Below are positions 1-64,000 of a DNA stretch of 64,000 nt, piece by piece; the stretch's first letter is position 1, and each line of letters begins with the position of its first letter. The DNA is from Rhodocytophaga rosea (GTDB lineage Bacteria > Bacteroidota > Bacteroidia > Cytophagales > 172606-1): the NCBI RefSeq assembly GCF_010119975.1, contig NZ_CP048222.1, forward strand, positions 2,005,501 to 2,069,500, read 5' to 3'. Made by a program: the position numbers and the translations under genes. Under the pieces are notes generated by a model. The model ran no database searches and was not told the origin of the DNA. It saw only the letters and a list, made by a program, of their open reading frames with translations.

Positions 1-920
1 ACCGCAAACTCGCAGAACTTATTTCGTAACTGCTCAGTATAGCCTGCCAGCATCCGGATGGCGGCCGATTCGGTATACTGATTAAATGCAGCCATCAATG
101 GAGCATTAAATAACTCAGGGAACAAGATAAAATCCGATTTGTATCCACTTACGGCATCTACAAAGAACTCTATCTGCTCGATCATGGCCTCTATTCCCTC
201 CACCGTACGCATCTGCCACTGGGCAATACCAATTCTGACCACTGATTTTTTGTCACCAACCTGCTTTTTATTTTCTTCATAATAAATATTATTCCATTCC
301 AGCAAGGTGGCAAAAGCTTTAGAGTCAGAATCGTAAGGCAGGTAATTAGTCAGGATCTTCTTTACATGGAAGTCATTGGCAATCTGAAAGCTGAGAATAG
401 GATCGTATATTTCCCGCAGTTTTACCTTTTCTATATACTCTTTGGGAGTCAGTTTATCGGCATAGGTTATAAAGCCAGGTATGCGGCCACCGGCAATAAT
501 AGATCGTAAATTCAGATTCTCGCATAATTCTTTTCTGGCATTATACAGCCTTCTACCTAAGCGCATACCCCGGAAACTGGGATGAATAAATACATCAATG
601 CCATATAATACATCTCCATCAGCATTATGGGTAGTAAATTCATAATTTCCGGTAATCTGTACGTAGGTGTGGGTGTCTCTAAATCTGGAATAGTCAACAA
701 TCAATGACAAGGCACAAGCGATTACTTTTCCATTCAGTTCAATGCATAATTGTCCTTCCGGAAAAATTTCGAGCAGTTTGGCAATATGTTTTGGCTGCCA
801 TACACCACCCATTCCGGAATAGGCCAGCTCGGCGGCCTCTTTTATATCTGGATAATCTGAAATTTCAAGATTTCTTAATTTGATGGTATACTCAGGGGTA
901 ATAATTTTGGTGGTTTCCAT
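1..920 (-). CDS. GNAT acetyltransferase / nitrilase fusion (partial)
   Basis: The gene starts at 920 and runs off the left edge, so only 306 N-terminal residues are visible. Residues 12 to about 190 form a GNAT domain with the acetyl-CoA loop RGMRLGRR at 118-125. A second domain begins near residue 229 (VRIGIAQWQ) and carries the FPEL motif at 267-270, whose Glu is the first residue of the Glu-Lys-Cys triad of carbon-nitrogen hydrolases; Lys and Cys would lie outside the window. This two-domain architecture is a recurring family annotated as bifunctional GNAT/carbon-nitrogen hydrolase. It probably acylates or hydrolyses a small amine or amide in the cytoplasm; the substrate is unknown. ATG at 920 is chosen because the GNAT fold starts directly after it. 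Confidence 0.85.
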   Translation of the reverse strand, partial: METTKIITPEYTIKLRNLEISDYPDIKEAAELAYSGMGGVWQPKHIAKLLEIFPEGQLCIELNGKVIACALSLIVDYSRFRDTHTYVQITGNYEFTTHNADGDVLYGIDVFIHPSFRGMRLGRRLYNARKELCENLNLRSIIAGGRIPGFITYADKLTPKEYIEKVKLREIYDPILSFQIANDFHVKKILTNYLPYDSDSKAFATLLEWNNIYYEENKKQVGDKKSVVRIGIAQWQMRTVEGIEAMIEQIEFFVDAVSGYKSDFILFPELFNAPLMAAFNQYTESAAIRMLAGYTEQLRNKFCEFA

Positions 921-1230
921 AAAGAATAAAAAGCTGGTTGATGTGCCAGCAAGGTAACGGTAATGCAGGGGGCATACGTTCAAATAAGCTTACATAAAGA
1001 AAGGAGGGCAGAGAATAACGTCCACAAAATGCCGGTTCAGATCTGTCCCTCTTTGAAATAAAACGATTCAAAAGATTAATCACCTATGTTGATAATCCTT
1101 CAACACAATCTTCTTATTTAGCCAACTTAGAATACTTTTTTTGCAGCACAAAAGACCATAGCCACGTAATAGGCCATTTTACAATTTTTTCAGGTCTACT
1201 AAGTAAAAAAATATGATAAAAATAAAGTAC

Positions 1231-1686
1231 TCACACTATCAGTTTTACCCTGACCGCATTCAGTCCTTTTTTACCCATTTCTGTTTCAAAGCTTACTTTG
1301 TCATTTTCTTTTACCGGATTTATCAGTTCATTTACATGCACAAAAATACTTTCCTGTGTCTGGTGATCTTTAATGAATCCATATCCTTTCGATGTATTAA
1401 AGAAAGTGACGGTGCCTTTCCTGATTACATCTGCTGCCGGCGCAGCGGTTTGTCTGGCCACACCAATCTGGATATTTTCTGTCTGAATGAGAGGCTTTTC
1501 TTTAGGATCTACAGGGGTGGAAGAAATATTGCCATTTGCATCTACATAGGCCAGCATTTGCTCCAGATTTTTTCCTTTGTCAGAATTAGTTTTACGTTCT
1601 AGTTTCTTTTGCTCTTTATCCTGTTTCTTTTTTTGCTTTAGCTTTTCTTTTTCTTTCTTATTAAATCCTTCTTGTGATTTACTCAT
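1231..1686 (-). CDS. Cold-shock-domain protein with lysine-rich N-terminal extension
   Basis: 151 residues. The C-terminal half (about 89-151) is a complete cold-shock domain: GTVTFFNTSKGYGFI with RNP1 (KGYGFI, 100-105) and RNP2 (SIFVHV, 113-118), which bind single-stranded RNA or DNA. Residues 7-40 are a highly charged Lys/Glu stretch likely to be helical, and 40-85 look like a linker. Plain CspA proteins are about 67-70 residues, so the extension doubles the length; such extended forms are common in Bacteroidota. Likely an RNA chaperone. The gene stands alone, and about 200 bases of leader precede the next element upstream. No CspA-type leader structure could be confirmed by eye. Confidence 0.88.
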   Translation of the reverse strand: MSKSQEGFNKKEKEKLKQKKKQDKEQKKLERKTNSDKGKNLEQMLAYVDANGNISSTPVDPKEKPLIQTENIQIGVARQTAAPAADVIRKGTVTFFNTSKGYGFIKDHQTQESIFVHVNELINPVKENDKVSFETEMGKKGLNAVRVKLIV

Positions 1687-2044
1687 TTTGTATAGATAAG
1701 GTTGTTTAGTTGTTTTGATGATTTGTATCTAATCTAATCAATAGTGGGAAGATACTATAATTTTTCAGTGCTTACAAATTCTGATAAGTCATCCTTGATA
1801 AGTAAAGAATTAGAAGATAATTGGATACACATTATAGGCGGTGCCTGGTTTGCCCAACTGTCAAAGTCTGGCTTATAAAAAAGTGGACAAAAAGTTAAGC
1901 TGTAAAAAATTTAAATTTTAATGATTCTTCCATTTATGTAGGGTTAAGCACAAAAGCTTACCCGACCGGGGTCTGCTTTGGGCAAGTTGTAAGATAGATC
2001 TATTGGTTAGCTCATGAGTGATCATTTGATCTTGCTACATTTGG
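1687..2044. other. Intergenic region between cold-shock gene and IS
   Basis: No credible coding frame. It holds the leader of the leftward cold-shock gene and, from 1883, a sequence resembling the IS terminal repeat at 2045 (listed separately). The stretch 1901-2044 has no partner elsewhere in the window that I could see. Confidence 0.5.
1883..1900. repeat. Extra IS-end-like sequence
   Basis: The 18 bases from 1883 (GTGGACAAAAAGTTAAGC) match the reverse complement of the right IS end (3311-3328) at 16 of 18 positions, better than the inner left end at 2045 (15 of 18). Either the true left end of the element is here, giving about 1446 bp, or this is a solo end left by an earlier related insertion. 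Confidence 0.5.
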
Positions 2045-2078
2045 GTGGACATTAAGTTAAGAGAAAATACTTAACTTA

Positions 2079-2360
2079 ATGAAAATGGGACAAAGAAGAA
2101 AATTCGACAAGGAGTTCAAACTAATGACTGTTGAACTTAGTAAGAGCAGAAAAAATTTAGTAGATCTGGCTAAAGAATTGGATATCAAAATTGGATTGAT
2201 TTATCGCTGGCGCCGTGAGTTTTTAGACAAGAGGGAGGGAAGTTTTCCTGGCCATGGAAAACCAAAACAAACCCCTGAAGAAGCAGAAATAGCCCGTCTA
2301 AAGAAGGCATTAAAGGATGCAGAAATGGAAAGGGATATGGAGCCGATGCTCACAACGTAG
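2079..2360 (+). pseudogene. IS3-family transposase OrfA, truncated by an insertion
   Basis: 93 residues to the in-frame TAG at 2358. The N-terminal helix-turn-helix (about 6-55, with KFDKEFKLMTVEL and YRWRREF) binds the IS ends. Family members end in a leucine-zipper region reading ERDILKKAVSIFSRNDG. Here the frame is broken right after ERD by a 30-nt insert (2339-2368) that supplies the stop; the normal C-terminus then resumes in the same frame (AAG at 2373 through the TAA at 2424-2426). The product therefore lacks the dimerisation tail and cannot reach the frameshift site at 2369. Confidence 0.85.
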
Positions 2361-2368
2361 GCAGGTCC
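2339..2368 (+). repeat. 30-nt hairpin-like insert, copy 1
   Basis: This block interrupts the conserved OrfA coding sequence. It begins GGAGCCGATGCTC and ends GGCAGGTCC. Read in the opposite orientation, the insert at 2806-2835 matches it at 25 of 30 positions. It follows the pentamer GATAT. It can be drawn as a weak stem-loop (CGATG against CAACG, one mismatch). It introduces the TAG that truncates OrfA. Confidence 0.75.
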
Positions 2369-2375
2369 AAAAAAG
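2369..2375 (+). promoter_or_regulatory. A6G slippery heptamer of IS3-type -1 frameshifting
   Basis: The heptamer AAAAAAG is read as A AAA AAG in the orfA frame, the classic signal at which IS3-family ribosomes slip by -1 to make the OrfAB transposase. The orfB frame is indeed -1 relative to orfA here. In this copy the signal is silent because orfA stops at 2358, eleven bases upstream. Confidence 0.7.
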
Positions 2376-2455
2376 GCGGTCAGCATCTTTTCCAGGAACG
2401 ATGGGAGATATTCCAATTCATAAAGGATAATCACACTGTATACCCCATTGAGAAG

Positions 2456-3316
2456 ATGTGCAAAGCCTTTCAAGTAAGTAAAAGTGGATATTATGGATGG
2501 ATAAACAGTGAGCCATCTAAACGAGCTACAGAGAACCGGGAAATTCTTCAACAGATCAGAGTGATCCATAAGGAGAGTGGCCAGACCTATGGTAGCCCAA
2601 GAATCAGTAAAGCCTTGAAAGCGAATAACATTTCAGTTTCCAGACCCAGGGTTGCCCGCTTAATGAAGCAGGCTGAGCTTAGGGCAAAAAGAATTAAAAG
2701 GTATAAGGTCACTACGGATTCAAAGCATAGCTATCCGGTGAGTGAAAATCTACTGGATCGAAATTTTACAGCTAATGCAACAGGTCAGGCCTGGGTATCA
2801 GACATGGACCTGCAGACGATGTCAGCATCGGGTCCACTTATATCAGAACCATTACAGGTTGGCTATATCTTACGGTGGTACTGGATTTGGCAGACAGAAA
2901 GATTATTGGCTCTCGCCTTGAGTAAAACCATGAAGGCCAAAGAGACGACAATAGCAGCATTAAAAATGGCTATAAAAAACAGGCCCGTGATCCAACCTCT
3001 AATATTTCATTCAGACAGGGGTATACAGTATGCCTGTGATGAATTTAGGCAAGAATTAGGTACATATCCTCTTATTAAGCCAAGCATGAGTCGAAAAGGG
3101 AATTGTTGGGATAATGCTGTCGCAGAAAGCTTCTTTAAGACCCTGAAAGTGGAATGTGTATATGATTATAAGTTTGCCCATCAGCAGCAAGCGGCTACCA
3201 CTGTTTTTGAATATATAGAAATCTGGTACAACAGGAAAAGACTGCATTCCTCTCTGGGATATAGAACACCAGCCCAGATGGAGCAACTTTTAAATCAATA
3301 TGTGTTAGTTGCTTAA
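2456..3316 (+). pseudogene. IS3-family transposase OrfB (integrase core), frame-scrambled
   Basis: 286 residues from ATG 2456; the native frame begins further upstream, near 2390, and is reached by frameshifting. The N-terminal HTH_21-like part (YGWINSEPS, YGSPRISKAL) is normal. The core keeps WVSD, HSDRG and NAVAESF, so all three acidic residues are present. Between the first Asp and LSKTMKAKE the sequence is wrong: a 30-nt insert at 2806-2835 (net +29) shifts the frame, so the conserved strand ITYIRTITGWLYLTVVLDL is encoded but out of frame. One extra base near 2911-2914 restores it. The protein is open but its first core strands are replaced by nonsense, so it is probably inactive. Confidence 0.85.
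2806..2835 (-). repeat. 30-nt hairpin-like insert, copy 2 (inverted relative to copy 1)
   Basis: Starts GGACC and ends GGTCC, with an inner stem CGATG/CATCG around the loop TCAG. The outer and inner stems are separated on one side only, by TGCAGA. It follows GACAT, resembling the GATAT before copy 1. The reverse complement is 25/30 identical to the block at 2339-2368. Removing it, apart from one base, restores the conserved OrfB reading SDITYIRT. Confidence 0.8.
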
Positions 3317-3328
3317 TTTATTGTCCAC

Positions 3329-3627
3329 AATTTTGTTGCAAGTCCACATTAGGAAAGTATATCCACAAATGATTCCTTATGATAAACTCTTCCAATTGAA
3401 GGCAGAGACTTATTCTGTAGAAGTCTATAACACCAGCGTAAGGCACTCCTTGATCCTCTTTGAAAAGGAAAACTTCTTTTCTATTCTAAGTCTTGGCTTA
3501 TGTTATTTTGATTGTATTGCATATTAACAATATTTGAATAACAACACCTTGAAAAAGTGGCAATATACAATGGCTGTTTGAGCTAGACTTAGTATGCACT
3601 TTAAACTAAACAACTCAAATATTTTTA
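3329..3627. other. Non-coding stretch between IS and tRNA fragment
   Basis: No frame with convincing composition or homology. Another GTGGAC word (inverted) occurs at 3342-3347. AT-rich and probably relic DNA. Confidence 0.4.
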
Positions 3628-3649
3628 TTCAACTCCTGCTCTGGGTACA
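3628..3649 (+). pseudogene. 3' fragment of a tRNA-Leu gene
   Basis: The 22 bases starting TTCAACTCCTGCTCTGG match the T-arm and acceptor 3' strand of tRNA-Leu(CAA) at 8891-8974 (opposite strand) at 19 of 22 positions. The terminator that follows (3657-3685) is also a near copy of that tRNA's terminator. No matching 5' half is present upstream, so this is a tRNA 3'-end remnant of the type left at the far end of an element integrated into a tRNA gene. Confidence 0.6.
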
Positions 3650-3656
3650 AAAATCA

Positions 3657-3685
3657 CCCTTCTATGCGAATAGAGGGGCTTTTTT
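3657..3685 (+). terminator. Rho-independent terminator behind tRNA-Leu fragment
   Basis: Stem CCCTTCTAT / ATAGAGGGG with loop GCGA, followed by a T run. Nearly identical in sequence and order to the terminator of tRNA-Leu(CAA) at 8852-8882. Confidence 0.7.
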
Positions 3686-3776
3686 ATAACCAGGATAAGT
3701 GCACTTCTTGTTTTCATTCATTTAGCACTTGCCAGAAATATTGTATCATGCAAACTTCATAATTATAGGAAATCTA

Positions 3777-3983
3777 TCAACTATTCAGCTCTAATTTTAT
3801 AGAAGTATTCATTGCTTCCATAATAGCTTTTGCAGCTTCTTTATGACCCGATGCATAATAGCCATACTTCAGCTGAGGATCAACCATAAATTGGCGGCAA
3901 TCTTGAGGTGCTTTTTTATCTAAATCAAACTTTTTAACCTGCACCTTTATTAATAGTTCTTCAATTTGCTGAAGTGTCATCAT
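3777..3983 (-). CDS. Small hypothetical protein (68 aa)
   Basis: Not recognised. Amphipathic N-terminal helix (LQQIEELLIKVQVKKFDLD), then CRQFMVDP and a C-terminal helical part (GHKEAAKAIMEAMN). No signal or membrane segment, so probably cytoplasmic. Composition is protein-like, with Lys/Gln/Glu-rich helices. It follows the 34-residue membrane peptide gene at 3993-4097 with a 9-base gap, suggesting co-transcription. The start could be either Met of the initial MMT. Confidence 0.55.
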   Translation of the reverse strand: MMTLQQIEELLIKVQVKKFDLDKKAPQDCRQFMVDPQLKYGYYASGHKEAAKAIMEAMNTSIKLELNS

Positions 3984-3992
3984 AGGTTTAAT

Positions 3993-4097
3993 TTACTTAA
4001 GTAAGTATAGGAATATAGTCAGTGCAATCCAGATCATATAAAATATTAGCATTTCATCAATATTAAAATCCTTTCTGCCTCTAAAAAATAAGGACAT
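3993..4097 (-). CDS. Putative 34-residue membrane peptide
   Basis: Reads MSLFFRGRKDFNIDEMLIF followed by a hydrophobic helix (YMIWIALTIFLYLL) and a terminal Lys: one transmembrane segment behind a positively charged N-terminus. ATG at 4097, TAA at 3993. It lies immediately upstream of the 68-residue gene on the same strand and diverges from the small plus-strand genes beginning at 4102. Short, so it could be a chance frame; the TM pattern and position argue for a real gene. Confidence 0.4.
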   Translation of the reverse strand: MSLFFRGRKDFNIDEMLIFYMIWIALTIFLYLLK

Positions 4098-4101
4098 AAT
4101 A

Positions 4102-4227
4102 GTGACTAATATCCGGCGAAACATTACAGCACAAAGTGTACTGCTTAATACGCCAAGGCATATAACTGTGGTGCCTTTTTCGATAAAGGTGGAATATAAA
4201 GCGGTGGAACATGCTAATACAGCTTAA
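4102..4227 (+). CDS. Putative small protein (41 aa, GTG start)
   Basis: Starts GTG at 4102 (TNIRRNITAQSVLLNTPRHI) and ends TAA at 4225-4227. It is followed after 17 bases by the next small gene. Basic N-terminus with alternating hydrophobic residues (ITVVPFSIKVEYKAVEH); no recognised domain. The start overlaps the divergent promoter region of the minus-strand pair. Weakly supported: only openness, direction and tight spacing favour it. Confidence 0.3.
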   Translation: MTNIRRNITAQSVLLNTPRHITVVPFSIKVEYKAVEHANTA

Positions 4228-4244
4228 ATTAAGAATCAAATATT

Positions 4245-4376
4245 ATGGAACTTCCTTTATATATTGCCCTGCCTTTAATAGTTATAATCACTATTGCCGC
4301 AATGTACCTGCGTAGCATTATAAATCCAGCTTTCAAAGACTATAGAAGGCATATAAGAAACCGAAGAATATATTAA
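4245..4376 (+). CDS. Small membrane protein (43 aa)
   Basis: MELPLYIALPLIVIITIAAM is a single hydrophobic membrane span, followed by a basic tail (YRRHIRNRRIY): an N-out/C-in single-pass peptide by the positive-inside rule. ATG 4245, TAA 4374. The next gene starts 3 bases later, so the two are probably translationally coupled. Not a recognised family. Confidence 0.5.
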   Translation: MELPLYIALPLIVIITIAAMYLRSIINPAFKDYRRHIRNRRIY

Positions 4377-4379
4377 CCT

Positions 4380-4481
4380 ATGGAATACGCATTTGACTAC
4401 CTATCTGATATTGTTATTGAGATTGTAACCCTTGGTTTAGCAATAGACTTTATAGAAGAAGGGCATTTACGGTTAAATTAA
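4380..4481 (+). CDS. Small acidic peptide (33 aa)
   Basis: MEYAFDYLSDIVIEIVTLGL continues with AIDFIEEGHLRLN. Acidic and amphipathic rather than clearly membrane-spanning. ATG 4380 follows the previous stop after 3 bases; the next gene starts 5 bases after its TAA. Function unknown; support comes from the packed arrangement. Confidence 0.4.
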   Translation: MEYAFDYLSDIVIEIVTLGLAIDFIEEGHLRLN

Positions 4482-4486
4482 AGTGC

Positions 4487-4705
4487 ATGCTCACTCTCTT
4501 TCAACTTCAGCATCTGCCATTACAGGAGCAGACTCAGTATGTTTTAGAGCATGGAGACTTCTTTGCTACTCAAATAAAAGAAGACTTTGTTGCTAACCTA
4601 TATTGGATAAATAACATCCATGCAAAGCTTATCTTCAGTGATGAAACCGATGAAATAATTGAGGTTATATTTAATGAAGATTCTGTCAATGATTACATGA
4701 GATGA
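4487..4705 (+). CDS. Small cytoplasmic hypothetical protein (72 aa)
   Basis: Reads MLTLFQLQHLPLQEQTQYVL, then GDFFATQIKEDFVANLYWIN and a beta-rich acidic C-terminus (AKLIFSDETDEIIEVIFNED). The pattern of a short N-terminal helix followed by strands resembles a family of roughly 70-residue hypothetical proteins I associate with Cytophagales; no function is known. Last gene of the packed plus-strand cluster. No signal peptide. Confidence 0.6.
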   Translation: MLTLFQLQHLPLQEQTQYVLEHGDFFATQIKEDFVANLYWINNIHAKLIFSDETDEIIEVIFNEDSVNDYMR

Positions 4706-4786
4706 TCTTTTTCTAATGTAACTAAGAAGTCCGAATAGCCGGGAAGGATGAATTAATTACTTACTTAGAGTATGGTTGATAGATTT

Positions 4787-5000
4787 TCAGCCAAGGCAAG
4801 TTTGGGTAAAATAGTATTCAGAATAAGGCGAGCAGATAATGTAATCTTCTACAGGCTTTAATGCATCTATATCTGCCTGCATTTTTTGTATGTTGTTTTT
4901 CAAGCTAACTGATTGTATGCCTATTTTACTTTGTCTGAATATTATTCATGGCACCTTTGGGTTTTCCTGCATTTCCTTTTTCAAATAACTTTATCCTCAT
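4787..5000 (-). pseudogene. Decayed gene with GKPKGA motif (phage-type small protein)
   Basis: From ATG at 5000 the minus strand reads MRIKLFEKGNAGKPKGAMNN and stops at 4926. The neighbouring frame continues with protein-like sequence (SLKNNIQKMQADIDALKP) to 4787, and a third frame locally gives RRLHYLLALF. The start motif GN-x-GKPKGA and the later LKP-x-x-R-LHYLL pattern recall short DNA-packaging-associated or DUF5681-like proteins of phages. Several frameshifts are needed, so this is a relic. The family call is tentative. Confidence 0.35.
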
Positions 5001-5344
5001 TCTTATTTTTCCGTATTTATCGGAAAATACCTCTCTGTTTACTCCTTTAAAAGCCAATCTCCCAGCATAACTTACCAGGGCCGCAAAGGCTTATTCCTTC
5101 TGCCTTTCATATAAGAATGTATCCTTATATCCATTTTTACTTTTGCTTTGCGAGCATAGTTTTTTCTTTACATTACAGATTAAACATTTTATTGGCATCA
5201 ACAGTAAACAGGCCTTATGAAACCAGCTATTCTTCCATCTACTTATTTCTATTCTGCATATACTCATGGTGTTTCTTACCGTCACATAGCCTGGCAGGTA
5301 CATTATAGTAAAACTGCCAGACTCTATATGATGGTGTTCACCAA

Positions 5345-5624
5345 TTAATCCTTACCGGTAAGCCTGATGCTGAGAGCCATATAGGTAGTGTGCTTTACAT
5401 TGTCCTGCTCTTTACTGACGCTACCATTTGCCGGATTCATCAATATTGATCTGGGTGGATTTAATATTTTTGAATTCATTCATCAGTTTATCCATCTTTT
5501 TAACTTTTCTTCTAGGTTTGACTACAGCTATCAATTGACAGTTAGAAGTTGATAAAGCTTCCTGTAAGTCTACCCCCTGCGAGAGTATATTCTTTAACCG
5601 GTGAAAACAATATGGGCCTTCATG
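5345..5624 (-). pseudogene. Decayed reading frame, unidentified
   Basis: Minus-strand frame 5624-5421 reads HEGPYCFHRLKNILSQGVDL and continues open to KSTQINIDESGKW, then stop. A second frame (5431-5345) continues with ANGSVSKEQDNVKHTTYMAL. The composition is protein-like across the junction, which suggests a single gene broken by a frameshift and without a start. The HEGPYC...HRL opening vaguely recalls transposases, but I cannot assign it. Confidence 0.3.
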
Positions 5625-5774
5625 GTGGCTATTTCTCTTTTACTCGAGATTCCCTCACCTCCCTGAAATTCAGCAATGTATCTGGCTGCATGGGGAGGTG
5701 GCCATGAAAAATATCTTTTTGAATAGTGTTACTAGTAAGCGTGCAGTACTCTCCCGGATATGGGATGAGATAAA

Positions 5775-5806
5775 ATAATGAGGACTTTATAAAGTCCTCA
5801 TTATTA
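5775..5806 (-). terminator. Terminator of tRNA-Leu(GAG), perfect palindrome
   Basis: A 32-nt perfect palindrome (arms AATAATGAGGACTTTA and its complement, no spare loop bases) starts 3 bases after the tRNA 3' end on the minus strand and runs into T-rich sequence. Being symmetrical, it could stop transcription from either side. Confidence 0.8.
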
Positions 5807-5809
5807 AAG

Positions 5810-5893
5810 TGACCACGGGGAGATTCGAACTCCCATACCAGTGAAGGCACCACCCCCTCAAGATGGCGTGTCTACCAGTTTCACCACGTGGCC
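5810..5893 (-). tRNA. tRNA-Leu(GAG)
   Basis: 84 nt. Acceptor stem GGCCACG/CGTGGTC with discriminator A, D-arm with GGTAGAC, anticodon loop TTGAGGG (anticodon GAG), long class-II variable arm and T-arm GGGAG TTCGAAT CTCCC. Reads CUC/CUU leucine codons. CCA is not encoded. Confidence 0.95.
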
Positions 5894-5996
5894 ATTTTTG
5901 CGGGCAAATTAAGTAATTATTTTTATAATTAAAACAACCTTTTTACAACCCATCACCCACAAAATAGATTCTCTGAGAAGGCAGCAGTAATACTTT

Positions 5997-6587
5997 TTAC
6001 AAAATCTCTGCTTCAATGTGATAAGGTACCTGGTCATTAAATATCAGTTTCTGCATGCCGCTGATGCGATAAGCACTTATTTGCGACTTACCCTGTGGAC
6101 TAATACGGCATTGCAGCCATATTTTCTTTTCTGAATGATACAGATAATTATTGCGGCTGATTAAGGCCTCCAGGGATACAATCTGGCCAGTCTTTGAATC
6201 TAAGGTAGTTTTAATATATTTTACATTGGGATTCTCATTGGCTTTTGCTTTATACACTCGAATCTGTTCTGACTGTTCTTCAATTTCATAGCTTGTCTGC
6301 AAGGCCGGCTTACTGATATCTGCCTGGTCAAATAATTCCAGTTCTTTTGCCCAATTGGTTTCTGAAACTATTTTCTCCTCTACTGTATCACCTATCGTTA
6401 CTTTCTTGCGCACCTTCGGTTGCAGAGAATCCAGTAAAATTGACTGTGTTTCTATAAAAGCCGCCAGGTCAAAAAACCTGGTATCACGTTTTAAACTGGC
6501 AGGCTCCTGTCCACAACTGAACAGCACAGAACCAATAAAACCTATGAGCATACAAGACAACTTCCACTTAACTATATTCATACTCAA
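5997..6587 (-). CDS. Hypothetical lipoprotein (196 aa)
   Basis: The N-terminal signal IGSVLFSC puts the lipidated Cys at about residue 25 (lipobox LFSC), so the mature protein is membrane-anchored in the periplasm. The rest is soluble, with a helical part (RDTRFFDLAAFIETQSILLD) and then beta-rich sequence ending IFNDQVPYHIEAEIL. Not a recognised enzyme. It lies just downstream of gpmI on the same strand, 81 bases away, and may share its transcript. The start could be either of the first two Met. Confidence 0.75.
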   Translation of the reverse strand: MSMNIVKWKLSCMLIGFIGSVLFSCGQEPASLKRDTRFFDLAAFIETQSILLDSLQPKVRKKVTIGDTVEEKIVSETNWAKELELFDQADISKPALQTSYEIEEQSEQIRVYKAKANENPNVKYIKTTLDSKTGQIVSLEALISRNNYLYHSEKKIWLQCRISPQGKSQISAYRISGMQKLIFNDQVPYHIEAEIL

Positions 6588-6668
6588 TGATAATAACAGA
6601 TAATGATTACAGCATTGTTTAACTCTTTATCTGTGTTATAGGGACATTACTGAAATAAATCTACGCTA

Positions 6669-8195
6669 TTACTGGGTTATCAGCACATTGCCATTCATTT
6701 CTTTCGGACGGGCGATGCCAATTAATGCAAGAATGGTAGGTGCCAGGTCGCCAAGCTTACCATCTTGTATATGTCCTTTAAATGCTGAATCTACTAGGAT
6801 GCAAGGAACCAGATTGGTGGTATGCGCCGTGTTAGGTGTACCATCTTCATTGATCATACAATCTGAATTGCCATGATCTGCAATAATGATAGAAGTATAG
6901 CCATTTTCTAAAGCGGCAGCAACTACCTCAGAGGCACAAGTATCTACTGTTTCACAAGCTTTTACGGCAGCTTCAAATACACCGGTATGACCAACCATGT
7001 CCGGATTTGCAAAATTCAGGCATATAAAATCTGCTTCTTTTTTCTGAAGTTCAGGAATGATAGCGTTTTTGATATCATAGGCACTCATTTCTGGCTGCAA
7101 ATCATACGTAGCCACTTTTGGCGACGGACAGAGAATACGTTTTTCTCCTTCGAAAGGATTTTCACGGCCACCTGAGAAAAAGAAAGTAACATGCGGATAT
7201 TTTTCAGTTTCGGCAATCCGTATCTGTTTTTTGCCTGCGTTTGCCAGCACCTCCCCTAACGTATTAGACAGGTTATCCTTATCAAAAATAACATGCACAT
7301 TCTGGAAAGAATCATCGTAATTAGTCAGGGTTACATAATACAGATTCAGTTTGTGCATATCCTGTTCGTGAAAATCCTTCTGGGTAAGTGCCAGCGTAAT
7401 TTCACGTCCACGGTCGGTGCGGAAGTTGAAACACAATACAACATCTCCATCGGCAATAGTTGCCAGTGGTTGATCATCAGGACCAGTCACAATGATTGGT
7501 TTTACAAATTCATCGGTAACTCCTGCCTCATATGATTGCTGCAAGGCTTGAATGGGATTTTTTGTCAGTTCACCTCTTCCCCGAACCATGGCATCGTAGG
7601 CTAATTTCACGCGTTCCCAGCGATTATCCCGGTCCATAGCATAATACCGTCCGGTAATACTGGCGATCCGGGCACCAGTTTTCTGATTATGTGCCTGTAG
7701 TTCCTTCAGATAAGCCACACCACCTTTAGGATCAGTATCCCGGCCATCGGTAAAAACATGAATAAATACATTCTCTACACCTCGATCATGCGCAATAGAA
7801 CACAAGCCCTTTAGATGGTTGATATGGGAATGTACGCCTCCATCCGATAACAAACCAATAAAATGCACTTTTTTTCCATTGGTTTTTGCATAATCCAGGG
7901 CTTTAATCAATTCGGGTTCCTGATCCAGGGTATGTTCCTCTACCGCCTTATTAATTTTTACCAGATCCTGATATACAACTCTGCCTGCGCCAATATTCAT
8001 ATGTCCTACTTCGGAATTTCCCATCTGCCCTTCAGGTAAACCGACAGCCAGCCCGGATGCCTGTAATTTGCTATGCCGGTATTTTTCATACAGGCTGTTT
8101 ATAAATGGCGTGTTGGCCTGGTCAATGGCTGAAACCTTGGGATTTGTGGCGATTCCCCATCCATCTAAAATGATCAGTATTACCTTTTTGTTCAT
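6669..8195 (-). CDS. gpmI: 2,3-bisphosphoglycerate-independent phosphoglycerate mutase
   Basis: 508 residues, full family length. It interconverts 3- and 2-phosphoglycerate in glycolysis using two Mn ions and a phosphoserine. Visible are the metal motif LDGWG (10-14), catalytic Ser61 in GQMGNSEVGHMN, the transferase insert from about 75 to 305 (HVFTDGRDTDP, GRYYAMDRDNRW) and the C-terminal metal sites NFANPDMVGHTG and IIADHGN. No active-site substitution seen. Probably monocistronic or followed by the lipoprotein gene. Confidence 0.97.
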   Translation of the reverse strand: MNKKVILIILDGWGIATNPKVSAIDQANTPFINSLYEKYRHSKLQASGLAVGLPEGQMGNSEVGHMNIGAGRVVYQDLVKINKAVEEHTLDQEPELIKALDYAKTNGKKVHFIGLLSDGGVHSHINHLKGLCSIAHDRGVENVFIHVFTDGRDTDPKGGVAYLKELQAHNQKTGARIASITGRYYAMDRDNRWERVKLAYDAMVRGRGELTKNPIQALQQSYEAGVTDEFVKPIIVTGPDDQPLATIADGDVVLCFNFRTDRGREITLALTQKDFHEQDMHKLNLYYVTLTNYDDSFQNVHVIFDKDNLSNTLGEVLANAGKKQIRIAETEKYPHVTFFFSGGRENPFEGEKRILCPSPKVATYDLQPEMSAYDIKNAIIPELQKKEADFICLNFANPDMVGHTGVFEAAVKACETVDTCASEVVAAALENGYTSIIIADHGNSDCMINEDGTPNTAHTTNLVPCILVDSAFKGHIQDGKLGDLAPTILALIGIARPKEMNGNVLITQ

Positions 8196-8214
8196 GGTAT
8201 ATTGTTTAAGGCTA

Positions 8215-8222
8215 CAAAAATA
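8215..8222 (-). promoter_or_regulatory. Candidate Bacteroidota -7 element for gpmI
   Basis: TATTTTTG on the minus strand fits TAnnTTTG and lies about 20 bases before the gpmI start, leaving a very short leader. No clear TTTG at -33, so support is limited. Confidence 0.3.
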
Positions 8223-8451
8223 ACAGGCAAGGTAAGAATATCATAGAATACTTGTAAAAAAACCACACTGCCAAGAATACTTAAACCAAGTTTACCTTTT
8301 TTAGTTTTGATGGCACAATACGTGTGGGTATTCCAGATGTACTGAGCTTTTCATTCATTGAGAATTATTGTAAATTGTACACTGAATCCATAACTGACAA
8401 CAGTACTTTCAGATATGGATAACGATAATTGATAAATTATAAACAAGAACT

Positions 8452-8826
8452 ATGAATAATTCCGCAAAATTAGCTAATGCCTTTACTGAAATATGTTTGC
8501 TATTAGAAAGCAAGTCTATTTCTTCTGAAACACAATTAACTTTATCAAAAAACCCAACAGTCTGTACCCTTCACCATAAATCCAATAAACTGATCTTTGC
8601 CCGCTTAGGCAGAGAGTCAAATGAATCTTTAATGCCACCATATCGAAACAATTTTCAAATAAGTGTTCATATTAACCAGGACAAAGGTACAATTTATAAT
8701 TACTATAAATCCGAAGAAATAGATGGTGGATGGCTGCAACTCTATAAAACTAAGCCGATATTAACTACCGAGGAGCTGGTTAATATGTGGATAAATAAAT
8801 TATTAAATTATATTCCGAAGAATTAG
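8452..8826 (+). CDS. Hypothetical protein (124 aa)
   Basis: Not recognised. Begins with a helix (AKLANAFTEICLLLESKSIS), has a central beta-rich region (NFQISVHINQDKGTIYNYYK) and ends with a helical tail (TEELVNMWINKLLNYIPKN). No signal peptide or membrane span. It is alone on the plus strand between leftward gpmI and leftward tRNA-Leu(CAA). AT-rich compared with its neighbours, which may point to acquisition. ATG 8452 is the only sensible start. Confidence 0.65.
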   Translation: MNNSAKLANAFTEICLLLESKSISSETQLTLSKNPTVCTLHHKSNKLIFARLGRESNESLMPPYRNNFQISVHINQDKGTIYNYYKSEEIDGGWLQLYKTKPILTTEELVNMWINKLLNYIPKN

Positions 8827-8851
8827 AGTACCATATTTCTTTTAGGCTCCA

Positions 8852-8882
8852 ATAAAAAGCCCCTCTATTTGCATAGAAGGGC
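8852..8882 (-). terminator. Terminator of tRNA-Leu(CAA)
   Basis: On the minus strand, GCCCTTCTAT-GCAA-ATAGAGGGGC forms a 10-bp stem with one wobble pair, followed by TTTTT. It begins 8 bases after the tRNA. A near copy lies at 3657-3685 on the plus strand. Confidence 0.85.
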
Positions 8883-8890
8883 AATTAATG

Positions 8891-8974
8891 TACCCAGGGC
8901 CGGAGTCGAACCGGCACGGGTGTGACCCCATTGGTGTTTGAGACCAACGCGTCTACCGATTCCGCCACCTGGGC
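8891..8974 (-). tRNA. tRNA-Leu(CAA)
   Basis: 84 nt. Acceptor GCCCAGG/CCTGGGT, anticodon stem TTGGT/ACCAA around loop CTCAAAC (anticodon CAA, reads UUG), long variable arm, T-arm GCCGG TTCGACT CCGGC, discriminator A. CCA is not encoded. Confidence 0.95.
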
Positions 8975-9134
8975 ATCAAACTGGAGAAACGGAGTGCAAA
9001 ACTAATCTATTCCCCATAACCTGCAAATCTTTTTGAGATAAAAAATCAGTTAGAGTATAGATACATTCCTGGCCAGTTATCAATAAATTTGCATTTGAGA
9101 AGTGGTGGACTGATTTATTGTAAATAAGTTGCAA

Positions 9135-9419
9135 TTATAGCTTCTTTAATGAGAAGGCTTGCGCTTTATTTGCAAACAAGATTTTTGTTTTTGCCCATGT
9201 CTCCTTGAAAAATAAGGACTGTCTGTAATATTCCAATGCCTCTTCATCTATCCACTGACTGTGGGTATAATACACAGATGAGTCAGAAGCATCTTGGAGT
9301 AACTCTACCGATAAGCATCCCGGAAAGCTACAAATAACAGATTTTGACTGTTCAAAAATCATAAGAAAGGCTTCCACCTGATCCGGCTGAAAATGCATTC
9401 GTACAATTCTGATTAACAT
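9135..9419 (-). CDS. ABM-domain protein (putative quinol monooxygenase)
   Basis: 94 residues, the usual size for the antibiotic-biosynthesis-monooxygenase fold, a ferredoxin-like dimeric alpha+beta barrel. Visible are the first strand (MLIRIVRMHFQPDQVEAFL), the CLSVELLQD strand, the YYTHSQWIDEEALEYYRQS segment and a closing helix. Members oxidise small aromatics or degrade haem, but many have no known substrate. Cytoplasmic. Monocistronic, divergent from phoH. Confidence 0.8.
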   Translation of the reverse strand: MLIRIVRMHFQPDQVEAFLMIFEQSKSVICSFPGCLSVELLQDASDSSVYYTHSQWIDEEALEYYRQSLFFKETWAKTKILFANKAQAFSLKKL

Positions 9420-9536
9420 AGCATTCTAATCATAGGAAAATTGAACAAATCAGTTATTTTTGATGTTGAAAAAACGCGGCTCTGTACAAGGAACTGCATA
9501 ATTTTATCATTCAACACAAAAAGTAAATTCACAATA

Positions 9537-9544
9537 TATTTTTG
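9537..9544 (+). promoter_or_regulatory. Candidate -7 element for phoH
   Basis: TATTTTTG matches TAnnTTTG and lies 18 bases before the TTG start at 9562. A recognisable -33 box is not evident. Confidence 0.3.
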
Positions 9545-9561
9545 ACTAAAACAACAAGCGA

Positions 9562-10512
9562 TTGGTAGAAAAAGTAATAACCTTAGAGAACATCTCTCTC
9601 ATTGATTTTTTAGGCGTAGAAAACACTAATATTAAAGAGGTAGCTGCCGCATTTCCCGGCAGCCGTATTATTTCACGGGGAAATGAAATCCGTATTAAAG
9701 GCAGCACTCCGGAAATTATTAAAATAAACGATATCCTCAATTCTTTACTCAATCATTACCACAAATATGGTAAAGTAACCCAGGAAAATGTGCTGGATTA
9801 TATCCAGAAGGATGAAAGTGCCGTGCAAGTGCCTGAAGAAGATATCATTTTGTATGGGACAAAAGGATTTGTAATAAAGCCCAAAACAGCTAACCAGAAA
9901 ACGCTGGTAGAGGCTGCTGAAAAACATGATCTCGTTTTTGCCATCGGACCGGCAGGAACCGGCAAAACTTATATTTCTGTGGCGCTTGCCGTGAAGGCAT
10001 TGAAAAATAAAGAGGTAAAGAAAATTATTATAACCCGTCCGGCTGTGGAAGCTGGCGAAAACCTGGGATTTCTGCCTGGTGACCTGAAAGAAAAGATTGA
10101 TCCATACCTGAGGCCGATTTATGATGCCCTCGATGATATGATCCCGGCAGAAAAGCTAAAATTCTACCAGGAGAACCGGGTGATTGAAATAGCACCATTG
10201 GCTTATATGCGTGGCAGAACATTACATAATGCCTTTATTCTTTTAGATGAAGCACAAAATACCACAGCTATGCAGATCAAAATGTTTCTGACCCGTATGG
10301 GACCTAATTCGAAGGTGATTGTTACCGGCGACAGATCGCAGATTGATTTGCCAAGGCATCAGAAATCAGGTTTGGTAGAGGCTTTGCATATTCTGAAAGA
10401 TATAAAAGGAATTGGATTTGTAGAACTGGATGCCAAGGATGTAGTGAGACATAAACTTGTTAGAGATATCATTAATGCGTACGACCATTTCGAAAACACA
10501 GATAAACCATAA
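9562..10512 (+). CDS. PhoH-like ATPase
   Basis: 316 residues. N-terminal KH-like portion (about 1-95, GSRIISRGNEIRIKG), then a P-loop ATPase domain with Walker A GPAGTGKT (129-136) and Walker B FILLDEAQN (225-233). The full-length PhoH/YbeZ architecture is associated with RNA metabolism and ribosome-linked functions. The start is TTG: an in-frame TAA lies 12 bases before it and no ATG is available. The next gene begins inside its last codons. Confidence 0.92.
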   Translation: MVEKVITLENISLIDFLGVENTNIKEVAAAFPGSRIISRGNEIRIKGSTPEIIKINDILNSLLNHYHKYGKVTQENVLDYIQKDESAVQVPEEDIILYGTKGFVIKPKTANQKTLVEAAEKHDLVFAIGPAGTGKTYISVALAVKALKNKEVKKIIITRPAVEAGENLGFLPGDLKEKIDPYLRPIYDALDDMIPAEKLKFYQENRVIEIAPLAYMRGRTLHNAFILLDEAQNTTAMQIKMFLTRMGPNSKVIVTGDRSQIDLPRHQKSGLVEALHILKDIKGIGFVELDAKDVVRHKLVRDIINAYDHFENTDKP

Positions 10513-11818
10513 ACAGGCAGCCTTTTTGCCTGTTTTTTCGCCTTTGGTTTACCTACTGTGCATTTTTTTCATTTGCTCTCCCTTGCTTACCTTTGCCCAG
10601 GATTATCAACGGTGCCTTGCTACCCGTTATGATTCCTTACTGGCCATTAAATATCCCGGCTTACCCGATAGTAAACGGCATCTTAATGCGCTTATCAACA
10701 AAAAAAGAGCTTCGGCCCGCATCCATGCCGTAGAAGGAGTTATTGTTATTCCTGTTGTTGTACATGTGGTACACCATACAGCCAGCGGAGCTATCGGAGG
10801 AGCAAGTAATGGAAATATTTCAAAAGAACAGATTGATTCGCAAATAGAAGTATTGAATGAAGATTACCGGCGGAAGATAGGAACAAATGGATATAATGAT
10901 AATCCGGTAGGTGATGACATGGAAATTGAATTTCGGCTGGCTACCCGTGATCCGAATGGGAAATCTACAGAAGGTGTTACCAGAACATATAATACTAAGG
11001 AATCTTTTGACATAGATCAGGACGATGAAACCTTAAAATCTATCATTGTATGGCCTACTGACCGCTATCTGAATATATGGGTAACTACGCTCAAAAACCG
11101 TTATCTGGGATATGCCCAGTTTCCGGTTGTGGATAACGTTGGTGGGCTACCCGACCTGGGGAAACTTGCCAATACAGATGGAGTAGTAATTAACCACGCT
11201 AACTTCGGCAAAAATACCGGAACTGTAACTTCAAATACATATGGAGACGGCCGTACCACCACCCATGAGGTTGCACATTGGCTTGGATTGCTTCATACCT
11301 GGGGTGACGAAAATTGTGGGGAAGATTATTGTGCAGATACACCCAGTGCGGAAGGCCCGAATAATACGGTAAACTGCGATGAAATGTTTTCGGATTGCCA
11401 GGGAACATTTACACAAAATATGATTGAGAATTTCCTGGATTATTCACCGGATAAATGTATGAATGTGTTTACGCAGGACCAGAAAGGACGCATACATTCT
11501 GTACTGGAACTTAGCCCGAGAAGAGCAACACTTATAAAAAGATCTGGCGAAGCCTTTGAATCCGGGCTGGTTACTATGAAATTATACCCAAATCCGGCAA
11601 AAGATGATAAAGTAACCATACAATTAACATATACCAATCTGAATGAAATCAGCTTTCAGGTAGTAAGTGTAACAGGCAAACGCATGAATGAGCTGAATTA
11701 TAGGCTTTCCGGGAATAAGATAGAACTTAACACAAGAAATTTGCCAGTGGGGTTATATATCGTTCAGGTAAGTTCACCTAAGGAAACCCGGACAGCAAGG
11801 CTAATGGTTGTACGTTAA
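10475..11818 (+). CDS. Secreted M43-family metalloprotease with T9SS sorting tail
   Basis: 447 residues from ATG 10475. A long n-region and hydrophobic core (about 17-42, ending LLTFA) form a signal peptide. The zincin motif HEVAHWLGLLH starts at residue 264 and is followed by HTWGDENCGEDYCADTP, typical of pappalysin (M43) proteases. The last 75 residues or so hold a type A T9SS sorting domain (LYPNPAKD ... GLYIVQV ... MVVR), so the enzyme should be exported across the outer membrane. The start overlaps the end of phoH by 38 bases in another frame; an earlier ATG at 10457 is possible. Confidence 0.9.
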   Translation: MRTTISKTQINHKQAAFLPVFSPLVYLLCIFFICSPLLTFAQDYQRCLATRYDSLLAIKYPGLPDSKRHLNALINKKRASARIHAVEGVIVIPVVVHVVHHTASGAIGGASNGNISKEQIDSQIEVLNEDYRRKIGTNGYNDNPVGDDMEIEFRLATRDPNGKSTEGVTRTYNTKESFDIDQDDETLKSIIVWPTDRYLNIWVTTLKNRYLGYAQFPVVDNVGGLPDLGKLANTDGVVINHANFGKNTGTVTSNTYGDGRTTTHEVAHWLGLLHTWGDENCGEDYCADTPSAEGPNNTVNCDEMFSDCQGTFTQNMIENFLDYSPDKCMNVFTQDQKGRIHSVLELSPRRATLIKRSGEAFESGLVTMKLYPNPAKDDKVTIQLTYTNLNEISFQVVSVTGKRMNELNYRLSGNKIELNTRNLPVGLYIVQVSSPKETRTARLMVVR

Positions 11819-11855
11819 TTATTTCTGATGGCCTGCAATTCCTAATCCCTTCTCA

Positions 11856-12500
11856 TTATTTACCCATTTCCATCCTAAACTGATTGTATACATACAAGGG
11901 CGCATACCCTATACCCAGAATGGCTGCAATCATAAAAAGTTGATTTCCGCCAGGCATCTGCATCAATTTAAAAAACACAGCATTGGCTACGGCTTCCGAA
12001 CACAGAAAGCCAAGTATATACATCAGCCGTGTGAAATTGGTCGATAAGCCGGCCAATCCTGTTTTATAAGCTAATCTGTATTGATGAAACCAGTATAGAG
12101 GAAGTAAAAACAAACAAAGGCCGTATTGATTAAAAAATGCTATTCCTTCCATAAATGGCCAGTTATATTGATTTGCCAGACCTATGCCATTCAGCAGCAT
12201 AAACAGGAAGAAAAGTATTGAGAACCCAAATACGAGGCTTAATGCAATTTTTTTCATAAGGGTATGTGTATAGTTTGATATATTATGTATTTCTGCTCCT
12301 AGTTCTTTCAGGCTTTGGCCAGAGCAAAAGTCAGTAAAAACCTTATTAAAAACGGCTTCAAAATCTGCCGGGCGCACAAGATTGGCCTCAATGGCACAAC
12401 AAATATGATCTATAAGGTCATTTTTCAATCCAGGATCATCAATGCCTTCTTTCTCAACTTGATCTCTTACATAAGAAATCTGTGCTTCGGATAATGTCAT
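11856..12500 (-). CDS. Membrane protein partnered with PadR regulator
   Basis: 214 residues. The soluble N-terminal 75 residues (ISYVRDQVEKEGI ... LKNDLIDHICCAIE) look like the permease-associated helical domain seen next to PadR regulators. Four hydrophobic spans follow (near 83-105, 118-137, 157-175, 184-203). It begins 4 bases after padR ends, so the two are one operon and the regulator probably senses or controls it. Function unknown. Confidence 0.75.
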   Translation of the reverse strand: MTLSEAQISYVRDQVEKEGIDDPGLKNDLIDHICCAIEANLVRPADFEAVFNKVFTDFCSGQSLKELGAEIHNISNYTHTLMKKIALSLVFGFSILFFLFMLLNGIGLANQYNWPFMEGIAFFNQYGLCLFLLPLYWFHQYRLAYKTGLAGLSTNFTRLMYILGFLCSEAVANAVFFKLMQMPGGNQLFMIAAILGIGYAPLYVYNQFRMEMGK

Positions 12501-12504
12501 ATAG

Positions 12505-12840
12505 TTAGCTGGCTGGATTTACTTTAAACAACTTACCCATCGTGCCCAAAAACAAAGAAAATTCTTTAATCTCTTCTACTGCTATGCTCTTGCCTTTGTT
12601 TGCCAGCGAATAGTACTGCCTGACTCGGTGGTCCACTTCTATCGCCTCTACTTCTACCAGCCCTTCTGCTTTCAGTTTATACAGTGCCGGGTACAAAGAA
12701 CCTTCTTTGATAAGTATCTCATGATCTGTTAGTTCTTTCACCTTTTGACATATTTCATACCCGTACATTTTTCCATGCTCTGCTAACAATTTCAAAATGA
12801 TGGGCTTTAAAGTCCCTCTGATCAGTTCTTTTGAATACAT
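12505..12840 (-). CDS. PadR-family transcriptional regulator
   Basis: 111 residues. Winged-helix PadR N-terminal domain: RGTLKPIILKLLAEHGKMYG, YEICQKVKELTD and the wing EGSLYPALYKLKAEGLVE. The short form without a long C-terminal helix is usual for pairs with a small membrane protein. Probably represses its own operon with the downstream 214-residue gene. A perfect inverted repeat just upstream (CAGACAAACATAGTAAGTTTGTCTG, described here by its arms CAGACAAAC and GTTTGTCTG, 12853-12877) is a good operator candidate. Confidence 0.9.
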   Translation of the reverse strand: MYSKELIRGTLKPIILKLLAEHGKMYGYEICQKVKELTDHEILIKEGSLYPALYKLKAEGLVEVEAIEVDHRVRQYYSLANKGKSIAVEEIKEFSLFLGTMGKLFKVNPAS

Positions 12841-12852
12841 ATCTGTTAATAC

Positions 12853-12877
12853 TCAGACAAACATAGTAAGTTTGTCT
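12853..12877. promoter_or_regulatory. Candidate PadR operator (inverted repeat)
   Basis: Arms CTCAGACAAAC and GTTTGTCTGAG flank a 7-base centre directly upstream of padR. Dyads of this type overlapping the promoter are typical autoregulatory PadR sites. The site lies between padR and the divergent GNAT gene. Confidence 0.5.
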
Positions 12878-12977
12878 GAGTATTGCAAATTTTTGATACT
12901 TTTTTTGTGCGCGCAAAACTGATTTATGCAATTCCGGAATATATTTTCTAATTTTATTGTCACTAATTTCCAGACTT

Positions 12978-13415
12978 GTGATCACAGTAAAACATATTTC
13001 ATTACCTGAAGAGCTCAAACAGGCGTTTTCCATCCGGGAAAATGTTTTTGTACAAGAACAACAAGTACCGGCTGAGGAAGAATATGATGAGTTTGAAGAT
13101 AGCAGCCACCATTTTTTAGCCTTTGCCGGAGAGAATCCTTGTGGTACTGCCCGCTGGCGTTATACAGATAAAGGAATAAAGCTTGAACGATTTGCTGTAT
13201 TAGAAGAATACCGCAGCCGGAAAGTGGGTTCGGCACTAGTAAAAACCGTTATTAACGACATCAGGAAAGATGGCAGATCTAAAGGAAAAATGCTTTATTT
13301 ACATGCACAACTCACCGCTATGCCACTTTACAGTAAGTTTGGGTTTCAACCGGTTGGGGATATGTTTGAAGAATGTAATATCAAACACTATAAGATGGTT
13401 TTGAAAAGCGAGTAA
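12978..13415 (+). CDS. GNAT N-acetyltransferase (YjcF/ElaA-like)
   Basis: About 145 residues if started at GTG 12978, which places the beta-strand VITVKHISLPEE at the N-terminus; a TTG at 12957 is the alternative. Compact GNAT fold with AFSIRENVFVQEQQVP, typical of the YjcF/ElaA group, the acetyl-CoA loop EEYRSRKVGSALVK and the C-terminal LYSKFGFQPVGD. Substrate unknown. Divergent from padR; a terminator follows at 13446. Confidence 0.85.
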   Translation: MITVKHISLPEELKQAFSIRENVFVQEQQVPAEEEYDEFEDSSHHFLAFAGENPCGTARWRYTDKGIKLERFAVLEEYRSRKVGSALVKTVINDIRKDGRSKGKMLYLHAQLTAMPLYSKFGFQPVGDMFEECNIKHYKMVLKSE

Positions 13416-13445
13416 TACTAAATTGAATAATGTTCCAGGAAATCA

Positions 13446-13476
13446 AAAAGCCCGCTTATCAGATAAGGGGGCTTTT
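13446..13476. terminator. Bidirectional terminator between GNAT and TonB-like genes
   Basis: AAAGCCC-G-CTTAT and ATAAG-G-GGGCTTT form a stem with a single G/G mismatch and a three-base loop, with A and T tracts on both sides. It serves the convergent genes on either side. Confidence 0.75.
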
Positions 13477-13493
13477 ATGTATAGCTAAAAACA

Positions 13494-14432
13494 CTACTTT
13501 GACTTAATAATAAAGGTAATTGTTCCAGTAGATCTAGGCTTAGGAACTGTATTATCAGAAGTGGGGCTAAATGTTAGTTTTTCTACTTCTTTTTTGTAAA
13601 ATGCCACTACAGCAGGGCTGACGGTTTTTTCAATGGGAACTACTGTTTGAATTATTCCATCCTCATCAATTGTCACCTGAAATACAATTCTTCCGCTTTC
13701 ATCTGATGCATCTTTTACATTGGGGCGGGAATCAGGAGCCCATCCGGTAATGTTGTAAGAAGCACCTGTGCCGCCACTGCCACCTCCTGGTGTTCCATAT
13801 AAAGCTTTGGCTTCCAGTTTGCCCTCCGGATTTCCCTGGTCACCAACTTTTCCGGTTTTATCTCCATTATTATTACCGGCTACTTTGTCTGAAGTACCTC
13901 CTTCTTTACCACCAGCGCCTTCTTTTTTAGACGTCATTAGTGCTTCATTATTCACTACAGGCTTTGGGTCTGGTTTCTTTTCCGATTCTTTCTTCTCTAC
14001 CACTTCCTCTTTTTTCTTCTCAGGCTCTTTCTTTACCACTACCTCTTCTTTCTTCTTTTCCGGTTCTTTTTTCTCCACGACTACAGGGCTTTCTTCTTCT
14101 ACAGGCTCTACAATTGGCTCCTCTTCGGGTATTACTTCTGTTACTGGCTCTGGTTCTGCCTGAGGTGGTTCAGGCTGAGGAGCAGGATCGCCGGCTTTTG
14201 CATTTTCATTCGCAGGATTATCATTGGCAGGTGCCAGTGACTGTACATTCCCGCTTCCGGCATCATCTGTACCAAAATTCAATTCAATTCCATATTCTGG
14301 AAGTGGTGGATCTGGCGCACGCCAGGCCATCATAAAGAAAAACAGCAGCAATAAGCCAGCATGCAAGGTCAGGCTGATGGCCATTGCAGTCCGTTTGGAT
14401 TTATTTTCTTTATCTTGATTGTGAGCTGCCAT
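13494..14432 (-). CDS. TonB-family energy transducer
   Basis: 312 residues. Short cytoplasmic N-terminus, one transmembrane helix (about 17-37, LTLHAGLLLLFFFMMAW), then a long periplasmic Pro/Glu/Lys spacer with tandem EPEKKKEEVV units (about 85-160) and a glycine-rich linker. The C-terminal domain (about 230-312, GRIVFQVTIDEDGIIQTVVP) is TonB-C like. It should carry proton-motive energy from ExbB/ExbD to an outer-membrane partner. Last gene of the leftward cluster, 80 bases after exbD. The highly repetitive spacer gives long but meaningless antisense frames. Confidence 0.88.
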   Translation of the reverse strand: MAAHNQDKENKSKRTAMAISLTLHAGLLLLFFFMMAWRAPDPPLPEYGIELNFGTDDAGSGNVQSLAPANDNPANENAKAGDPAPQPEPPQAEPEPVTEVIPEEEPIVEPVEEESPVVVEKKEPEKKKEEVVVKKEPEKKKEEVVEKKESEKKPDPKPVVNNEALMTSKKEGAGGKEGGTSDKVAGNNNGDKTGKVGDQGNPEGKLEAKALYGTPGGGSGGTGASYNITGWAPDSRPNVKDASDESGRIVFQVTIDEDGIIQTVVPIEKTVSPAVVAFYKKEVEKLTFSPTSDNTVPKPRSTGTITFIIKSK

Positions 14433-14512
14433 AATGCAGGTGTTATTGGTTCGTAAATAATTAGTAAATATGCGAAAGATTACTACCCATTACATACTGA
14501 ACAAAGCAAAAC

Positions 14513-14905
14513 TTATTCCGGTTTCGTAGCAATAGAAACCTTTGCTTTCAATGAAGTGGCAATTCCACCTACCTTAGTGACATATTTTACCGGAACTGAT
14601 TCGTCTACATGTAGAATAACCGCTCCATCCTGGCCCCCGGCCAGAGCTGCTTTCAAGGCTTCTTCCATACTATTCTCCGGCGTTTTCTTATCATTTACAA
14701 AAAACTGAAGGTCTTTGGTAATGGTAACGCTCACTTTCTGAATTTCAATATTAGATGCCTTACTGGATGGTAAACTTACCGGCAAACCTGATGGGGTTAC
14801 AAAAGAAGCAGTGAGCATAAAAAAAATCAGCAACAAAAACACCATGTCAGTCATGGAGGAAAGGCTGAAATTGGGGTCTATTTTATTTTTAGATTGAAGC
14901 GCCAT
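14513..14905 (-). CDS. ExbD/TolR-family biopolymer transport protein
   Basis: 130 residues. Cytoplasmic N-terminus, one membrane helix (about 19-36, MVFLLLIFFMLTASF) starting with the conserved Asp20 that carries protons in this family, and a periplasmic alpha/beta domain (KVSVTITKDLQFFVNDKKTP). Works with the ExbB homologue at 15099-15794 and the TonB-like protein downstream. Confidence 0.92.
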   Translation of the reverse strand: MALQSKNKIDPNFSLSSMTDMVFLLLIFFMLTASFVTPSGLPVSLPSSKASNIEIQKVSVTITKDLQFFVNDKKTPENSMEEALKAALAGGQDGAVILHVDESVPVKYVTKVGGIATSLKAKVSIATKPE

Positions 14906-14920
14906 ACAAATACTGACTTA

Positions 14921-15020
14921 CTGAAAATTGAGTGATTGAGAGGTTGAGTGCATGAGTGATTAAATTATGGATTATGAATGTTAAATTAATCTATTCAATC
15001 ACTCATCCACTCAATTTCAA
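14921..15020. repeat. Inverted repeat built from GAGTGATT-like words
   Basis: The spacer between exbB and exbD holds TGAAAATTGAGTG...ATGAGTGATT on the left and the complementary AATCACTCATCCACTC on the right. The two sides can pair over about 24 bases, with an extra copy of the word on the left. The central 30 bases are AT-rich. Confidence 0.65.
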
Positions 15021-15036
15021 CTAAGCTTTTAAGGAA

Positions 15037-15092
15037 CGTAATTCGTAATTCGTAATTCGTAATTCGTAATTCGTAATTCGTAATTCGTAATT
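15037..15092. repeat. Tandem repeat, eight copies of a 7-bp unit
   Basis: Eight uninterrupted copies of CGTAATT, ending 7 bases before the stop of the exbB-like gene. A 7-bp unit outside genes is prone to slipped-strand change. Confidence 0.95.
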
Positions 15093-15098
15093 CTACAA

Positions 15099-15794
15099 TT
15101 ATCTCACCTTTTCTGGTTCTTGCAGCAGGTCTATAAATTCAATAGAAGTATATTCCATCTTATAAATAATTTTGGCTACCTGTGCCACCAGATAATTGTA
15201 AGCCAGATAGGCAATAATACCTACGATCAATCCAGCCGCTGTTGTAATCATAGCTTCATAAATACCGGAAGATAGCAGTTTCGGACTTACTGAGCCTTCT
15301 TCCTGCGCAATAGCGATAAATGCCTGAATCATCCCGGTAACTGTTCCCAAAAAACCTACCATTGGGGCTGCACCCGAAACTGTTGCCAGCAGGGAAAGAT
15401 TTTTTTCCAGGTTGTAAATTTCAATTTTACCTACATTCTCAATAGATACCTCGATATTTTTCAAAGGGCTACCAATACGTGAAACCCCTTTTTCCAGCAT
15501 ACGTGCGATGGGGGTATCTGTCTGGCTACAAAGCAGACGGGCACTTACAATATCACCGTTCAATACCAGGCTTTTTATCCGTTCCATAAGTACCGATGGA
15601 TTTTGAGAAGCTTTCCGGATAATAAGCATACGCTCAATAAAAATATAAATGGCCATGATCGACAAAATAAAAATAGGGATCATCATGAGCCCGCCCTTTA
15701 ATGTCAGGTCTAATAAGGAAACGCTGTTTTGAGCAGCAAGTGAGTCAGTAGCAGCAGAAAGGGAATCTGTAGTGGTAATTTGTAAAAAATGCAT
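15099..15794 (-). CDS. ExbB/TolQ/MotA-family proton channel protein
   Basis: 231 residues with three membrane spans: about 34-56 (GGLMMIPIFILSIMAIYIF), about 133-158 (SGAAPMVGFLGTVTGMIQAF) and about 172-196 (AMITTAAGLIVGIIAYLAY). The GFLGTVTGM and TTAAGLIVG segments are hallmarks of the family. Forms the inner-membrane proton channel with ExbD. It follows the HU/SPOR gene by 96 bases and is separated from exbD by 193 bases of repeat-rich spacer. Confidence 0.93.
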   Translation of the reverse strand: MHFLQITTTDSLSAATDSLAAQNSVSLLDLTLKGGLMMIPIFILSIMAIYIFIERMLIIRKASQNPSVLMERIKSLVLNGDIVSARLLCSQTDTPIARMLEKGVSRIGSPLKNIEVSIENVGKIEIYNLEKNLSLLATVSGAAPMVGFLGTVTGMIQAFIAIAQEEGSVSPKLLSSGIYEAMITTAAGLIVGIIAYLAYNYLVAQVAKIIYKMEYTSIEFIDLLQEPEKVR

Positions 15795-15890
15795 TGGAAA
15801 TAAGAAAAACAGAATTGAGATAATATAGAGATTAAAAGAAAGGCATTACCCGATAGAGATAATGCCAATCATATAACGATGCTTATACAA

Positions 15891-17075
15891 TTAATATTTT
15901 AACACCCATACTGAGCTGCCATATATAGCTTTCAGTTCTTCTGCTTTCGAAGCCGCCGTTGCAAATGTATCAAAATCAGCATATGAAACTTTCAGCAGAT
16001 TGCCGTCTGTTTTTGGCACAACTACTTTGGCATCGCTGTTTCCTTTGCTATTTAGCTCTTCTTTCAATTTAAAGGCATTCTCTCTAACAGAGAAACCACC
16101 AATAATAACATAATACCGTCTGGGATTACCAACAACAGCAACGCCATCTGTATTTTCAGGAGCGGTTTCGGTAAAAGAAGTTACAGCGGGTTTTTCTTCT
16201 GTCGGCGCAGCAACTACTTCATTCGTTTTTTGTAATTCCTCAGTTACTGGTGCCGTTTCTGTAAATGAACTTGTTTCAGATTCAGCAGCCGGAGCAGTAG
16301 ACCAATCATCTGCTGCAGAAGCAAGGCTGTTAGTATCTACACTTGCCTGTAGCGTTGTATCTGCATATAGGAAAGAGTCATCTACTACCATAGTAGTATC
16401 TTCTTCGTTCCGGCTGCTTTTCAAGGCGGTAAAAGGATCAAAACTGCTGAGCGCTGTATTGCCATTGTCGAGAAACAGGAAATAGCCGGCGCTGCCTGCC
16501 AGTAAGAGTAACACAGGAATAACTATCGCTAATAGTAAACGGGAACGGGAGCTTTTTTTCTCTACCGGGAAAACCAACTGATCTTCCTCTTCATCCAGCG
16601 CATCAGGATTCATCATAGCAGGCCTATCTTTTGTTTTAAATTTGGTATAGCTTGAAGCTCTTTCAATGGGTTTGTAATCCAGTTCCGGAAGGCCGAAGCT
16701 ATGGCTAAGATAGTTTATTTTGTTCTCAGGTTCGAACTGCAAGCGCTGCTCATGATTGAGGTAAAGCGTACCTATTTCTTCAAATTTATACTTATCCTTA
16801 CTTCTGATTTCGTTTTTTACAAATTCTGTATATTCCTTCACTAATTTCTGCGCTTCTTCCCGGCTAATTTTTTCACTCGCCGAAATATGACTAATGAGCA
16901 GGCCATCGTTGAGTTTCAGCATTTCGTTGAAGGCAATATTTTTAGAAGGCGGCTGAAATGTATGGTGGATCGGATGGATATCGGCGCTTACATAATTGGC
17001 AATAAATCCTCCAAATTCAGGAATTACCACACAATCATGTTCAAACAGAAGGTATTTTATATATTTCTCTATCAT
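15891..17075 (-). CDS. HU-CCDC81 and SPOR domain membrane protein
   Basis: 394 residues. Residues 1-130 hold two HU/CCDC81-type DNA-binding-like repeats (YIKYLLFEHDCVVIPEFGGF; NEMLKLNDGLLISHI). One membrane helix spans about 179-202, followed by an acidic, Ser/Thr/Glu-rich linker and a C-terminal SPOR domain (about 315-394, RRYYVIIGGFSVRENAF). SPOR domains bind denuded peptidoglycan. The layout puts an HU-like head in the cytoplasm and a glycan-binding foot in the periplasm, linking nucleoid or cytoplasm to the wall. It starts 4 bases after the barrel gene, so it is co-transcribed. Confidence 0.88.
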   Translation of the reverse strand: MIEKYIKYLLFEHDCVVIPEFGGFIANYVSADIHPIHHTFQPPSKNIAFNEMLKLNDGLLISHISASEKISREEAQKLVKEYTEFVKNEIRSKDKYKFEEIGTLYLNHEQRLQFEPENKINYLSHSFGLPELDYKPIERASSYTKFKTKDRPAMMNPDALDEEEDQLVFPVEKKSSRSRLLLAIVIPVLLLLAGSAGYFLFLDNGNTALSSFDPFTALKSSRNEEDTTMVVDDSFLYADTTLQASVDTNSLASAADDWSTAPAAESETSSFTETAPVTEELQKTNEVVAAPTEEKPAVTSFTETAPENTDGVAVVGNPRRYYVIIGGFSVRENAFKLKEELNSKGNSDAKVVVPKTDGNLLKVSYADFDTFATAASKAEELKAIYGSSVWVLKY

Positions 17076-17079
17076 GGCT

Positions 17080-18750
17080 CTAAAAAGTATAGGTCAGTCC
17101 TGCTAAAATATTAAGGCCCCGGCTAGGGTAATATAAATAACGCTGATATTTGGAAGAAAGCAAATTGTTGAATGACAAAAATGCAGAAAATTTATCAAAA
17201 AATAAATATTCACCCTTGATATTCAGGTCCAGAATCGGATCTAAATCGACCTTTTTATTACTTGCAAAATTTTTGGCTGTTATTCCCCCCAGATAATAAA
17301 TTTCAGTATTGAAGAACAATTTATTATTAAAATTATAACTTCCTAGCACTGTGGCAGTAAAGGTAGGGCGATGCCAGGCTTCTTCCAGATTTTTGAGACT
17401 ATAATTGTAAAATCCTGTCTTCAGTCCAAGCCTGAGTTTTTCATTATAAGTATAGCCTAATTCTCCAGTAAAGTTGAGTACATTGGTAAAATCATTCTCA
17501 TATACAGTATTGAACTTAGTAGAGTCGGGGTTACCATTCACAAAGAAGTACAAATTCTTATAGCCAGTAAATGCAATCCTGGTAGCAAACGATAATCCTC
17601 CGCCAATATCTCCTTTTACTCCTCCATAAAAATCTCTGGCTTTATTGGTATGCAGCAAAGCCACATTGGAAGCCAGCCAGGGATTTTCATTCACAAACTG
17701 ACGCAAGGTGGTCCGCTGCATATCGCCTTCGAATCCGCCAAAGAACGTGAACTTATCCATAAACAAATATTCTACTTGTAATACCGGATATATATGAAGA
17801 TTATCATCGGTCTTGGCTGTGTCATTCTCAAAGACAGTATTCAACGCAGCCGAAAGTGTGATTACATCCATTTTATATTGTATACCTGGTCTTAAACGGA
17901 CAAAATTCCGGCTTTGAGAAGCAGTATCTTTACGGGTTGTCAGAAAAATATCAGTATTCAGTTGGGCTTTCAGGTTTTCATTGATGGTATATGAGCCTTT
18001 GAGTTGCGTGCCAAACTCAAATTCCCGTGCTTTATAGGCATCGCTCAGGTTGATCACGCCTACATCCAGGCGGTAATCCAGCGGGGATTTGGTATTGTTG
18101 CTGGTGAAATTTGTTTTTAAGGCAATGGTATTGAATACCTGCTTGATATCACTTTTGTCTACTTCCTTTCCGGGTGTGTAGCCATAGAAATTATACCGCT
18201 CCCGGCTGTATTCCAATGAAGCGCCAGCAGTGAGTGCATCCAGAAAATACCGGCCATGTACCCCGATCATATTTTCGCTGCTGCCAGAATTACCTTTATC
18301 CACCGGACCTCTTCCCCAGGCCAGGTGCTTAAATCGTAACCCATAGCTGTAATCACTATTGCGGGTAGAATTAAAGAATCCTTCCAGATAGGTATTCGCA
18401 TAGTTACCAAGGCCTCCTTTGACATAATTTCCATTCAATTTTTTCAATGGTTCTGTCGGCATTTGCAATACCCTGAACCGGGGATTCAAGTCTGGTAGCT
18501 TCGCATTACGTTCAATAAACTGATATTGCTGTAATACCGGATCTGGCTGACGAACAGGAGCAGTAATCTTTTCAAAATTGCGGTTAGCTTCCGGAAGTGC
18601 TATTTCCCTGTTTTTCTCAATAATGATTTCTGCATCTTCAATCTCGCCACTATCATCCCGCTTTACCTGGGCATTCCCTTCAAATGACAAAAATACAGAG
18701 ACGAGTATGATGCTGAAGAAGGCTGCTTTATTAATTGTAGTACACTTCAA
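17080..18750 (-). CDS. TonB-dependent-receptor-like outer-membrane beta-barrel
   Basis: 556 residues. Signal peptide (about 1-27, ending EGNA), an acidic periplasmic segment with DAEIIIEKNREIALPEANR, then a chain of amphipathic beta-strands to the end. The C-terminus ends with the aromatic TYTF expected for BAM-dependent barrels. No plug domain is visible, so it is shorter than true TonB receptors. Its place between the TPR protein and the HU/SPOR, ExbB, ExbD and TonB genes suggests it is the outer-membrane client of this complex. Confidence 0.8.
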   Translation of the reverse strand: MKCTTINKAAFFSIILVSVFLSFEGNAQVKRDDSGEIEDAEIIIEKNREIALPEANRNFEKITAPVRQPDPVLQQYQFIERNAKLPDLNPRFRVLQMPTEPLKKLNGNYVKGGLGNYANTYLEGFFNSTRNSDYSYGLRFKHLAWGRGPVDKGNSGSSENMIGVHGRYFLDALTAGASLEYSRERYNFYGYTPGKEVDKSDIKQVFNTIALKTNFTSNNTKSPLDYRLDVGVINLSDAYKAREFEFGTQLKGSYTINENLKAQLNTDIFLTTRKDTASQSRNFVRLRPGIQYKMDVITLSAALNTVFENDTAKTDDNLHIYPVLQVEYLFMDKFTFFGGFEGDMQRTTLRQFVNENPWLASNVALLHTNKARDFYGGVKGDIGGGLSFATRIAFTGYKNLYFFVNGNPDSTKFNTVYENDFTNVLNFTGELGYTYNEKLRLGLKTGFYNYSLKNLEEAWHRPTFTATVLGSYNFNNKLFFNTEIYYLGGITAKNFASNKKVDLDPILDLNIKGEYLFFDKFSAFLSFNNLLSSKYQRYLYYPSRGLNILAGLTYTF

Positions 18751-18819
18751 AGTCTTACAGTTTTATTATGGTTTAGATAATTCTTGGAGAAACACAAACT
18801 CCTGATACAAGGAGATATT

Positions 18820-21800
18820 CTAATTACTGGTATCCTCTTCCTCAAGAGTATCCTCTTCTTCCTCGGTTTCAGTGGCTTTTTGCGGCATACTTTCTATAGA
18901 TTTCAGTTTTTCTCTGGCGGCCGATACTATCTCTTTATCAGGAGAATTTTCAATAATAGAATTAAGGGTAGCTTTTGCCTGGAACATCTCCTCTAATGCC
19001 ACATAATTATCGGCAATCAGCAAAAATCCTTTGCCCCGCCATTTTTCGTAAGCAGCAAATGTTTTATTTAATTCAAATAAAACTTCCAGCGATTGTTTAA
19101 ATTGTTTTTGCCTGAACATGGCTTCTGCCATTAAATACTGCGCTTCTGCACCATTCTCATCCTGGGCAGAATTAAGCGTCTTCAAAAACTCATCGATGGC
19201 CTTGTCGTAATTACCCTGATTGAAAGCTACTTTTCCCTTATATAGCAGCGCTTTATTTTGTGCACTTAAGGTAGCATTTCCGGTCGTAATGATCTGCTCA
19301 GCAAAATATAATACTGAGTCGTATTTAGCTTGTCCATAATGGGCATCCATTAGTCCGGTCCAGGCATTAAATTGTTCCCTTTTATTTCTGGCGGTAGACA
19401 GCACAATAGTATAATAGCCAGCTGCGGCCTGATAGTTATTAGCTGCCAGTTCAATATCGGCCATCCGTCCGATGGAGCGGTTCACAAACTGGCTTATGTT
19501 CTCTCTAATGATCGACTGGTAATTGATCCGGGCATTAGGAATGTCATTGAGGCGGTAATAAGACTCAGCAATATAGAACCTGGCATCGTTACTTAAGCCA
19601 TTATTCGGATATTGCTTCAGATAATTACTAAAACTTTCAATCGCTTTCTGATATTTTTCTGCGAAATATAAACTTTTGGCGGCTTCAAACTCAATATTTT
19701 CTACAGCATCATTCTGTGGATTCGACTGTTTGTACTTGGCCAGATAGGCATCAAACTCTTCTCCTCTGCTTGCATTCGACAGCGATTCCTGCAAACCCAG
19801 CAACGCATTGGTAGATGTCTTGTGGGTGGTGTGTTTATCGATAATCTGCTTATAATCAGCTATGGCTTTGTCATAATTCTTCATATTTCCATAAGCAGCC
19901 GCCCGTTTCAGCAAGGCAAAAGGAACTACTGGGCTATTTGGTTTCTGATCTATCAGTTTAGAAAAGCCTGTAATAGCTGCTGCATAAGCGCCATTCTCAA
20001 AATCAAGTTCCGCTTTCTGGAAATAGGCATTATCTACATATCCGGATTTAGGATACTGATTTGCAACCTGGTCAAAGCTACTCTTGGCTTCTTCGGGGCG
20101 GTTTGCTAATCCCAGCACTACCCCTTTCTGAAAATAGGCATAGTCTTTATCAACCGTATTTCTGGAAATTGCCTGGTCATAATAGCGGATCGCATCATTA
20201 TAATTTTTGGTTACATAATAGCTATCTGCCAGCCGAAGGAGCGCATCGTCGTAATTTTGTTTATTGGCATTGGCATCGGAGCGGTTAATGTATTCCCGGA
20301 AATGTTCCAGTGCCTTCGTATATTCTTTGTTATTATAATAGGCATATCCGATTCCATACCGGCTTTTCAGGCTGTATTCGGTAGCGGTAGACTTTGGTTC
20401 ACGAAAAACAGCTGCATACTGGTTAATGGCTTCCGGAAACTGTCTCGCTGCAGAATAGGCTTCTCCACTCCAGAAACTGGCGGCAATTTTTAAATCTACA
20501 TCCTGGGGCGTTTGCAGGGATTTAGCAAACATAGCAATTGCCTCAGGAAAACGCTCATTGTTAAACAATTCGACACCCCGGTTATAGGTTACCCGCTGAT
20601 ATGCCGCATCAATACGGGGTGTACGGCGTTTGATACTTTCCAAGTGGGCAATGGCTTCTGTATAGTTATTTGAGTTTAAGTAGGCTTCGCCCAGCAATTC
20701 ATTTATTTCATTTTCATGCTTGCTATCCGGGTACATTTTCAGGAAATCTTTCAAAGTGGCTACCGCATTAGCACTATTTCCCTGTTCATAACTCAATTTG
20801 GCATGGTAAAAGGCAGCTTCTTCCTGCAAATCCTTACTGAACTTGGCTTTTCTGGCGGCATCAAAGGCAGTCAGCGCAAAGGGTTTATTTCCGTTTTGCA
20901 GGTATGATAATCCTAAATAATAGGAGGCGTATTGAGAGAGTGTATCTCTGGTAGCAGAAGCTACAGGTTTAAAGTTCTCAACAGCTCCGGCAAAATCTTT
21001 GGTTTTGTATTGTGCATAAGCCAGGCGATATTGTACATCGGCAGCTGGTTTGGTACGCCCTCCGCTTACAGATTGGTCCAGGTAAGTAACAGCTTTTTCA
21101 TAGTTCCCCTTACGGAAGTAGGCTTCTCCGGTCAACAAGGCAATTTCTTCCCGATTGCGGATGGTTTTATCATTGCTGATTTCCTCTACATAAGCGATCA
21201 TTTCATCGTAGCGCTTCTGCTTATAATATACATTAGCAATCATATATGGCACCAGCGGACGATATTCTTCGCTGTTGGTAGCTTTCTTTAAATCAAGTAA
21301 AGCTTCATCATACTTGCCATCACGAAATTCGATATACCCGGCATAATAACTGGCCGCATAAGTATATTTGTGCTGATTGCGTTTGAGGGTATTAAATAAT
21401 TCTCCGGCCTGGGCAAACTGCTGTTTGCTGAAATAGGAGTAAGCCAATCTAAATTCTACTTCTGTCCGCTGTTCAGCTGTTAAGCGGCTGGTTTCCACTT
21501 TTCCAAAATAATCTATGGCTTTGTCGTATTTCTTCTGATTGAAATAGAAATTACCCAGCTCATAATACGCCATTAGTGCCTTTGGGTGATTGGGATTGGT
21601 TGCAATGAAACGCTCAATCATCGGTTCTGCATCTGAGTTGGATAGATTCAGCGCACTGAGGGCTATATAATACTGGGCTTCTACGGTTTTGAGGTCATTA
21701 TTTCCAAGGGCAATATAATCCTGAAAAGCTTTTTGGGCAGCTGCATAATTCTGTTTGTCCATCAACTCCAGACCAGTACGGAAATGTACATCATCGGCGC

Positions 21801-21903
21801 TATGAACGAGTGTGGTTTGGGCATAAGAAAAAATACAGGGAAACAACAGGCAGTACAACAGAAAAAAAGGAAGCCTGGCAGGCTTTATCATTGGTTTAGG
21901 CAT
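18820..21903 (-). CDS. Large periplasmic TPR protein
   Basis: 1027 residues. Signal peptide 1-28 (LPFFLLYCLLFPCIFSYAQ), then a nearly continuous array of about 25 tetratricopeptide repeats, many of the form YYIALSALNL / AYYELGNFYFNQKKYDKAID, and an acidic tail (ETEEEEDTLEEEDTS). TPR arrays of this length act as scaffolds. First gene of the leftward six-gene cluster, 69 bases before the barrel. Likely a periplasmic scaffold holding the barrel and the energising complex together. Confidence 0.88.
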   Translation of the reverse strand: MPKPMIKPARLPFFLLYCLLFPCIFSYAQTTLVHSADDVHFRTGLELMDKQNYAAAQKAFQDYIALGNNDLKTVEAQYYIALSALNLSNSDAEPMIERFIATNPNHPKALMAYYELGNFYFNQKKYDKAIDYFGKVETSRLTAEQRTEVEFRLAYSYFSKQQFAQAGELFNTLKRNQHKYTYAASYYAGYIEFRDGKYDEALLDLKKATNSEEYRPLVPYMIANVYYKQKRYDEMIAYVEEISNDKTIRNREEIALLTGEAYFRKGNYEKAVTYLDQSVSGGRTKPAADVQYRLAYAQYKTKDFAGAVENFKPVASATRDTLSQYASYYLGLSYLQNGNKPFALTAFDAARKAKFSKDLQEEAAFYHAKLSYEQGNSANAVATLKDFLKMYPDSKHENEINELLGEAYLNSNNYTEAIAHLESIKRRTPRIDAAYQRVTYNRGVELFNNERFPEAIAMFAKSLQTPQDVDLKIAASFWSGEAYSAARQFPEAINQYAAVFREPKSTATEYSLKSRYGIGYAYYNNKEYTKALEHFREYINRSDANANKQNYDDALLRLADSYYVTKNYNDAIRYYDQAISRNTVDKDYAYFQKGVVLGLANRPEEAKSSFDQVANQYPKSGYVDNAYFQKAELDFENGAYAAAITGFSKLIDQKPNSPVVPFALLKRAAAYGNMKNYDKAIADYKQIIDKHTTHKTSTNALLGLQESLSNASRGEEFDAYLAKYKQSNPQNDAVENIEFEAAKSLYFAEKYQKAIESFSNYLKQYPNNGLSNDARFYIAESYYRLNDIPNARINYQSIIRENISQFVNRSIGRMADIELAANNYQAAAGYYTIVLSTARNKREQFNAWTGLMDAHYGQAKYDSVLYFAEQIITTGNATLSAQNKALLYKGKVAFNQGNYDKAIDEFLKTLNSAQDENGAEAQYLMAEAMFRQKQFKQSLEVLFELNKTFAAYEKWRGKGFLLIADNYVALEEMFQAKATLNSIIENSPDKEIVSAAREKLKSIESMPQKATETEEEEDTLEEEDTSN

Positions 21904-22008
21904 GAAGGTATCAACAATCAGAGTACGTTTATTAAACTCAAAATTAGAAATAAAATTGTAAATAGAATGATATGCACAAAGGCAAATTTGAAGCCATCAC
22001 AAACAAAA

Positions 22009-22039
22009 AACCCGCAGATTTTTGAAAAATCTGCGGGTT
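22009..22039 (-). terminator. Terminator of the giant T9SS gene
   Basis: Perfect 15-bp arms (AACCCGCAGATTTTT and complement) with a T run on the minus strand, about 22 bases past the stop at 22062. It separates the 2538-residue gene from the TPR cluster. Confidence 0.9.
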
Positions 22040-22061
22040 TGCAAATTTAGTTTATAAAATT

Positions 22062-25000
22062 TTATTGTTTGAGCAATTTAAACAGGTCTCTGCCACGTTT
22101 GCTATCTATTTGTAGTAAGTACAAACCTGTAGAAGCACCTGTTAAAGCCCGGCGAAGTTCTTTTACTGCCACATCTACCGTTGCTATCTGGGTGGTTATC
22201 AAATGTCCAGAAATATGGTATAACTGGAAAGTATATACTTCGTCAGTTTTGAAGCTGGCATCTCCGGCTACAATTTCGAGTTCATCACCTCTGAGCGGAT
22301 TCGGATATACTGACCAGCGGCTGGCAAGTTCGCTAGTAGTGCTGGTGATTTGAACAGCCACTATCTCGCTGAACTCATATTTTCCATCGGTATCTACCTG
22401 GCGCAAGCGGTAGTAAAGAACAGTTGCATTTGGCAACTGCACATCAACAAAATTATAGGTATGCAGGGTTTGTACCGTACCATTGCCCTGAACACTGCCG
22501 ATGTACTCAAAGTTCTTTCCATCTACAGAGCGCTCTACCTCAAAGTGATCATTATTAATTTCTGAAGCGGTAGCCCAATCCAATACTACTGTTTTACTTA
22601 CTTGTTTTCCTTTCACATAAAGCAACCGAACTGGCAATGGATTAATATTCTCATTGATGGAAGCTAAAGCAAAGAAACTAAATGCAGTAAACTCATTGGA
22701 AGTAATGGATGCTAAGCTACCAAAAGATGAACTTGCATCAGCACCTCTGGTTCCATTGATATTATAGTAGCTCCCATTCCGGTTATTATCAGGAGCATAG
22801 GTTTTAGCCATTCTTAACTGGGAAGGAGTAAATATCCTGTTTCCACCACCATCGAGAATAAAGGCTTTATCTAAAATAGGATCATAGGAGAATGTACCGG
22901 TAGCCCCTTCAAATATACCTTCATTTGCCTGAGTTAACTTAATTTCCCAATGGCGGATTTTAGAAATATTTGTAAGAACAGGCATTGCAATTCCTTCAGG
23001 GTCGAAGTCGAAGTGTTGTACCTGTATGCTTGGAGATTCTCCTTTAATATTTAAACGAACCGGGCGGTAGGTATTGGTTTTGGTAATATCTCCTACCGGA
23101 TAGGTGATCTGTCCAATACCGGTTTGTCCCAAAGCGCCACTCACAAAGCTGTTAAAGCTGCCTCCAACTATTTTTCCGCCTTCTCTTACATTTACAAGTA
23201 AGGGATCTACCGGATCTTCATCTGCTTTTAAATATCCGTTAGTGAGCGTAAATACATAGTTAATATCCAGGTTAGTATTGTATGATTTAGTACCTCCGCC
23301 TGCAATAGCCAGCCGGTTAAATATGATAGGCGTTATGCTGGTGATCTGCTGAGCTACTCCTCCGAATGTTACAGTTTCAGGACCTTCTTCCGGGAAGTAG
23401 GTATACGCATTACCATTTCCGGTATTGGTCCAATTGCCATTCACCCGCATATCCACATTTGGCAGGTATTTTTCGCCGTTTCCGGAGAATATAATATTAT
23501 TATATGTACTCCGTGTACCTTGTGGCACCACATAAGCCGGTTCAGTAGCAACCCCTGCCAGAGGGTGAACATACTCAATAGTTCCGCCACTTGTGCTGGC
23601 AAACTGAGTAAAATCTCCTGCCGGATAGATTAGAGAGAAATCTATTGTAGAAGCGATGCTGATCTTACCTGTACCGGAAACTACGCCTAAATTATGACGG
23701 GGATTGTTCCCAAGATTAAGTACAGCATTATTACCTATTTTCAGAGAAGCAGCATACCGGTTATCACCTGCCGCATTAATGATATGTCCGGCAGCAATTT
23801 CGACAGGATTACCATTTGGAGTACCACCATCTACGGGACCGGTATGGCTCACTGTCGACCAGGTGGCAGAATCTGTCCAATCTCCGGATTTGAGACTATA
23901 AAATGTTTTTATCAGGCCAAATTCAGGTTCTTCTCCGGCAGTATAATCTCCATCCAGTAAGCTACTGTTTATAGTTCCACCAGTTGCCTGGACAAAACCG
24001 TTTGTAGTAAATGTCGGATTGCCGATGGTGTTATTTCCTGTATTGATACTGCCTGTTACGCCATATGACCAGTTTTTATTAATTATATCATATCTGCCTG
24101 GAATATATGCTGCTTCATTGCTTTGCACTTTACTTTGAGGATAGGCATACTGGTGATTGGCGGTAATACCTGAAAAACCCTGGCTGGATACACTCCAGAA
24201 ATAATTAAGTTCTTTATTAGCAACGTCAGTGGTAGCCGGATGTTTGTCATTTACAGGCTTAGCCGTAATATAACTACCTGCAGTCCTGGTAGCAGTGCCA
24301 CTAATCTGAGCAGGGGTATAATTCGTACCTGTACCAAATGGCCATACAAAAGTGAAGGCACCATTTCCTGTAGCAAACAGTTTACGTACGCCTCCATCGC
24401 TTAATACGCCATTGGTCAGGATATACCTGTTGCTGGCCGCATCAATTCCACTCACAGAGGCATTTTCTCCCAGAATCAGCAGGTTATCTTTAACATCAAG
24501 TGCACCGGTAACAAAATTAAGGTTTCCGGCAATAGTAATAATTCCGAGGTCAGTTACATTATTCTGATCTGCTATTTCCAGGTTCTGAAAAGTACCTGTT
24601 CCTGAAATCACTCTGGCTATATCGTTAGCGCCACTGTTCGTCTGAATTTTTCCGGCACCAGTATGCAGGGCATTATTTAGGATATTACCTCTGGCAACTA
24701 CGGTTTTTCCACCATCATCGAGGGTTCCATTAGCGAGTGTTAACACTGCATTGATGATTGGAGACTGTGAACCTTCAAAGGTGGCTACTCCGGAAGCTTT
24801 GTCTACAGTCAGGTTATGGAAAGTTGTGGCAGCATTCAATGTGATTTCCTGGGCCGCGGTGCCATTAAATATAGTTGTATTAGTACCTGTATTGTAGGTA
24901 CCTGCATTGGTAAAGTTACCTCCTATGGTAATATTCAGGTTATTTGCTGTCAGAATACTGCTACTATTGCTAATTGTTAAATTGTTCTGAACTACCAAAG

Positions 25001-28000
25001 GATTAACACTTAAAGTGGTCGTAGCTGAATTACCTGCACTTCCGGTTACTTCTACATTCCATAAGGCAACATTTGCATCCAGCTTATAGGACTGGTTACC
25101 TGAATTTCCTGGTGCAAAAACTACCGTTCCACCGGTAATAGCTGCAGAATCTGGACGGAGATATAAATCACTAAATGAAGTACCGCCTCCGTTTACCAGG
25201 GTAAGTGTACCACTAGTCATATTGAAAATACTGCCGGCATTTAGCACTTCTAATTTTGCCCTGGATACCTGATTTGCCTTTCCTGCAATAATTACATTTC
25301 CATTACCAGTCTGGCGGTAGATCAGAGAGCCAAAGGTATTTGTGGTATTTCTGCGGATTTGGCCATTCACCAGCAGGGTTCCATCTACAACCTCTATTTC
25401 AGGAGAGCCGGCGCCAGCATATTCAATATCATTATTACTGTTACTAGCCTGATTACCTACTTGCAGCGTTCCTTTAAGAACTTCCAGTTTACCGGCAAGG
25501 AACAGGTCTGCATTATTATCATTTAAATATCCCACCCTTACTACAGCTTGCGGTTCATCCACTGATAAACGTGCAGTAGCAGGAATGGTAAAAGCAGTTG
25601 CAGTATTAGATAAAGTAAGGGTAGCGGCTTTAGCAAAGCGGAAAGTACCATTACTGAATACGAGCCAGCCATTATCTGGTGTAGTGAGTGTTCCGGCAAC
25701 GTTCAGGGTCAGCACCGGCACCTGGGAATTTCCTTTATCTACTCTGAGCGTACCCAATGTAGTTGAAGCAGAAGAGACTGTTCCGGTAATAAAAGTATTA
25801 GCTTCACCTCTGAAGTACAGTTCACCCTGACTCGCCTGGTTCATATTAACTACTCCATTATTGATCAGGTTTCCGTTCGTAACTATCTGGTGAACCAGGT
25901 TGCCAGTATTGGCAGCCACAAAACTTCCTGGCTGGTCAATTACCATATTACTGTCAATAGTGATGCTTCTTGCAGTCCCGGTACCTGGTAATTGCAGGGT
26001 ACCTTGCTGTATATGCAAAGTCTTTTCGATCCATACGTTTCCATAAGTATCGCTGCTGAAATTGGCTATTCCTGTAAATCCTGGCCTTGATCCGATGATT
26101 AATGTATCAAAGATGGTAAGACTGGATATGGATGCATTGTAAGTTAAATTAGGTAAGGTAACTGTATTCGTTCCTGCATTCAGGATGAGGGTTCTGTAAT
26201 TATTGAGCAACTGGTTCGCTGATCCATTGTTAAATATGGATGGAAGGGTAAAATCTAAGTTTGTGGTATAATATTCTACTGTTCCTCCCTCTCTTCCTAC
26301 AAAATCCCCAAAGTCACCGGTAGGGAATTCAGCTGTTGCAAAACTTGAGGATATCCGCATGGTACCTGTTCCACTGATACCCCTGCCTTTCAGAAATCCG
26401 AAATTATGTCCAGTAGTGGTCGTAACATCTAGCACAGAATTCGCAGAAATCTGCAGGCTGCCTACAATTTTACTCAATGGATCTGCAGAGGGTATAGTTA
26501 CAACATGATTATTCGTCTCACCATCTCCAATATATACAGGACTATTTTTCTTAGGCAAACCATCTGCGCCAGTAATGGCAGGACCAGTATGACTTACTCT
26601 GGACCAGGTATTTAAATCATCCCAATTTCCACTCTGCCGGGTGTAGTAAACAGGCGGCAAACCAAAAGCTTCGGGATTTCCTGCAGTAAACTCTCCATCA
26701 ATTAAACTGGTAAGGGCCGGTGTAAAATTAGTACCCGTATTAAAATTAGGTACAGTAATATTACCAGGAGCTGTGGTAGCATTATAAGCTGTATTACTAT
26801 AATACCATGTCTCAATGCTCGAATTGTATCTGGCTGCCCGGTAATTAGCCGTTGGATTTTGCAGATCGCTTGTTGCATACGTATATACTTTGTGGGTAGC
26901 CTGTATGGTACCAGTCCAGCCTTCGCTGGTAACTCGCCAGTAATATTTTAGTGACTGGCCATCTGCCGTTACATTTGGATGCGTCAGGTTAACTGGCCGT
27001 ACGACTACAGTTCCATAGGTTCCTGGAGAAGTGAGCGTAGCATTAATCGTTACTGGTGTAAATTTATCTCCAGCATTAGAATCATTTACTCCTACAGGAA
27101 AGATAAAATCACCGGTAGTAGCTGTATATTCCACCTTCAATCCGCCATCTGAACGGTTGCCACCTGTACGGATCATCTTGGTTGCCGAGAACGCATATGT
27201 ATTGGCCGTCAGATCTCCATATATTCTGGCAGTATTATTAGCAGCCGTTTTACCCAGTGTAAGTTCATTGTTCGCGATCTGTAATACACCGTTTGCCAGC
27301 CTTAAGGCATTGGTAATAGTATGATTGCCTGACAAACCGACGCCAAAGGTATTATTAACAGACAGAGTAGCAAACTTCCCGGCAGTGCCAGCTATAAATT
27401 GAGTATCAGTTCCCTGCAATATAATATTACCAGTCCCTCTATGCTCTCCATTATTGACAATACCTGTGTTTGCAGACCCACCCAGCCGGAAAGTTAGTCC
27501 ACCATCATTCAGTATACTTTCCTGGTTAATAGTCAGCGTACCACTTACCTGCATAGTTCGGTTAGTATTGGCATTTGTACGGTTAAAAATAAGAATACCT
27601 TTGGTAGCAATGGTCAGATTATGAAAAAGCGGAATAGTTGGATTAGCTACGTTATTAAAATTTATTAACGCTTCCTGGCCATTTAATCCATTAAAAGTAG
27701 TTGTATTGGTACCTGGTGTATATTGAGAAGTAGGGCTATTGATTTTAAATTTACCTCCTACATTTAGATCTTTGCTGTTGGCATTAAAGTTTGAATTAGC
27801 ATTAATTGTAAGTGAATCTACTATCACTAATGGATTTAAAAGTTGGATGGTAGCCGTGCTGGTTGTATTTAATCTGGATAGATTAAGTACATACAGAGGG
27901 GCCTTGGAATTGAGTCCAAACGGATTAGATACACTTCCATTCACATTGATATTTACTACTCCACCAGTAACACTATAGTTTCCGGGTGCACTATTAATAT

Positions 28001-29678
28001 AAAGCCCGTTTGTGCCTCCGTTTGAAATGTCAGGATTATTTTGAAGGCCACCGATGGCATCATTTATATTCAAAGTACCTCCCGTCATTCTGAAAGTACT
28101 ACCTGCATCTGGTATACTAAAAATAGCAAAGTCTGTTCTTTTATCGGCAATAATATCGATTCCAGTATTTGACTTGTTTCCTCTTACTGTTACCGTTCCT
28201 CCGGTTTGCACATAAGAACTCCGGTTTTTAAGCGGTTCTCCTTTTACAGAAAGCCGGAACTGAGAAATATTTACTGTTCCGCCTTCAATTACAGTTTCAC
28301 CTGTATAGCGGTAAATCAACCCTGCACTTTTATTTCCCAACAGTTGTCCTTTGGTAATTCTCAGCTTACCAATAACAGTCATAGCTGTATAAGGTGTTTC
28401 ATTGGCAGCACCGGTATTAGTTGTAATATTTACAATTGCACCATCAATCCATAAAGCACCTTTTTCAGGAATAGTAAAATCACAGGCTGAACGTTCTGCA
28501 GGTATATCTATAATTCCATTTCCGTTCACATCTTCTGCATCAGATAGCTTGGGAATCGTAATTTTGCTTGTTAATTTAAGTGTACCACTCCTGATCCAAA
28601 GTGCTTTGTTAATAACTGGATCAGGATTAGGATCATCACAGGGAGTACTATTACCAGGCTGGGTCGGTGCAAATAAGTTAAAAACGTTGGTTTTACTGGG
28701 ATTAACTGTGAGTAAATATGTCTGGTCGGTGCCCTTGGCTACGATCAACCGGTAAAACTCAAACTGATTACCTGAACCGGAAACCGTATTGTTTGATAAG
28801 CCGGTGAAATAGACATTTGCTGCCCCTTTAAGCGGAGTAAAAGATGCAGTTGCATTTACATATTGTGGTGCATTACTCAGATCGAGGATTCCGTTGTTCA
28901 CCAGGTTTCCGTTCACATATATATCGTGTACCTGACCAAATAAACCTGTATTTACAATAGTACCAGCAGCGATACGCATATCACCGGCAATACCAGTAGC
29001 TTCATCGCCTATTTTTAATATAAGTTTTGTTACCGAGTTTCCGATAGTAAAGGTAAGAGCACCGGCGGCCGTACTTTTTTGTATTCTGAAATTTCCACTC
29101 ACCTGATAAGTAGTCCCAAGCCCTGCATTGGGGGTCCCTAAGGTCATGGTATAAGCATTAGCAGGGTTAAAAGTATTATTGAGTATAACATGCCGGTAAT
29201 TTACTTGGTTAGTAGGCAGAAACCCACTAAAGTTCATGTATTCTACTGTACCTCCACTGGCAGAACAAAAATTATTAAATCCGGCTGCTACCGTTGGGAA
29301 ATAAGATTTGCGGATGCGGAGCCTGCCAGTTCCATTTAATGCAGCCAGCTGGGCAGCAAATCCAGGATTAACGCCAGCAGCAATATTTAGTGTGCCGCCG
29401 TCTTCTATCGTGATTTTAAGCCCAGTAGTAGCCACATTTGAGTTTACTGTAACCGTTCGGGCATTGAGTACTACTACTATTGCATTAGTACCCGGAACAG
29501 CTGCTCCTACCTGTGTTAAGCCTGATGGGTCCTGAGTCCAGGTTGTTGTGCTATTCCAGTTACCTGATTGGTAGGAATAGTATGTTGTTTGTGCATTTGC
29601 TACAAATACAGTAGCAAAAAAACAGAAAACAAACAAATAAGTTGAAAGCTTTCTCACTTGAGGGTAATTTTTTTTCAT
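22062..29678 (-). CDS. Giant T9SS-secreted surface protein (2538 aa)
   Basis: Signal peptide 1-29 (LFVFCFFATVFVANAQ). Three large modules begin with the same signature at about residues 32 (YYSYQSGNWNSTTTW), 1008 (YYTRQSGNWDDLNTW) and 1924 (FYSLKSGDWTDSATW). Each is followed by several hundred residues of short Asn/Gly/Thr-rich strands expected to form right-handed beta-helices. From about 2346 comes an FN3-like domain (LPVRLLYVKGKQ ... LYYRLRQVDTDGKYEF), then a type A T9SS sorting domain (from about 2455, WSVYPNPLRGDELEI ... GLYLLQID). Probably an adhesin or polysaccharide-binding surface protein. Monocistronic, with a long leader and its own terminator. Confidence 0.88.
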   Translation of the reverse strand: MKKNYPQVRKLSTYLFVFCFFATVFVANAQTTYYSYQSGNWNSTTTWTQDPSGLTQVGAAVPGTNAIVVVLNARTVTVNSNVATTGLKITIEDGGTLNIAAGVNPGFAAQLAALNGTGRLRIRKSYFPTVAAGFNNFCSASGGTVEYMNFSGFLPTNQVNYRHVILNNTFNPANAYTMTLGTPNAGLGTTYQVSGNFRIQKSTAAGALTFTIGNSVTKLILKIGDEATGIAGDMRIAAGTIVNTGLFGQVHDIYVNGNLVNNGILDLSNAPQYVNATASFTPLKGAANVYFTGLSNNTVSGSGNQFEFYRLIVAKGTDQTYLLTVNPSKTNVFNLFAPTQPGNSTPCDDPNPDPVINKALWIRSGTLKLTSKITIPKLSDAEDVNGNGIIDIPAERSACDFTIPEKGALWIDGAIVNITTNTGAANETPYTAMTVIGKLRITKGQLLGNKSAGLIYRYTGETVIEGGTVNISQFRLSVKGEPLKNRSSYVQTGGTVTVRGNKSNTGIDIIADKRTDFAIFSIPDAGSTFRMTGGTLNINDAIGGLQNNPDISNGGTNGLYINSAPGNYSVTGGVVNINVNGSVSNPFGLNSKAPLYVLNLSRLNTTSTATIQLLNPLVIVDSLTINANSNFNANSKDLNVGGKFKINSPTSQYTPGTNTTTFNGLNGQEALINFNNVANPTIPLFHNLTIATKGILIFNRTNANTNRTMQVSGTLTINQESILNDGGLTFRLGGSANTGIVNNGEHRGTGNIILQGTDTQFIAGTAGKFATLSVNNTFGVGLSGNHTITNALRLANGVLQIANNELTLGKTAANNTARIYGDLTANTYAFSATKMIRTGGNRSDGGLKVEYTATTGDFIFPVGVNDSNAGDKFTPVTINATLTSPGTYGTVVVRPVNLTHPNVTADGQSLKYYWRVTSEGWTGTIQATHKVYTYATSDLQNPTANYRAARYNSSIETWYYSNTAYNATTAPGNITVPNFNTGTNFTPALTSLIDGEFTAGNPEAFGLPPVYYTRQSGNWDDLNTWSRVSHTGPAITGADGLPKKNSPVYIGDGETNNHVVTIPSADPLSKIVGSLQISANSVLDVTTTTGHNFGFLKGRGISGTGTMRISSSFATAEFPTGDFGDFVGREGGTVEYYTTNLDFTLPSIFNNGSANQLLNNYRTLILNAGTNTVTLPNLTYNASISSLTIFDTLIIGSRPGFTGIANFSSDTYGNVWIEKTLHIQQGTLQLPGTGTARSITIDSNMVIDQPGSFVAANTGNLVHQIVTNGNLINNGVVNMNQASQGELYFRGEANTFITGTVSSASTTLGTLRVDKGNSQVPVLTLNVAGTLTTPDNGWLVFSNGTFRFAKAATLTLSNTATAFTIPATARLSVDEPQAVVRVGYLNDNNADLFLAGKLEVLKGTLQVGNQASNSNNDIEYAGAGSPEIEVVDGTLLVNGQIRRNTTNTFGSLIYRQTGNGNVIIAGKANQVSRAKLEVLNAGSIFNMTSGTLTLVNGGGTSFSDLYLRPDSAAITGGTVVFAPGNSGNQSYKLDANVALWNVEVTGSAGNSATTTLSVNPLVVQNNLTISNSSSILTANNLNITIGGNFTNAGTYNTGTNTTIFNGTAAQEITLNAATTFHNLTVDKASGVATFEGSQSPIINAVLTLANGTLDDGGKTVVARGNILNNALHTGAGKIQTNSGANDIARVISGTGTFQNLEIADQNNVTDLGIITIAGNLNFVTGALDVKDNLLILGENASVSGIDAASNRYILTNGVLSDGGVRKLFATGNGAFTFVWPFGTGTNYTPAQISGTATRTAGSYITAKPVNDKHPATTDVANKELNYFWSVSSQGFSGITANHQYAYPQSKVQSNEAAYIPGRYDIINKNWSYGVTGSINTGNNTIGNPTFTTNGFVQATGGTINSSLLDGDYTAGEEPEFGLIKTFYSLKSGDWTDSATWSTVSHTGPVDGGTPNGNPVEIAAGHIINAAGDNRYAASLKIGNNAVLNLGNNPRHNLGVVSGTGKISIASTIDFSLIYPAGDFTQFASTSGGTIEYVHPLAGVATEPAYVVPQGTRSTYNNIIFSGNGEKYLPNVDMRVNGNWTNTGNGNAYTYFPEEGPETVTFGGVAQQITSITPIIFNRLAIAGGGTKSYNTNLDINYVFTLTNGYLKADEDPVDPLLVNVREGGKIVGGSFNSFVSGALGQTGIGQITYPVGDITKTNTYRPVRLNIKGESPSIQVQHFDFDPEGIAMPVLTNISKIRHWEIKLTQANEGIFEGATGTFSYDPILDKAFILDGGGNRIFTPSQLRMAKTYAPDNNRNGSYYNINGTRGADASSSFGSLASITSNEFTAFSFFALASINENINPLPVRLLYVKGKQVSKTVVLDWATASEINNDHFEVERSVDGKNFEYIGSVQGNGTVQTLHTYNFVDVQLPNATVLYYRLRQVDTDGKYEFSEIVAVQITSTTSELASRWSVYPNPLRGDELEIVAGDASFKTDEVYTFQLYHISGHLITTQIATVDVAVKELRRALTGASTGLYLLQIDSKRGRDLFKLLKQ

Positions 29679-30176
29679 ATTCAGTTCAATTTCAATTGCT
29701 TAACACTTAGGTTTGTTATTAACTTTTCAGGTAGGTGGTAAGAATTACAAAGTCAATATTATGGGGCTAGTTACAGCATTCCGGGTGATTTTATATTACT
29801 AATGTATGGATTGCTCTCTTACTAGATAAAAATTCTTGTATATTAAATCAGAAGCCAAAACCATACATCTTGTAATAATATTGGCCAATTTAGATGTTAC
29901 AAACATAGCACGAATTTATACTTTATTATTTATAAGAAGCAAACTCTTTTTTTAGGTAACCGGGGAAAATTGTGTAATCTTTTCCTAAATGGTACACGTT
30001 ATATTAATCAGCGATGAATGATGAAGGTAACTGCCATCCAGCCAAAAGTCGTCTGTTTATTGCAGCAAACTTTATGCGAGTTTGTATAGTTTTCTCAAAA
30101 AATTACATACTACACGCAAAAAATTGCAGGCTTCTACTATTTATCAAACTACTTACCATTAAAAACTGAATGCTAC
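29679..30176. other. Divergent intergenic region
   Basis: About 500 AT-rich bases between the leftward giant gene and the rightward aldo/keto reductase. No coding frame. It must hold both promoters; the only clear candidate is the -7 element at 29900-29907. Confidence 0.5.
29900..29907 (-). promoter_or_regulatory. Candidate -7 element for the giant surface-protein gene
   Basis: TATGTTTG on the minus strand fits TAnnTTTG exactly. It would give a leader of about 215 bases. A TTTG lies 32 bases upstream, too far for a standard -33 box. Confidence 0.3.
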
Positions 30177-31160
30177 ATGGAATACCGCAGCTTAGGAAAA
30201 TCAGGATTGCAGGTAAGCGCTCTGTCGCTGGGCAGCTGGCTCACATTCGGAAAACAAATAACTGATGAGGTGGCCGGACAATTGATGGAAATTGCATATG
30301 AAGCTGGCGTTAATTTTTTTGACAATGCCGAAATCTATGCAAATGGGCAATCCGAAGTTGTGATGGGTAACCTTCTGAAAGAAAAAAATTGGGACAGAAG
30401 TTCTTACATTGTATCCAGCAAACTCTTTTTTGGCTCCTCTCAGGCAAAGCCCAATCAGAAAGGATTATCCAGAAAACATATTATGGAAGGTTGCCATGCT
30501 GCCTTAAAAAGACTACAACTCGATTATGTAGATTTATTATTCTGCCACCGGCCTGATAAAAACACACCTATCGAAGAAACAGTCTGGGCGATGAATCATT
30601 TAATTGCACAGGGAAAAGTATTATACTGGGGAACTTCCGAATGGAGTGCATCAGAGTTAATGGAAGCGTATCTGGTAGCAGAAAAGTATCATTTGATAGG
30701 GCCTACCATGGAACAGCCTCAATATAACATGCTCGTGCGCGATAAAATGGAAAAAGAATACCTGCACCTATTTAAACATTATGGCCTTGGTACTTCTATA
30801 TGGTCGCCATTGGCTTCGGGGCTGCTTTCGGGAAAATATAACCAGAGAATGCCGACTGATACCCGGATGAATACTGATGGCCTTGAATGGCTGAAAGAAC
30901 GTACCTTACAAGAGCAATGGATTGAAAAAACCTGCCGTTTGACAGAGTTGGCAGCAAAAACGGGTGTATCTATGCCTGTATTTGCATTAGCCTGGTGTTT
31001 GAAAAATCCAAATGTAAGCACAGTGATCCTGGGCGCTTCTAAAACTGCACAATTGCAAGAAAATCTTCAAGCGATTGAAGCAGTGAAGCAGTTGACTGAA
31101 CAGGTATTGGAAGAAGTGGAACAGATTTTACAAAACAAACCTGAACAACCGCAGTTCTAA
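30177..31160 (+). CDS. Aldo/keto reductase (Kv-beta-like)
   Basis: 327 residues forming an NADPH-dependent (beta/alpha)8 barrel. The catalytic tetrad is visible: Asp49, Tyr54 (FFDNAEIYANG), Lys82 (SSKLFFG) and His124 (LLFCHRPD). The early LGSWLTFGKQITDE and the late VILGASKTAQLQENL, which binds the cofactor, place it with potassium-channel beta-subunit-like reductases. Reduces aldehydes or ketones; substrate unknown. No coregulated neighbour: the downstream gene is convergent. Confidence 0.93.
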   Translation: MEYRSLGKSGLQVSALSLGSWLTFGKQITDEVAGQLMEIAYEAGVNFFDNAEIYANGQSEVVMGNLLKEKNWDRSSYIVSSKLFFGSSQAKPNQKGLSRKHIMEGCHAALKRLQLDYVDLLFCHRPDKNTPIEETVWAMNHLIAQGKVLYWGTSEWSASELMEAYLVAEKYHLIGPTMEQPQYNMLVRDKMEKEYLHLFKHYGLGTSIWSPLASGLLSGKYNQRMPTDTRMNTDGLEWLKERTLQEQWIEKTCRLTELAAKTGVSMPVFALAWCLKNPNVSTVILGASKTAQLQENLQAIEAVKQLTEQVLEEVEQILQNKPEQPQF

Positions 31161-31175
31161 TAAGTAATAAGGCTA

Positions 31176-31943
31176 TTAAGCGCCTAGGTAATTTTTGAGA
31201 ATATTCAGGCTGACAATCAGAATCAAAATAGCAGTCAGGCGTTTGATGGTGAGCTGGTTAAAAATCGTAGCACCCATCCTGGAACCTATTTGTCCGCCAA
31301 TCGATACGGCTAGTAATAGAGGCGCTACAAAGTTAAAGTCCAGAATTAAATTCCCTTGCAACAATTGACCGGATAGCCCGGATATGGAATTGATTAAAAT
31401 AAATACGCTGGAAGCTGCAGCGATTTCCTGAGCAGTTCCCCATCTGGTAAAAAATAGCACTGGCGACAAAAATATTCCACCACCAATTCCTACTAAACCT
31501 GAGAGCAAGCCGATACTACCTCCGGTAAGAAGCTGAAAAGCAACTCCTTTTTCAAATCTATGTTGTGTTTGAGAAGATGAGGTATATCTGCCAGCGTTAA
31601 AAAACCACATCACACATGCAGTTGCCAGCAATGTTAGTCCCAGCAAAATGGTAAACACTTCCTGTTTGAGCGGCCACAAACCGCCCAGAAAAGACATGGG
31701 TATACTTGCCAGTGCAAAAGGCAAAACCCGCTTGAAGGATAAATGTTTGCGTTTATAAAAAATATAGGTTCCGCCAGCCACCACCAGTATATTGCAAAGC
31801 AATGAAGTAGAACGCATGAGTAAATATTGCACATCAAACAAAGCCATGATTGCCAGGTAACTAGATCCTCCGCCAAAACCGACAGAAGCATATACCAGTG
31901 CTATGATAAAAAAAGAAGCAGCAATCCAATAAATGTCAGGCAT
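31176..31943 (-). CDS. TSUP family permease (TauE/SafE-like)
   Basis: 255 residues with about eight hydrophobic spans. The family signatures GGGSSYLAIMALFDV near the N-terminus and GLLSGLVGIGGGIFLSPVLF in the middle mark the two inverted halves. Members export sulfite, sulfoacetate or related anions across the inner membrane; the substrate here cannot be told. Convergent with the reductase, 15 bases away. Confidence 0.9.
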   Translation of the reverse strand: MPDIYWIAASFFIIALVYASVGFGGGSSYLAIMALFDVQYLLMRSTSLLCNILVVAGGTYIFYKRKHLSFKRVLPFALASIPMSFLGGLWPLKQEVFTILLGLTLLATACVMWFFNAGRYTSSSQTQHRFEKGVAFQLLTGGSIGLLSGLVGIGGGIFLSPVLFFTRWGTAQEIAAASSVFILINSISGLSGQLLQGNLILDFNFVAPLLLAVSIGGQIGSRMGATIFNQLTIKRLTAILILIVSLNILKNYLGA

Positions 31944-32223
31944 AAGGGATGAAGCAAATTAGAATAGTATAATGGTGATTAAATAAATATTAGGTTCTGA
32001 AAAGATACTCTTTTAAAATGAAAAATATAGCTGGCTACTAAACGCTGAATTTAAATTCATGAATATGTTCACTTGCAACACAAGGAATTCTTCTGAAGTT
32101 ATTCTTTAAATACAAACAACCTTCTTTGCTAACAAATAGATTTGTGTTATGAAATTTAGCAGTAAAAAGCAAAATGGGAATAAAAAATTGTAAATTGTGG
32201 TTATATTCACACATATACATCGC

Positions 32224-33195
32224 ATGGAACCCATTGTAGATAAGTTTGGCAGAAGCTTCAAAACGCTGCGAGTCAGCCTGACCAATCATTGTAACCTGGG
32301 TTGTGTATATTGTGTGGATGATGCAGCACAGCCTTCGGATGTGCCTGTTATAGCACAAAACTCCGGACTTGCACCACTTAGCACCTCACAATATATTAAA
32401 ATTATTGAGCAGTTACATGGCATGCTTGGGCTTGAAACCATCCGTCTTACCGGAGGTGAACCCACCTTATACCGGGAATTAATTCCTTTAATAGAAGGTA
32501 TCCGGGCAACAGGTATTCCTAAAATTAAGATGACGACCAATGGCTCTATGCTTTCCAGTAAAATAGAAGCCCTTCAACAAGCCGGCCTTACTTCCATGAA
32601 TGTCTCGCTGGATGCTCTGGATATGCAGGTCTATCATAAAATCAGCCGCAGACGCAACCTGACCAGAATTTTAGATGGCATAGAAAAATCTGTACAAGCT
32701 GGAATAGGTGTAAAAATTAATTGTGTGATAATGAAAGGACTGAACGACAATCAGATTCTTTCGCTATTACAATTCGCCAAAGAAAGGAATATTGCTATCC
32801 GTTTTCTGGAACTGATGCAGATGGGGCATTTATATGGGAATTTTGAAGATCATTTCTTTTCCGAAAGAAGCATATTGCAAACCATCGCCCGGCAGTTTGA
32901 ATTTAAAAAGATCAGCCGGGAACATGCGGCAACAGCCAAATATTATGTTATGCCCGATGGATACCGCTTTGGTGTGATTTCTAATGAATCAGATCCATTT
33001 TGCAATGACTGTAACCGCCTGCGCCTGGATAGTTATGGCAATATATTTGGCTGTTTGAGTAACAATACAGCTATTAATCTTTCCCAATGCCTAGACCAGC
33101 CACAGGAAATACAGCTTCGTCTGCAGGAAGCGCTTACCCACAAAAAAATGAAATTCTCCGGCAGCAAACTCTCCATGCTGGCAATTGGCGGATGA
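32224..33195 (+). CDS. moaA: GTP 3',8-cyclase (molybdenum cofactor synthesis)
   Basis: 323 residues from ATG 32224. Radical-SAM cluster Cys23-x3-Cys27-x2-Cys30 (CNLGCVYC), SAM-binding TGGEPTL, and the second C-terminal cluster Cys260, Cys263, Cys277 (CNDCNRLRLD ... GC) that binds GTP. It ends in the C-terminal Gly-Gly needed for the reaction. Converts GTP to 3',8-cH2GTP, the first step of molybdopterin synthesis. The upstream in-frame extension to 32197 is rejected because family members start at the equivalent of MEPIVDKFGR. The rest of the pathway present here is at 35.7-37.7 kb. Confidence 0.95.
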   Translation: MEPIVDKFGRSFKTLRVSLTNHCNLGCVYCVDDAAQPSDVPVIAQNSGLAPLSTSQYIKIIEQLHGMLGLETIRLTGGEPTLYRELIPLIEGIRATGIPKIKMTTNGSMLSSKIEALQQAGLTSMNVSLDALDMQVYHKISRRRNLTRILDGIEKSVQAGIGVKINCVIMKGLNDNQILSLLQFAKERNIAIRFLELMQMGHLYGNFEDHFFSERSILQTIARQFEFKKISREHAATAKYYVMPDGYRFGVISNESDPFCNDCNRLRLDSYGNIFGCLSNNTAINLSQCLDQPQEIQLRLQEALTHKKMKFSGSKLSMLAIGG

Positions 33196-33262
33196 AACTG
33201 ATCAGCAGTCATTGAAGTTTAGTTCATATATTTAAACCATTCACTTTATTTGTTGCTCACCT

Positions 33263-33781
33263 GTGACAATTAACCCAAATTTACCACTAACTCCACAAAT
33301 CCGGGAAGCCACTCCACAAGACCTGGAGGCCATTCTTGAAATAATTAATCATGCGATTGTACAAACTACGGCAGTATATGATTACAGGCCACGTACAATG
33401 GAATTTCAGCAAGCCTGGTTAGCAAAGAAACATGCCGATGGATTGCCTGTACTGGTTGCTGAGCAAAATAACCATGTAGTAGGATTTGGCAGTTATGGCA
33501 TTTTCAGGCCCTGGGATGGATACCGCTATAGTGCCGAACATTCTATTTATGTGGCGCATGATGTAAGAGGCCAGGGGATTGGCAAAAAACTGATGGAAGG
33601 CTTAATTGAAAAAGCAAAAGCACAGCAATTTCATACGCTGATTGCAGGTATAGATGCCGATAACCGGATAAGTTATGAATTTCACCTCAAATACGGATTT
33701 GTTGAAGTGGGTCGATTTCGTGAAGTAGGTCACAAATTCGACCGCTGGCTCGATCTGGTATTTATGCAGTTGATGTTGTAA
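33263..33781 (+). CDS. GNAT acetyltransferase (phosphinothricin-acetyltransferase-like)
   Basis: 172 residues starting with GTG at 33263; no ATG is nearby. Pat/YwnH signature: IREATPQDLEAILEIINHAI, the acetyl-CoA loop HDVRGQGIGKKLMEGLIEKA, and AGIDADNRISYEFHLKYGF followed by VGRFREVGHKFDRWLD. Family members acetylate phosphinothricin, methionine sulfoximine or related amino acids. Separate from moaA by 67 bases and possibly co-transcribed. Confidence 0.88.
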   Translation: MTINPNLPLTPQIREATPQDLEAILEIINHAIVQTTAVYDYRPRTMEFQQAWLAKKHADGLPVLVAEQNNHVVGFGSYGIFRPWDGYRYSAEHSIYVAHDVRGQGIGKKLMEGLIEKAKAQQFHTLIAGIDADNRISYEFHLKYGFVEVGRFREVGHKFDRWLDLVFMQLML

Positions 33782-33897
33782 AATATAGAAGTTTACACCA
33801 ACCATAACAGCTACCTTATGGAGTTGGGATGAAGTTCCGCAGAAGTGGAAAATAGTTATAAGAGATCAAAGGCCAAAACGATCGGTGTCTGAGAAGC

Positions 33898-33946
33898 AAA
33901 GCACGAAAGCAGATACAAATAAGCACTGTGTCTGCTTTCGTGCTTT
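33898..33946. terminator. Bidirectional terminator
   Basis: Arms AAAGCACGAAAGCAGA and TCTGCTTTCGTGCTTT are perfectly complementary (16 bp) around a 17-base loop, with A/T tails. It serves the convergent GNAT and SnoaL-like genes. Confidence 0.85.
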
Positions 33947-33952
33947 CCTAGG

Positions 33953-34462
33953 TTAATGTTTACCGGAAGTGTTATGAGGTGAAAGTATTTGGTTAATAAG
34001 TGTAAGCTGAGCGGCACTGATTTTCCATTCATTATTTTTCTTTACAAAAATGTGTGTCAGCATTTTATACTCTGTTTCTCCTTTTTTATAATGGCGGAAA
34101 GGTACATCATAATCTTTGTTATGGTGCAGTGTTTCTTCACTATACACAATAGCTATGTCGGAGTTGATAAATCGGGCATTTATAAATTCAAATTTCAAGG
34201 ATGTGGGTACTAAACAACAATCACCAAGAAGTTTAAAATGTGCAAGTATATCATGTTTGCCTTTCCAAAACTGACCTACAAAGTTTATCAAGGTTGCATC
34301 ATCTGTAAAGTAATTACTGAACGCCTCCCAGTCATATTTATTCCAGGCAGATTCTTGTTGCTGAATCACCTGTTTGATAGCCATTTCATCCTTTGTGTGG
34401 CTTTGTGCGAACAGGAAGGATGGAAGAAAAATAAATGCAGAAATGAACAATGAGCGTTTCAT
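33953..34462 (-). CDS. Exported SnoaL-like / DUF4440 protein
   Basis: 169 residues. Signal peptide 1-19 (SLFISAFIFLPSFLFAQ). The mature part has the NTF2-like cone fold: IKQVIQQQESAWNKYDWEAF, YFTDDATLINFVGQ and the closing strand YKMLTHIFVKKNNEWKISAA. Such domains bind small hydrophobic molecules or act as isomerases; role unknown. It lies downstream of the AraC regulator on the same strand, 71 bases away, and may be its target. Confidence 0.8.
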   Translation of the reverse strand: MKRSLFISAFIFLPSFLFAQSHTKDEMAIKQVIQQQESAWNKYDWEAFSNYFTDDATLINFVGQFWKGKHDILAHFKLLGDCCLVPTSLKFEFINARFINSDIAIVYSEETLHHNKDYDVPFRHYKKGETEYKMLTHIFVKKNNEWKISAAQLTLINQILSPHNTSGKH

Positions 34463-34533
34463 AATAGTTTGTTTTTTATTATAAAACTACGGTGGTCATT
34501 GTCCTGAAAATAGTACAAATACGACATTTGCTT

Positions 34534-35370
34534 TTAATAGAATATGCCTTTTTTCAGAGGAAAAGGCTGTTTTTCAAAAGCATTCGAAATTTCTTTTGGA
34601 TTAGTCCCAGCAAACGCCTTAAAATCCCTGATGAGGTGCATCTGATCAAAATAATTACATTCATACGCCACCTCTGTCCAGGTAAGATGCGGGTTGTTTT
34701 CTTTCAACAACCAGGCATTGCCAAAACGTACAAGCCTGCTATAAAATTTTGGTGAAACCCCCATACTGTCTTTAAAAACTCTTTCAAACTGCCGGTTGCT
34801 CATAGATGCACTTTTTACCAGCGTATCAATTTTAATCATGCCGCCGCTTCTTATTATTAGGGGTATAAAATGATCAATAGGAGTTGGTTTTTTTAGCTTT
34901 GCAAGCAGGCTAAACATAAAATTATCAGCAATGGTTTTCATGTCTTCAAAGTCTGTGGCATTTGCCAGAGCATCCGTAACATTTTTTACTTCGCTGCCAA
35001 ATACCGCTTCGCCATCATAGTCCTTATAGGGAAGCATTTTAGTGAGTGAATTTCCCAAAAGCCTGTATAAAGCGCCCGGCTGTAGGCCAATCTTTATCAT
35101 AAGCTGGTTGTGTCCAATGGAAAGAATGTTTTGTTCTGTTTGCGGTCCGGTAATGGTGCAGGCGTAAAGTGGCCGGACTTTTTTTGTATGGATATCTTCA
35201 GTTGTTGGTTTATCAAAAGGATAAAACAAAATCATATGTTCCGGCAGCGGGGGAAAAGGGAAAGACAGGGTGGTGTGCACATCTTTCGTGGCCATATGCC
35301 CTATCATGAGGTTGTTGACAACATGCCGAAGTGCAGGATGCGGAGCAAAGAATAGATGTTGATTGATCAT
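34534..35370 (-). CDS. AraC-family transcriptional regulator
   Basis: About 278 residues if started at ATG 35370 (MINQHLFFAPHPALRHVV); the open frame continues 35 residues upstream but the extra part is a cysteine-rich hydrophobic stretch unlike the family. N-terminal effector domain, then two helix-turn-helix motifs at the C-terminus (IDTLVKSASMSNRQFERVFK; WTEVAYECNYFDQMHLIRDF ... GTNPKEI). Probably regulates the adjacent SnoaL-like gene or itself. Confidence 0.88.
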   Translation of the reverse strand: MINQHLFFAPHPALRHVVNNLMIGHMATKDVHTTLSFPFPPLPEHMILFYPFDKPTTEDIHTKKVRPLYACTITGPQTEQNILSIGHNQLMIKIGLQPGALYRLLGNSLTKMLPYKDYDGEAVFGSEVKNVTDALANATDFEDMKTIADNFMFSLLAKLKKPTPIDHFIPLIIRSGGMIKIDTLVKSASMSNRQFERVFKDSMGVSPKFYSRLVRFGNAWLLKENNPHLTWTEVAYECNYFDQMHLIRDFKAFAGTNPKEISNAFEKQPFPLKKGIFY

Positions 35371-35746
35371 ACTCACAAAGCGTTTACAATTGTACCTCTT
35401 TGAAAAACAGAATGGTAGGCATGAGGCATAAGAATAGGCTACACTTGCTATCAATCCAATAATGGCAGAAAACAAAATGATATTAGGTATTTTCTTTTAA
35501 AGCGGTAAAATATCTGCTTTGCTCAATAAATAATAGCTAGTAATAGGAAAAGATAATAACTACGATTGGTATTGAAGGGATATTCAAAGCAATACAGCCT
35601 CTGGTATTAGGAACCATAAAAGTTACCTGTTGGTCTAATGTATTTATCCGAAAATTATAAATGCTTGAAACAGAAATTAACCGTATCTCCAGAATCCAGG
35701 CTCACCTGATAGCACACTCTTTTTTATTAAAACTTATGAGCAATTC

Positions 35747-36184
35747 CTAAATCCAGGCATAACTCTCATCTTCGTAGATCTCCTTTTTCCATACCGGCAC
35801 TTTGGCTTTAATGAGTTCTACAATATCCCGCAGGGCATCGAACGATTGCTGGCGGTGCTTGCAGGAAATGAATACGAACAAGGAAATTTCGCCTACTTTT
35901 ACCATACCAAGGCTATGATAAATATGCATACAGATAACAGGATACTGGCTAAAAATTTCTTCACGGATTTCGGCTAATATATTCTCTGCCATTTCAGGAT
36001 AGGCACTATAATCAATACCTTTAACGGCTTTCCCATTTTTCTCATCTGCCCGCACTTGCCCCAGAAAAATAGCATGGGCGCCAATATCGGTTTTAGTGTT
36101 ATGTTTGGCAATAGAATCGGCGATGAATGAAGGCTGAATCGGACCTTCTATCAACACTTTCCGCTTTTTCTTTATAGTTTCCAT
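35747..36184 (-). CDS. moaE: Molybdopterin synthase catalytic subunit
   Basis: 145 residues. Family motifs HAIFLGQVRADEKNGKAVKG, HIYHSLGMVKVGE, CKHRQQSFDALRDIVELIK and the active-site Lys region AKVPVWKKE are all present. With MoaD it transfers sulfur to precursor Z to make molybdopterin. Last gene of the leftward moaD-moeB-moaE order, 125 bases after moeB. Confidence 0.95.
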   Translation of the reverse strand: METIKKKRKVLIEGPIQPSFIADSIAKHNTKTDIGAHAIFLGQVRADEKNGKAVKGIDYSAYPEMAENILAEIREEIFSQYPVICMHIYHSLGMVKVGEISLFVFISCKHRQQSFDALRDIVELIKAKVPVWKKEIYEDESYAWI

Positions 36185-36309
36185 ATATAATGACGGATTG
36201 AAATATTAAAAAATTAGAAAATTATAAACTAACACTCCTGGTTTATCCCTCTTCGGTTCACCTATTCTGGGTTCTTACGCTATACAATAAAATATCTTAA
36301 ATGATGATG

Positions 36310-37440
36310 TTACTTCACCAATGCGCCATTCCTTTGTTGCCAGGCAATCAGTCCACCAGATAAATTATAAATATTAGCTAAACCATAATCCCCTGCAAGT
36401 AGTTGGGCCGCCATAGTACTAGTTCTGCCAGTCTGGCAATATACTACCACCATCGGTTCCTGATCCAGTTCGTCTATATATCCCGGCAAATGAGTGAATG
36501 GAATAGTCATGTTTGGCTCAAAGTCAATATTTCCCATGCGATTTCCTTCGCGTACATCTACCAATATGAATTCTGACTGAGATTCTATTAACTGGTGCAA
36601 TTCTTCAGGCGTAATGTTTTTATAGGAGGCTTCCGAGGCACAGGCTTGAATAGCTTTTGCGTTAGTATACTCTCCTTCCTTCACCTTCCTGATTTCTTCT
36701 TCATTCCTTTTTACGGTAAGAATCCGCTGGGTGTACGTCAGGGTATCTATCAGCAGTAGCTTACCAGACAGATTTTTTCCGATGCTGGTAATCAATTTAA
36801 TCGCTTCTAACGCCTGGTACATCCCGATCATTCCTGGTAATACGCCTAATACCCCAGTTTCGGCACAATTAGCAATTTCATGGGCTGCTTCCGGAAACAA
36901 GCAACGGTACGAGGGTCCGGTATTTCCCTGGGCATCTGTATAATTAAATACCGCTACTTGCCCTTCATATCGGTGAATAGAACCATAAATAAAAGGTTTG
37001 TCAGCCCGGATACAGGCATCATTGATGGCATATCTGGTAGCTAGGTTATCGGTACAATCAATTATTAAGTCGTATTCCTGCAAAAGCTGGGCAGCATTTT
37101 CTAAAGAGAATTTTTCGGCATACGCTCTGATAGTAATTTCCGGATTAATGGCCTGTAAGCTATTTTTTGCTGTCTCTACTTTTGATTTACCCACTGAATC
37201 TGCCGTATACAGCACCTGCCTTTGCAAATTAGACAGGGAAACTATATCATCGTCCACTATTCCTATAGAACCCACCCCGGCACTTACCAAGTATAGAAGC
37301 ACCGGACATCCCAAGCCGCCTGCACCTACTACTAGTACCTTCGCCTCTTTCAGTTTTTTCTGCCCAGACAAACCAATTTCAGGGAGCAGAATATGCTTCT
37401 GATAGCGTTCCAGTTCTTGGGTGGATAAATTGGTTGTCAT
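36310..37440 (-). CDS. moeB: MoaD-activating adenylyltransferase with rhodanese domain
   Basis: 376 residues. N-terminal ThiF/E1 domain with nucleotide loop VLVVGAGGLGCPVLLYL, the Arg finger NLQRQVLYT, IIDCTDNLATRYAIND and NCAETGVLGVLPG. C-terminal rhodanese domain (about 270-376) with active loop YCQTGRTS. It adenylates and probably sulfurylates the MoaD C-terminus. The family's zinc site is missing: the usual CYRC reads SYRC, and the second CxxC pair is absent. It follows moaD by 15 bases. MoeZ/MOCS3-like is an equally good name. Confidence 0.92.
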   Translation of the reverse strand: MTTNLSTQELERYQKHILLPEIGLSGQKKLKEAKVLVVGAGGLGCPVLLYLVSAGVGSIGIVDDDIVSLSNLQRQVLYTADSVGKSKVETAKNSLQAINPEITIRAYAEKFSLENAAQLLQEYDLIIDCTDNLATRYAINDACIRADKPFIYGSIHRYEGQVAVFNYTDAQGNTGPSYRCLFPEAAHEIANCAETGVLGVLPGMIGMYQALEAIKLITSIGKNLSGKLLLIDTLTYTQRILTVKRNEEEIRKVKEGEYTNAKAIQACASEASYKNITPEELHQLIESQSEFILVDVREGNRMGNIDFEPNMTIPFTHLPGYIDELDQEPMVVVYCQTGRTSTMAAQLLAGDYGLANIYNLSGGLIAWQQRNGALVK

Positions 37441-37455
37441 AAGTATTTTTTAGAA

Positions 37456-37695
37456 TTAACCTCCGGAAAAAGGAGGTAATAAGGCTACTTCATCTCCTTC
37501 CTGCAGTGTATGATCTGTATCTACCAGATCCTGATTTACGGCATATTTGAAAGTTTTCGCAGAAAGTGCCGGATACTGTTTCAGCAAATACGCATGCAGT
37601 TGATGTACATCCGTTATCTTGTCCGCTGACAAACTTATACTGGATTGGCCAATAATTTCGGTGAGAGAACCAAAAAGTAATACATTAATTTTCAT
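37456..37695 (-). CDS. moaD: Molybdopterin synthase sulfur carrier subunit
   Basis: 79 residues, beta-grasp fold (MKINVLLFGSLTEIIG ... AVNQDLVDTDHTLQEGDEVA) ending LLPPFSGG. The terminal Gly-Gly is the site adenylated by MoeB and thiocarboxylated. First gene of the operon. Confidence 0.95.
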   Translation of the reverse strand: MKINVLLFGSLTEIIGQSSISLSADKITDVHQLHAYLLKQYPALSAKTFKYAVNQDLVDTDHTLQEGDEVALLPPFSGG

Positions 37696-37904
37696 GTGGT
37701 CTGCACAGATGTTTACACTATTCTAATATAAAGATACGCAATAAAAAAAGGTTTCCAGGTGTGTAGATAAATTTACCGGATTCTTTCCAAAGCCACAGTC
37801 CTGCTATATATAAAAGGCTCATTTGTTCAGCATATACTTACCGGTTTAGGTAATTTTTTCATAAGCAATACGATTTGCAGCATCGCCAGTTTATTCATAA
37901 AAAA

Positions 37905-37948
37905 AATTCCCGGTAATAATTGCTAGAAAGCAAACACTACCGGGAATT
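37905..37948 (-). terminator. Terminator of the Gfo/Idh/MocA gene
   Basis: AATTCCCGGTA and TACCGGGAATT pair around a loop of about 20 bases; the minus strand continues into an eight-T run. It lies 41 bases past the stop at 37989. Confidence 0.88.
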
Positions 37949-37988
37949 ACCTATATTTTGGAGTAAACTTTACAATTCTAATTACTTA

Positions 37989-39443
37989 TTATGATAGCTT
38001 CCAGCCATTATGGTATTCGCGTTTTACAAACTGATTGGCTTCATCGAAGTTAGTAATCTTCATATTGGTCCCGTCCCAGAGCAACTTCTTGCGTCCTGGA
38101 TAGTTAAAGCCCTGTCCGGTCGTTTTGGCTACCCGGATATCATAGCTGCGAATTGCCAGATTGCCCATCAATACAGTTTCAGTAAGTGGACCGGCGTAGT
38201 CAAAAGAAGAGGTAAGGGCTTTGTGTTCTTTGCTGTTGAACCCTGCTTTGCATGCTTGCTGCCAGGCTAAATTGTGTCCCCATTCTGGTGCTTTTACTGG
38301 TTCGCTCTTGTGCTCCATTTTTTCACCATTGTTGAGGAATACTTTCGGATTAGCACCATAAGCGCCGCAGATCATCACTCCTTTTTCTCCAATCATATAC
38401 ACCCCATTAGCGCCTCCGGGCTCGCTCAGTTCTGCATCAGCAGGCACCGCTTCCGGACGGAATGGACGGATACCTCCATCAGACCAGGTCATGATTACTG
38501 CCGATTTATTTTTAGCGGTTGCCGGAAATTTTAATTGTACATGCGAAGAAGGAGGGCAACCTTCCGGAATATATTCAGCATTCCAGTCTTTTACAAAAAC
38601 GGAACCAACACTGGCTTCTACCTCAGTTGGGTATCCTAATCCCAATACACGGAAAGGAGGATCAATCAGGTGGCAACCCATATCCCCTAAGGCACCAGTA
38701 CCAAAATTCCACCAGCCACGCCATTTAAACGGATGATAGGCTGGTGTATAGCCTACTTTTGTAGCAGGTCCCAGCCACAAATCCCAATCCAGGGTATCTG
38801 GCACCTGGCCAGATGGCTGTGGCACCGGAATTCCTTGCGGCCATACCGGACGGTTGGTCCAGACGTGTACTGTATGTACTGTTCCGATCACACCATCACT
38901 TAGCCACTTAATCATCTGATTCTGATCGGGGTGAGAAGCGCCCTGGTTTCCCATTTGAGTTACTACCTTATATTTGCGGGCAGCTTCGGTGAGTAAACGG
39001 GTTTCGTATATATTATGTGTCAATGGTTTTTGCAGATATACATGCTTGCCCAATTGCATGGCGGCCATGCCTGCCACCGCATGAGTATGGTCAGCTGTAG
39101 AAACAGTAACAGCATCTATACCTTTGCCTTCTTTATCAAGCATTTCCCGGAAATCTTTGTAGCGTTTTGCTTTCGGATGTTTTTCAAACTGTTCTTTGGC
39201 ATGATTCCAGTCTACATCACAAAGTGCTACTACATTATTGGCACCATTATTAAATGCATTGTTGACATCAGAAAATCCTTTGCCTGCTACGCCAATACCG
39301 GCAATATTCAGTTTATCACTAGGCGCTATATAACCTTTGCCTAGTACATGCCTGGGCACGATAAAAAAGCTGCCGGCTGCTGCCAGTGCACCCGTCCTCA
39401 GGAAATCCCGACGAGTGGTGTTTGTTTTTTCTGTTTGTTTCAT
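37989..39443 (-). CDS. Tat-exported Gfo/Idh/MocA-family oxidoreductase
   Basis: 484 residues. Twin-arginine signal TTRRDFLRTGALAAAGSFF (RR at 11-12), so it is folded before export to the periplasm. Rossmann motif IAGIGVAGKGFSD, then the GFO signature DHTHAVAGMAAMQLGKHVYL with QKPLTHN, and the C-terminal catalytic domain containing GALGDMGCHLIDPPF. These enzymes carry tightly bound NAD(P) and act on sugars or sugar-derived substrates; the substrate is unknown. Monocistronic with its own terminator. Confidence 0.93.
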   Translation of the reverse strand: MKQTEKTNTTRRDFLRTGALAAAGSFFIVPRHVLGKGYIAPSDKLNIAGIGVAGKGFSDVNNAFNNGANNVVALCDVDWNHAKEQFEKHPKAKRYKDFREMLDKEGKGIDAVTVSTADHTHAVAGMAAMQLGKHVYLQKPLTHNIYETRLLTEAARKYKVVTQMGNQGASHPDQNQMIKWLSDGVIGTVHTVHVWTNRPVWPQGIPVPQPSGQVPDTLDWDLWLGPATKVGYTPAYHPFKWRGWWNFGTGALGDMGCHLIDPPFRVLGLGYPTEVEASVGSVFVKDWNAEYIPEGCPPSSHVQLKFPATAKNKSAVIMTWSDGGIRPFRPEAVPADAELSEPGGANGVYMIGEKGVMICGAYGANPKVFLNNGEKMEHKSEPVKAPEWGHNLAWQQACKAGFNSKEHKALTSSFDYAGPLTETVLMGNLAIRSYDIRVAKTTGQGFNYPGRKKLLWDGTNMKITNFDEANQFVKREYHNGWKLS

Positions 39444-39599
39444 TGCTTAGGTAAAGATGTTTATAAATCGGAAAAATAGTTTTAGATAGAAAGATACGCC
39501 AGGAAAATGACAAACAGAAGAAAGAATTATACTATTTAATATTTTTATATGATTTATAAGCTTATTGACAGGAGTACCAACAAACCATTTAGTTCTGTA

Positions 39600-40847
39600 T
39601 TATTTTCCCCGAATATGTCCATTGCCTTTTACAATCCATTTGTAACTGGTGAGTTCATTTAAGGCCATAGGTCCTCTGGCATGCAATTTCTGGGTACTAA
39701 TGCCAATTTCTGCACCTAATCCAAACTCTGCACCATCTGTAAAGGCAGTAGAAGTATTTACATAGACAGCGGCGGCATCTACCGCTTTTGTAAATGTATC
39801 TGCTATAGCAGGATCTTCAGTTATAATAGCCTCACTATGTTTGGAACTGTATGTGGCAATATGCTCTAAAGCTTCCTCAAGATCTTTTACTGTTTTAATA
39901 GCCAGTTTCAGAGAAAGGAATTCTGTGCCGTAGTGTTCTTCTGCCGCTTTTTCCAGTAATTCTTCGGGATAATAGCCAATGAGTTTTTCATAGGCTTTTT
40001 CGTCGGCAAACAATTGTACCTGATTCCTCATAAGTGGCACGACCAGATCAGCCAGATCCGGCAGGCGGTTCTGGTGTATAAGCAGGCAATCGAGGGCATT
40101 ACATACGCTTACTCTACGTGTTTTGGCATTATGTACAATTGCTTTCGCTTTACGCAGATCTCCACTCTCATCAAAATAGGTATGTACAATTCCTGCCCCT
40201 GTTTCAATTACTGGTACTTTGGAATGGTTCCGCACATAATCGATCAGTGACTGGCTGCCTCTGGGAATAATCACGTCTACAAAACCCACCGCATTCAATA
40301 ATTGCTCGGTTGAACTCCGGTCGGGTGGAAGCAAATGCACGATATTTTCATCCAGGTGATTAGCTCCTACTACCCGTTTGATAATAGAAACAATCGCCTG
40401 ATTAGAATGAGCGGCATCACTCCCGCCTTTCAGCATACAGGCATTTCCGGATTTAAGACACAAGGAAAAAACATCGAAAGTCACATTCGGGCGGGCTTCG
40501 TATACAATGCCTATTACGCCTAATGGCACTGTTATTTTAGTCATTTCCAGTCCGTTGGGCAATGTTTTCTGAGTCAGAATTTTTCCTACCGGATACTCCA
40601 GTTTGGCTACATTCCGGATATCAGCAGCGATGCTATGAATGCGTTCTTTCGTGAGCTGGAGGCGGTCGTATTTAGGATCGCTTTTATCCATCAAGGCCAG
40701 ATCTTTTGCGTTTTCCGAAATCAGAAAATCAATTTCCTTTTCGGCTTCTGTTGCCAGATCGTTAAGAAGTTGGTTAATTATTTCCGGCTCAATAATAGAT
40801 AAAGAACGGCTTGCTTTTACTACAGCAGAAAAAACAGGATTTGTCAT
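39600..40847 (-). CDS. proA: Gamma-glutamyl phosphate reductase
   Basis: 415 residues, family length. Aldehyde-dehydrogenase fold with [28 protein letters not shown], the catalytic Cys region [14 protein letters not shown] and the C-terminal [19 protein letters not shown]. Second step of proline synthesis, using glutamyl phosphate from ProB. It starts 64 bases after proB ends and reads in the same direction, so they form a proBA operon. Confidence 0.96.
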
Positions 40848-40910
40848 TGGTCAGCTATTAAAAGAAGGCAAATATACTCAGCCTTTCTTTCAAAACAGGT
40901 TTTAACACCA

Positions 40911-41993
40911 TTAATCGTATAGGAATAAGTAATCGTAATGGATGAGTGGTTTTTTGTTTTTTTCACCCAGGTAGGTTTGGGCAATGATAGAACTATACTG
41001 CGCCATACCAACGCCAATGGTTTGCCCATTTTCGGCTGTAATCTTGATAATATCGCCCTTTTGGAAACTGCCTTCAATCTTTGTAATACCTACCGGAAGC
41101 AAGCTAATGGCTTTTCCAGAAGTGGACAAAATGTTTTTAGCTCCTTCATTTATTACTACATACCCTTTGGCATATCCTTCTGAATTTGCTACCCAGCGTT
41201 TGAGTTTGGATTGATTGGCTTTTGGTACAAACAAGGTTCCAATGGGCTGGTTTTGTAAAATGGCAGAAATAATTCCAGGCGTTTTTCCATTCGCAATGTG
41301 CACTTTAATGCCTACCAGAGCGAGTTTCTGGGCAATACTGCATTTAGTGATCATACCACCCCGGCCAAAATTAGATTTTTCGGTAGAAATAAAATTCGAA
41401 AAGTCTGTACGGGTTCCATCCATCACCGGAATTACACTGGCACCAGGCTCTTTCGGTGGACGGTCGTAAATGCCATCTACATTGGTAAGAATAAGGAGTG
41501 CATCGGCTCCCAGCATGGAAGAAATCAAGCCAGCCAGTTCGTCATTGTCAGTGAACATGAGTTCTGTTACTGAAATCACGTCGTTCTCATTGATAATGGG
41601 AATAATATTATTCTGCAGCAGCGTACCCAGGCAGCGTTTCATATTCAGGTAATGCATACGGTCCCGGAAATCTTCTTTGGTTACCAGAATCTGGGCGCAG
41701 ATCAGGCCATGGGGTTGCAATAAACGGGTGTAGGTATTAATTAATTTTACCTGCCCGATAGAAGCGAGTAATTGTCGGCGGGCAATTGGATCGGCTTTTT
41801 CGGAAACCTGCCACAAACTTCTGCCGGAAGCCACTGCTCCAGAGGACACCAGAATTACCTCCGTACCGTTTTTTTTGGCCTGTGCCATCTGGCGGATTAA
41901 TTCATCCATTACCGTTTCATCTGGCAAGTTATTTTCTCCGGCAATTACATTCGAACCAACTTTTATGACAATTTTTTTATACCCCGTTTGCAT
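40911..41993 (-). CDS. proB: Glutamate 5-kinase
   Basis: 360 residues. Amino-acid-kinase domain (IVIKVGSNVIAG, EVILVSSGAVASG, INENDVISV, DNDELAGLISSMLGADALLI, GRGGMITKC) and a C-terminal PUA domain from about 265 (NEGAKNILSTSGKAISLLPV). It phosphorylates glutamate for proline synthesis and is usually feedback-inhibited by proline. First gene of proBA. Confidence 0.96.
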   Translation of the reverse strand: MQTGYKKIVIKVGSNVIAGENNLPDETVMDELIRQMAQAKKNGTEVILVSSGAVASGRSLWQVSEKADPIARRQLLASIGQVKLINTYTRLLQPHGLICAQILVTKEDFRDRMHYLNMKRCLGTLLQNNIIPIINENDVISVTELMFTDNDELAGLISSMLGADALLILTNVDGIYDRPPKEPGASVIPVMDGTRTDFSNFISTEKSNFGRGGMITKCSIAQKLALVGIKVHIANGKTPGIISAILQNQPIGTLFVPKANQSKLKRWVANSEGYAKGYVVINEGAKNILSTSGKAISLLPVGITKIEGSFQKGDIIKITAENGQTIGVGMAQYSSIIAQTYLGEKNKKPLIHYDYLFLYD

Positions 41994-42110
41994 AAATTTC
42001 GTCTGGAACCTAATTATGCAAGATTAAGGGATTAGATGGATTTCTGATAGAAACTGTACAGATTTTTAAGTTCTACTATTTTGCAGGATAAAATAACTTA
42101 TTGAAGTATT

Positions 42111-42611
42111 TCAAAAAGTCTTTTCATCCGCAGACGGGCCATAAATGGACGGTACATCTATGTTATTTAGCCGCATATACACTGTCAATTGCCCCCGATG
42201 ATGGACCCAATGATTTAGTGTAGAACTCAGATTTTCAATTAAGGGCGAATTAATCATAATTTGATTACCACTTCTAAGTACAAATGGCTTCGATAATTGA
42301 TCAACAGTCAGTTCTTTCAAAGCCTGTTTTGCCTCATTTGTATAGGTGTCGAAAAGTGTAACCATTTCTTGTGTCGTATTGGCCTGGGTATGCTGAAAAG
42401 TTTGAAAATCAATTTCACCAGATTTTATCATCACGGCAATCCACCTTGGAATTTCTGTGACTAATGAGGTGAGATACCCCATCGTCATAGACTTTTCATG
42501 AGGTTTCCAGGTGTAGAGGTTTTCTGAAACCCTTTCGATACATTTCCTGGTGGCGGGAATTTCTGCCTCAAGCTCTTTGTAAAATTGGGTAATAACTGAA
42601 GTATCGTTCAT
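42111..42611 (-). CDS. DinB-family protein
   Basis: 166 residues, four-helix bundle of the DinB/YfiT type: ETIPATRKC-like first helix (EAEIPATRKCIERV), the metal-ligand-bearing SLVTEIPRWIAVMIKSGE, and NHWVHHRGQLTVYMRLNNI, whose paired His belong to the family's metal triad. Probably a thiol-dependent metalloenzyme or stress protein; substrate unknown. Monocistronic. Confidence 0.85.
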   Translation of the reverse strand: MNDTSVITQFYKELEAEIPATRKCIERVSENLYTWKPHEKSMTMGYLTSLVTEIPRWIAVMIKSGEIDFQTFQHTQANTTQEMVTLFDTYTNEAKQALKELTVDQLSKPFVLRSGNQIMINSPLIENLSSTLNHWVHHRGQLTVYMRLNNIDVPSIYGPSADEKTF

Positions 42612-42702
42612 AGCTTAACAATTTAGTGGTTTGTTATTTAGGAAGCACAACTTTTAGATATACGCACATCTTATATCATCCTAGTTTTCATTTAAGCTTA
42701 AA

Positions 42703-43797
42703 TTAAGCTCTTCCATATTTTTTAGCTATTTCCATAGATTTTCTAGCCTGCTCTATAGTTAAATTTTGCCATTTTTGCCCCTTTGGCATACTTAGTCCAT
42801 GTCTTTTCAATTCACGTTCATATTCATCTTCTGTTTCTTTAAGTTTGCTCGCAATATATTTATCTCTATAGTTATTTATAGCCATTTCCTTAGCTTCCTC
42901 ATAGGTCCAGTGATTTACTTCGAGTAAATAAGAAACAGCATTCATTTTTTGTAAGAATTGATTGTTGCTAATTAATTCGGATACTATTTTGGCTATATAC
43001 TTACAACATTCATCCGGGTATTTTACAATTTGCTCTTCTGCAAACCGGATAACTATCCAATTATGTTTTATAAAATAGCTGTTTCTATCCTTATCAACGT
43101 AATATTCTCCACTCCAATAATGTATGGGTTGTTTATTATGCGAAACATAAGGTTCATCTATTTCTATATCAATGTGTAAATTTGTATTTGTATCTATAAA
43201 GATGTAATCAGGTTGATATGGTTCTTTATCAACAAAGTTATTTATAATCAAGCCTGTATATATATAATCGCCAAACCAATCCTTTAAACGACCTAAGAAA
43301 ATATTTTCCAATCGTCCCTTACTATTACTATCTCTTCGATAATGTTTTGGCAGGGTTGTCTGGCTTTTTAATATTTCAATGATTTGTTTATGTTTCCAGG
43401 CTTTTATACTTGCTTCAGTTTGCAACTCCTTTAATTTCTGATTGTATTCTTTCATTTTCTGTTCATAATCTTTCAACCTGGATTCATAATCTGCCCAGTC
43501 AGTTTCTGCATTAACTCGCGTAATAACAGGAACAATCAAGTATAGAGAAGTAAATAAGATTAATACAATTAAAAAACCTATACTCTCAGTTTTACCTACT
43601 GCAATACCATAAATACATCCGAATAGTGTAAAAATGCAAACTCCCTTAATAAACAAATCAACAAAGCTAAATTTTAACTCAGTGGGTTTGTTAGAATTTG
43701 GACGTTTAGGTTCCACTGGTCTACCATCAACTGGCATTTGAGAGTTTTGAATCAAAACTATCTGTGACGGAAGCACAAGTACGGGAAAGGTTTTCAT
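42703..43797 (-). CDS. Membrane-anchored coiled-coil protein with DUF559-like nuclease domain
   Basis: About 364 residues if started at ATG 43797; an upstream extension would overlap floA by 155 bases and is rejected. Order: short Pro-rich N-terminus (1-40), two hydrophobic spans (about 45-90), a charged coiled coil (about 95-140, DYESRLKDYEQKMKEYNQKL), then a PD-(D/E)xK-like core with PDYIFID, LHIDIEIDEPY and the strand NWIVIRFAEEQIVKYP, resembling DUF559/very-short-patch endonucleases. The helical C-terminus ends KGQKWQNLTIEQARKS. It starts 10 bases after floA but is clearly more AT-rich. Role unknown; a membrane-tethered nuclease is the best guess. Confidence 0.7.
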   Translation of the reverse strand: MKTFPVLVLPSQIVLIQNSQMPVDGRPVEPKRPNSNKPTELKFSFVDLFIKGVCIFTLFGCIYGIAVGKTESIGFLIVLILFTSLYLIVPVITRVNAETDWADYESRLKDYEQKMKEYNQKLKELQTEASIKAWKHKQIIEILKSQTTLPKHYRRDSNSKGRLENIFLGRLKDWFGDYIYTGLIINNFVDKEPYQPDYIFIDTNTNLHIDIEIDEPYVSHNKQPIHYWSGEYYVDKDRNSYFIKHNWIVIRFAEEQIVKYPDECCKYIAKIVSELISNNQFLQKMNAVSYLLEVNHWTYEEAKEMAINNYRDKYIASKLKETEDEYERELKRHGLSMPKGQKWQNLTIEQARKSMEIAKKYGRA

Positions 43798-43807
43798 ATA
43801 GCCATTT

Positions 43808-44794
43808 TTACGACTTCTTCGTATCCTTTCCTGAATTGGCAATAGAATCCCGCATATCGGTATCTGCCTGAATATTTTGCATACGGTAATAATCCATAAT
43901 ACCCAGGTTACCATTCCGGAAGGCTTCTGCCAGGGCCTTGGGAACTTCGGCTTCCGCTTCAATAACTTTGGCCCGGGCTTCCTGTGCTTTGGCCCGCATT
44001 TCCTGTTCTACGGCTACCGCCATCGCCCGTCTTTCTTCTGCTTTGGCTTCGGCTACTTTTAAATCTGCATTGGCCTGATCTATCTGGAGTTTGGCTCCAA
44101 TATTAGCGCCCACATCAATATCCGCAATATCAATAGACAGGATTTCATAGGCAGTCCCTGCATCCAGGCCTTTTTGCAATACCAGCCGGGAAATTTTATC
44201 CGGATTCTCGAGCACTTCTTTGTGAGAAACCGACGAACCGATGGAAGTAACAATGCCCTCTCCTACCCTTGCTAAAATAGTTTCTTCTCCGGCACCACCC
44301 ACCAGTTGTGAAATATTTACCCGTACCGTTACCCTGGCTTTGGCTACTAACTGAATACCATCCTGGGCTACAGCTGCCACATTTGGGGTGTTAATTACTC
44401 TGGGATTTACTGAGATTTGTACCGCTTCAAATACATCCCGTCCGGCCAAATCGATGGCAGCAGCTTGCTTAAACGAAAGATTAATATTGGCTTTATCGGC
44501 TGAAATTAATGCTTTGATGACTGATGGAACATGTCCGCCTGCCAGATAATGGGTTTCCAGATCGGCGGTAGTAATGCTCAAACCGGCTTTGGTAGAAGTA
44601 ATTAAGGACTGGACAATCAGACTGGGTGGCACTTTCCGGATACGCATGAACACCAGTTCAAACAGCCCGACTTTTACCCCCGAAAAAATGGCCGTAATCC
44701 ACAGATTGATCGGCACAAAATACATAAAAATAAAAAAGGCTACGATAGCCCCTACAATCAGGAAAATTACATAAAATCCGGAAGCGTCTCCCAT
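43808..44794 (-). CDS. floA: Flotillin-like protein FloA
   Basis: 328 residues, family length. N-terminal membrane hairpin (about 7-40, [20 protein letters not shown]), SPFH domain ([39 protein letters not shown]) and the Ala/Glu-rich coiled coil ([20 protein letters not shown]). Organises functional membrane microdomains. It follows the NfeD-like gene on the same strand, the classic nfeD-floA pairing, with a repeat-rich spacer between them. Confidence 0.95.
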
Positions 44795-44846
44795 AGCGAT
44801 AGTGTTAAATTGAGTTTATTGTTGTTTAGTTAATTGCAATTATTGG

Positions 44847-44912
44847 GTGAATGAGTGATTGAAGATACATTCAAATTTTAATCACTCATTCACTCATCCA
44901 CTCATTCACAAA
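44847..44912. repeat. Inverted repeat in the nfeD-floA spacer
   Basis: GTGAATGAGTGATT (44847-44860) and its exact complement (44880-44893) form a 14-bp stem. The right arm is followed by further copies of the word (TCATCCACTCATTCAC). Same word type as in the exbB-exbD spacer at 14921-15020. Confidence 0.85.
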
Positions 44913-44919
44913 ATTCAGA

Positions 44920-45384
44920 TTATACCGGGGCGACAAATACTTTATTGTGGTTTACCCCAATAACGCTTACAAACCCACCCTCTTCGAGAAATGAACCGGT
45001 TGTGTGAACTTCTACAATCTTATCGTCGAACTGCACTTTGCCGGAAGGACGCAGCGCAGAAACAGCTTTTCCAATATCTCCGACTTTGATTACCACCTTG
45101 TGTTCGTCGTTCACTTTGCTGGTAATAGCCGTGTTAAGCGCAAACCGCTGCCAGGCCTGGGATTTAAAACTGTAATAAATAGTAGCAGCCGAAACTGCCA
45201 GAAAAATTGATAATACAATAAAACCAGTAGTAGTACCCAGGTTGTGAAATCCAATATAGATACCAATTACACCGAAAGCAAATCCGGCTATACCAAATAA
45301 GGTAGTGCCCGGAATAAATATAATTTCAATAACGATGAGTCCTAAACTGAAAATCAGCAGGAATACAATAGTGATCCATTCCAT
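44920..45384 (-). CDS. NfeD-like membrane protein
   Basis: 154 residues. Two or three membrane spans in the first 80 residues (WITIVFLLIFSLGLIVIEII; GFAFGVIGIYIGFHN; GFIVLSIFLAVSAATIYY) and a C-terminal OB-fold domain (GDIGKAVSALRPSGKVQFDD ... GGFVSVIGVNHNKVFV). This short NfeD1b form is coupled to flotillins; it forms an operon with floA downstream. Confidence 0.92.
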   Translation of the reverse strand: MEWITIVFLLIFSLGLIVIEIIFIPGTTLFGIAGFAFGVIGIYIGFHNLGTTTGFIVLSIFLAVSAATIYYSFKSQAWQRFALNTAITSKVNDEHKVVIKVGDIGKAVSALRPSGKVQFDDKIVEVHTTGSFLEEGGFVSVIGVNHNKVFVAPV

Positions 45385-45557
45385 AACCGCATTTTTTTGT
45401 CAGAAGTGTTTATAAAAATTGTGTTCCTAAATATAAGGAATTTAAGCTAATATAGTACTATCTTTTGTGGAGAACGGCAATTTCCCTTTAAGTTGAAGTA
45501 TATATCCACAGGGCAAACGTAAGAGGTAATGCTGAGAAAAGCTTTAGAAAAAGCAGG

Positions 45558-46784
45558 TTAGTATAAGGCTTTATCTGCCTGAACATCCACACCTTTCCAT
45601 ACTTTTTTGGCTGTCCAGTCGGCAGCTGGAGATGCCCAGAATTCATCATCAGGTTTCAAGCCTAATGGAAGCATACCTGCTGTACACAAATATAAACTGC
45701 CGGTGGATATATAGCCCTCTCCAATTCCGGGCTGGCTTCCATACAAACCTATCCGCAGCCATCCCTGCTGATCGAATGTGCCTGGAGCCTCTATACATTT
45801 TCGGATAACCGCTGTGAGGGCGCTTCTTACTTGTGCTGGCGTGATTTCAGTAGGTAATGCTTTCATGAGTGCTACTTGTGCCAATAACTGAAAAGCACCG
45901 AAACGGTAAGTCAGGGACCTTCCGGTGGGCGGAAAAGTACCTTCCGGTGAAATTAACCGTTCTTGTATGGCGGCATACCGCTGTGCCCGTTTGAAAACCA
46001 GTGCATAGATTTCTTTATTCCCCTGGCCATTTTCTTCCATAGTGGCCAGAATATCCAGTAACATAGGTTGTATCACATAACTATTGTAGTAATCAAAATG
46101 AAAATCAGGTCCATCGCCATACATCCCATCTCCTTTGTACCAGGCCATATGTTGCCGGATGGCATAATCTACCCGCATGGCATCCCATTTTCCGGAGAAT
46201 TTGAGCAAGGCGGCTTCTACCATCGCACTAAAAAGCAGCCAGTTATTATATCCAGGCTTGATAACTCTGGTAGATTGTAATGCATTGATCAGATCCTGCT
46301 GGGTACTATTATCCAGTTTACTCCACAATTGAGTGGGTGCCCGTAATAGAGCATGTGCCAGAAAGGCAGCATCTACCAGGGGCTGTCCGCCTTTGGTGAA
46401 ATTCATATAATCGGCCGAACCTGGATTCACAGCCTGAACCATGGATTGCTGCGCCAGTGAAATATACTGTTGACGGAGTTTGCCTTCTTTGGAATCATCC
46501 GGACCTAATTCCAGCCAGGGAGCCATACCGACCAACAATCTTCCAAACGCTTCCAGGTAAGTTACTTCCCGCCTGGATTGCTCTTGTCCTGGTTTAGCTT
46601 CCACCGGCATTTTTGCTTTAAGCTGACCTTTGCTCAACGACTCAAGTACTGGATTCGCAAGCTTAGTAAGTACACTGAGCCAGTATTCCCGATCGTTCTC
46701 TTGTTTGAGCAGAGGAATTTTGTTGTCAGAAAAGCTAGCCAGGCTGGAAAGCGACAATGCCTGTAAAAAGCTCCGCCTGATCAT
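45558..46784 (-). CDS. DUF2264-domain protein (exported)
   Basis: 408 residues. An N-terminal MIRRSFLQALSLSSLASFS resembles a Tat-type or Sec signal. The rest is an (alpha/alpha)6-toroid-like protein with the DUF2264 signatures TYLEAFGRLLVGMAPWLEL, NNWLLFSAMVEAALL and GDGMYGDGPDFHFDYYNSYV. Relatives cluster with polysaccharide-degradation genes and may be glycan lyases or hydrolases. Monocistronic. Confidence 0.9.
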   Translation of the reverse strand: MIRRSFLQALSLSSLASFSDNKIPLLKQENDREYWLSVLTKLANPVLESLSKGQLKAKMPVEAKPGQEQSRREVTYLEAFGRLLVGMAPWLELGPDDSKEGKLRQQYISLAQQSMVQAVNPGSADYMNFTKGGQPLVDAAFLAHALLRAPTQLWSKLDNSTQQDLINALQSTRVIKPGYNNWLLFSAMVEAALLKFSGKWDAMRVDYAIRQHMAWYKGDGMYGDGPDFHFDYYNSYVIQPMLLDILATMEENGQGNKEIYALVFKRAQRYAAIQERLISPEGTFPPTGRSLTYRFGAFQLLAQVALMKALPTEITPAQVRSALTAVIRKCIEAPGTFDQQGWLRIGLYGSQPGIGEGYISTGSLYLCTAGMLPLGLKPDDEFWASPAADWTAKKVWKGVDVQADKALY

Positions 46785-46869
46785 GATATAACCTTTTAAA
46801 ATATAGGGAAGACAGAAAAATTACTGTAAAGTAATGAACAGGGATGACTTTGAAACTATTCCCGAGTTA

Positions 46870-48345
46870 TCAATAAGCTCTGGCGAAAATAACCCGCTGC
46901 CAGGAAGGTTGACCAGAATACATACAGATACCCTCTTCCTGCTCATTATTCAGAGGAATACACCGGATAGTCGCTTTGGTTTCTTCCTTGATTTTCTCTT
47001 CGGTTTCGGCTGTTCCATCCCAATGGGCAAATATAAAACCACCTTTATTGTCCAGCACCTCTTTAAATTCAGCATAAGTGTTCACTTGGGTAGTGTTGGC
47101 TTCACGGAAAGCGAGGGCCTTCTGATAAATATTCTGCTGAATGTCCTGCAAGAGTGTTTCTACCTGGCTTACCAGCTCATTCATAGGATATACTTTTTTC
47201 TCTTTGGTATCTCTTCTGGCTACTTCAGCAGTGCCATTTTCCAGATCCCTGGGACCAATCGCAATCCGCACTGGTACGCCTTTCAGTTCATAATCGGCAA
47301 ATTTATAGCCAGGTGTCTGTGTATCCCGGTCATCGTATTTTACACTGATGCCTTTGGCGAGCAACTCTTTTTTGAGCTGACTGGCTTTTTCTGAAATTGT
47401 CGCCAGCTGATCGGCATTTTTGAAGATAGGCACAATCACTACCTGAATAGGCGCCAATTTTGGAGGCAATATCAGACCTTCATCATCAGAATGCGTCATG
47501 ATCAGGGCGCCCATTAACCGGGTACTTGCTCCCCAGGAGGTTCCCCATACAAAGTCCAGTTTGCCTTCTTTGCTGGCAAATTTTACATCAAAAGCTTTGG
47601 CAAAGTTCTGGCCTAAAAAATGGGATGTACCGGATTGCAATGCCTTTCCATCCTGCATAAGCGCTTCTATGCAATATGTATCTACAGCGCCGGCAAAACG
47701 TTCGCTGGGCGTTTTTACACCTTTAATTACAGGAACGGCCATGAAGTTTTCTGCAAAATCAGCATATACATTCAGCATTTGAATGGTTTCTTCTTCTGCT
47801 TCTTTAGCCGTTGCATGGGCGGTATGCCCTTCCTGCCACAAAAATTCGGTTGTTCTCAGAAACAAGCGGGTACGCATTTCCCAGCGAACTACATTAGCCC
47901 ACTGGTTGAGCAATAAAGGCAGATCCCGGTAGGACTGTATCCAGTTTTTATAGGTACTCCAAATTACCGTTTCAGAAGTAGGGCGGACAATCAGTTCTTC
48001 TTCCAGTTTGGCTTCGGGATCTACGATAACCCCGCTTCCATCAGGTGCATTCTTTAAACGGTAGTGGGTAATTACAGCACATTCTTTTGCAAATCCCTCT
48101 ACATGGCTGGCTTCTTTGCTCAGGTAAGATTTTGGTATAAAAATAGGAAAATACGCATTGGTATGACCGGTGGCTTTAAACATCTGATCCAGGGCAGCCT
48201 GCATCTTTTCCCAGATGGAAAAACCATAGGGTTTAATGACCATACAGCCTCTAACCGGTGAGTTTTCAGCCAGGTCTGCTCTTTTCACTAACTCGTTGTA
48301 CCACTGCGAATAATCTTCACTTCTTTTAGGTAGTCCCTTACTCAT
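46870..48345 (-). CDS. proS: Prolyl-tRNA synthetase (archaeal/eukaryote type)
   Basis: 491 residues. Class II synthetase with motif 2 ([25 protein letters not shown]) and motif 3 region ([19 protein letters not shown]), the anticodon-binding domain ([17 protein letters not shown]) and the C-terminal zinc-binding-like domain ending VIFARAY. It lacks the INS editing insert of the bacterial type. This shorter ProS3 type is normal in Bacteroidota. Divergent from the lipoprotein gene at 48574. Confidence 0.96.
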
Positions 48346-48573
48346 TGGAATTATAATTTTTGAATAGAATTTTTCTGGTATAAATTTTGTTTTTATTAAG
48401 CAACGTAAGATGTATATTTTTTTGTGATTTTAGCAATTTGTCCAATAAAAATATGTACTTTACAGTTAAATAATAAAGCCGCAAATATAGGCTTTATTAT
48501 GGTTTGAAAATCAAAATTGCAAGAGTATCGTATAAACTATACCGACTTTATGGTCATAAACTTTAACACACTT

Positions 48574-50030
48574 ATGAAAGCTTCTCATACATTAAAATAC
48601 CTGGCATTTGCAAGCGTCGCCGGCCTTTGGGCTTGTAACAGTCAGCAATATGCACAGAAGAATACTGAATATGATGACCTCTATTTTTCTTCCAAGGATA
48701 GAAAAGAGGTAGTTTATACAGCTTCTACTTCCGGCAATTACAATGTTGGCAATACCGGAGTTGCCGGTGAGGATAACACTCAGAAAAATGTAAATCCGGA
48801 ATATATCCAGAAATATGCTGACCAAAGTAAGGAAAGTAATAACAGCACGAATAATGAGACTATCAATTCCGGCACTAACGCCAGTGATAGTTACAGTGCT
48901 GATAATTCTTACTATGATGAAAGTTACCGGAGTGATAATGGCATTAACCTGGCCAGAGATTATAACCGCAGGTATAATACTTCCGGCAATAATATCAATG
49001 CTTACCCTAGCTATGGCTATGGGAACAGCGGTTTCTATGGCGGCTCATCTTTTTATGATCCGTTCTACGATCCTTTCTATTCCCGTTCATCTTTTTATGA
49101 TCCGTTCTATCGTCCTTTTGTCAGGATGCGTCCGGGTATTATGCTTAACTTCGGCTTAGGTTTTGGCTGGGGCGGCTGGAATAGCTGGAACTCCTGGAAT
49201 TCATTTTATGATCCGTTCTGGGGTTGGAATGATCCATTCTACAACAGATATGCTTATAATAGCTGGGGCCGGGGATGGGGTGATCCATATTACTATAACC
49301 CTTACAGATATTATGGCGGAAACTACGGTGGTGGCAATGTAATTATCGTGAACCCAGGCAATAATAATGGTGGTAGTAATGATCCAAGAACAGTTCGCTA
49401 TAGTCCGCGTTCCAGCAGAGGTTCTTCTACTGTAAATGATAATTTTGATAATACCCCAGAAGCGGACGTGCAGAACGTGGTGGCCGGGTAGATCAGAGTG
49501 TAGATCCCAATACCAGTACTGGCGGACGTACAAATTCTACTATCAGCGATAATGATGGCAGACCAGCCAGAGCAATCCGGCCAAGAAGCGGCGATGCCAA
49601 TGAGAATTACCGTCCTCAAACTACGCCATCTGATTATAATGGTGCTGGTTCCAGAACCCCTGCAGTGACAGATAATAACAATATCTCTACGCCACGTGCG
49701 GTAAGGCCAAGAGGTAATAGTGATGCAGGAAACTCAAACCGGAATTATAATTATAGCGATAACAACAATAACAACCGTTCCAGTGCGCCTACATATAGTG
49801 CGCCTTCCAGCGGACGGTCGCCCAGAAGTTCTGATTATAATACTACGCCAAGAAATGATAGCTGGAATAACAGTAATAACTCTAATTCCAACTGGAACAA
49901 TAATTCACGTAGTACTGATTTCAATCGCTCCAGTGGCGGTAATAACAACTCAGGAGGCTCTTATTCCGCTCCTAGTTCTTCTCCAAGAGGTGGCAGCGGA
50001 GGAAGCAGTTCGCCCCGTTCACCCAGATAA
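48574..50030 (+). pseudogene. Asn/Ser/Tyr-rich lipoprotein gene with a frameshift
   Basis: Starts at ATG 48574 with a lipoprotein signal MKASHTLKYLAFASVAGLWAC (described as signal plus lipobox LWAC). The mature part is Asn/Ser/Gly/Tyr-rich with repeated SFYDPFYDPFYSR-like motifs near the middle. That frame stops at 49491, but coding continues without interruption in another frame from about 49456 (SGRAERGGRVDQSVD) to the TAA at 50030, keeping the SPRSGR/TPR-type repeats. One missing base near 49450-49458 (CCCAGAAGC where CCCAAGAAGC is expected) explains it. Total about 485 residues if intact. Either a real recent mutation, a phase-variable site or a sequencing error. Confidence 0.75.
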
Positions 50031-50062
50031 GCTGGCGGAGAATTATAAAATTTTATAGATAC

Positions 50063-50104
50063 AAATGCCGGCAGGAGCGTATAATACTTTTGCCGGCATT
50101 TTAT
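50063..50104 (+). terminator. Terminator behind the lipoprotein gene
   Basis: ATGCCGGCA and TGCCGGCAT (9 bp) around a 17-base loop, followed by TTTATTT. It lies about 35 bases past the stop at 50030. Confidence 0.85.
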
Positions 50105-50134
50105 TTACAAACCATTTAATAGTTATATACCTAC

Positions 50135-51661
50135 ATGAAATATAGAATATCAGGGCTATTGGCAGCCCTATTATTTCCACTATACTTTGTTTCAGCACAA
50201 ACAGCCGATGATGCCCTATTATTTTCAGGAACATCGGTAAATGGTACTGCCAGGTTTCAGGGTTTAGGTGGCGCACAAACCGCCTTAGGAGCAGATATCA
50301 GTTCTATTTCGGGCAATCCGGCCGGTTTGGGTTTTTTCCGTAAATCAGAATGGAGCATTACGCCCAGTTTGAGCTTTTCTAATAACCCATCTACTTATCT
50401 GGGTAATACTACTTCTGATGGAAAAGGGAATTTCAATATAGCCAACCTGGGACTTGTGTTTGCCAGCCCTAAAGATGACATTATTGGAGGAAAATGGAGA
50501 GGTGGTGCTTTCGGTATTAGTTTTAACCGCATAAACAGCTTTCAGAACCAGTTTGCCTATGAAGGAGTAAACAATGTAAATTCTCTTACAGATGCATTTG
50601 TACAACAAGCGAATGGTATTCCTCATGCCGATTTCATAGATGATGTGGCTCCTGCAAGGCTTCAGCTGGCGTATCAAACTTATCTGATCAATCCTTATTC
50701 AGACGATGATAACGAAACTGAATATTTCAGCTCAGTAGGGGCAGATCAGAATGGCAATCCTTTCCCAGTCAGGCAACGGGAAACGGTGAATTACAATGGT
50801 GCGCGTTATCAGTGGAATTTTTCGTATGGCGGTAATTATGATGATAAACTGTACTTTGGCGCTTCCTTAGGCTTATCGAGAATCCGGTATGGAATTACTA
50901 ATACCTACAAAGAAAATGTGCTTGCTGACCGCAACGATATGATCCTGGATAATTTTACACTCACTGAAGAAGTAGATGTAGCCGGTACAGGTATTAATGT
51001 TTCTGGTGGTATTATATACAAACCCAATGATATTATCCGATTTGGTGCTTCTATTGTAAGCCCTACCTATTACTGGCAACTGACAGATAATTTCCGGCCA
51101 ACGATTACTGCCAATTATGAATACACAGAGAATCTAGGTGAAGATGTAGATCTCAATCAGACTCAAAGTATTGATAATATTGAGCCGTATGAATACAAAC
51201 TCACTACTCCTATGAGTGCTTCTGCCGGTATTGCCGTGTTTGCCGGAAAAAGTGGTTTTATTTCAGCAGATGTTACCTACAGCACGTTTAATTCTATGCG
51301 TTTTAATACGGAGAATGGAGGAGATGATTTTAGTGAAACTAATCAATATATCCGGAGTAATTATCAGCCTGCCATTACGGCCAGAATTGGAGGCGAATTC
51401 CGGAAAGACATCTTCAGGCTCAGAGCCGGATTTGTTTATCAGGGAGAAGCTTTCAAAGAGAGACTAGATAATTTAGACAGAACCCGATTAAATTTTACAG
51501 CAGGTGCGGGTGTACGGCTCGAAGATTTTTATATAGATTTTGCTGTGGTGCATAGCCGGTATAATAGTGGCTATACTCCTTATACATACAATCCTGCTCC
51601 TTCTGTTACTACTAAAAACCGGATTACCAATGGCATATTCAGTTTTGGTATGTTCTTTTAA
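50135..51661 (+). CDS. FadL/OmpP1-like outer-membrane protein
   Basis: 508 residues. Signal peptide 1-21 (ending FVSA). Family features include the conserved GTARFQGLGGAQTALGADIS and SISGNPAGLGFFRKSEW segments, followed by alternating beta-strands and a C-terminal strand ending FSFGMFF. Relatives transport hydrophobic compounds across the outer membrane. Monocistronic, 104 bases after the preceding frameshifted gene and beyond its terminator. Confidence 0.85.
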   Translation: MKYRISGLLAALLFPLYFVSAQTADDALLFSGTSVNGTARFQGLGGAQTALGADISSISGNPAGLGFFRKSEWSITPSLSFSNNPSTYLGNTTSDGKGNFNIANLGLVFASPKDDIIGGKWRGGAFGISFNRINSFQNQFAYEGVNNVNSLTDAFVQQANGIPHADFIDDVAPARLQLAYQTYLINPYSDDDNETEYFSSVGADQNGNPFPVRQRETVNYNGARYQWNFSYGGNYDDKLYFGASLGLSRIRYGITNTYKENVLADRNDMILDNFTLTEEVDVAGTGINVSGGIIYKPNDIIRFGASIVSPTYYWQLTDNFRPTITANYEYTENLGEDVDLNQTQSIDNIEPYEYKLTTPMSASAGIAVFAGKSGFISADVTYSTFNSMRFNTENGGDDFSETNQYIRSNYQPAITARIGGEFRKDIFRLRAGFVYQGEAFKERLDNLDRTRLNFTAGAGVRLEDFYIDFAVVHSRYNSGYTPYTYNPAPSVTTKNRITNGIFSFGMFF

Positions 51662-51662
51662 G

Positions 51663-51777
51663 AATTACTGAATTACTGAATTACTGAATTACTGAATTAC
51701 TGAATTACTGAATTACTGAATTACTGAATTACATTATTTTTATTCAGACCTTCTGTAAATCTCTAATTCAGTAATTT
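51663..51777. repeat. Tandem 8-bp repeat with an inverted partner
   Basis: Eight full copies plus six bases of AATTACTG (51663-51732), starting 2 bases after the porin stop. A complementary arm CTAATTCAGTAATTTG lies at 51763-51778, so a stem-loop can form. The right arm contains the last codons and TGA of aroK. Confidence 0.9.
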
Positions 51778-52286
51778 GTTTTTAACAGCATTTCCATTAC
51801 TTTTTCAGGCTTGGTTTGTGGTGACGTGATATGAAGGTGCGCCTGTTTATAAAATGGAAAACGCTTTTCCCACATCAGCTGAAGACTTTCTTTGATCTGC
51901 TCTTCACTTTTACCATCAAATAATGGCCGGATTATCTTTTTATTTTTTTCAGGCGACAATCTGCCGGCAATCTGCTTCAGAGGAATATTCAGAAATATAC
52001 TGGTGCCCTGTGCATTAATTTGCTCCATGTTATCAAAAAAGCAGGGAGTACCTCCACCCGTAGCCACCAGAATATTTTGCTCTTCAAAGGTTGCTTGCAA
52101 TGCCTGTTTTTCTGCTTCCCTGAAATAGTTTTCGCCTTTCTGTTCAAAAATCTGGGCAATAGACATGCCCTCCTGACTAATGATCCGGTCATCTAAATCA
52201 ATGAAAGTGTATTGCAGTAAACGGGCAAGCGCTTTACCCATTGTTGATTTCCCGGAGCCAGGCATACCTACCAGATAAATTCTCAT
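51768..52286 (-). CDS. aroK: Shikimate kinase
   Basis: 172 residues. P-loop GMPGSGKS (7-14), shikimate-binding DLDDRIISQEG and FREAEKQAL, GGGTPCF and the lid region RPLF. Phosphorylates shikimate at the 3-OH in the chorismate pathway. The last residues (KTNY) and stop lie inside a repeat arm, so its exact C-terminus may vary. Convergent with the porin gene. Confidence 0.95.
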   Translation of the reverse strand: MRIYLVGMPGSGKSTMGKALARLLQYTFIDLDDRIISQEGMSIAQIFEQKGENYFREAEKQALQATFEEQNILVATGGGTPCFFDNMEQINAQGTSIFLNIPLKQIAGRLSPEKNKKIIRPLFDGKSEEQIKESLQLMWEKRFPFYKQAHLHITSPQTKPEKVMEMLLKTNY

Positions 52287-52342
52287 GTAAAGATGAAATA
52301 ATTAGATGGTTTCAAAAATATTGTAAATAATCATAAACAAAA

Positions 52343-52373
52343 AACCCGCAAACACTAAACAGCAATGCGGGTT
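52343..52373 (-). terminator. Terminator of the ABC permease gene
   Basis: AACCCGCA and TGCGGGTT around a loop of 15 bases; the minus strand continues TTTTTTG. It starts a few bases beyond the stop at 52378. Confidence 0.8.
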
Positions 52374-52377
52374 TCTT

Positions 52378-53460
52378 TTAGTATAAAATAATAGTTCTAT
52401 TAGTCACCCAGGCGAATCCGGGATCTATTGCGCCATATAGCACATCCACCACTATATTTACGACAACAAATATCAGCGCCACAAAAAGTGTAGCACCCAT
52501 TACTACCGGAAAATCCTTGGTTTCTACAGACTTGATCGTTACCCATCCCAGGCCCTTCCAGTTAAAAATATATTCGATAAAGAAAGCACCGGCCATCAGT
52601 GAAGCAAGCCATCCGGAAACAGCGGTGATCACCGGGTTCAATGCATTTTTCAGGGCATGTTTTACAACTACTCTGTAATAATGCAATCCTTTAGCTCTGG
52701 CCGTACGGATATAATCCTGCGACATCACATCCAGCATTGAACTACGGGTGAGTTGCGTAATAATTGCCAGCGGACGGATACCTAAAGTAAATGCAGGTAG
52801 AATGATATTTTTCAACATCAGTTTGCGTCCCTCAAGCGGATCATTTACCCATAACTGGCCTGTCATGTTCAGGCCGGTATAATCGGCTAAGTAATACCCA
52901 AATACCATAGAAATAATAATAGCCGCCACAAAAGAAGGTGCAGAAATTCCAATTACCGAAAGGCTGATTAAGGTGTGGTCCCAGAAAGTATTTTGCTTTA
53001 ATGCGGCAATCAGGCCGAAAACAATACCCAGCACAGTCGCAAATATCATGGATACCAGAGCCAGCCACAAAGTGCCTTCTAAGTTTTCGATGATAATTTC
53101 ACTTACTCTTTTATTGGTCTGAAAGGAGCGGCGTAAATAAGGCGCTTTTAATACCAACACCTGATTGCCACCAACCGGAAACAAGGAGGTATAATTGTAT
53201 TTGGCCTGGTTTTCAGGTGTATCTTCGTAGGTAGCAATGGGAGAGAGATCTTTTACATAATGTACCAGCTGCTGTGGCAGCGACTGATCGAGGCCAAATT
53301 CCCGGGCAATAGCTTGTTTGGTAGCTTCATCTGTACGCTGGCCAGCCATCATGGAAATAGGATCACCAGGTAAGGCATGGAATAGAAAAAAGACAACGAT
53401 CAATACGCCTCCGATAACCAGGAATCCGTATGCAAATCGTTTGAGTATAAATTTTAACAT
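52378..53460 (-). CDS. ABC transporter permease (DppB/OppB type)
   Basis: 360 residues. First membrane helix 9-32 (GFLVIGGVLIVVFFLFHAL), the usual long periplasmic segment (GDPISMMAGQRTDEATKQAI ... EFGLDQSLPQQLVHYV), five more helices from about 130, and the cytoplasmic EAA loop DYIRTARAKGLHYYRVVVKH. This is one of the two permeases of a di/oligopeptide or nickel importer. No partner permease, ATPase or binding protein lies beside it here, which is unusual for the family. Confidence 0.92.
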   Translation of the reverse strand: MLKFILKRFAYGFLVIGGVLIVVFFLFHALPGDPISMMAGQRTDEATKQAIAREFGLDQSLPQQLVHYVKDLSPIATYEDTPENQAKYNYTSLFPVGGNQVLVLKAPYLRRSFQTNKRVSEIIIENLEGTLWLALVSMIFATVLGIVFGLIAALKQNTFWDHTLISLSVIGISAPSFVAAIIISMVFGYYLADYTGLNMTGQLWVNDPLEGRKLMLKNIILPAFTLGIRPLAIITQLTRSSMLDVMSQDYIRTARAKGLHYYRVVVKHALKNALNPVITAVSGWLASLMAGAFFIEYIFNWKGLGWVTIKSVETKDFPVVMGATLFVALIFVVVNIVVDVLYGAIDPGFAWVTNRTIILY

Positions 53461-53480
53461 CCGCTGTTGGTTTGGAATTA

Positions 53481-53563
53481 TTGAATTACAGAGTTAGGGA
53501 ATTACTGGACAACTGATCTCCTGCTCCATGTATTCTTTTTGTAATTCAGCAATTCTGTAATTT
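53481..53563. repeat. Inverted repeat of GAATTAC-like words
   Basis: The left arm 53481-53505 (TTGAATTACAGAG...GAATTAC) pairs with the right arm 53541-53563 (GTAATTC...TTCTGTAATT) at roughly 20 of 25 positions. Same word type as at 51663. It occupies the whole spacer between two leftward genes. Confidence 0.65.
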
Positions 53564-53564
53564 C

Positions 53565-54671
53565 CTACCCAGCTACAAGTTCTTTAATTTTTTCCGCATC
53601 CGGAAGTGAAGCAGCTGGCCATTTACCTTTAATATTGCCATTTTTCATTAAAATTAGCCCGGGATTAGTACGGCTCATGCTTTTCATTACAGTAGCATCT
53701 GTAAAATAATAAGGCACTCCCAGTTGCAATTCGTGCCTGAAAGCCTCAAATGTGGCTTCATCCGCAGATGTCAGAATGATGGGTTCAATATTGGCTCCCT
53801 TCAGCGATTTTACGAGTGAATTAATTTCTGCAATTGCATTCACGTTAGTTTTTTCTACATTTTGAATTAAAATGAGCAGTTTGTTTCCCTCAAAAGTCTG
53901 TTTTGTGTAATCCCCTTCGTTATTCCATACCGCATAGTCGGTTACTTTGGGTTGTGCTTCCGGATTGAGCAGCACCATTTCTTTGAACACGTAGGTGGTA
54001 TCAGTAGGGTATTGCTCAAATTCAAACTGCTCCCCTTGCTTCTCCATCTTATAGGCATACTTTAATTGCTCACTAGGCTGCATCAAGGCCGGCAAACTGG
54101 CTCCTTTTTTATAAGGCAGAAAATCAATAATAGGCATATACGTAATCGCATACCCAGCAATGGCAATACAAGCCACTAGAGAAATACCCATCCAGGCCGT
54201 TTTTGTTCTCCCGGTAGTTTCCTCAGCCAACGCTTTTCGCTGGCTAAATAAGAGCAGAATTAAAACCAGCAATACAATGTCTTTACTGAAAGATTGCCAG
54301 GGCGTTAGTTTAATGGCATCTCCAAAGCAACCACAATCAGTCACCCGGTTGAAATAAGCAGAATAGAAGGTAAGAAAGGTAAAAAATAACGTAAGTAACA
54401 ATAATACCCACAAGGTTGTCTGCAATTTGTATTTGATCAGCAGCGCTATACCAAGCACTACCTCCAGTACACACAGGATTACAGATAAATAAAGTGCGAG
54501 TGGAATCAGGCCATGAAAAAGTCCGGCAAGCGCTGGTACATCCGTAGCAAACACTTCAAAGTATTCTTCCAGTTTAATTTGTGTACCTACCGGATCGTTT
54601 AATTTGATTAAACCTGAAAAAATAAATAATACGCCCACAAAATACCGGGCAATCTGTGTGAGAAAATACAT
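53565..54671 (-). CDS. BT_3928-type DoxX/MauE-like membrane protein
   Basis: 368 residues. Four membrane helices (about 5-25, 50-75, 80-105 region, 120-140) with the DoxX start FVGVLFIFSGLIKLNDPVG and the DCGCFGDAI motif typical of this group, a fifth span near 160-180, then a soluble extracytoplasmic domain of about 180 residues ending with a thioredoxin-like part (NPGLILMKNGNIKGKW). Likely a membrane redox or respiratory accessory protein. It reads toward the ABC permease. Confidence 0.88.
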   Translation of the reverse strand: MYFLTQIARYFVGVLFIFSGLIKLNDPVGTQIKLEEYFEVFATDVPALAGLFHGLIPLALYLSVILCVLEVVLGIALLIKYKLQTTLWVLLLLTLFFTFLTFYSAYFNRVTDCGCFGDAIKLTPWQSFSKDIVLLVLILLLFSQRKALAEETTGRTKTAWMGISLVACIAIAGYAITYMPIIDFLPYKKGASLPALMQPSEQLKYAYKMEKQGEQFEFEQYPTDTTYVFKEMVLLNPEAQPKVTDYAVWNNEGDYTKQTFEGNKLLILIQNVEKTNVNAIAEINSLVKSLKGANIEPIILTSADEATFEAFRHELQLGVPYYFTDATVMKSMSRTNPGLILMKNGNIKGKWPAASLPDAEKIKELVAG

Positions 54672-54818
54672 ATAGATTTGATTATTCTTACCTGTCCGTT
54701 GTCTTACTTAAGTAGCCCTATTTATGAGCGAAGAAACAACATATAAAAGCATGATAGGTAAAATTAACCAATCAAAAAAATTTACCCAAACACATGTTAA
54801 TATTACCGGCTTTGCGAC

Positions 54819-55124
54819 TTACTTAAAAGAATTTATTTTTCCTTGTTTGGGTGAGCGTCCGTACGACTTTTTAGGCTTTTTACGGTATAAAATGGGCAAT
54901 AACTGACGGCGGCGTTTTTTTGCTCCTTTGGCTTTTGACCTGCCTGAACGGACCATTTGAGCTATGGTCACTACATATAACAGAATAAAAGCCATAAAAC
55001 CCATCGTCAACACAAAAAATGGGTGCGACAAGTTTTTATTTACATAAAAAAGTGCAAAAGAAACAAGCAATAGTAATATTATTGCCAATGAAATGATTGC
55101 AGCTCTTGATTTATGTATATTCAT
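54819..55124 (-). CDS. Small membrane protein with basic tail (101 aa)
   Basis: Two hydrophobic spans (about 9-28, IISLAIILLLLVSFALFYV; about 36-57, FFVLTMGFMAFILLYVVTI) followed by a strongly basic cytoplasmic tail (RSGRSKAKGAKKRRR). Not recognised. It is preferred over the antisense frame from 54724 because of its clear membrane topology. Monocistronic. Confidence 0.6.
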   Translation of the reverse strand: MNIHKSRAAIISLAIILLLLVSFALFYVNKNLSHPFFVLTMGFMAFILLYVVTIAQMVRSGRSKAKGAKKRRRQLLPILYRKKPKKSYGRSPKQGKINSFK

Positions 55125-55320
55125 ATCTGAGTTTGGGGTGAATGATTAGATTAAAAAATAGAATCAAGCAAATATTATACGAATTTTTCATTAAGGAGGT
55201 TAGGCGAGGCAGTGTTGTTAATAAACGTTAGTGAATTTCCAATATTTTATTATTATCAAAATATTAAAAATCAATTCATTATAAAAACATACATCATTAT
55301 TTATGCCAGTATAGATTCGT

Positions 55321-55626
55321 TTATAATGTAACACAGCGGAAAGGTTTTATTTCAATCTTCTGCCATACATTTCCAGTCACATAAGGATCATTGTTTAACC
55401 AAGTATCTAATTCAGTTCTGGAAGGAAAAGCCACAAATGCAACAGATCCTGTCATTTTTCCATTTTCATCCAGTATAGCACCTCCTTCAATAAAACGGCC
55501 CTCTGCCTTCAATTTCCTGACTGTTTCCAGGTGTTTATCCCGTACTGCGAACCGCCTTTGCAGCGCATCCACATCAGTGCCATCATAGGCAATAATTACA
55601 TATTGTTGTAAAGATGAATCAGGCAT
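55321..55626 (-). CDS. YciI-family protein
   Basis: 101 residues, a single ferredoxin-like YciI domain: YVIIAYDGTDVDALQRRFAV, the conserved His in RDKHLETVRKLKAEGRFI, GGAILDENGKMTGSVAFVAF and the closing DPYVTGNVWQKIEIKPF. Cytoplasmic; a possible dehalogenase-like or stress role, substrate unknown. Monocistronic. Confidence 0.9.
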   Translation of the reverse strand: MPDSSLQQYVIIAYDGTDVDALQRRFAVRDKHLETVRKLKAEGRFIEGGAILDENGKMTGSVAFVAFPSRTELDTWLNNDPYVTGNVWQKIEIKPFRCVTL

Positions 55627-55751
55627 ATATCAATCTCTTAATTATATTCCCTATTTTATATAAGTATCAAATGAAAAACAATTTCCAGGAAAATGACAGT
55701 TAAACACAGATTTTTAAGCGTTTTTCTTTATGAATATCTACAAAAAACAAT

Positions 55752-55780
55752 AAAAAAGCAAACCTTAGGCTTGCTTTTTT
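55752..55780. terminator. Terminator between YciI-like and secreted-protein genes
   Basis: AAAAAAGCAA and TTGCTTTTTT flank ACCTTAGGC, with A and T tracts on both sides. Oriented to end the leftward gene at 55809. Confidence 0.7.
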
Positions 55781-55808
55781 ACTGCATCAATATATTTTTT
55801 ACCTTTTA

Positions 55809-56204
55809 TTAAGGTATTACTAATGTTTTTGTATACGCATCCTGCTGATTTGTCACTTTTACTGTGTATTCTCCCTTTTTGAGGAAAGAAAAATCTACTT
55901 CTTCCAGCTTTTTAGAAACATTCTCTATCAAATCTGAATAAACGACCATTCCTTTCTGATTGATCACTTGAATATTCACATCTGTTTTTACATTGCTTTC
56001 AATGCCAATCTTAAAATTTTTATAGGTTGAATTAGGAATAAAAACCACCCGCATTTTTTTAGAAGCATCCATCGTATCAGCAGGTGTATGAATAGCAGAA
56101 GAGTTCAATGCAGTTGCCTGTACCGGATTTCCATAAAAGGCGAGTGAGGCGAAAGCAGTACACACTACCCATGCACTGCGCAAAAATTTAATAGATAGTC
56201 TCAT
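55809..56204 (-). CDS. Small secreted beta-sandwich protein
   Basis: 131 residues. Signal peptide about 1-29 (SAWVVCTAFASLAFYGNPVQA). The mature part is a small Ig-like fold of the kind at the end of T9SS cargo (IESNVKTDVNIQVINQKGMV ... KKGEYTVKVTNQQDAYTK, ending LVIP). The domain stands alone and lacks the usual YPNP entry motif, so it may be a free-standing DUF3244-like protein. Monocistronic. Confidence 0.75.
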   Translation of the reverse strand: MRLSIKFLRSAWVVCTAFASLAFYGNPVQATALNSSAIHTPADTMDASKKMRVVFIPNSTYKNFKIGIESNVKTDVNIQVINQKGMVVYSDLIENVSKKLEEVDFSFLKKGEYTVKVTNQQDAYTKTLVIP

Positions 56205-56552
56205 ATGGTTAAATAGTAATTAGTATGAATTGAACCAAAGATGAAGACAAAAATCAACACACCACTCACCCATGACATGTGATTTTACAGGCAATAAAAG
56301 GCGTTTTTCAGGTTGCTGGAGGTAATACATACACCAGGTCTTTTCTTATAAAGCGGACAACAGGTATACATGCGGTTACAATCATAGACAAACGGAAGAA
56401 GAAACTACAAATTCCTCTTTCGCAGAATGTGGGAATCGCTTCGGTAGGTGGGTAAAATTCTGTTATATTTATCCAGACAACTGGTTACTATCCGGATGGG
56501 AAGTGATTAAGTGCGAATTGTTATTAAAAAAACATTATTAATCTATCAAACT

Positions 56553-56957
56553 ATGAGTTTTAAGGGAGCAGGCGGTACAGCAGGTGGCACCGGACGATTT
56601 TTTCTGGGCCTGATTATGTTTTTAGTCGGAGGTTATCTGCTACTGGATGCCATTCAGGTAAACAATAATTTTTACATGGGCTATGGCCTGTTCTCTGTGG
56701 GAAGATTTCAGGTAACATCCGGCCTCATTATGATTCCTTTTATGATTGGGGTAGGAATGATCTTTTTTAATACTTCCAATTATATAGGCTGGCTGCTGGC
56801 TGCTGGTTCCTTAGCCTTATTAATTTTTGGAGTAATTGCCAGTACACATTTCAGCCTTCGTCCCATGTCGGCTTTTGAACTGATTATGATTCTTGTTTTA
56901 CTTATGGGAGGAATTGGCTTATTTCTTAGTTCCTTCCGAAACTCATCCAGGTGGTAA
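56553..56957 (+). CDS. Four-helix membrane protein (134 aa)
   Basis: Started at ATG 56553 (SFKGAGGTAGGTGRFF), as the 14 residues upstream look untranslated. A Gly-rich N-terminus precedes four hydrophobic spans (about 15-34, 49-68, 76-96, 107-125). Function unknown; hydrophobic small proteins of this type are common in the phylum. It ends 2 bases before a large palindrome. Confidence 0.7.
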   Translation: MSFKGAGGTAGGTGRFFLGLIMFLVGGYLLLDAIQVNNNFYMGYGLFSVGRFQVTSGLIMIPFMIGVGMIFFNTSNYIGWLLAAGSLALLIFGVIASTHFSLRPMSAFELIMILVLLMGGIGLFLSSFRNSSRW

Positions 56958-56959
56958 AA

Positions 56960-57014
56960 AGACACTGGTCAACAGTCATTAGTGTTCAACACTAATGACT
57001 GTTGACCAGTGTCT
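56960..57014. terminator. Perfect 27-bp palindrome between convergent genes
   Basis: Arms of 27 bp (AGACACTGGTCAACAGTC ... and exact complement) are separated by a single C. It lies between the convergent membrane-protein and aminotransferase genes, 2 and 7 bases from their stops. Probably a bidirectional terminator, but there is no long T run. The length and perfection are exceptional. Confidence 0.75.
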
Positions 57015-57021
57015 GGCTATA

Positions 57022-58251
57022 TTATTTTACAGAAATAGCCTTACTTACCCGTTTTCTTTCCAGAAAAGAAGCGATACGGTCAAGTGCAGTTTCCAGGTAT
57101 GCAGCTTCCGGCAGAAATACAACCCGGAAATGATCATCCCGGTAATAGTTAAATCCGGTTCCTTGTACAATCAGCACTTTTTCTTCTGTAAGTAAGGTAT
57201 ATACAAACTCATAATCATTATTGAGATTAAATTTGGGCAGATCAATGCTGGCAAACAGATAGAAGGCCCCCATCGGTTTTACACAATGCAAGCCTGGAAT
57301 CTGGCTGATTTTCTGGTAACATAAATCCCGTTGTTGTTGTAGCCTTCCGTCGGGGGCAATTAAATCATTAATGTGCTGGTATCCTTCTAATGCTGCTTTA
57401 ATGCCATACTGAGCAGGCAGATTGCTGCACACCCGTAGATTTGCCAGCAGGTTTATACCTCCGATATAATCTCTGGCTGCTGAAACGTTTCCACTAATGA
57501 CCATCCAGCCGGCACGAAAACCAGGAATACGGTAATTTTTGGTAAGGCCGCTGAAAGTAAGGCAAAGCGCTTTTGTATTCAGGGCGGCAATCGAAGTATG
57601 TTTCGCTCCATCATACAGGATCTTATCATAAATCTCATCCGAAAAAATAATCAGGTTGTATTTCTCCGCAAGTTTCACAATTTGCTGCAACACTTCAGCC
57701 GGATATACAGCGCCTGTCGGATTATTTGGATTAATCAGGACTATACCTTTGGTACGGGAGGTAATATGCCGCTCCATATCCTCCACATCCGGATACCAAT
57801 CTGAAGAAGCATCGCACCGGTAATACACACATTTTCCTCCATACAGATGCACTGCTGATGACCACAATGGATAATCTGGGGTAGGCACCAATACTTCATC
57901 ACCATCGTTTAGCAATGCCTGCAAACTAATCATCGCCAGTTCACTTACCCCATTCCCTGTATACACATCTTCCATACGTATACCTTTAATTCCCCTGGCT
58001 GAATATTCTGCCCGGATTGCCGCTCGCGCCTCATCTAAACCAATTGCATCGCCATAGCCTTGGCCATCTCTCAGATGGGCTGCCATGCGTTCTACAATGT
58101 GATCTGGAACAGGAAAATGAAAAGGAGCGGGATCTCCGATGTGGAGGCTCAGCACCTGATGTCCTTGTTGTACCAGTGCCTGCGACTGTTCATAGATTTT
58201 TCCACGAATGTCGTACGCTACCTGGTTGAGTCGTGTGCTGCGTGTGATCAT
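57022..58251 (-). CDS. Alanine-type aminotransferase (class I, PLP)
   Basis: 409 residues, fold type I. Features are LHIGDPAPFHFPVPDHI at the start, YTGNGVSELAMISLQALLND, NPNNPTGAVYP, FSDEIYDKILYDG and the PLP Lys238 in SGLTKNYRIPGFRAGWM. These match the AlaA-like group that makes alanine from pyruvate and glutamate. Monocistronic. Confidence 0.9.
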   Translation of the reverse strand: MITRSTRLNQVAYDIRGKIYEQSQALVQQGHQVLSLHIGDPAPFHFPVPDHIVERMAAHLRDGQGYGDAIGLDEARAAIRAEYSARGIKGIRMEDVYTGNGVSELAMISLQALLNDGDEVLVPTPDYPLWSSAVHLYGGKCVYYRCDASSDWYPDVEDMERHITSRTKGIVLINPNNPTGAVYPAEVLQQIVKLAEKYNLIIFSDEIYDKILYDGAKHTSIAALNTKALCLTFSGLTKNYRIPGFRAGWMVISGNVSAARDYIGGINLLANLRVCSNLPAQYGIKAALEGYQHINDLIAPDGRLQQQRDLCYQKISQIPGLHCVKPMGAFYLFASIDLPKFNLNNDYEFVYTLLTEEKVLIVQGTGFNYYRDDHFRVVFLPEAAYLETALDRIASFLERKRVSKAISVK

Positions 58252-58752
58252 GCAGTAAGATTAGTAAATGAAAGAATGATTAAAAATAAATTTTGGCATT
58301 CAATTTAGTAAAAACTAAGTTACGTTGCTTTAAGTATATAAGTTTTTATAAAAGTGCAAGATTTTATCCAGGAAAAGTGAAAATATTTCCGGTTAAAGCC
58401 TTATTACTATTGTTGCACCAATGAGTTTCAGATGGCATAAAATATAAGTTACTGCAACATCTTATTCCAAAAGAGTTGTAAAAACTGGTTTATTGAATAG
58501 AATATAAGCATTTTCGCTGCGATGCCATTTTTTTATAAAACGGCAAACAGGTTAACTGATAGATGTTTTTCAATTTATTAGATCATAATCTCCTATTTTG
58601 AGGGGGATTGTTTATTTTGCACCTGAAATATAATTAGTATCAATAGCTTATATTTATTTCTATAGGACAAATAACCGGCTGGATTTGTTATAGCTGTACA
58701 TAGTAAATCCACCTTGCTTGTATTTGAATAGTACTATCTAATATTTATATAT
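58252..58752. other. Divergent intergenic region (aminotransferase / glnS)
   Basis: About 500 AT-rich bases with promoters for both flanking genes expected. No coding frame. No clear -33/-7 pair could be chosen. Confidence 0.5.
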
Positions 58753-60420
58753 ATGGAAACCAAAGAAGAAAGAAGTTTAAACTTTCTGGAAGAGATTATT
58801 GAAGAAGACCTAAAGGCAGGAAAATATACCTCAATTGCTACCAGATTCCCTCCGGAACCTAATGGGTATCTGCACTTAGGTCATGCCAAAAGCATATGCC
58901 TGAATTTTGGCCTGACCCACAGATATGGAGGTCGAACTAACCTGCGTTTCGACGATACCAACCCGGTTACGGAGGAAGTTGAATATGTGGAGAGCATCAA
59001 GAATGATGTAAAATGGCTGGGTTTCCAATGGGCAGAAGAATTATATGCCTCTGATTATTTCGAACAATTGTATGAATTTGCGGTAACGCTGATCAAAAAA
59101 GGACTGGCCTATGTAGATGATAGCACCAGTGAAGAAATTGCCAAACAGAAGGGTACGCCTACCACACCCGGCACCGATAATCCCTACAGGAGCAGAAGCA
59201 TAGAAGAAAACCTGCGCCTGTTTGAAGATATGAAAGACGGAAAATTTAAAGATGGAGAAAAGGTACTTAGGGCAAAAATAGATATGGCCCACATTAATAT
59301 GCACATGCGTGATCCGATTATGTACCGCATTAAACATGCCCACCATCACCGCACTGGCGACACCTGGAAAATTTATCCAATGTACGATTTTGCGCATGGG
59401 CAGAGTGATGCCATCGAACAAATTACCCATAGCATTTGTACGCTCGAATTTATTCCGCACCGGGAATTATATGACTGGTTTATCCGCAACCTGGAAATAT
59501 TTCCTTCCAAACAAATTGAGTTTGCCAGGTTAAACCTGACGTATACCGCCATGAGCAAACGGAAACTGCTGCAACTGGTGAACGAAAAATTTGTAAATGG
59601 CTGGGATGACCCCCGGATGCCCACCATCAGTGGCATGCGCAGAAGAGGTTATACGCCGGAAAGTATCCGGGAATTTTGTGATAAAATTGGTATTGCCAAG
59701 CGGGAAAACCTGATTGATGTAGGCTTGCTGGAATTCTGCGTACGGGAACACCTCAATAAAATTGCCACCAGACGGATGGTCGTGTTTGAGCCCATTAAAG
59801 TTGTGCTGACTAATTATCCCAAAGGCCAGGTAGAAATGCTGGAAGGCGAAGATAATCCGGAAGATGAGAACTCAGTCACCAGGCAAATGCCATTCAGTGG
59901 AGAATTATACATCGAACAGGAAGATTTTATGGAGAATCCGCCTAAGAAATACTTCCGTCTGTCGCCAGGACAAATGGTACGCCTGAAAAGTGCCTACATC
60001 ATTAAATGTGAGGAAGTAGTAAAAGATGCTTCCGGGCAAATTACTGAATTGCGTTGCAGTTATATTCCGGAAAGTAAAAGCGGTTCCGATACAAGCGGCA
60101 TCAATGTAAAAGGAACCCTGCACTGGGTAAGTATTCAGCATGCCATCCCGGTAGAAGTGCGTCTCTATGACCGTTTGTTTAAAGCAGAGGATTTAGCGGA
60201 AGCGGAAGGTGATTTTAAAGATCATATTAATCAGAATTCTTTGCAGATATTGCCAGTTGTGTATGCGGAACCTGCCATAAAAGAAGCCAAAACGAAAGAT
60301 CGTTATCAGTTCCTTCGAAAAGGATACTTCTGTATAGACCCTGATTCAACAGCAGATAAGCTCATATTCAATCGCACGGTTACTCTGAGAGATACCTGGG
60401 CCAAGGAAATGAATAAATAA
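58753..60420 (+). CDS. glnS: Glutaminyl-tRNA synthetase
   Basis: 555 residues. Class I synthetase with PEPNGYLHLGH (HIGH motif, 41-44) and MSKR (267-270, KMSKS equivalent), the GlnRS-specific RFDDTNPVTEEVEYVESIK and the C-terminal anticodon-binding barrels. Charges tRNA-Gln directly, so this organism does not depend on GatCAB for that step. Monocistronic with a strong terminator. Confidence 0.97.
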   Translation: METKEERSLNFLEEIIEEDLKAGKYTSIATRFPPEPNGYLHLGHAKSICLNFGLTHRYGGRTNLRFDDTNPVTEEVEYVESIKNDVKWLGFQWAEELYASDYFEQLYEFAVTLIKKGLAYVDDSTSEEIAKQKGTPTTPGTDNPYRSRSIEENLRLFEDMKDGKFKDGEKVLRAKIDMAHINMHMRDPIMYRIKHAHHHRTGDTWKIYPMYDFAHGQSDAIEQITHSICTLEFIPHRELYDWFIRNLEIFPSKQIEFARLNLTYTAMSKRKLLQLVNEKFVNGWDDPRMPTISGMRRRGYTPESIREFCDKIGIAKRENLIDVGLLEFCVREHLNKIATRRMVVFEPIKVVLTNYPKGQVEMLEGEDNPEDENSVTRQMPFSGELYIEQEDFMENPPKKYFRLSPGQMVRLKSAYIIKCEEVVKDASGQITELRCSYIPESKSGSDTSGINVKGTLHWVSIQHAIPVEVRLYDRLFKAEDLAEAEGDFKDHINQNSLQILPVVYAEPAIKEAKTKDRYQFLRKGYFCIDPDSTADKLIFNRTVTLRDTWAKEMNK

Positions 60421-60444
60421 AGTAAATACTGCTTTTAAAATATA

Positions 60445-60480
60445 GGGCTGTCTTCTCTTAAAAGACAGCCCTTTTTATTT
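60445..60480 (+). terminator. Terminator of glnS
   Basis: GGGCTGTCTT and AAGACAGCCC (10 bp) with a short loop, followed by TTTTTATTTT, 25 bases after the glnS stop. Confidence 0.92.
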
Positions 60481-60680
60481 TGGCTATAAGCCTTTATGGA
60501 AGGAAAGCAAATACCAGTTTCTATAAGCAGCAGAGCACTCTTAAATATCCTCAGCATTTTTTATCAGGCTGAAAATCCCCTTAGATTTTCATTACTATAA
60601 CTATTCATCTGTCTCCCCGTACATAATTTTAATTTTTTACAGCACTTTTATAAAGCTGACTTATTAATCAATGGTATGAA

Positions 60681-60728
60681 CCCCGAGGCAGAGCCCCGAA
60701 CCCTTGTTTCCGAGGCAGAGCCTCGGGG
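60681..60728. repeat. GC-rich palindromic repeat (GAGGCAGAGCCTC type)
   Basis: The right half CCGAGGCAGAGCCTCGG is a 7+3+7 palindrome. A diverged copy (CCCGAGGCAGAGCCCCG) stands 32 bases to the left. Outer CCCCGAGGC and GCCTCGGGG also pair, so the whole 48 bases can fold two ways. Markedly GC-rich against its AT-rich surroundings. Confidence 0.8.
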
Positions 60729-60812
60729 AATTAAACCACTACTGATTAAATAATAGTCACTATATAAGGCCATAGCTAAATCGATTCAAATGATACAAAC
60801 CTAAAATTACAC

Positions 60813-61289
60813 ATGAACCTAACCAGGCAGTTTATTTTTTGTAGTACAATTCTGTTATTACTTTCAAGCTGTAAAAATTTTCCTAAAGACCCCTCGCATA
60901 CCTTAGAAAAGGTAAAAAACGGAACTTTACTGGTGGGATATTCTGAAAATCCTCCCTTTGTAATTAAAACCTCTCATGAGCCTACAGGTTTGGAAGCAGA
61001 CTTGGTAAAAGCCTTTGCCAACACACTAAATGCACGACTCGAATGGAGAAATGATACAGAAGCCAGATTATTTGAAAGCCTGAAGAAAAAGGAAATCCAT
61101 CTGGTGATTGCCGGTATTACCAAAGATACACCCTGGCAAGACAAGGCAGGTATTACCAGGCCCTATCTGGAAACGAAAGATAAAAAGTATGTAATGGCCC
61201 TTCAACTGGGAGAAAATGCTTTTCTGATCGAGCTGGAAAAATTTTTAGAAGCCCACAAAGAGCAGATTGAGAAAAAAGCAAGCTTATGA
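60813..61289 (+). CDS. Half-length substrate-binding lipoprotein (SBP_bac_3, lobe 1)
   Basis: 158 residues. Lipoprotein signal with lipobox LSSC (Cys20). The mature part starts like amino-acid-binding proteins (KNGTLLVGYSENPPFV, GLEADLVKAFANTLNARLEW, FESLKKKEIHLVIAGITKD) but jumps from the end of lobe 1 (ITRPYLETKDKK) straight to the last strand and helix (YVMALQLGENAFLIELEKFL). The second lobe, normally about 90 residues, is missing, yet there is no frameshift. It overlaps the CDF gene by ATGA, so the two are translationally coupled. Confidence 0.85.
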   Translation: MNLTRQFIFCSTILLLLSSCKNFPKDPSHTLEKVKNGTLLVGYSENPPFVIKTSHEPTGLEADLVKAFANTLNARLEWRNDTEARLFESLKKKEIHLVIAGITKDTPWQDKAGITRPYLETKDKKYVMALQLGENAFLIELEKFLEAHKEQIEKKASL

Positions 61290-62239
61290 AAACCGTTCAG
61301 AACTTCGAATATCCGCCAGAGCTTGTACGTGATTTTAATAAAGCCAAAAAAATAGAGTGGATTACCATAGTTTATCTGGTGATAACAGTTGGTATTATGT
61401 ATGCCACCATGGGTAATTCCCAGGCTATGAAAACTGCCTGGTTTGAAGATATCATGAGCCTTACACCTTCTATATCTTTTTTGATTGCCTCCAGAATATT
61501 TACAAAGCCTACCAATAAAGAATTCCCCTATGGATATCACCGGGTTGTTAGCATTGCATATTTGTGTAGTTCACTAGCCTTATTTACAGTAGGTGGTTTT
61601 CTTGTAATAGATTCTGCCATGACCTTGATAAAAGCCGAACGGCCTACTATTGGAATTGTTATGTTATTTGGGAAAACAGTATGGCTTGGGTATATAATGA
61701 TTCTGGCTTTATTATGGGGCACCCTTCCGGCCGTATTTCTGGGAAGAATCAAACTTCCGATTTCAAAGAAATTGCATGAAAAGAACCTGTACACCGATGC
61801 AGAAATGCAGAAAGCAGACTGGATGACTGGTGTAGCAGCTATTTTAGGAATACTGGGTATTGGCATGGGCTGGTGGTGGGCCGATGCGGTAGCTGCTTCC
61901 ATTATTTCGCTGGATATTATTTACGATGGATTTACGAATGTAAAACAAGCCGTTTTTGATCTGATGAACCAGATTCCTAAAACCATCAGCAAACGTAAAA
62001 CAGATCCATTGCTTGAAAAAATTAAAGAAATTTTGTCCAACCAAAACTGGATACAAGATTTTCGGTTTCGGTTGCGGGAAGAAGGGCATGTGTGTTTTGG
62101 GGAAGGATTTATTATTCCTAAAGAAGATAAAAATCTTGTTGATCAGATAAACTCGCTCGAAGAGGAAATCCAAAAGCTGGACTGGCGTATTCAGGAATTT
62201 CTTATTACTCCAGTAAAGCAACTGCCTAAAGGAGGATAA
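61286..62239 (+). CDS. Cation diffusion facilitator (CDF) transporter
   Basis: 317 residues. Six membrane helices within the first 215 residues. The metal-site region of helix 2 reads WFEDIMSLTPSISFLIA, where zinc CDFs have HSLSD, so the site is unusual. Helix 5 keeps Asp in QKADWMTGVAAILG and WWWADAVAASI. A cytoplasmic domain follows (about 220-310, KEILSNQNWIQDFRFRLRE). Exchanges divalent metal for protons across the inner membrane; metal unknown. Coupled to the half-length binding lipoprotein. Confidence 0.85.
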   Translation: MKTVQNFEYPPELVRDFNKAKKIEWITIVYLVITVGIMYATMGNSQAMKTAWFEDIMSLTPSISFLIASRIFTKPTNKEFPYGYHRVVSIAYLCSSLALFTVGGFLVIDSAMTLIKAERPTIGIVMLFGKTVWLGYIMILALLWGTLPAVFLGRIKLPISKKLHEKNLYTDAEMQKADWMTGVAAILGILGIGMGWWWADAVAASIISLDIIYDGFTNVKQAVFDLMNQIPKTISKRKTDPLLEKIKEILSNQNWIQDFRFRLREEGHVCFGEGFIIPKEDKNLVDQINSLEEEIQKLDWRIQEFLITPVKQLPKGG

Positions 62240-62416
62240 ACTCATGAAAGTGTAGAATACTACTTCCTCACAAATTATTATGAAAATTATGAGGGTTGCT
62301 TGCTTTAAGAATGATAATGTGGATTGCAGCGGACATATCAAGGCAGAGTTTAGCAGTTGTTTCAGAACAATCTATGAATTATTCAGTTATTTATGCCGAC
62401 AAGCTGATCTTAACAT

Positions 62417-63337
62417 ATGGCCATACAAAACGGAATTCCTTCAGAACAACCAACAATCATTTTAGCAGGTGCTACGGGAGACCTGGGTGGGCGAATTGCC
62501 AAATCATTACGGCAAAGAGGAGCTAACGTACGAGCGATTATCCGCTCTGGAAGTGCTAATGGTGAAGCTACGGCACTACAACAGCTGGGAGTTTCGATGG
62601 TTGAGGTGGATTTTAATAACCCTTCCGATTTGATAAAAGCATGTAAAGATGGTTCTTGTGTTGTTTCAGCTTTATCAGGCTTACATGAAGTAATAGTTGA
62701 TGTACAAACAATGCTTCTCCAGGCAGCCATCGAAGCAGGCGTACCTCGTTTTATTCCTTCCGACTATGCCATCGATTTTACCAGACTTCCCAAAGGCACC
62801 AACCGCAACCTCGATTTACGGCAGGAATTTCAGGAACGCCTCAACCGGGCACCTATTCAGGCTACTTCTGTACTAAACGGCATGTTTATGGATCTGTTAA
62901 CCGGGCAAGCTCCTTTTATTCTTTTCGATCTCAAACGTGTTTTGTATTGGGAAGACGCAGATCAACTGTTAGATTTCACAGCCATTGATAATACGGCTGA
63001 ATTTACTGCTGCAGCCGCTCTCGACCCTTCTACACCGCGTTATCTGCGGATTGCCGGGGAAACGGTGAGTGCCCGGCAATTAAAAGAAATTGTAAATGAG
63101 GTAACCGGAAAGAAATTCCGCTTGTTTAAGGCAGGCCGTCTGAAAAGACTGAATACACTCATCAAAGTTACCCGTACGGTTGTGCCTGAGAAGGAAGAGG
63201 TTTTTCCACCCTGGCAAGGTATGCAATACATGTACAATATGTTCAGCGGAATTGCCAGGCTGGAGCCACTCGATAATAACCGCTATCCTGATATCCAGTG
63301 GACGCCGATAAGAGAAGTACTTGCAAAGCGTTCATAG
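62417..63337 (+). CDS. NmrA-like NAD(P)-binding reductase
   Basis: 306 residues. Atypical short-chain-reductase fold: GATGDLGGRIA (18-28) nucleotide loop, VVSALSGLHEV, RFIPSDYAIDF and the C-terminal helix region. Closest in pattern to the isoflavone-reductase/NmrA group. Could reduce an aromatic or act as a redox sensor. ATG 62417 is preceded by 177 bases with no gene. Confidence 0.85.
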   Translation: MAIQNGIPSEQPTIILAGATGDLGGRIAKSLRQRGANVRAIIRSGSANGEATALQQLGVSMVEVDFNNPSDLIKACKDGSCVVSALSGLHEVIVDVQTMLLQAAIEAGVPRFIPSDYAIDFTRLPKGTNRNLDLRQEFQERLNRAPIQATSVLNGMFMDLLTGQAPFILFDLKRVLYWEDADQLLDFTAIDNTAEFTAAAALDPSTPRYLRIAGETVSARQLKEIVNEVTGKKFRLFKAGRLKRLNTLIKVTRTVVPEKEEVFPPWQGMQYMYNMFSGIARLEPLDNNRYPDIQWTPIREVLAKRS

Positions 63338-63762
63338 GAGGAATAAAATGGAAATTTTCCAACAGGCAGAAAATCTCTACTTCCTTGGTTCATGTTTTTT
63401 GCGGTTTAGTACGGATAATTAAAAAATCCGCTCATATTCTTTTAAAAAATTTGGTAGCGAACAGAGCTATCATTGGGGTTCTGTAACTTTCTTCTGTTTA
63501 AAATCAGGTGCATTAATAGTGTCCTTTACTATGTGAAGCAAGCATAATAATAATTTAATTATCAGACTTGCTTTGGGGAAGTAATAAGAATGGCTGAACT
63601 TACTTGTAAGAAGAAAAGCTATGTATAAAGGAAAAATAGTGATGGGACTGTGAAAAGAGCAGGGATTTTTACAAATTTAACATGGATTGCAGAAAAGTAG
63701 GGATATAGGTTTCTAATACTTTCACCTTCAGCATTTTTATTTCATTTTAATCCTTGCTATTC
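63338..63762. other. Intergenic region with a weak inverted repeat
   Basis: No coding frame. AAGCAAG (63536-63542) and CTTGCTT (63567-63573) can pair around a 24-base AT-rich loop; too weak to call a terminator with confidence. Confidence 0.4.
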
Positions 63763-64000
63763 ATGAGATTTATCTTCTCTGCCTTATTTTCGCTTTGCTT
63801 CAACAGCCTGTTAACTTGTATACCCCATACTCTTTTTGCGCAGGCGCTTGCATTGGCAGAAGCGAAAGAATGTAGAGAAAGGCAAGGATTGCCAAATTTC
63901 TTCAGGAAACTGGAGAGCCATAAACCAGTTACCATTGCCTATTTTGGAGGAAGCATTACAGAAGCTGGTAAAGGCTGGCGGGAACAATCTACCGCCTGGT
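63763..64000 (+). CDS. Secreted SGNH-hydrolase-type esterase (partial)
   Basis: 79 residues visible; the gene runs off the right edge. Signal peptide about 1-26 (SLLTCIPHTLFAQA). The catalytic block I of GDSL/SGNH hydrolases appears as IAYFGGSITEAGKGW, with Ser in the GGSIT position, and the following WREQSTAW is typical of the exported family found in Bacteroidota. Probably deacetylates polysaccharide. Confidence 0.85.
   Translation, partial: MRFIFSALFSLCFNSLLTCIPHTLFAQALALAEAKECRERQGLPNFFRKLESHKPVTIAYFGGSITEAGKGWREQSTAW

Follow-up and report, generated by a model that had tools for sequence, protein, structure and literature searches.

How do two related blocks of 30 nt come to lie, in opposite orientation, in both reading frames of a single insertion sequence (IS)? 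The question is raised by an IS3-family element of Rhodocytophaga rosea, in a stretch of 64,000 nt (contig NZ_CP048222.1, positions 2,005,501 to 2,069,500) that is referred to below as the window and whose relevant features are collected in Table 1. The two blocks, GGAGCCGATGCTCACAACGTAGGCAGGTCC (block 1) and GGACCTGCAGACGATGTCAGCATCGGGTCC (block 2), are present where a preliminary description of this DNA had placed them; that description was also right that block 1 agrees with the reverse complement of block 2 at 25 of 30 positions and that a GAYAT pentamer stands 5' of each, GATAT before block 1 and GACAT before block 2.

Table 1. Features of the interrupted IS3-family element, in window coordinates
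Feature	Position	Strand	Remarks
IS3-family insertion sequence	2027..3346	+	1320 nt; eight genome copies, ends and flanks
CATT repeats bordering the IS	2023-2026 and 3347-3350		
orfA	2079..2360	+	stop codon TAG within block 1; Pfam HTH_Tnp_1, 2.2e-14
Element 1 (block 1; class 1, type A)	2339..2368	+	orfA-end site, 5' of the A6G run
orfB open frame (P0001)	2369..3316	+	315 codons; rve/HTH_21 transposase (Pfam), one segment scrambled
AAAAAAG run	2369..2375	+	seen in the sequence
GTCAGCATC	2379..2387	+	complementary at 8 of 9 positions to GATGCTCAC of element 1; covaries in some other copies
Element 2 (block 2; class 1, type B, inverted)	2806..2835	-	SD(I)/TY site; hairpin fold
GGCTCTCGCC	2908..2917	+	+1 change at the GWA site; another element is present there in relatives

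The interrupted IS3 element

The IS shows the features of its family, terminal repeats as well as an HTH domain in orfA and an rve transposase domain in orfB (Pfam), and its AAAAAAG stretch is what we take to be the usual IS3 run for the -1 frameshift between orfA and orfB. Seven further copies, reported at 100% identity, are present in the 8.98 Mb genome (one of them, L008, is 1 nt shorter); all contain both blocks, which rules out a local assembly error. A target duplication flanks the window copy and, judged by eye, three others of the eight.

Two relatives, L014 and L015, have open orfA and orfB and lack the blocks. Measured against them, the blocks do have a length of 30 nt, but they are not the exact 30-nt additions once proposed, the net gain being 27 (or 29) nt for block 1 and 29 nt for block 2. 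Block 1 replaces three nucleotides (ATT) relative to L014 and L015, or one if the ancestor read GATATTAAAAAAGG, and block 2 replaces one relative to the empty sites of L009, L036 and L061. Nor does removal of the blocks restore the expected proteins, as had been supposed: OrfB is not recovered by taking out block 2, a further +1 change being located at 2908-2917, and it is block 2 and this change jointly that keep orfB open, with a core segment scrambled. The sequence at this GWA site is possibly what an element left behind when it was lost. The term 'hairpin-like' suits block 2, whose predicted RNA fold is better than those of shuffled sequences (z of -2.0 and -2.3 for its two strands), but not block 1, which folds no better than shuffles (z of 0.2 and 0.0).

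A restricted family of small elements

The search for further copies that had been proposed was productive. A strict pattern, the 30-mer with up to three mismatches, was found at 27 places in this genome and at none in the reversed-sequence control, and a looser pattern gave 43 places and 1, respectively. A generic GGACCN{16,24}GSTCC pattern was rejected as evidence, since it is not enriched in the own genome (78/70 among the matches listed, which extend to ~6.5 Mb) and the reversed control is higher (215/213). The class-1 pattern is carried by 4 of 59 genomes, namely the own genome, G001, G002 and G004, the other 55 being without it, and the pattern of a second sequence class (class 2) was found in 4 of 194 genomes, which are the same four. 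In a collection of species genomes, from which the window's own genome is possibly absent, exact class-1 matches occurred only in R. aerolata and two Cytophagales metagenome-assembled genomes (MAGs).

The own genome and three relatives yielded 97 distinct element contexts, 26-34 nt in length and 62 of them exactly 30 nt, a set of GGA..TCC elements drawn from loci that surround IS or element matches rather than from a full-genome map, in which some contexts are closely related to each other. In compiling it, 30 of 127 pattern rows were discarded by hand as chance matches and nine orientations were flipped by hand. Many of the elements fit a layout of six 5-nt blocks, x-a-b-a'-b'-x', which block 1 does not. 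The outer 5-bp stem is mostly GGACC/GGTCC, with the compensating variants GGATC/GATCC and GAATC/GATTC, and the inner stems are highly variable in sequence while their complementarity is kept in interleaved order. For 76 unique elements the interleaved stem score averaged 5.26, as against 2.52 in shuffles, and reached at least 6 in 47 of them, compared with 22.9% of shuffles. There is an excess of nested stems as well (41 of 76 versus 33.2%), and 22 of the 76, block 1 included, have no interleaved stems at the threshold used. Since the inner stems are too close together for all of them to form easily, we read them as two alternative 5-bp hairpins, either of which could form inside the closed outer stem. 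Elements of types C and D, folded singly, do no better than shuffles. A bias towards folding in the RNA sense was considered and rejected: G-U versus A-C tolerance in the gene sense, which was assigned from open-frame length and in nine cases by hand, was 23 versus 20, giving no sign of selection on the RNA strand.

When the layout alone was searched for, whatever the outer stem, 38 contexts were recovered; of those in which 14-15 of 15 pairs are present, all but L136:16930 and L087:1801 can be recognized as members of the family. In long loci the scan gave 21 matches versus 8 in shuffled sequence. At the GVQ/YAC site of L018 and L025 there is an insertion of 31-32 nt with the ends GCAAACC/GGTTTGC, indicating that other outer stems exist, and in IS1182-type copies (L058) a third hairpin insertion, with the different ends TTGACC...GGGTCAA, follows codon 310.

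Junctions, host genes and insertion sites

Exactly one nucleotide was replaced in 36 of the 43 contexts with an empty homologue; the others replaced two nucleotides (four contexts), three (one), none (one, L088) or -2 (one), in a comparison of filled and empty sites that admitted gaps of -3 to 12 only. The base to the left of the element is T or C in 91 of the 97 contexts and that to its right is A or G in 95, and the lost base is not always T, as A, C and G are also lost. Because one nucleotide is usually replaced, a 30-nt element mostly adds a net 29 nt and breaks the frame. Insertions occur in all three codon phases, and the lengths of 26-34 nt translate into net gains in all frames; in-frame cases that stay open are the IS5-type L063 (28 nt), L088 (IS91) and orfB of L087/L131. 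Simple excision as a means of restoring the frame was rejected, most filled sites being short of one nucleotide, and inspection of the IS3 sites by eye revealed no matched take-off and landing codons.

What kind of gene is hit was assessed by eye for 33 contexts and by Pfam for 30 flanking frames. A transposase family was recognized in 21 of the 30 (L124 and one of those of L182 below the curated cut-off), nothing was recognized in the other nine, and no frame consisted mainly of another gene family. The hosts identified by Pfam are of the IS5, IS66, IS91, IS110, ISL3, Mutator (IS256), DDE_3, DDE_Tnp_1 and rve types, of which we take DDE_3 to stand for IS630 and rve for IS3, IS21 and IS481; IS1182 and IS4 types are presumably represented as well. 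Two contexts outside a recognized transposase frame apparently still belong to mobile DNA, L119:1898 lying in what by eye we take to be group II intron-like DNA, and L118:1751 presumably, again by eye, in an IS-like fragment next to a kinase gene. Among the contexts examined, then, the elements are confined to mobile DNA.

Within IS3 transposase genes the positions recur. A frameshift-aware alignment of 18 IS3 loci, some of them near-copies and two of them empty, revealed 59 long insertions, and 52 of these fall on eight positions, namely the orfA end, FIKE/N, KR/YGSP, VA/RLM, SDL/TYI, GWA/MS, GVQ/YAC and KGN/CWDN, which presumably lie in the neighbourhood of the catalytic residues. Even L019, L021 and L130, in which pieces align at ~35-52% to the reference, share KR/YGSP, SDL/TYI or KGN/CWDN. 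At the KGN site a class-3 element has opposite orientations in two related ISs (L117:3399 and L120:2635), as if inverted in place, and at the SDL/TYI site of L117 (~3080-3105) there is a repeat, GATCTGA..GATCTGA, that is a possible footprint.

Movement of the elements

The suggestion that the element is very small and either mobile or templated is well supported by many copies in several IS families and two genera, and by empty sites with precise junctions. In some diverged ISs the elements are identical where the flanks are 67-81% identical, as in L091/L187, L117/L116, L058/L075, L016/L017 (SDL/TYI), L010/L012 and window IS/L009; the pairs compared include mosaics and pseudogenes, and pairs of window-IS copies extend beyond the IS ends. 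Elsewhere, although flank divergence is comparable, the elements are separated by 1-11 nt or are unequal in length, a pattern that vertical drift would explain as well as homing would. Other element sequences recur across several sites and IS families, and from this it follows that the elements also move, although no insertion was caught in progress.

No mobilizing enzyme was found. Two candidate movers were considered and rejected, as their presence does not separate carriers from non-carriers. The Y1 transposase (PF01797) is found in all four carriers but also in two of the four non-carriers in the family, and reverse transcriptase matches occur in eight of eight genomes. Two Y1 loci with flanks inspected look like ordinary IS200, with no GGACC hairpins at their ends. 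Of the four Y1 loci listed, L192 has an element ~0.9 kb upstream, in IS66-like sequence, and L193 and L195 have only pattern matches, taken for chance. A separate observation concerns a palindrome with a 23-bp stem in an IS256 transposase gene (L132:8529-8585, genome ~68528-68584), which looks like templated palindrome formation; L157, 84% identical, differs there.

Discussion

The explanation to which we give about an even chance is a miniature mobile element that is defined by structure, is moved in trans and homes to cognate positions in the genes of transposases. The two blocks would be two members of a family of ~30-nt mobile DNA elements, defined largely by structure, which would lodge in transposase genes, at positions shared between relatives and in either orientation, usually taking the place of a single nucleotide flanked by a pyrimidine and a purine. 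As the elements carry no gene, some enzyme would have to act in trans, possibly on single-stranded hairpin DNA as the moving form. The elements would spread by riding on the IS and, along a homing route, by copying from one IS to the cognate site of another, sometimes reaching new sites; the interrupted transposase would usually not be made.

The difficulty for such an explanation is that some interrupted ISs may be alive, and for elements that simply kill their hosts, multi-copy interrupted ISs and low dN/dS are awkward. This is the ground of an intron- or byp-like alternative, possible though on balance unlikely, in which the element would be skipped in expression by a ribosome hop or by RNA removal, the transposases would still be made at some level and the ISs would stay mobile. 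Interrupted ISs are indeed present in several copies (eight of the window IS3, five of an IS1182 type and three of an IS256), and the element-free L014, L015, L167 and L157 were met once each, in searches not designed to count. Some are otherwise intact: the IS1182-type IS has three hairpin insertions and no other lesion over 477 codons in the copy aligned, L016 is free of lesions over 268 codons apart from its five insertions, and L019 has no lesion besides the native frameshift. Distant ISs share sites, and dN/dS is 0.14-0.20 in five interrupted IS3 pairs (dS ~0.9-1.5), as compared with 0.10 for the uninterrupted pair L014/L015; mosaics and pseudogenes are again among the pairs compared. L116, L120 and L122 share four elements and differ by synonymous to non-synonymous changes of 3:4 (L116/L120), 5:0 (L116/L122) and 3:5 (L120/L122); the four non-synonymous ones were judged to be artefacts of one-base indels, of which L122 has many, leaving by hand ~9 synonymous to 1 overall. 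Possible precedents, mentioned in a review, are a 29-nt hop in Prevotella loescheii and the 81 mitochondrial inserts of Magnusiomyces (PMC5009743).

However, at most filled sites at least one nucleotide is missing, so that removal of the element could not restore the ancestral codon, and retention of the last C would change Y to H, C to R and L to P. The use of all codon phases, the net gains in all frames and the lack of a G-U bias likewise argue against skipping, as do the dN/dS of 0.40 in the closest interrupted pair, the decay of many interrupted copies (L009, L012, L013, L017, L018 and L025) and the additional +1 break of the window IS. Copy number is weak as proof of activity, for the window IS looks dead on either reading and yet has its eight copies. 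We therefore place disruption with homing above skipping, without certainty. A bolder combination, in which gene-free, structure-only micro-elements home within transposase genes as parasites of parasites while their hosts keep moving through a low-rate bypass, as bacterial counterparts of byp at many sites, strikes us as unlikely.

It is improbable that the elements are a host defence, that is, that some system writes them into conserved transposase motifs and so silences all copies of an IS. Such a system would agree with the restriction to mobile DNA among the contexts examined, with the recurrent positions with all copies of an IS being seen filled alike, and with pairing between element and flank in some contexts. 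Element and downstream flank vary together at the orfA site in some copies (CTGAC/GTCAG, CCCAC/GTGGG and CTCAC/GTGAG), though not in L017 and L025, and complementarity of at least 7 nt to the right flank is found in 10 of the 97 contexts versus a permuted mean of 3.1. Yet as many as 7 were reached in the 40 permutations, the count is raised by contexts that are related to each other, and on the left flank there is no excess (1 versus 2.6 expected); complementarity to the flank was rejected as a general rule, being confined to a subset and to the right flank. No writer locus was found, and the in-frame insertions noted above keep long ORFs open.

Ordinary palindromic repeats of the REP, RPE or SDR kind that merely happen to lie in ISs are a quite improbable source. 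They are of similar size and palindromic, REPs inside genes are known and Bacteroidetes have CGTC repeats, but REPs, as portrayed in PMC3733652, are tagged with GTAG or CGTC at one end and lie mostly between genes. The elements described here follow only the pyrimidine/purine flank rule, lie in mobile DNA in the contexts examined, recur at the same sites and replace a nucleotide. A sequencing or assembly artefact, or chance similarity, is highly improbable: G002 and G004 are MAGs, L122 has its one-base indels and the generic pattern is not enriched, but the family is present both in a genome assembled as one contig and in that of an isolate (R. aerolata), and the reversed controls of the specific patterns gave 0 and 1.

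Mobile elements this small, shaped largely by their fold rather than their sequence and confined to genes of other mobile elements, would call for a revision of what mobility requires at the least and of how ISs are controlled. With dozens of sites available in both filled and empty form, the insertion reaction and any bypass are open to direct test.

Comparison with known systems

A literature search of limited depth found no such elements. The preliminary description had compared the blocks with Rickettsia palindromic elements and with hairpin byp elements of yeast mitochondria, and as an analogy this stands; as a closer equation it does not, because most elements are out of frame, no ordinary host gene frame was found to contain one and translational skipping stays putative. 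The mitochondria of Magnusiomyces capitatus have their 81 byp inserts in 12 of 15 protein genes, according to PMC5009743, where the Prevotella hop is mentioned and not followed further. The likeness lies in short blocks that break many reading frames; the elements described here differ in being bacterial, in residing in mobile-element genes as far as examined, and in usually replacing one nucleotide, so that removal leaves the coding sequence one nucleotide short in 36 of 43 cases.

Rickettsia palindromic elements (RPE) are palindromic mobile repeats within genes, inserted in frame and roughly 100-150 nt long. The present elements are likewise palindromic mobile repeats inside genes, but they measure ~30 nt and are mostly out of frame: the 62 of 97 that are 30 nt long mostly add a net 29 nt, and in-frame cases are few. 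REPs are described in PMC3733652 as palindromes of 20-40 nt for which movement in trans by Y1 transposases has been proposed. Small size, palindromy and a proposed movement in trans are shared with the REP/RAYT system, whereas the elements here have neither a GTAG nor a CGTC tag, only a pyrimidine before and a purine after them; the contexts examined lie in transposase frames or other mobile DNA, many elements have interleaved stems, their sites recur and no linked RAYT was found at the Y1 loci listed. As regards MITEs, an outer 5-bp inverted repeat is present, but no duplication was seen and one nucleotide is usually lost.

The small dispersed repeats of cyanobacteria are also very small and apparently mobile; they belong to another phylum, and we know of no targeting of transposase genes or one-nucleotide replacement among them. 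Inteins and homing introns insert recurrently at conserved motifs of homologous genes, a habit that the present elements share, though they have no coding capacity, any splicing is putative and the flank is one nucleotide short; at 30 nt they are also far below the known sizes of self-splicing introns. This real, unusual and restricted family of tiny elements in mobile genes lacks a defining feature of the known families compared where one could be tested, and on this ground we call it categorically new.
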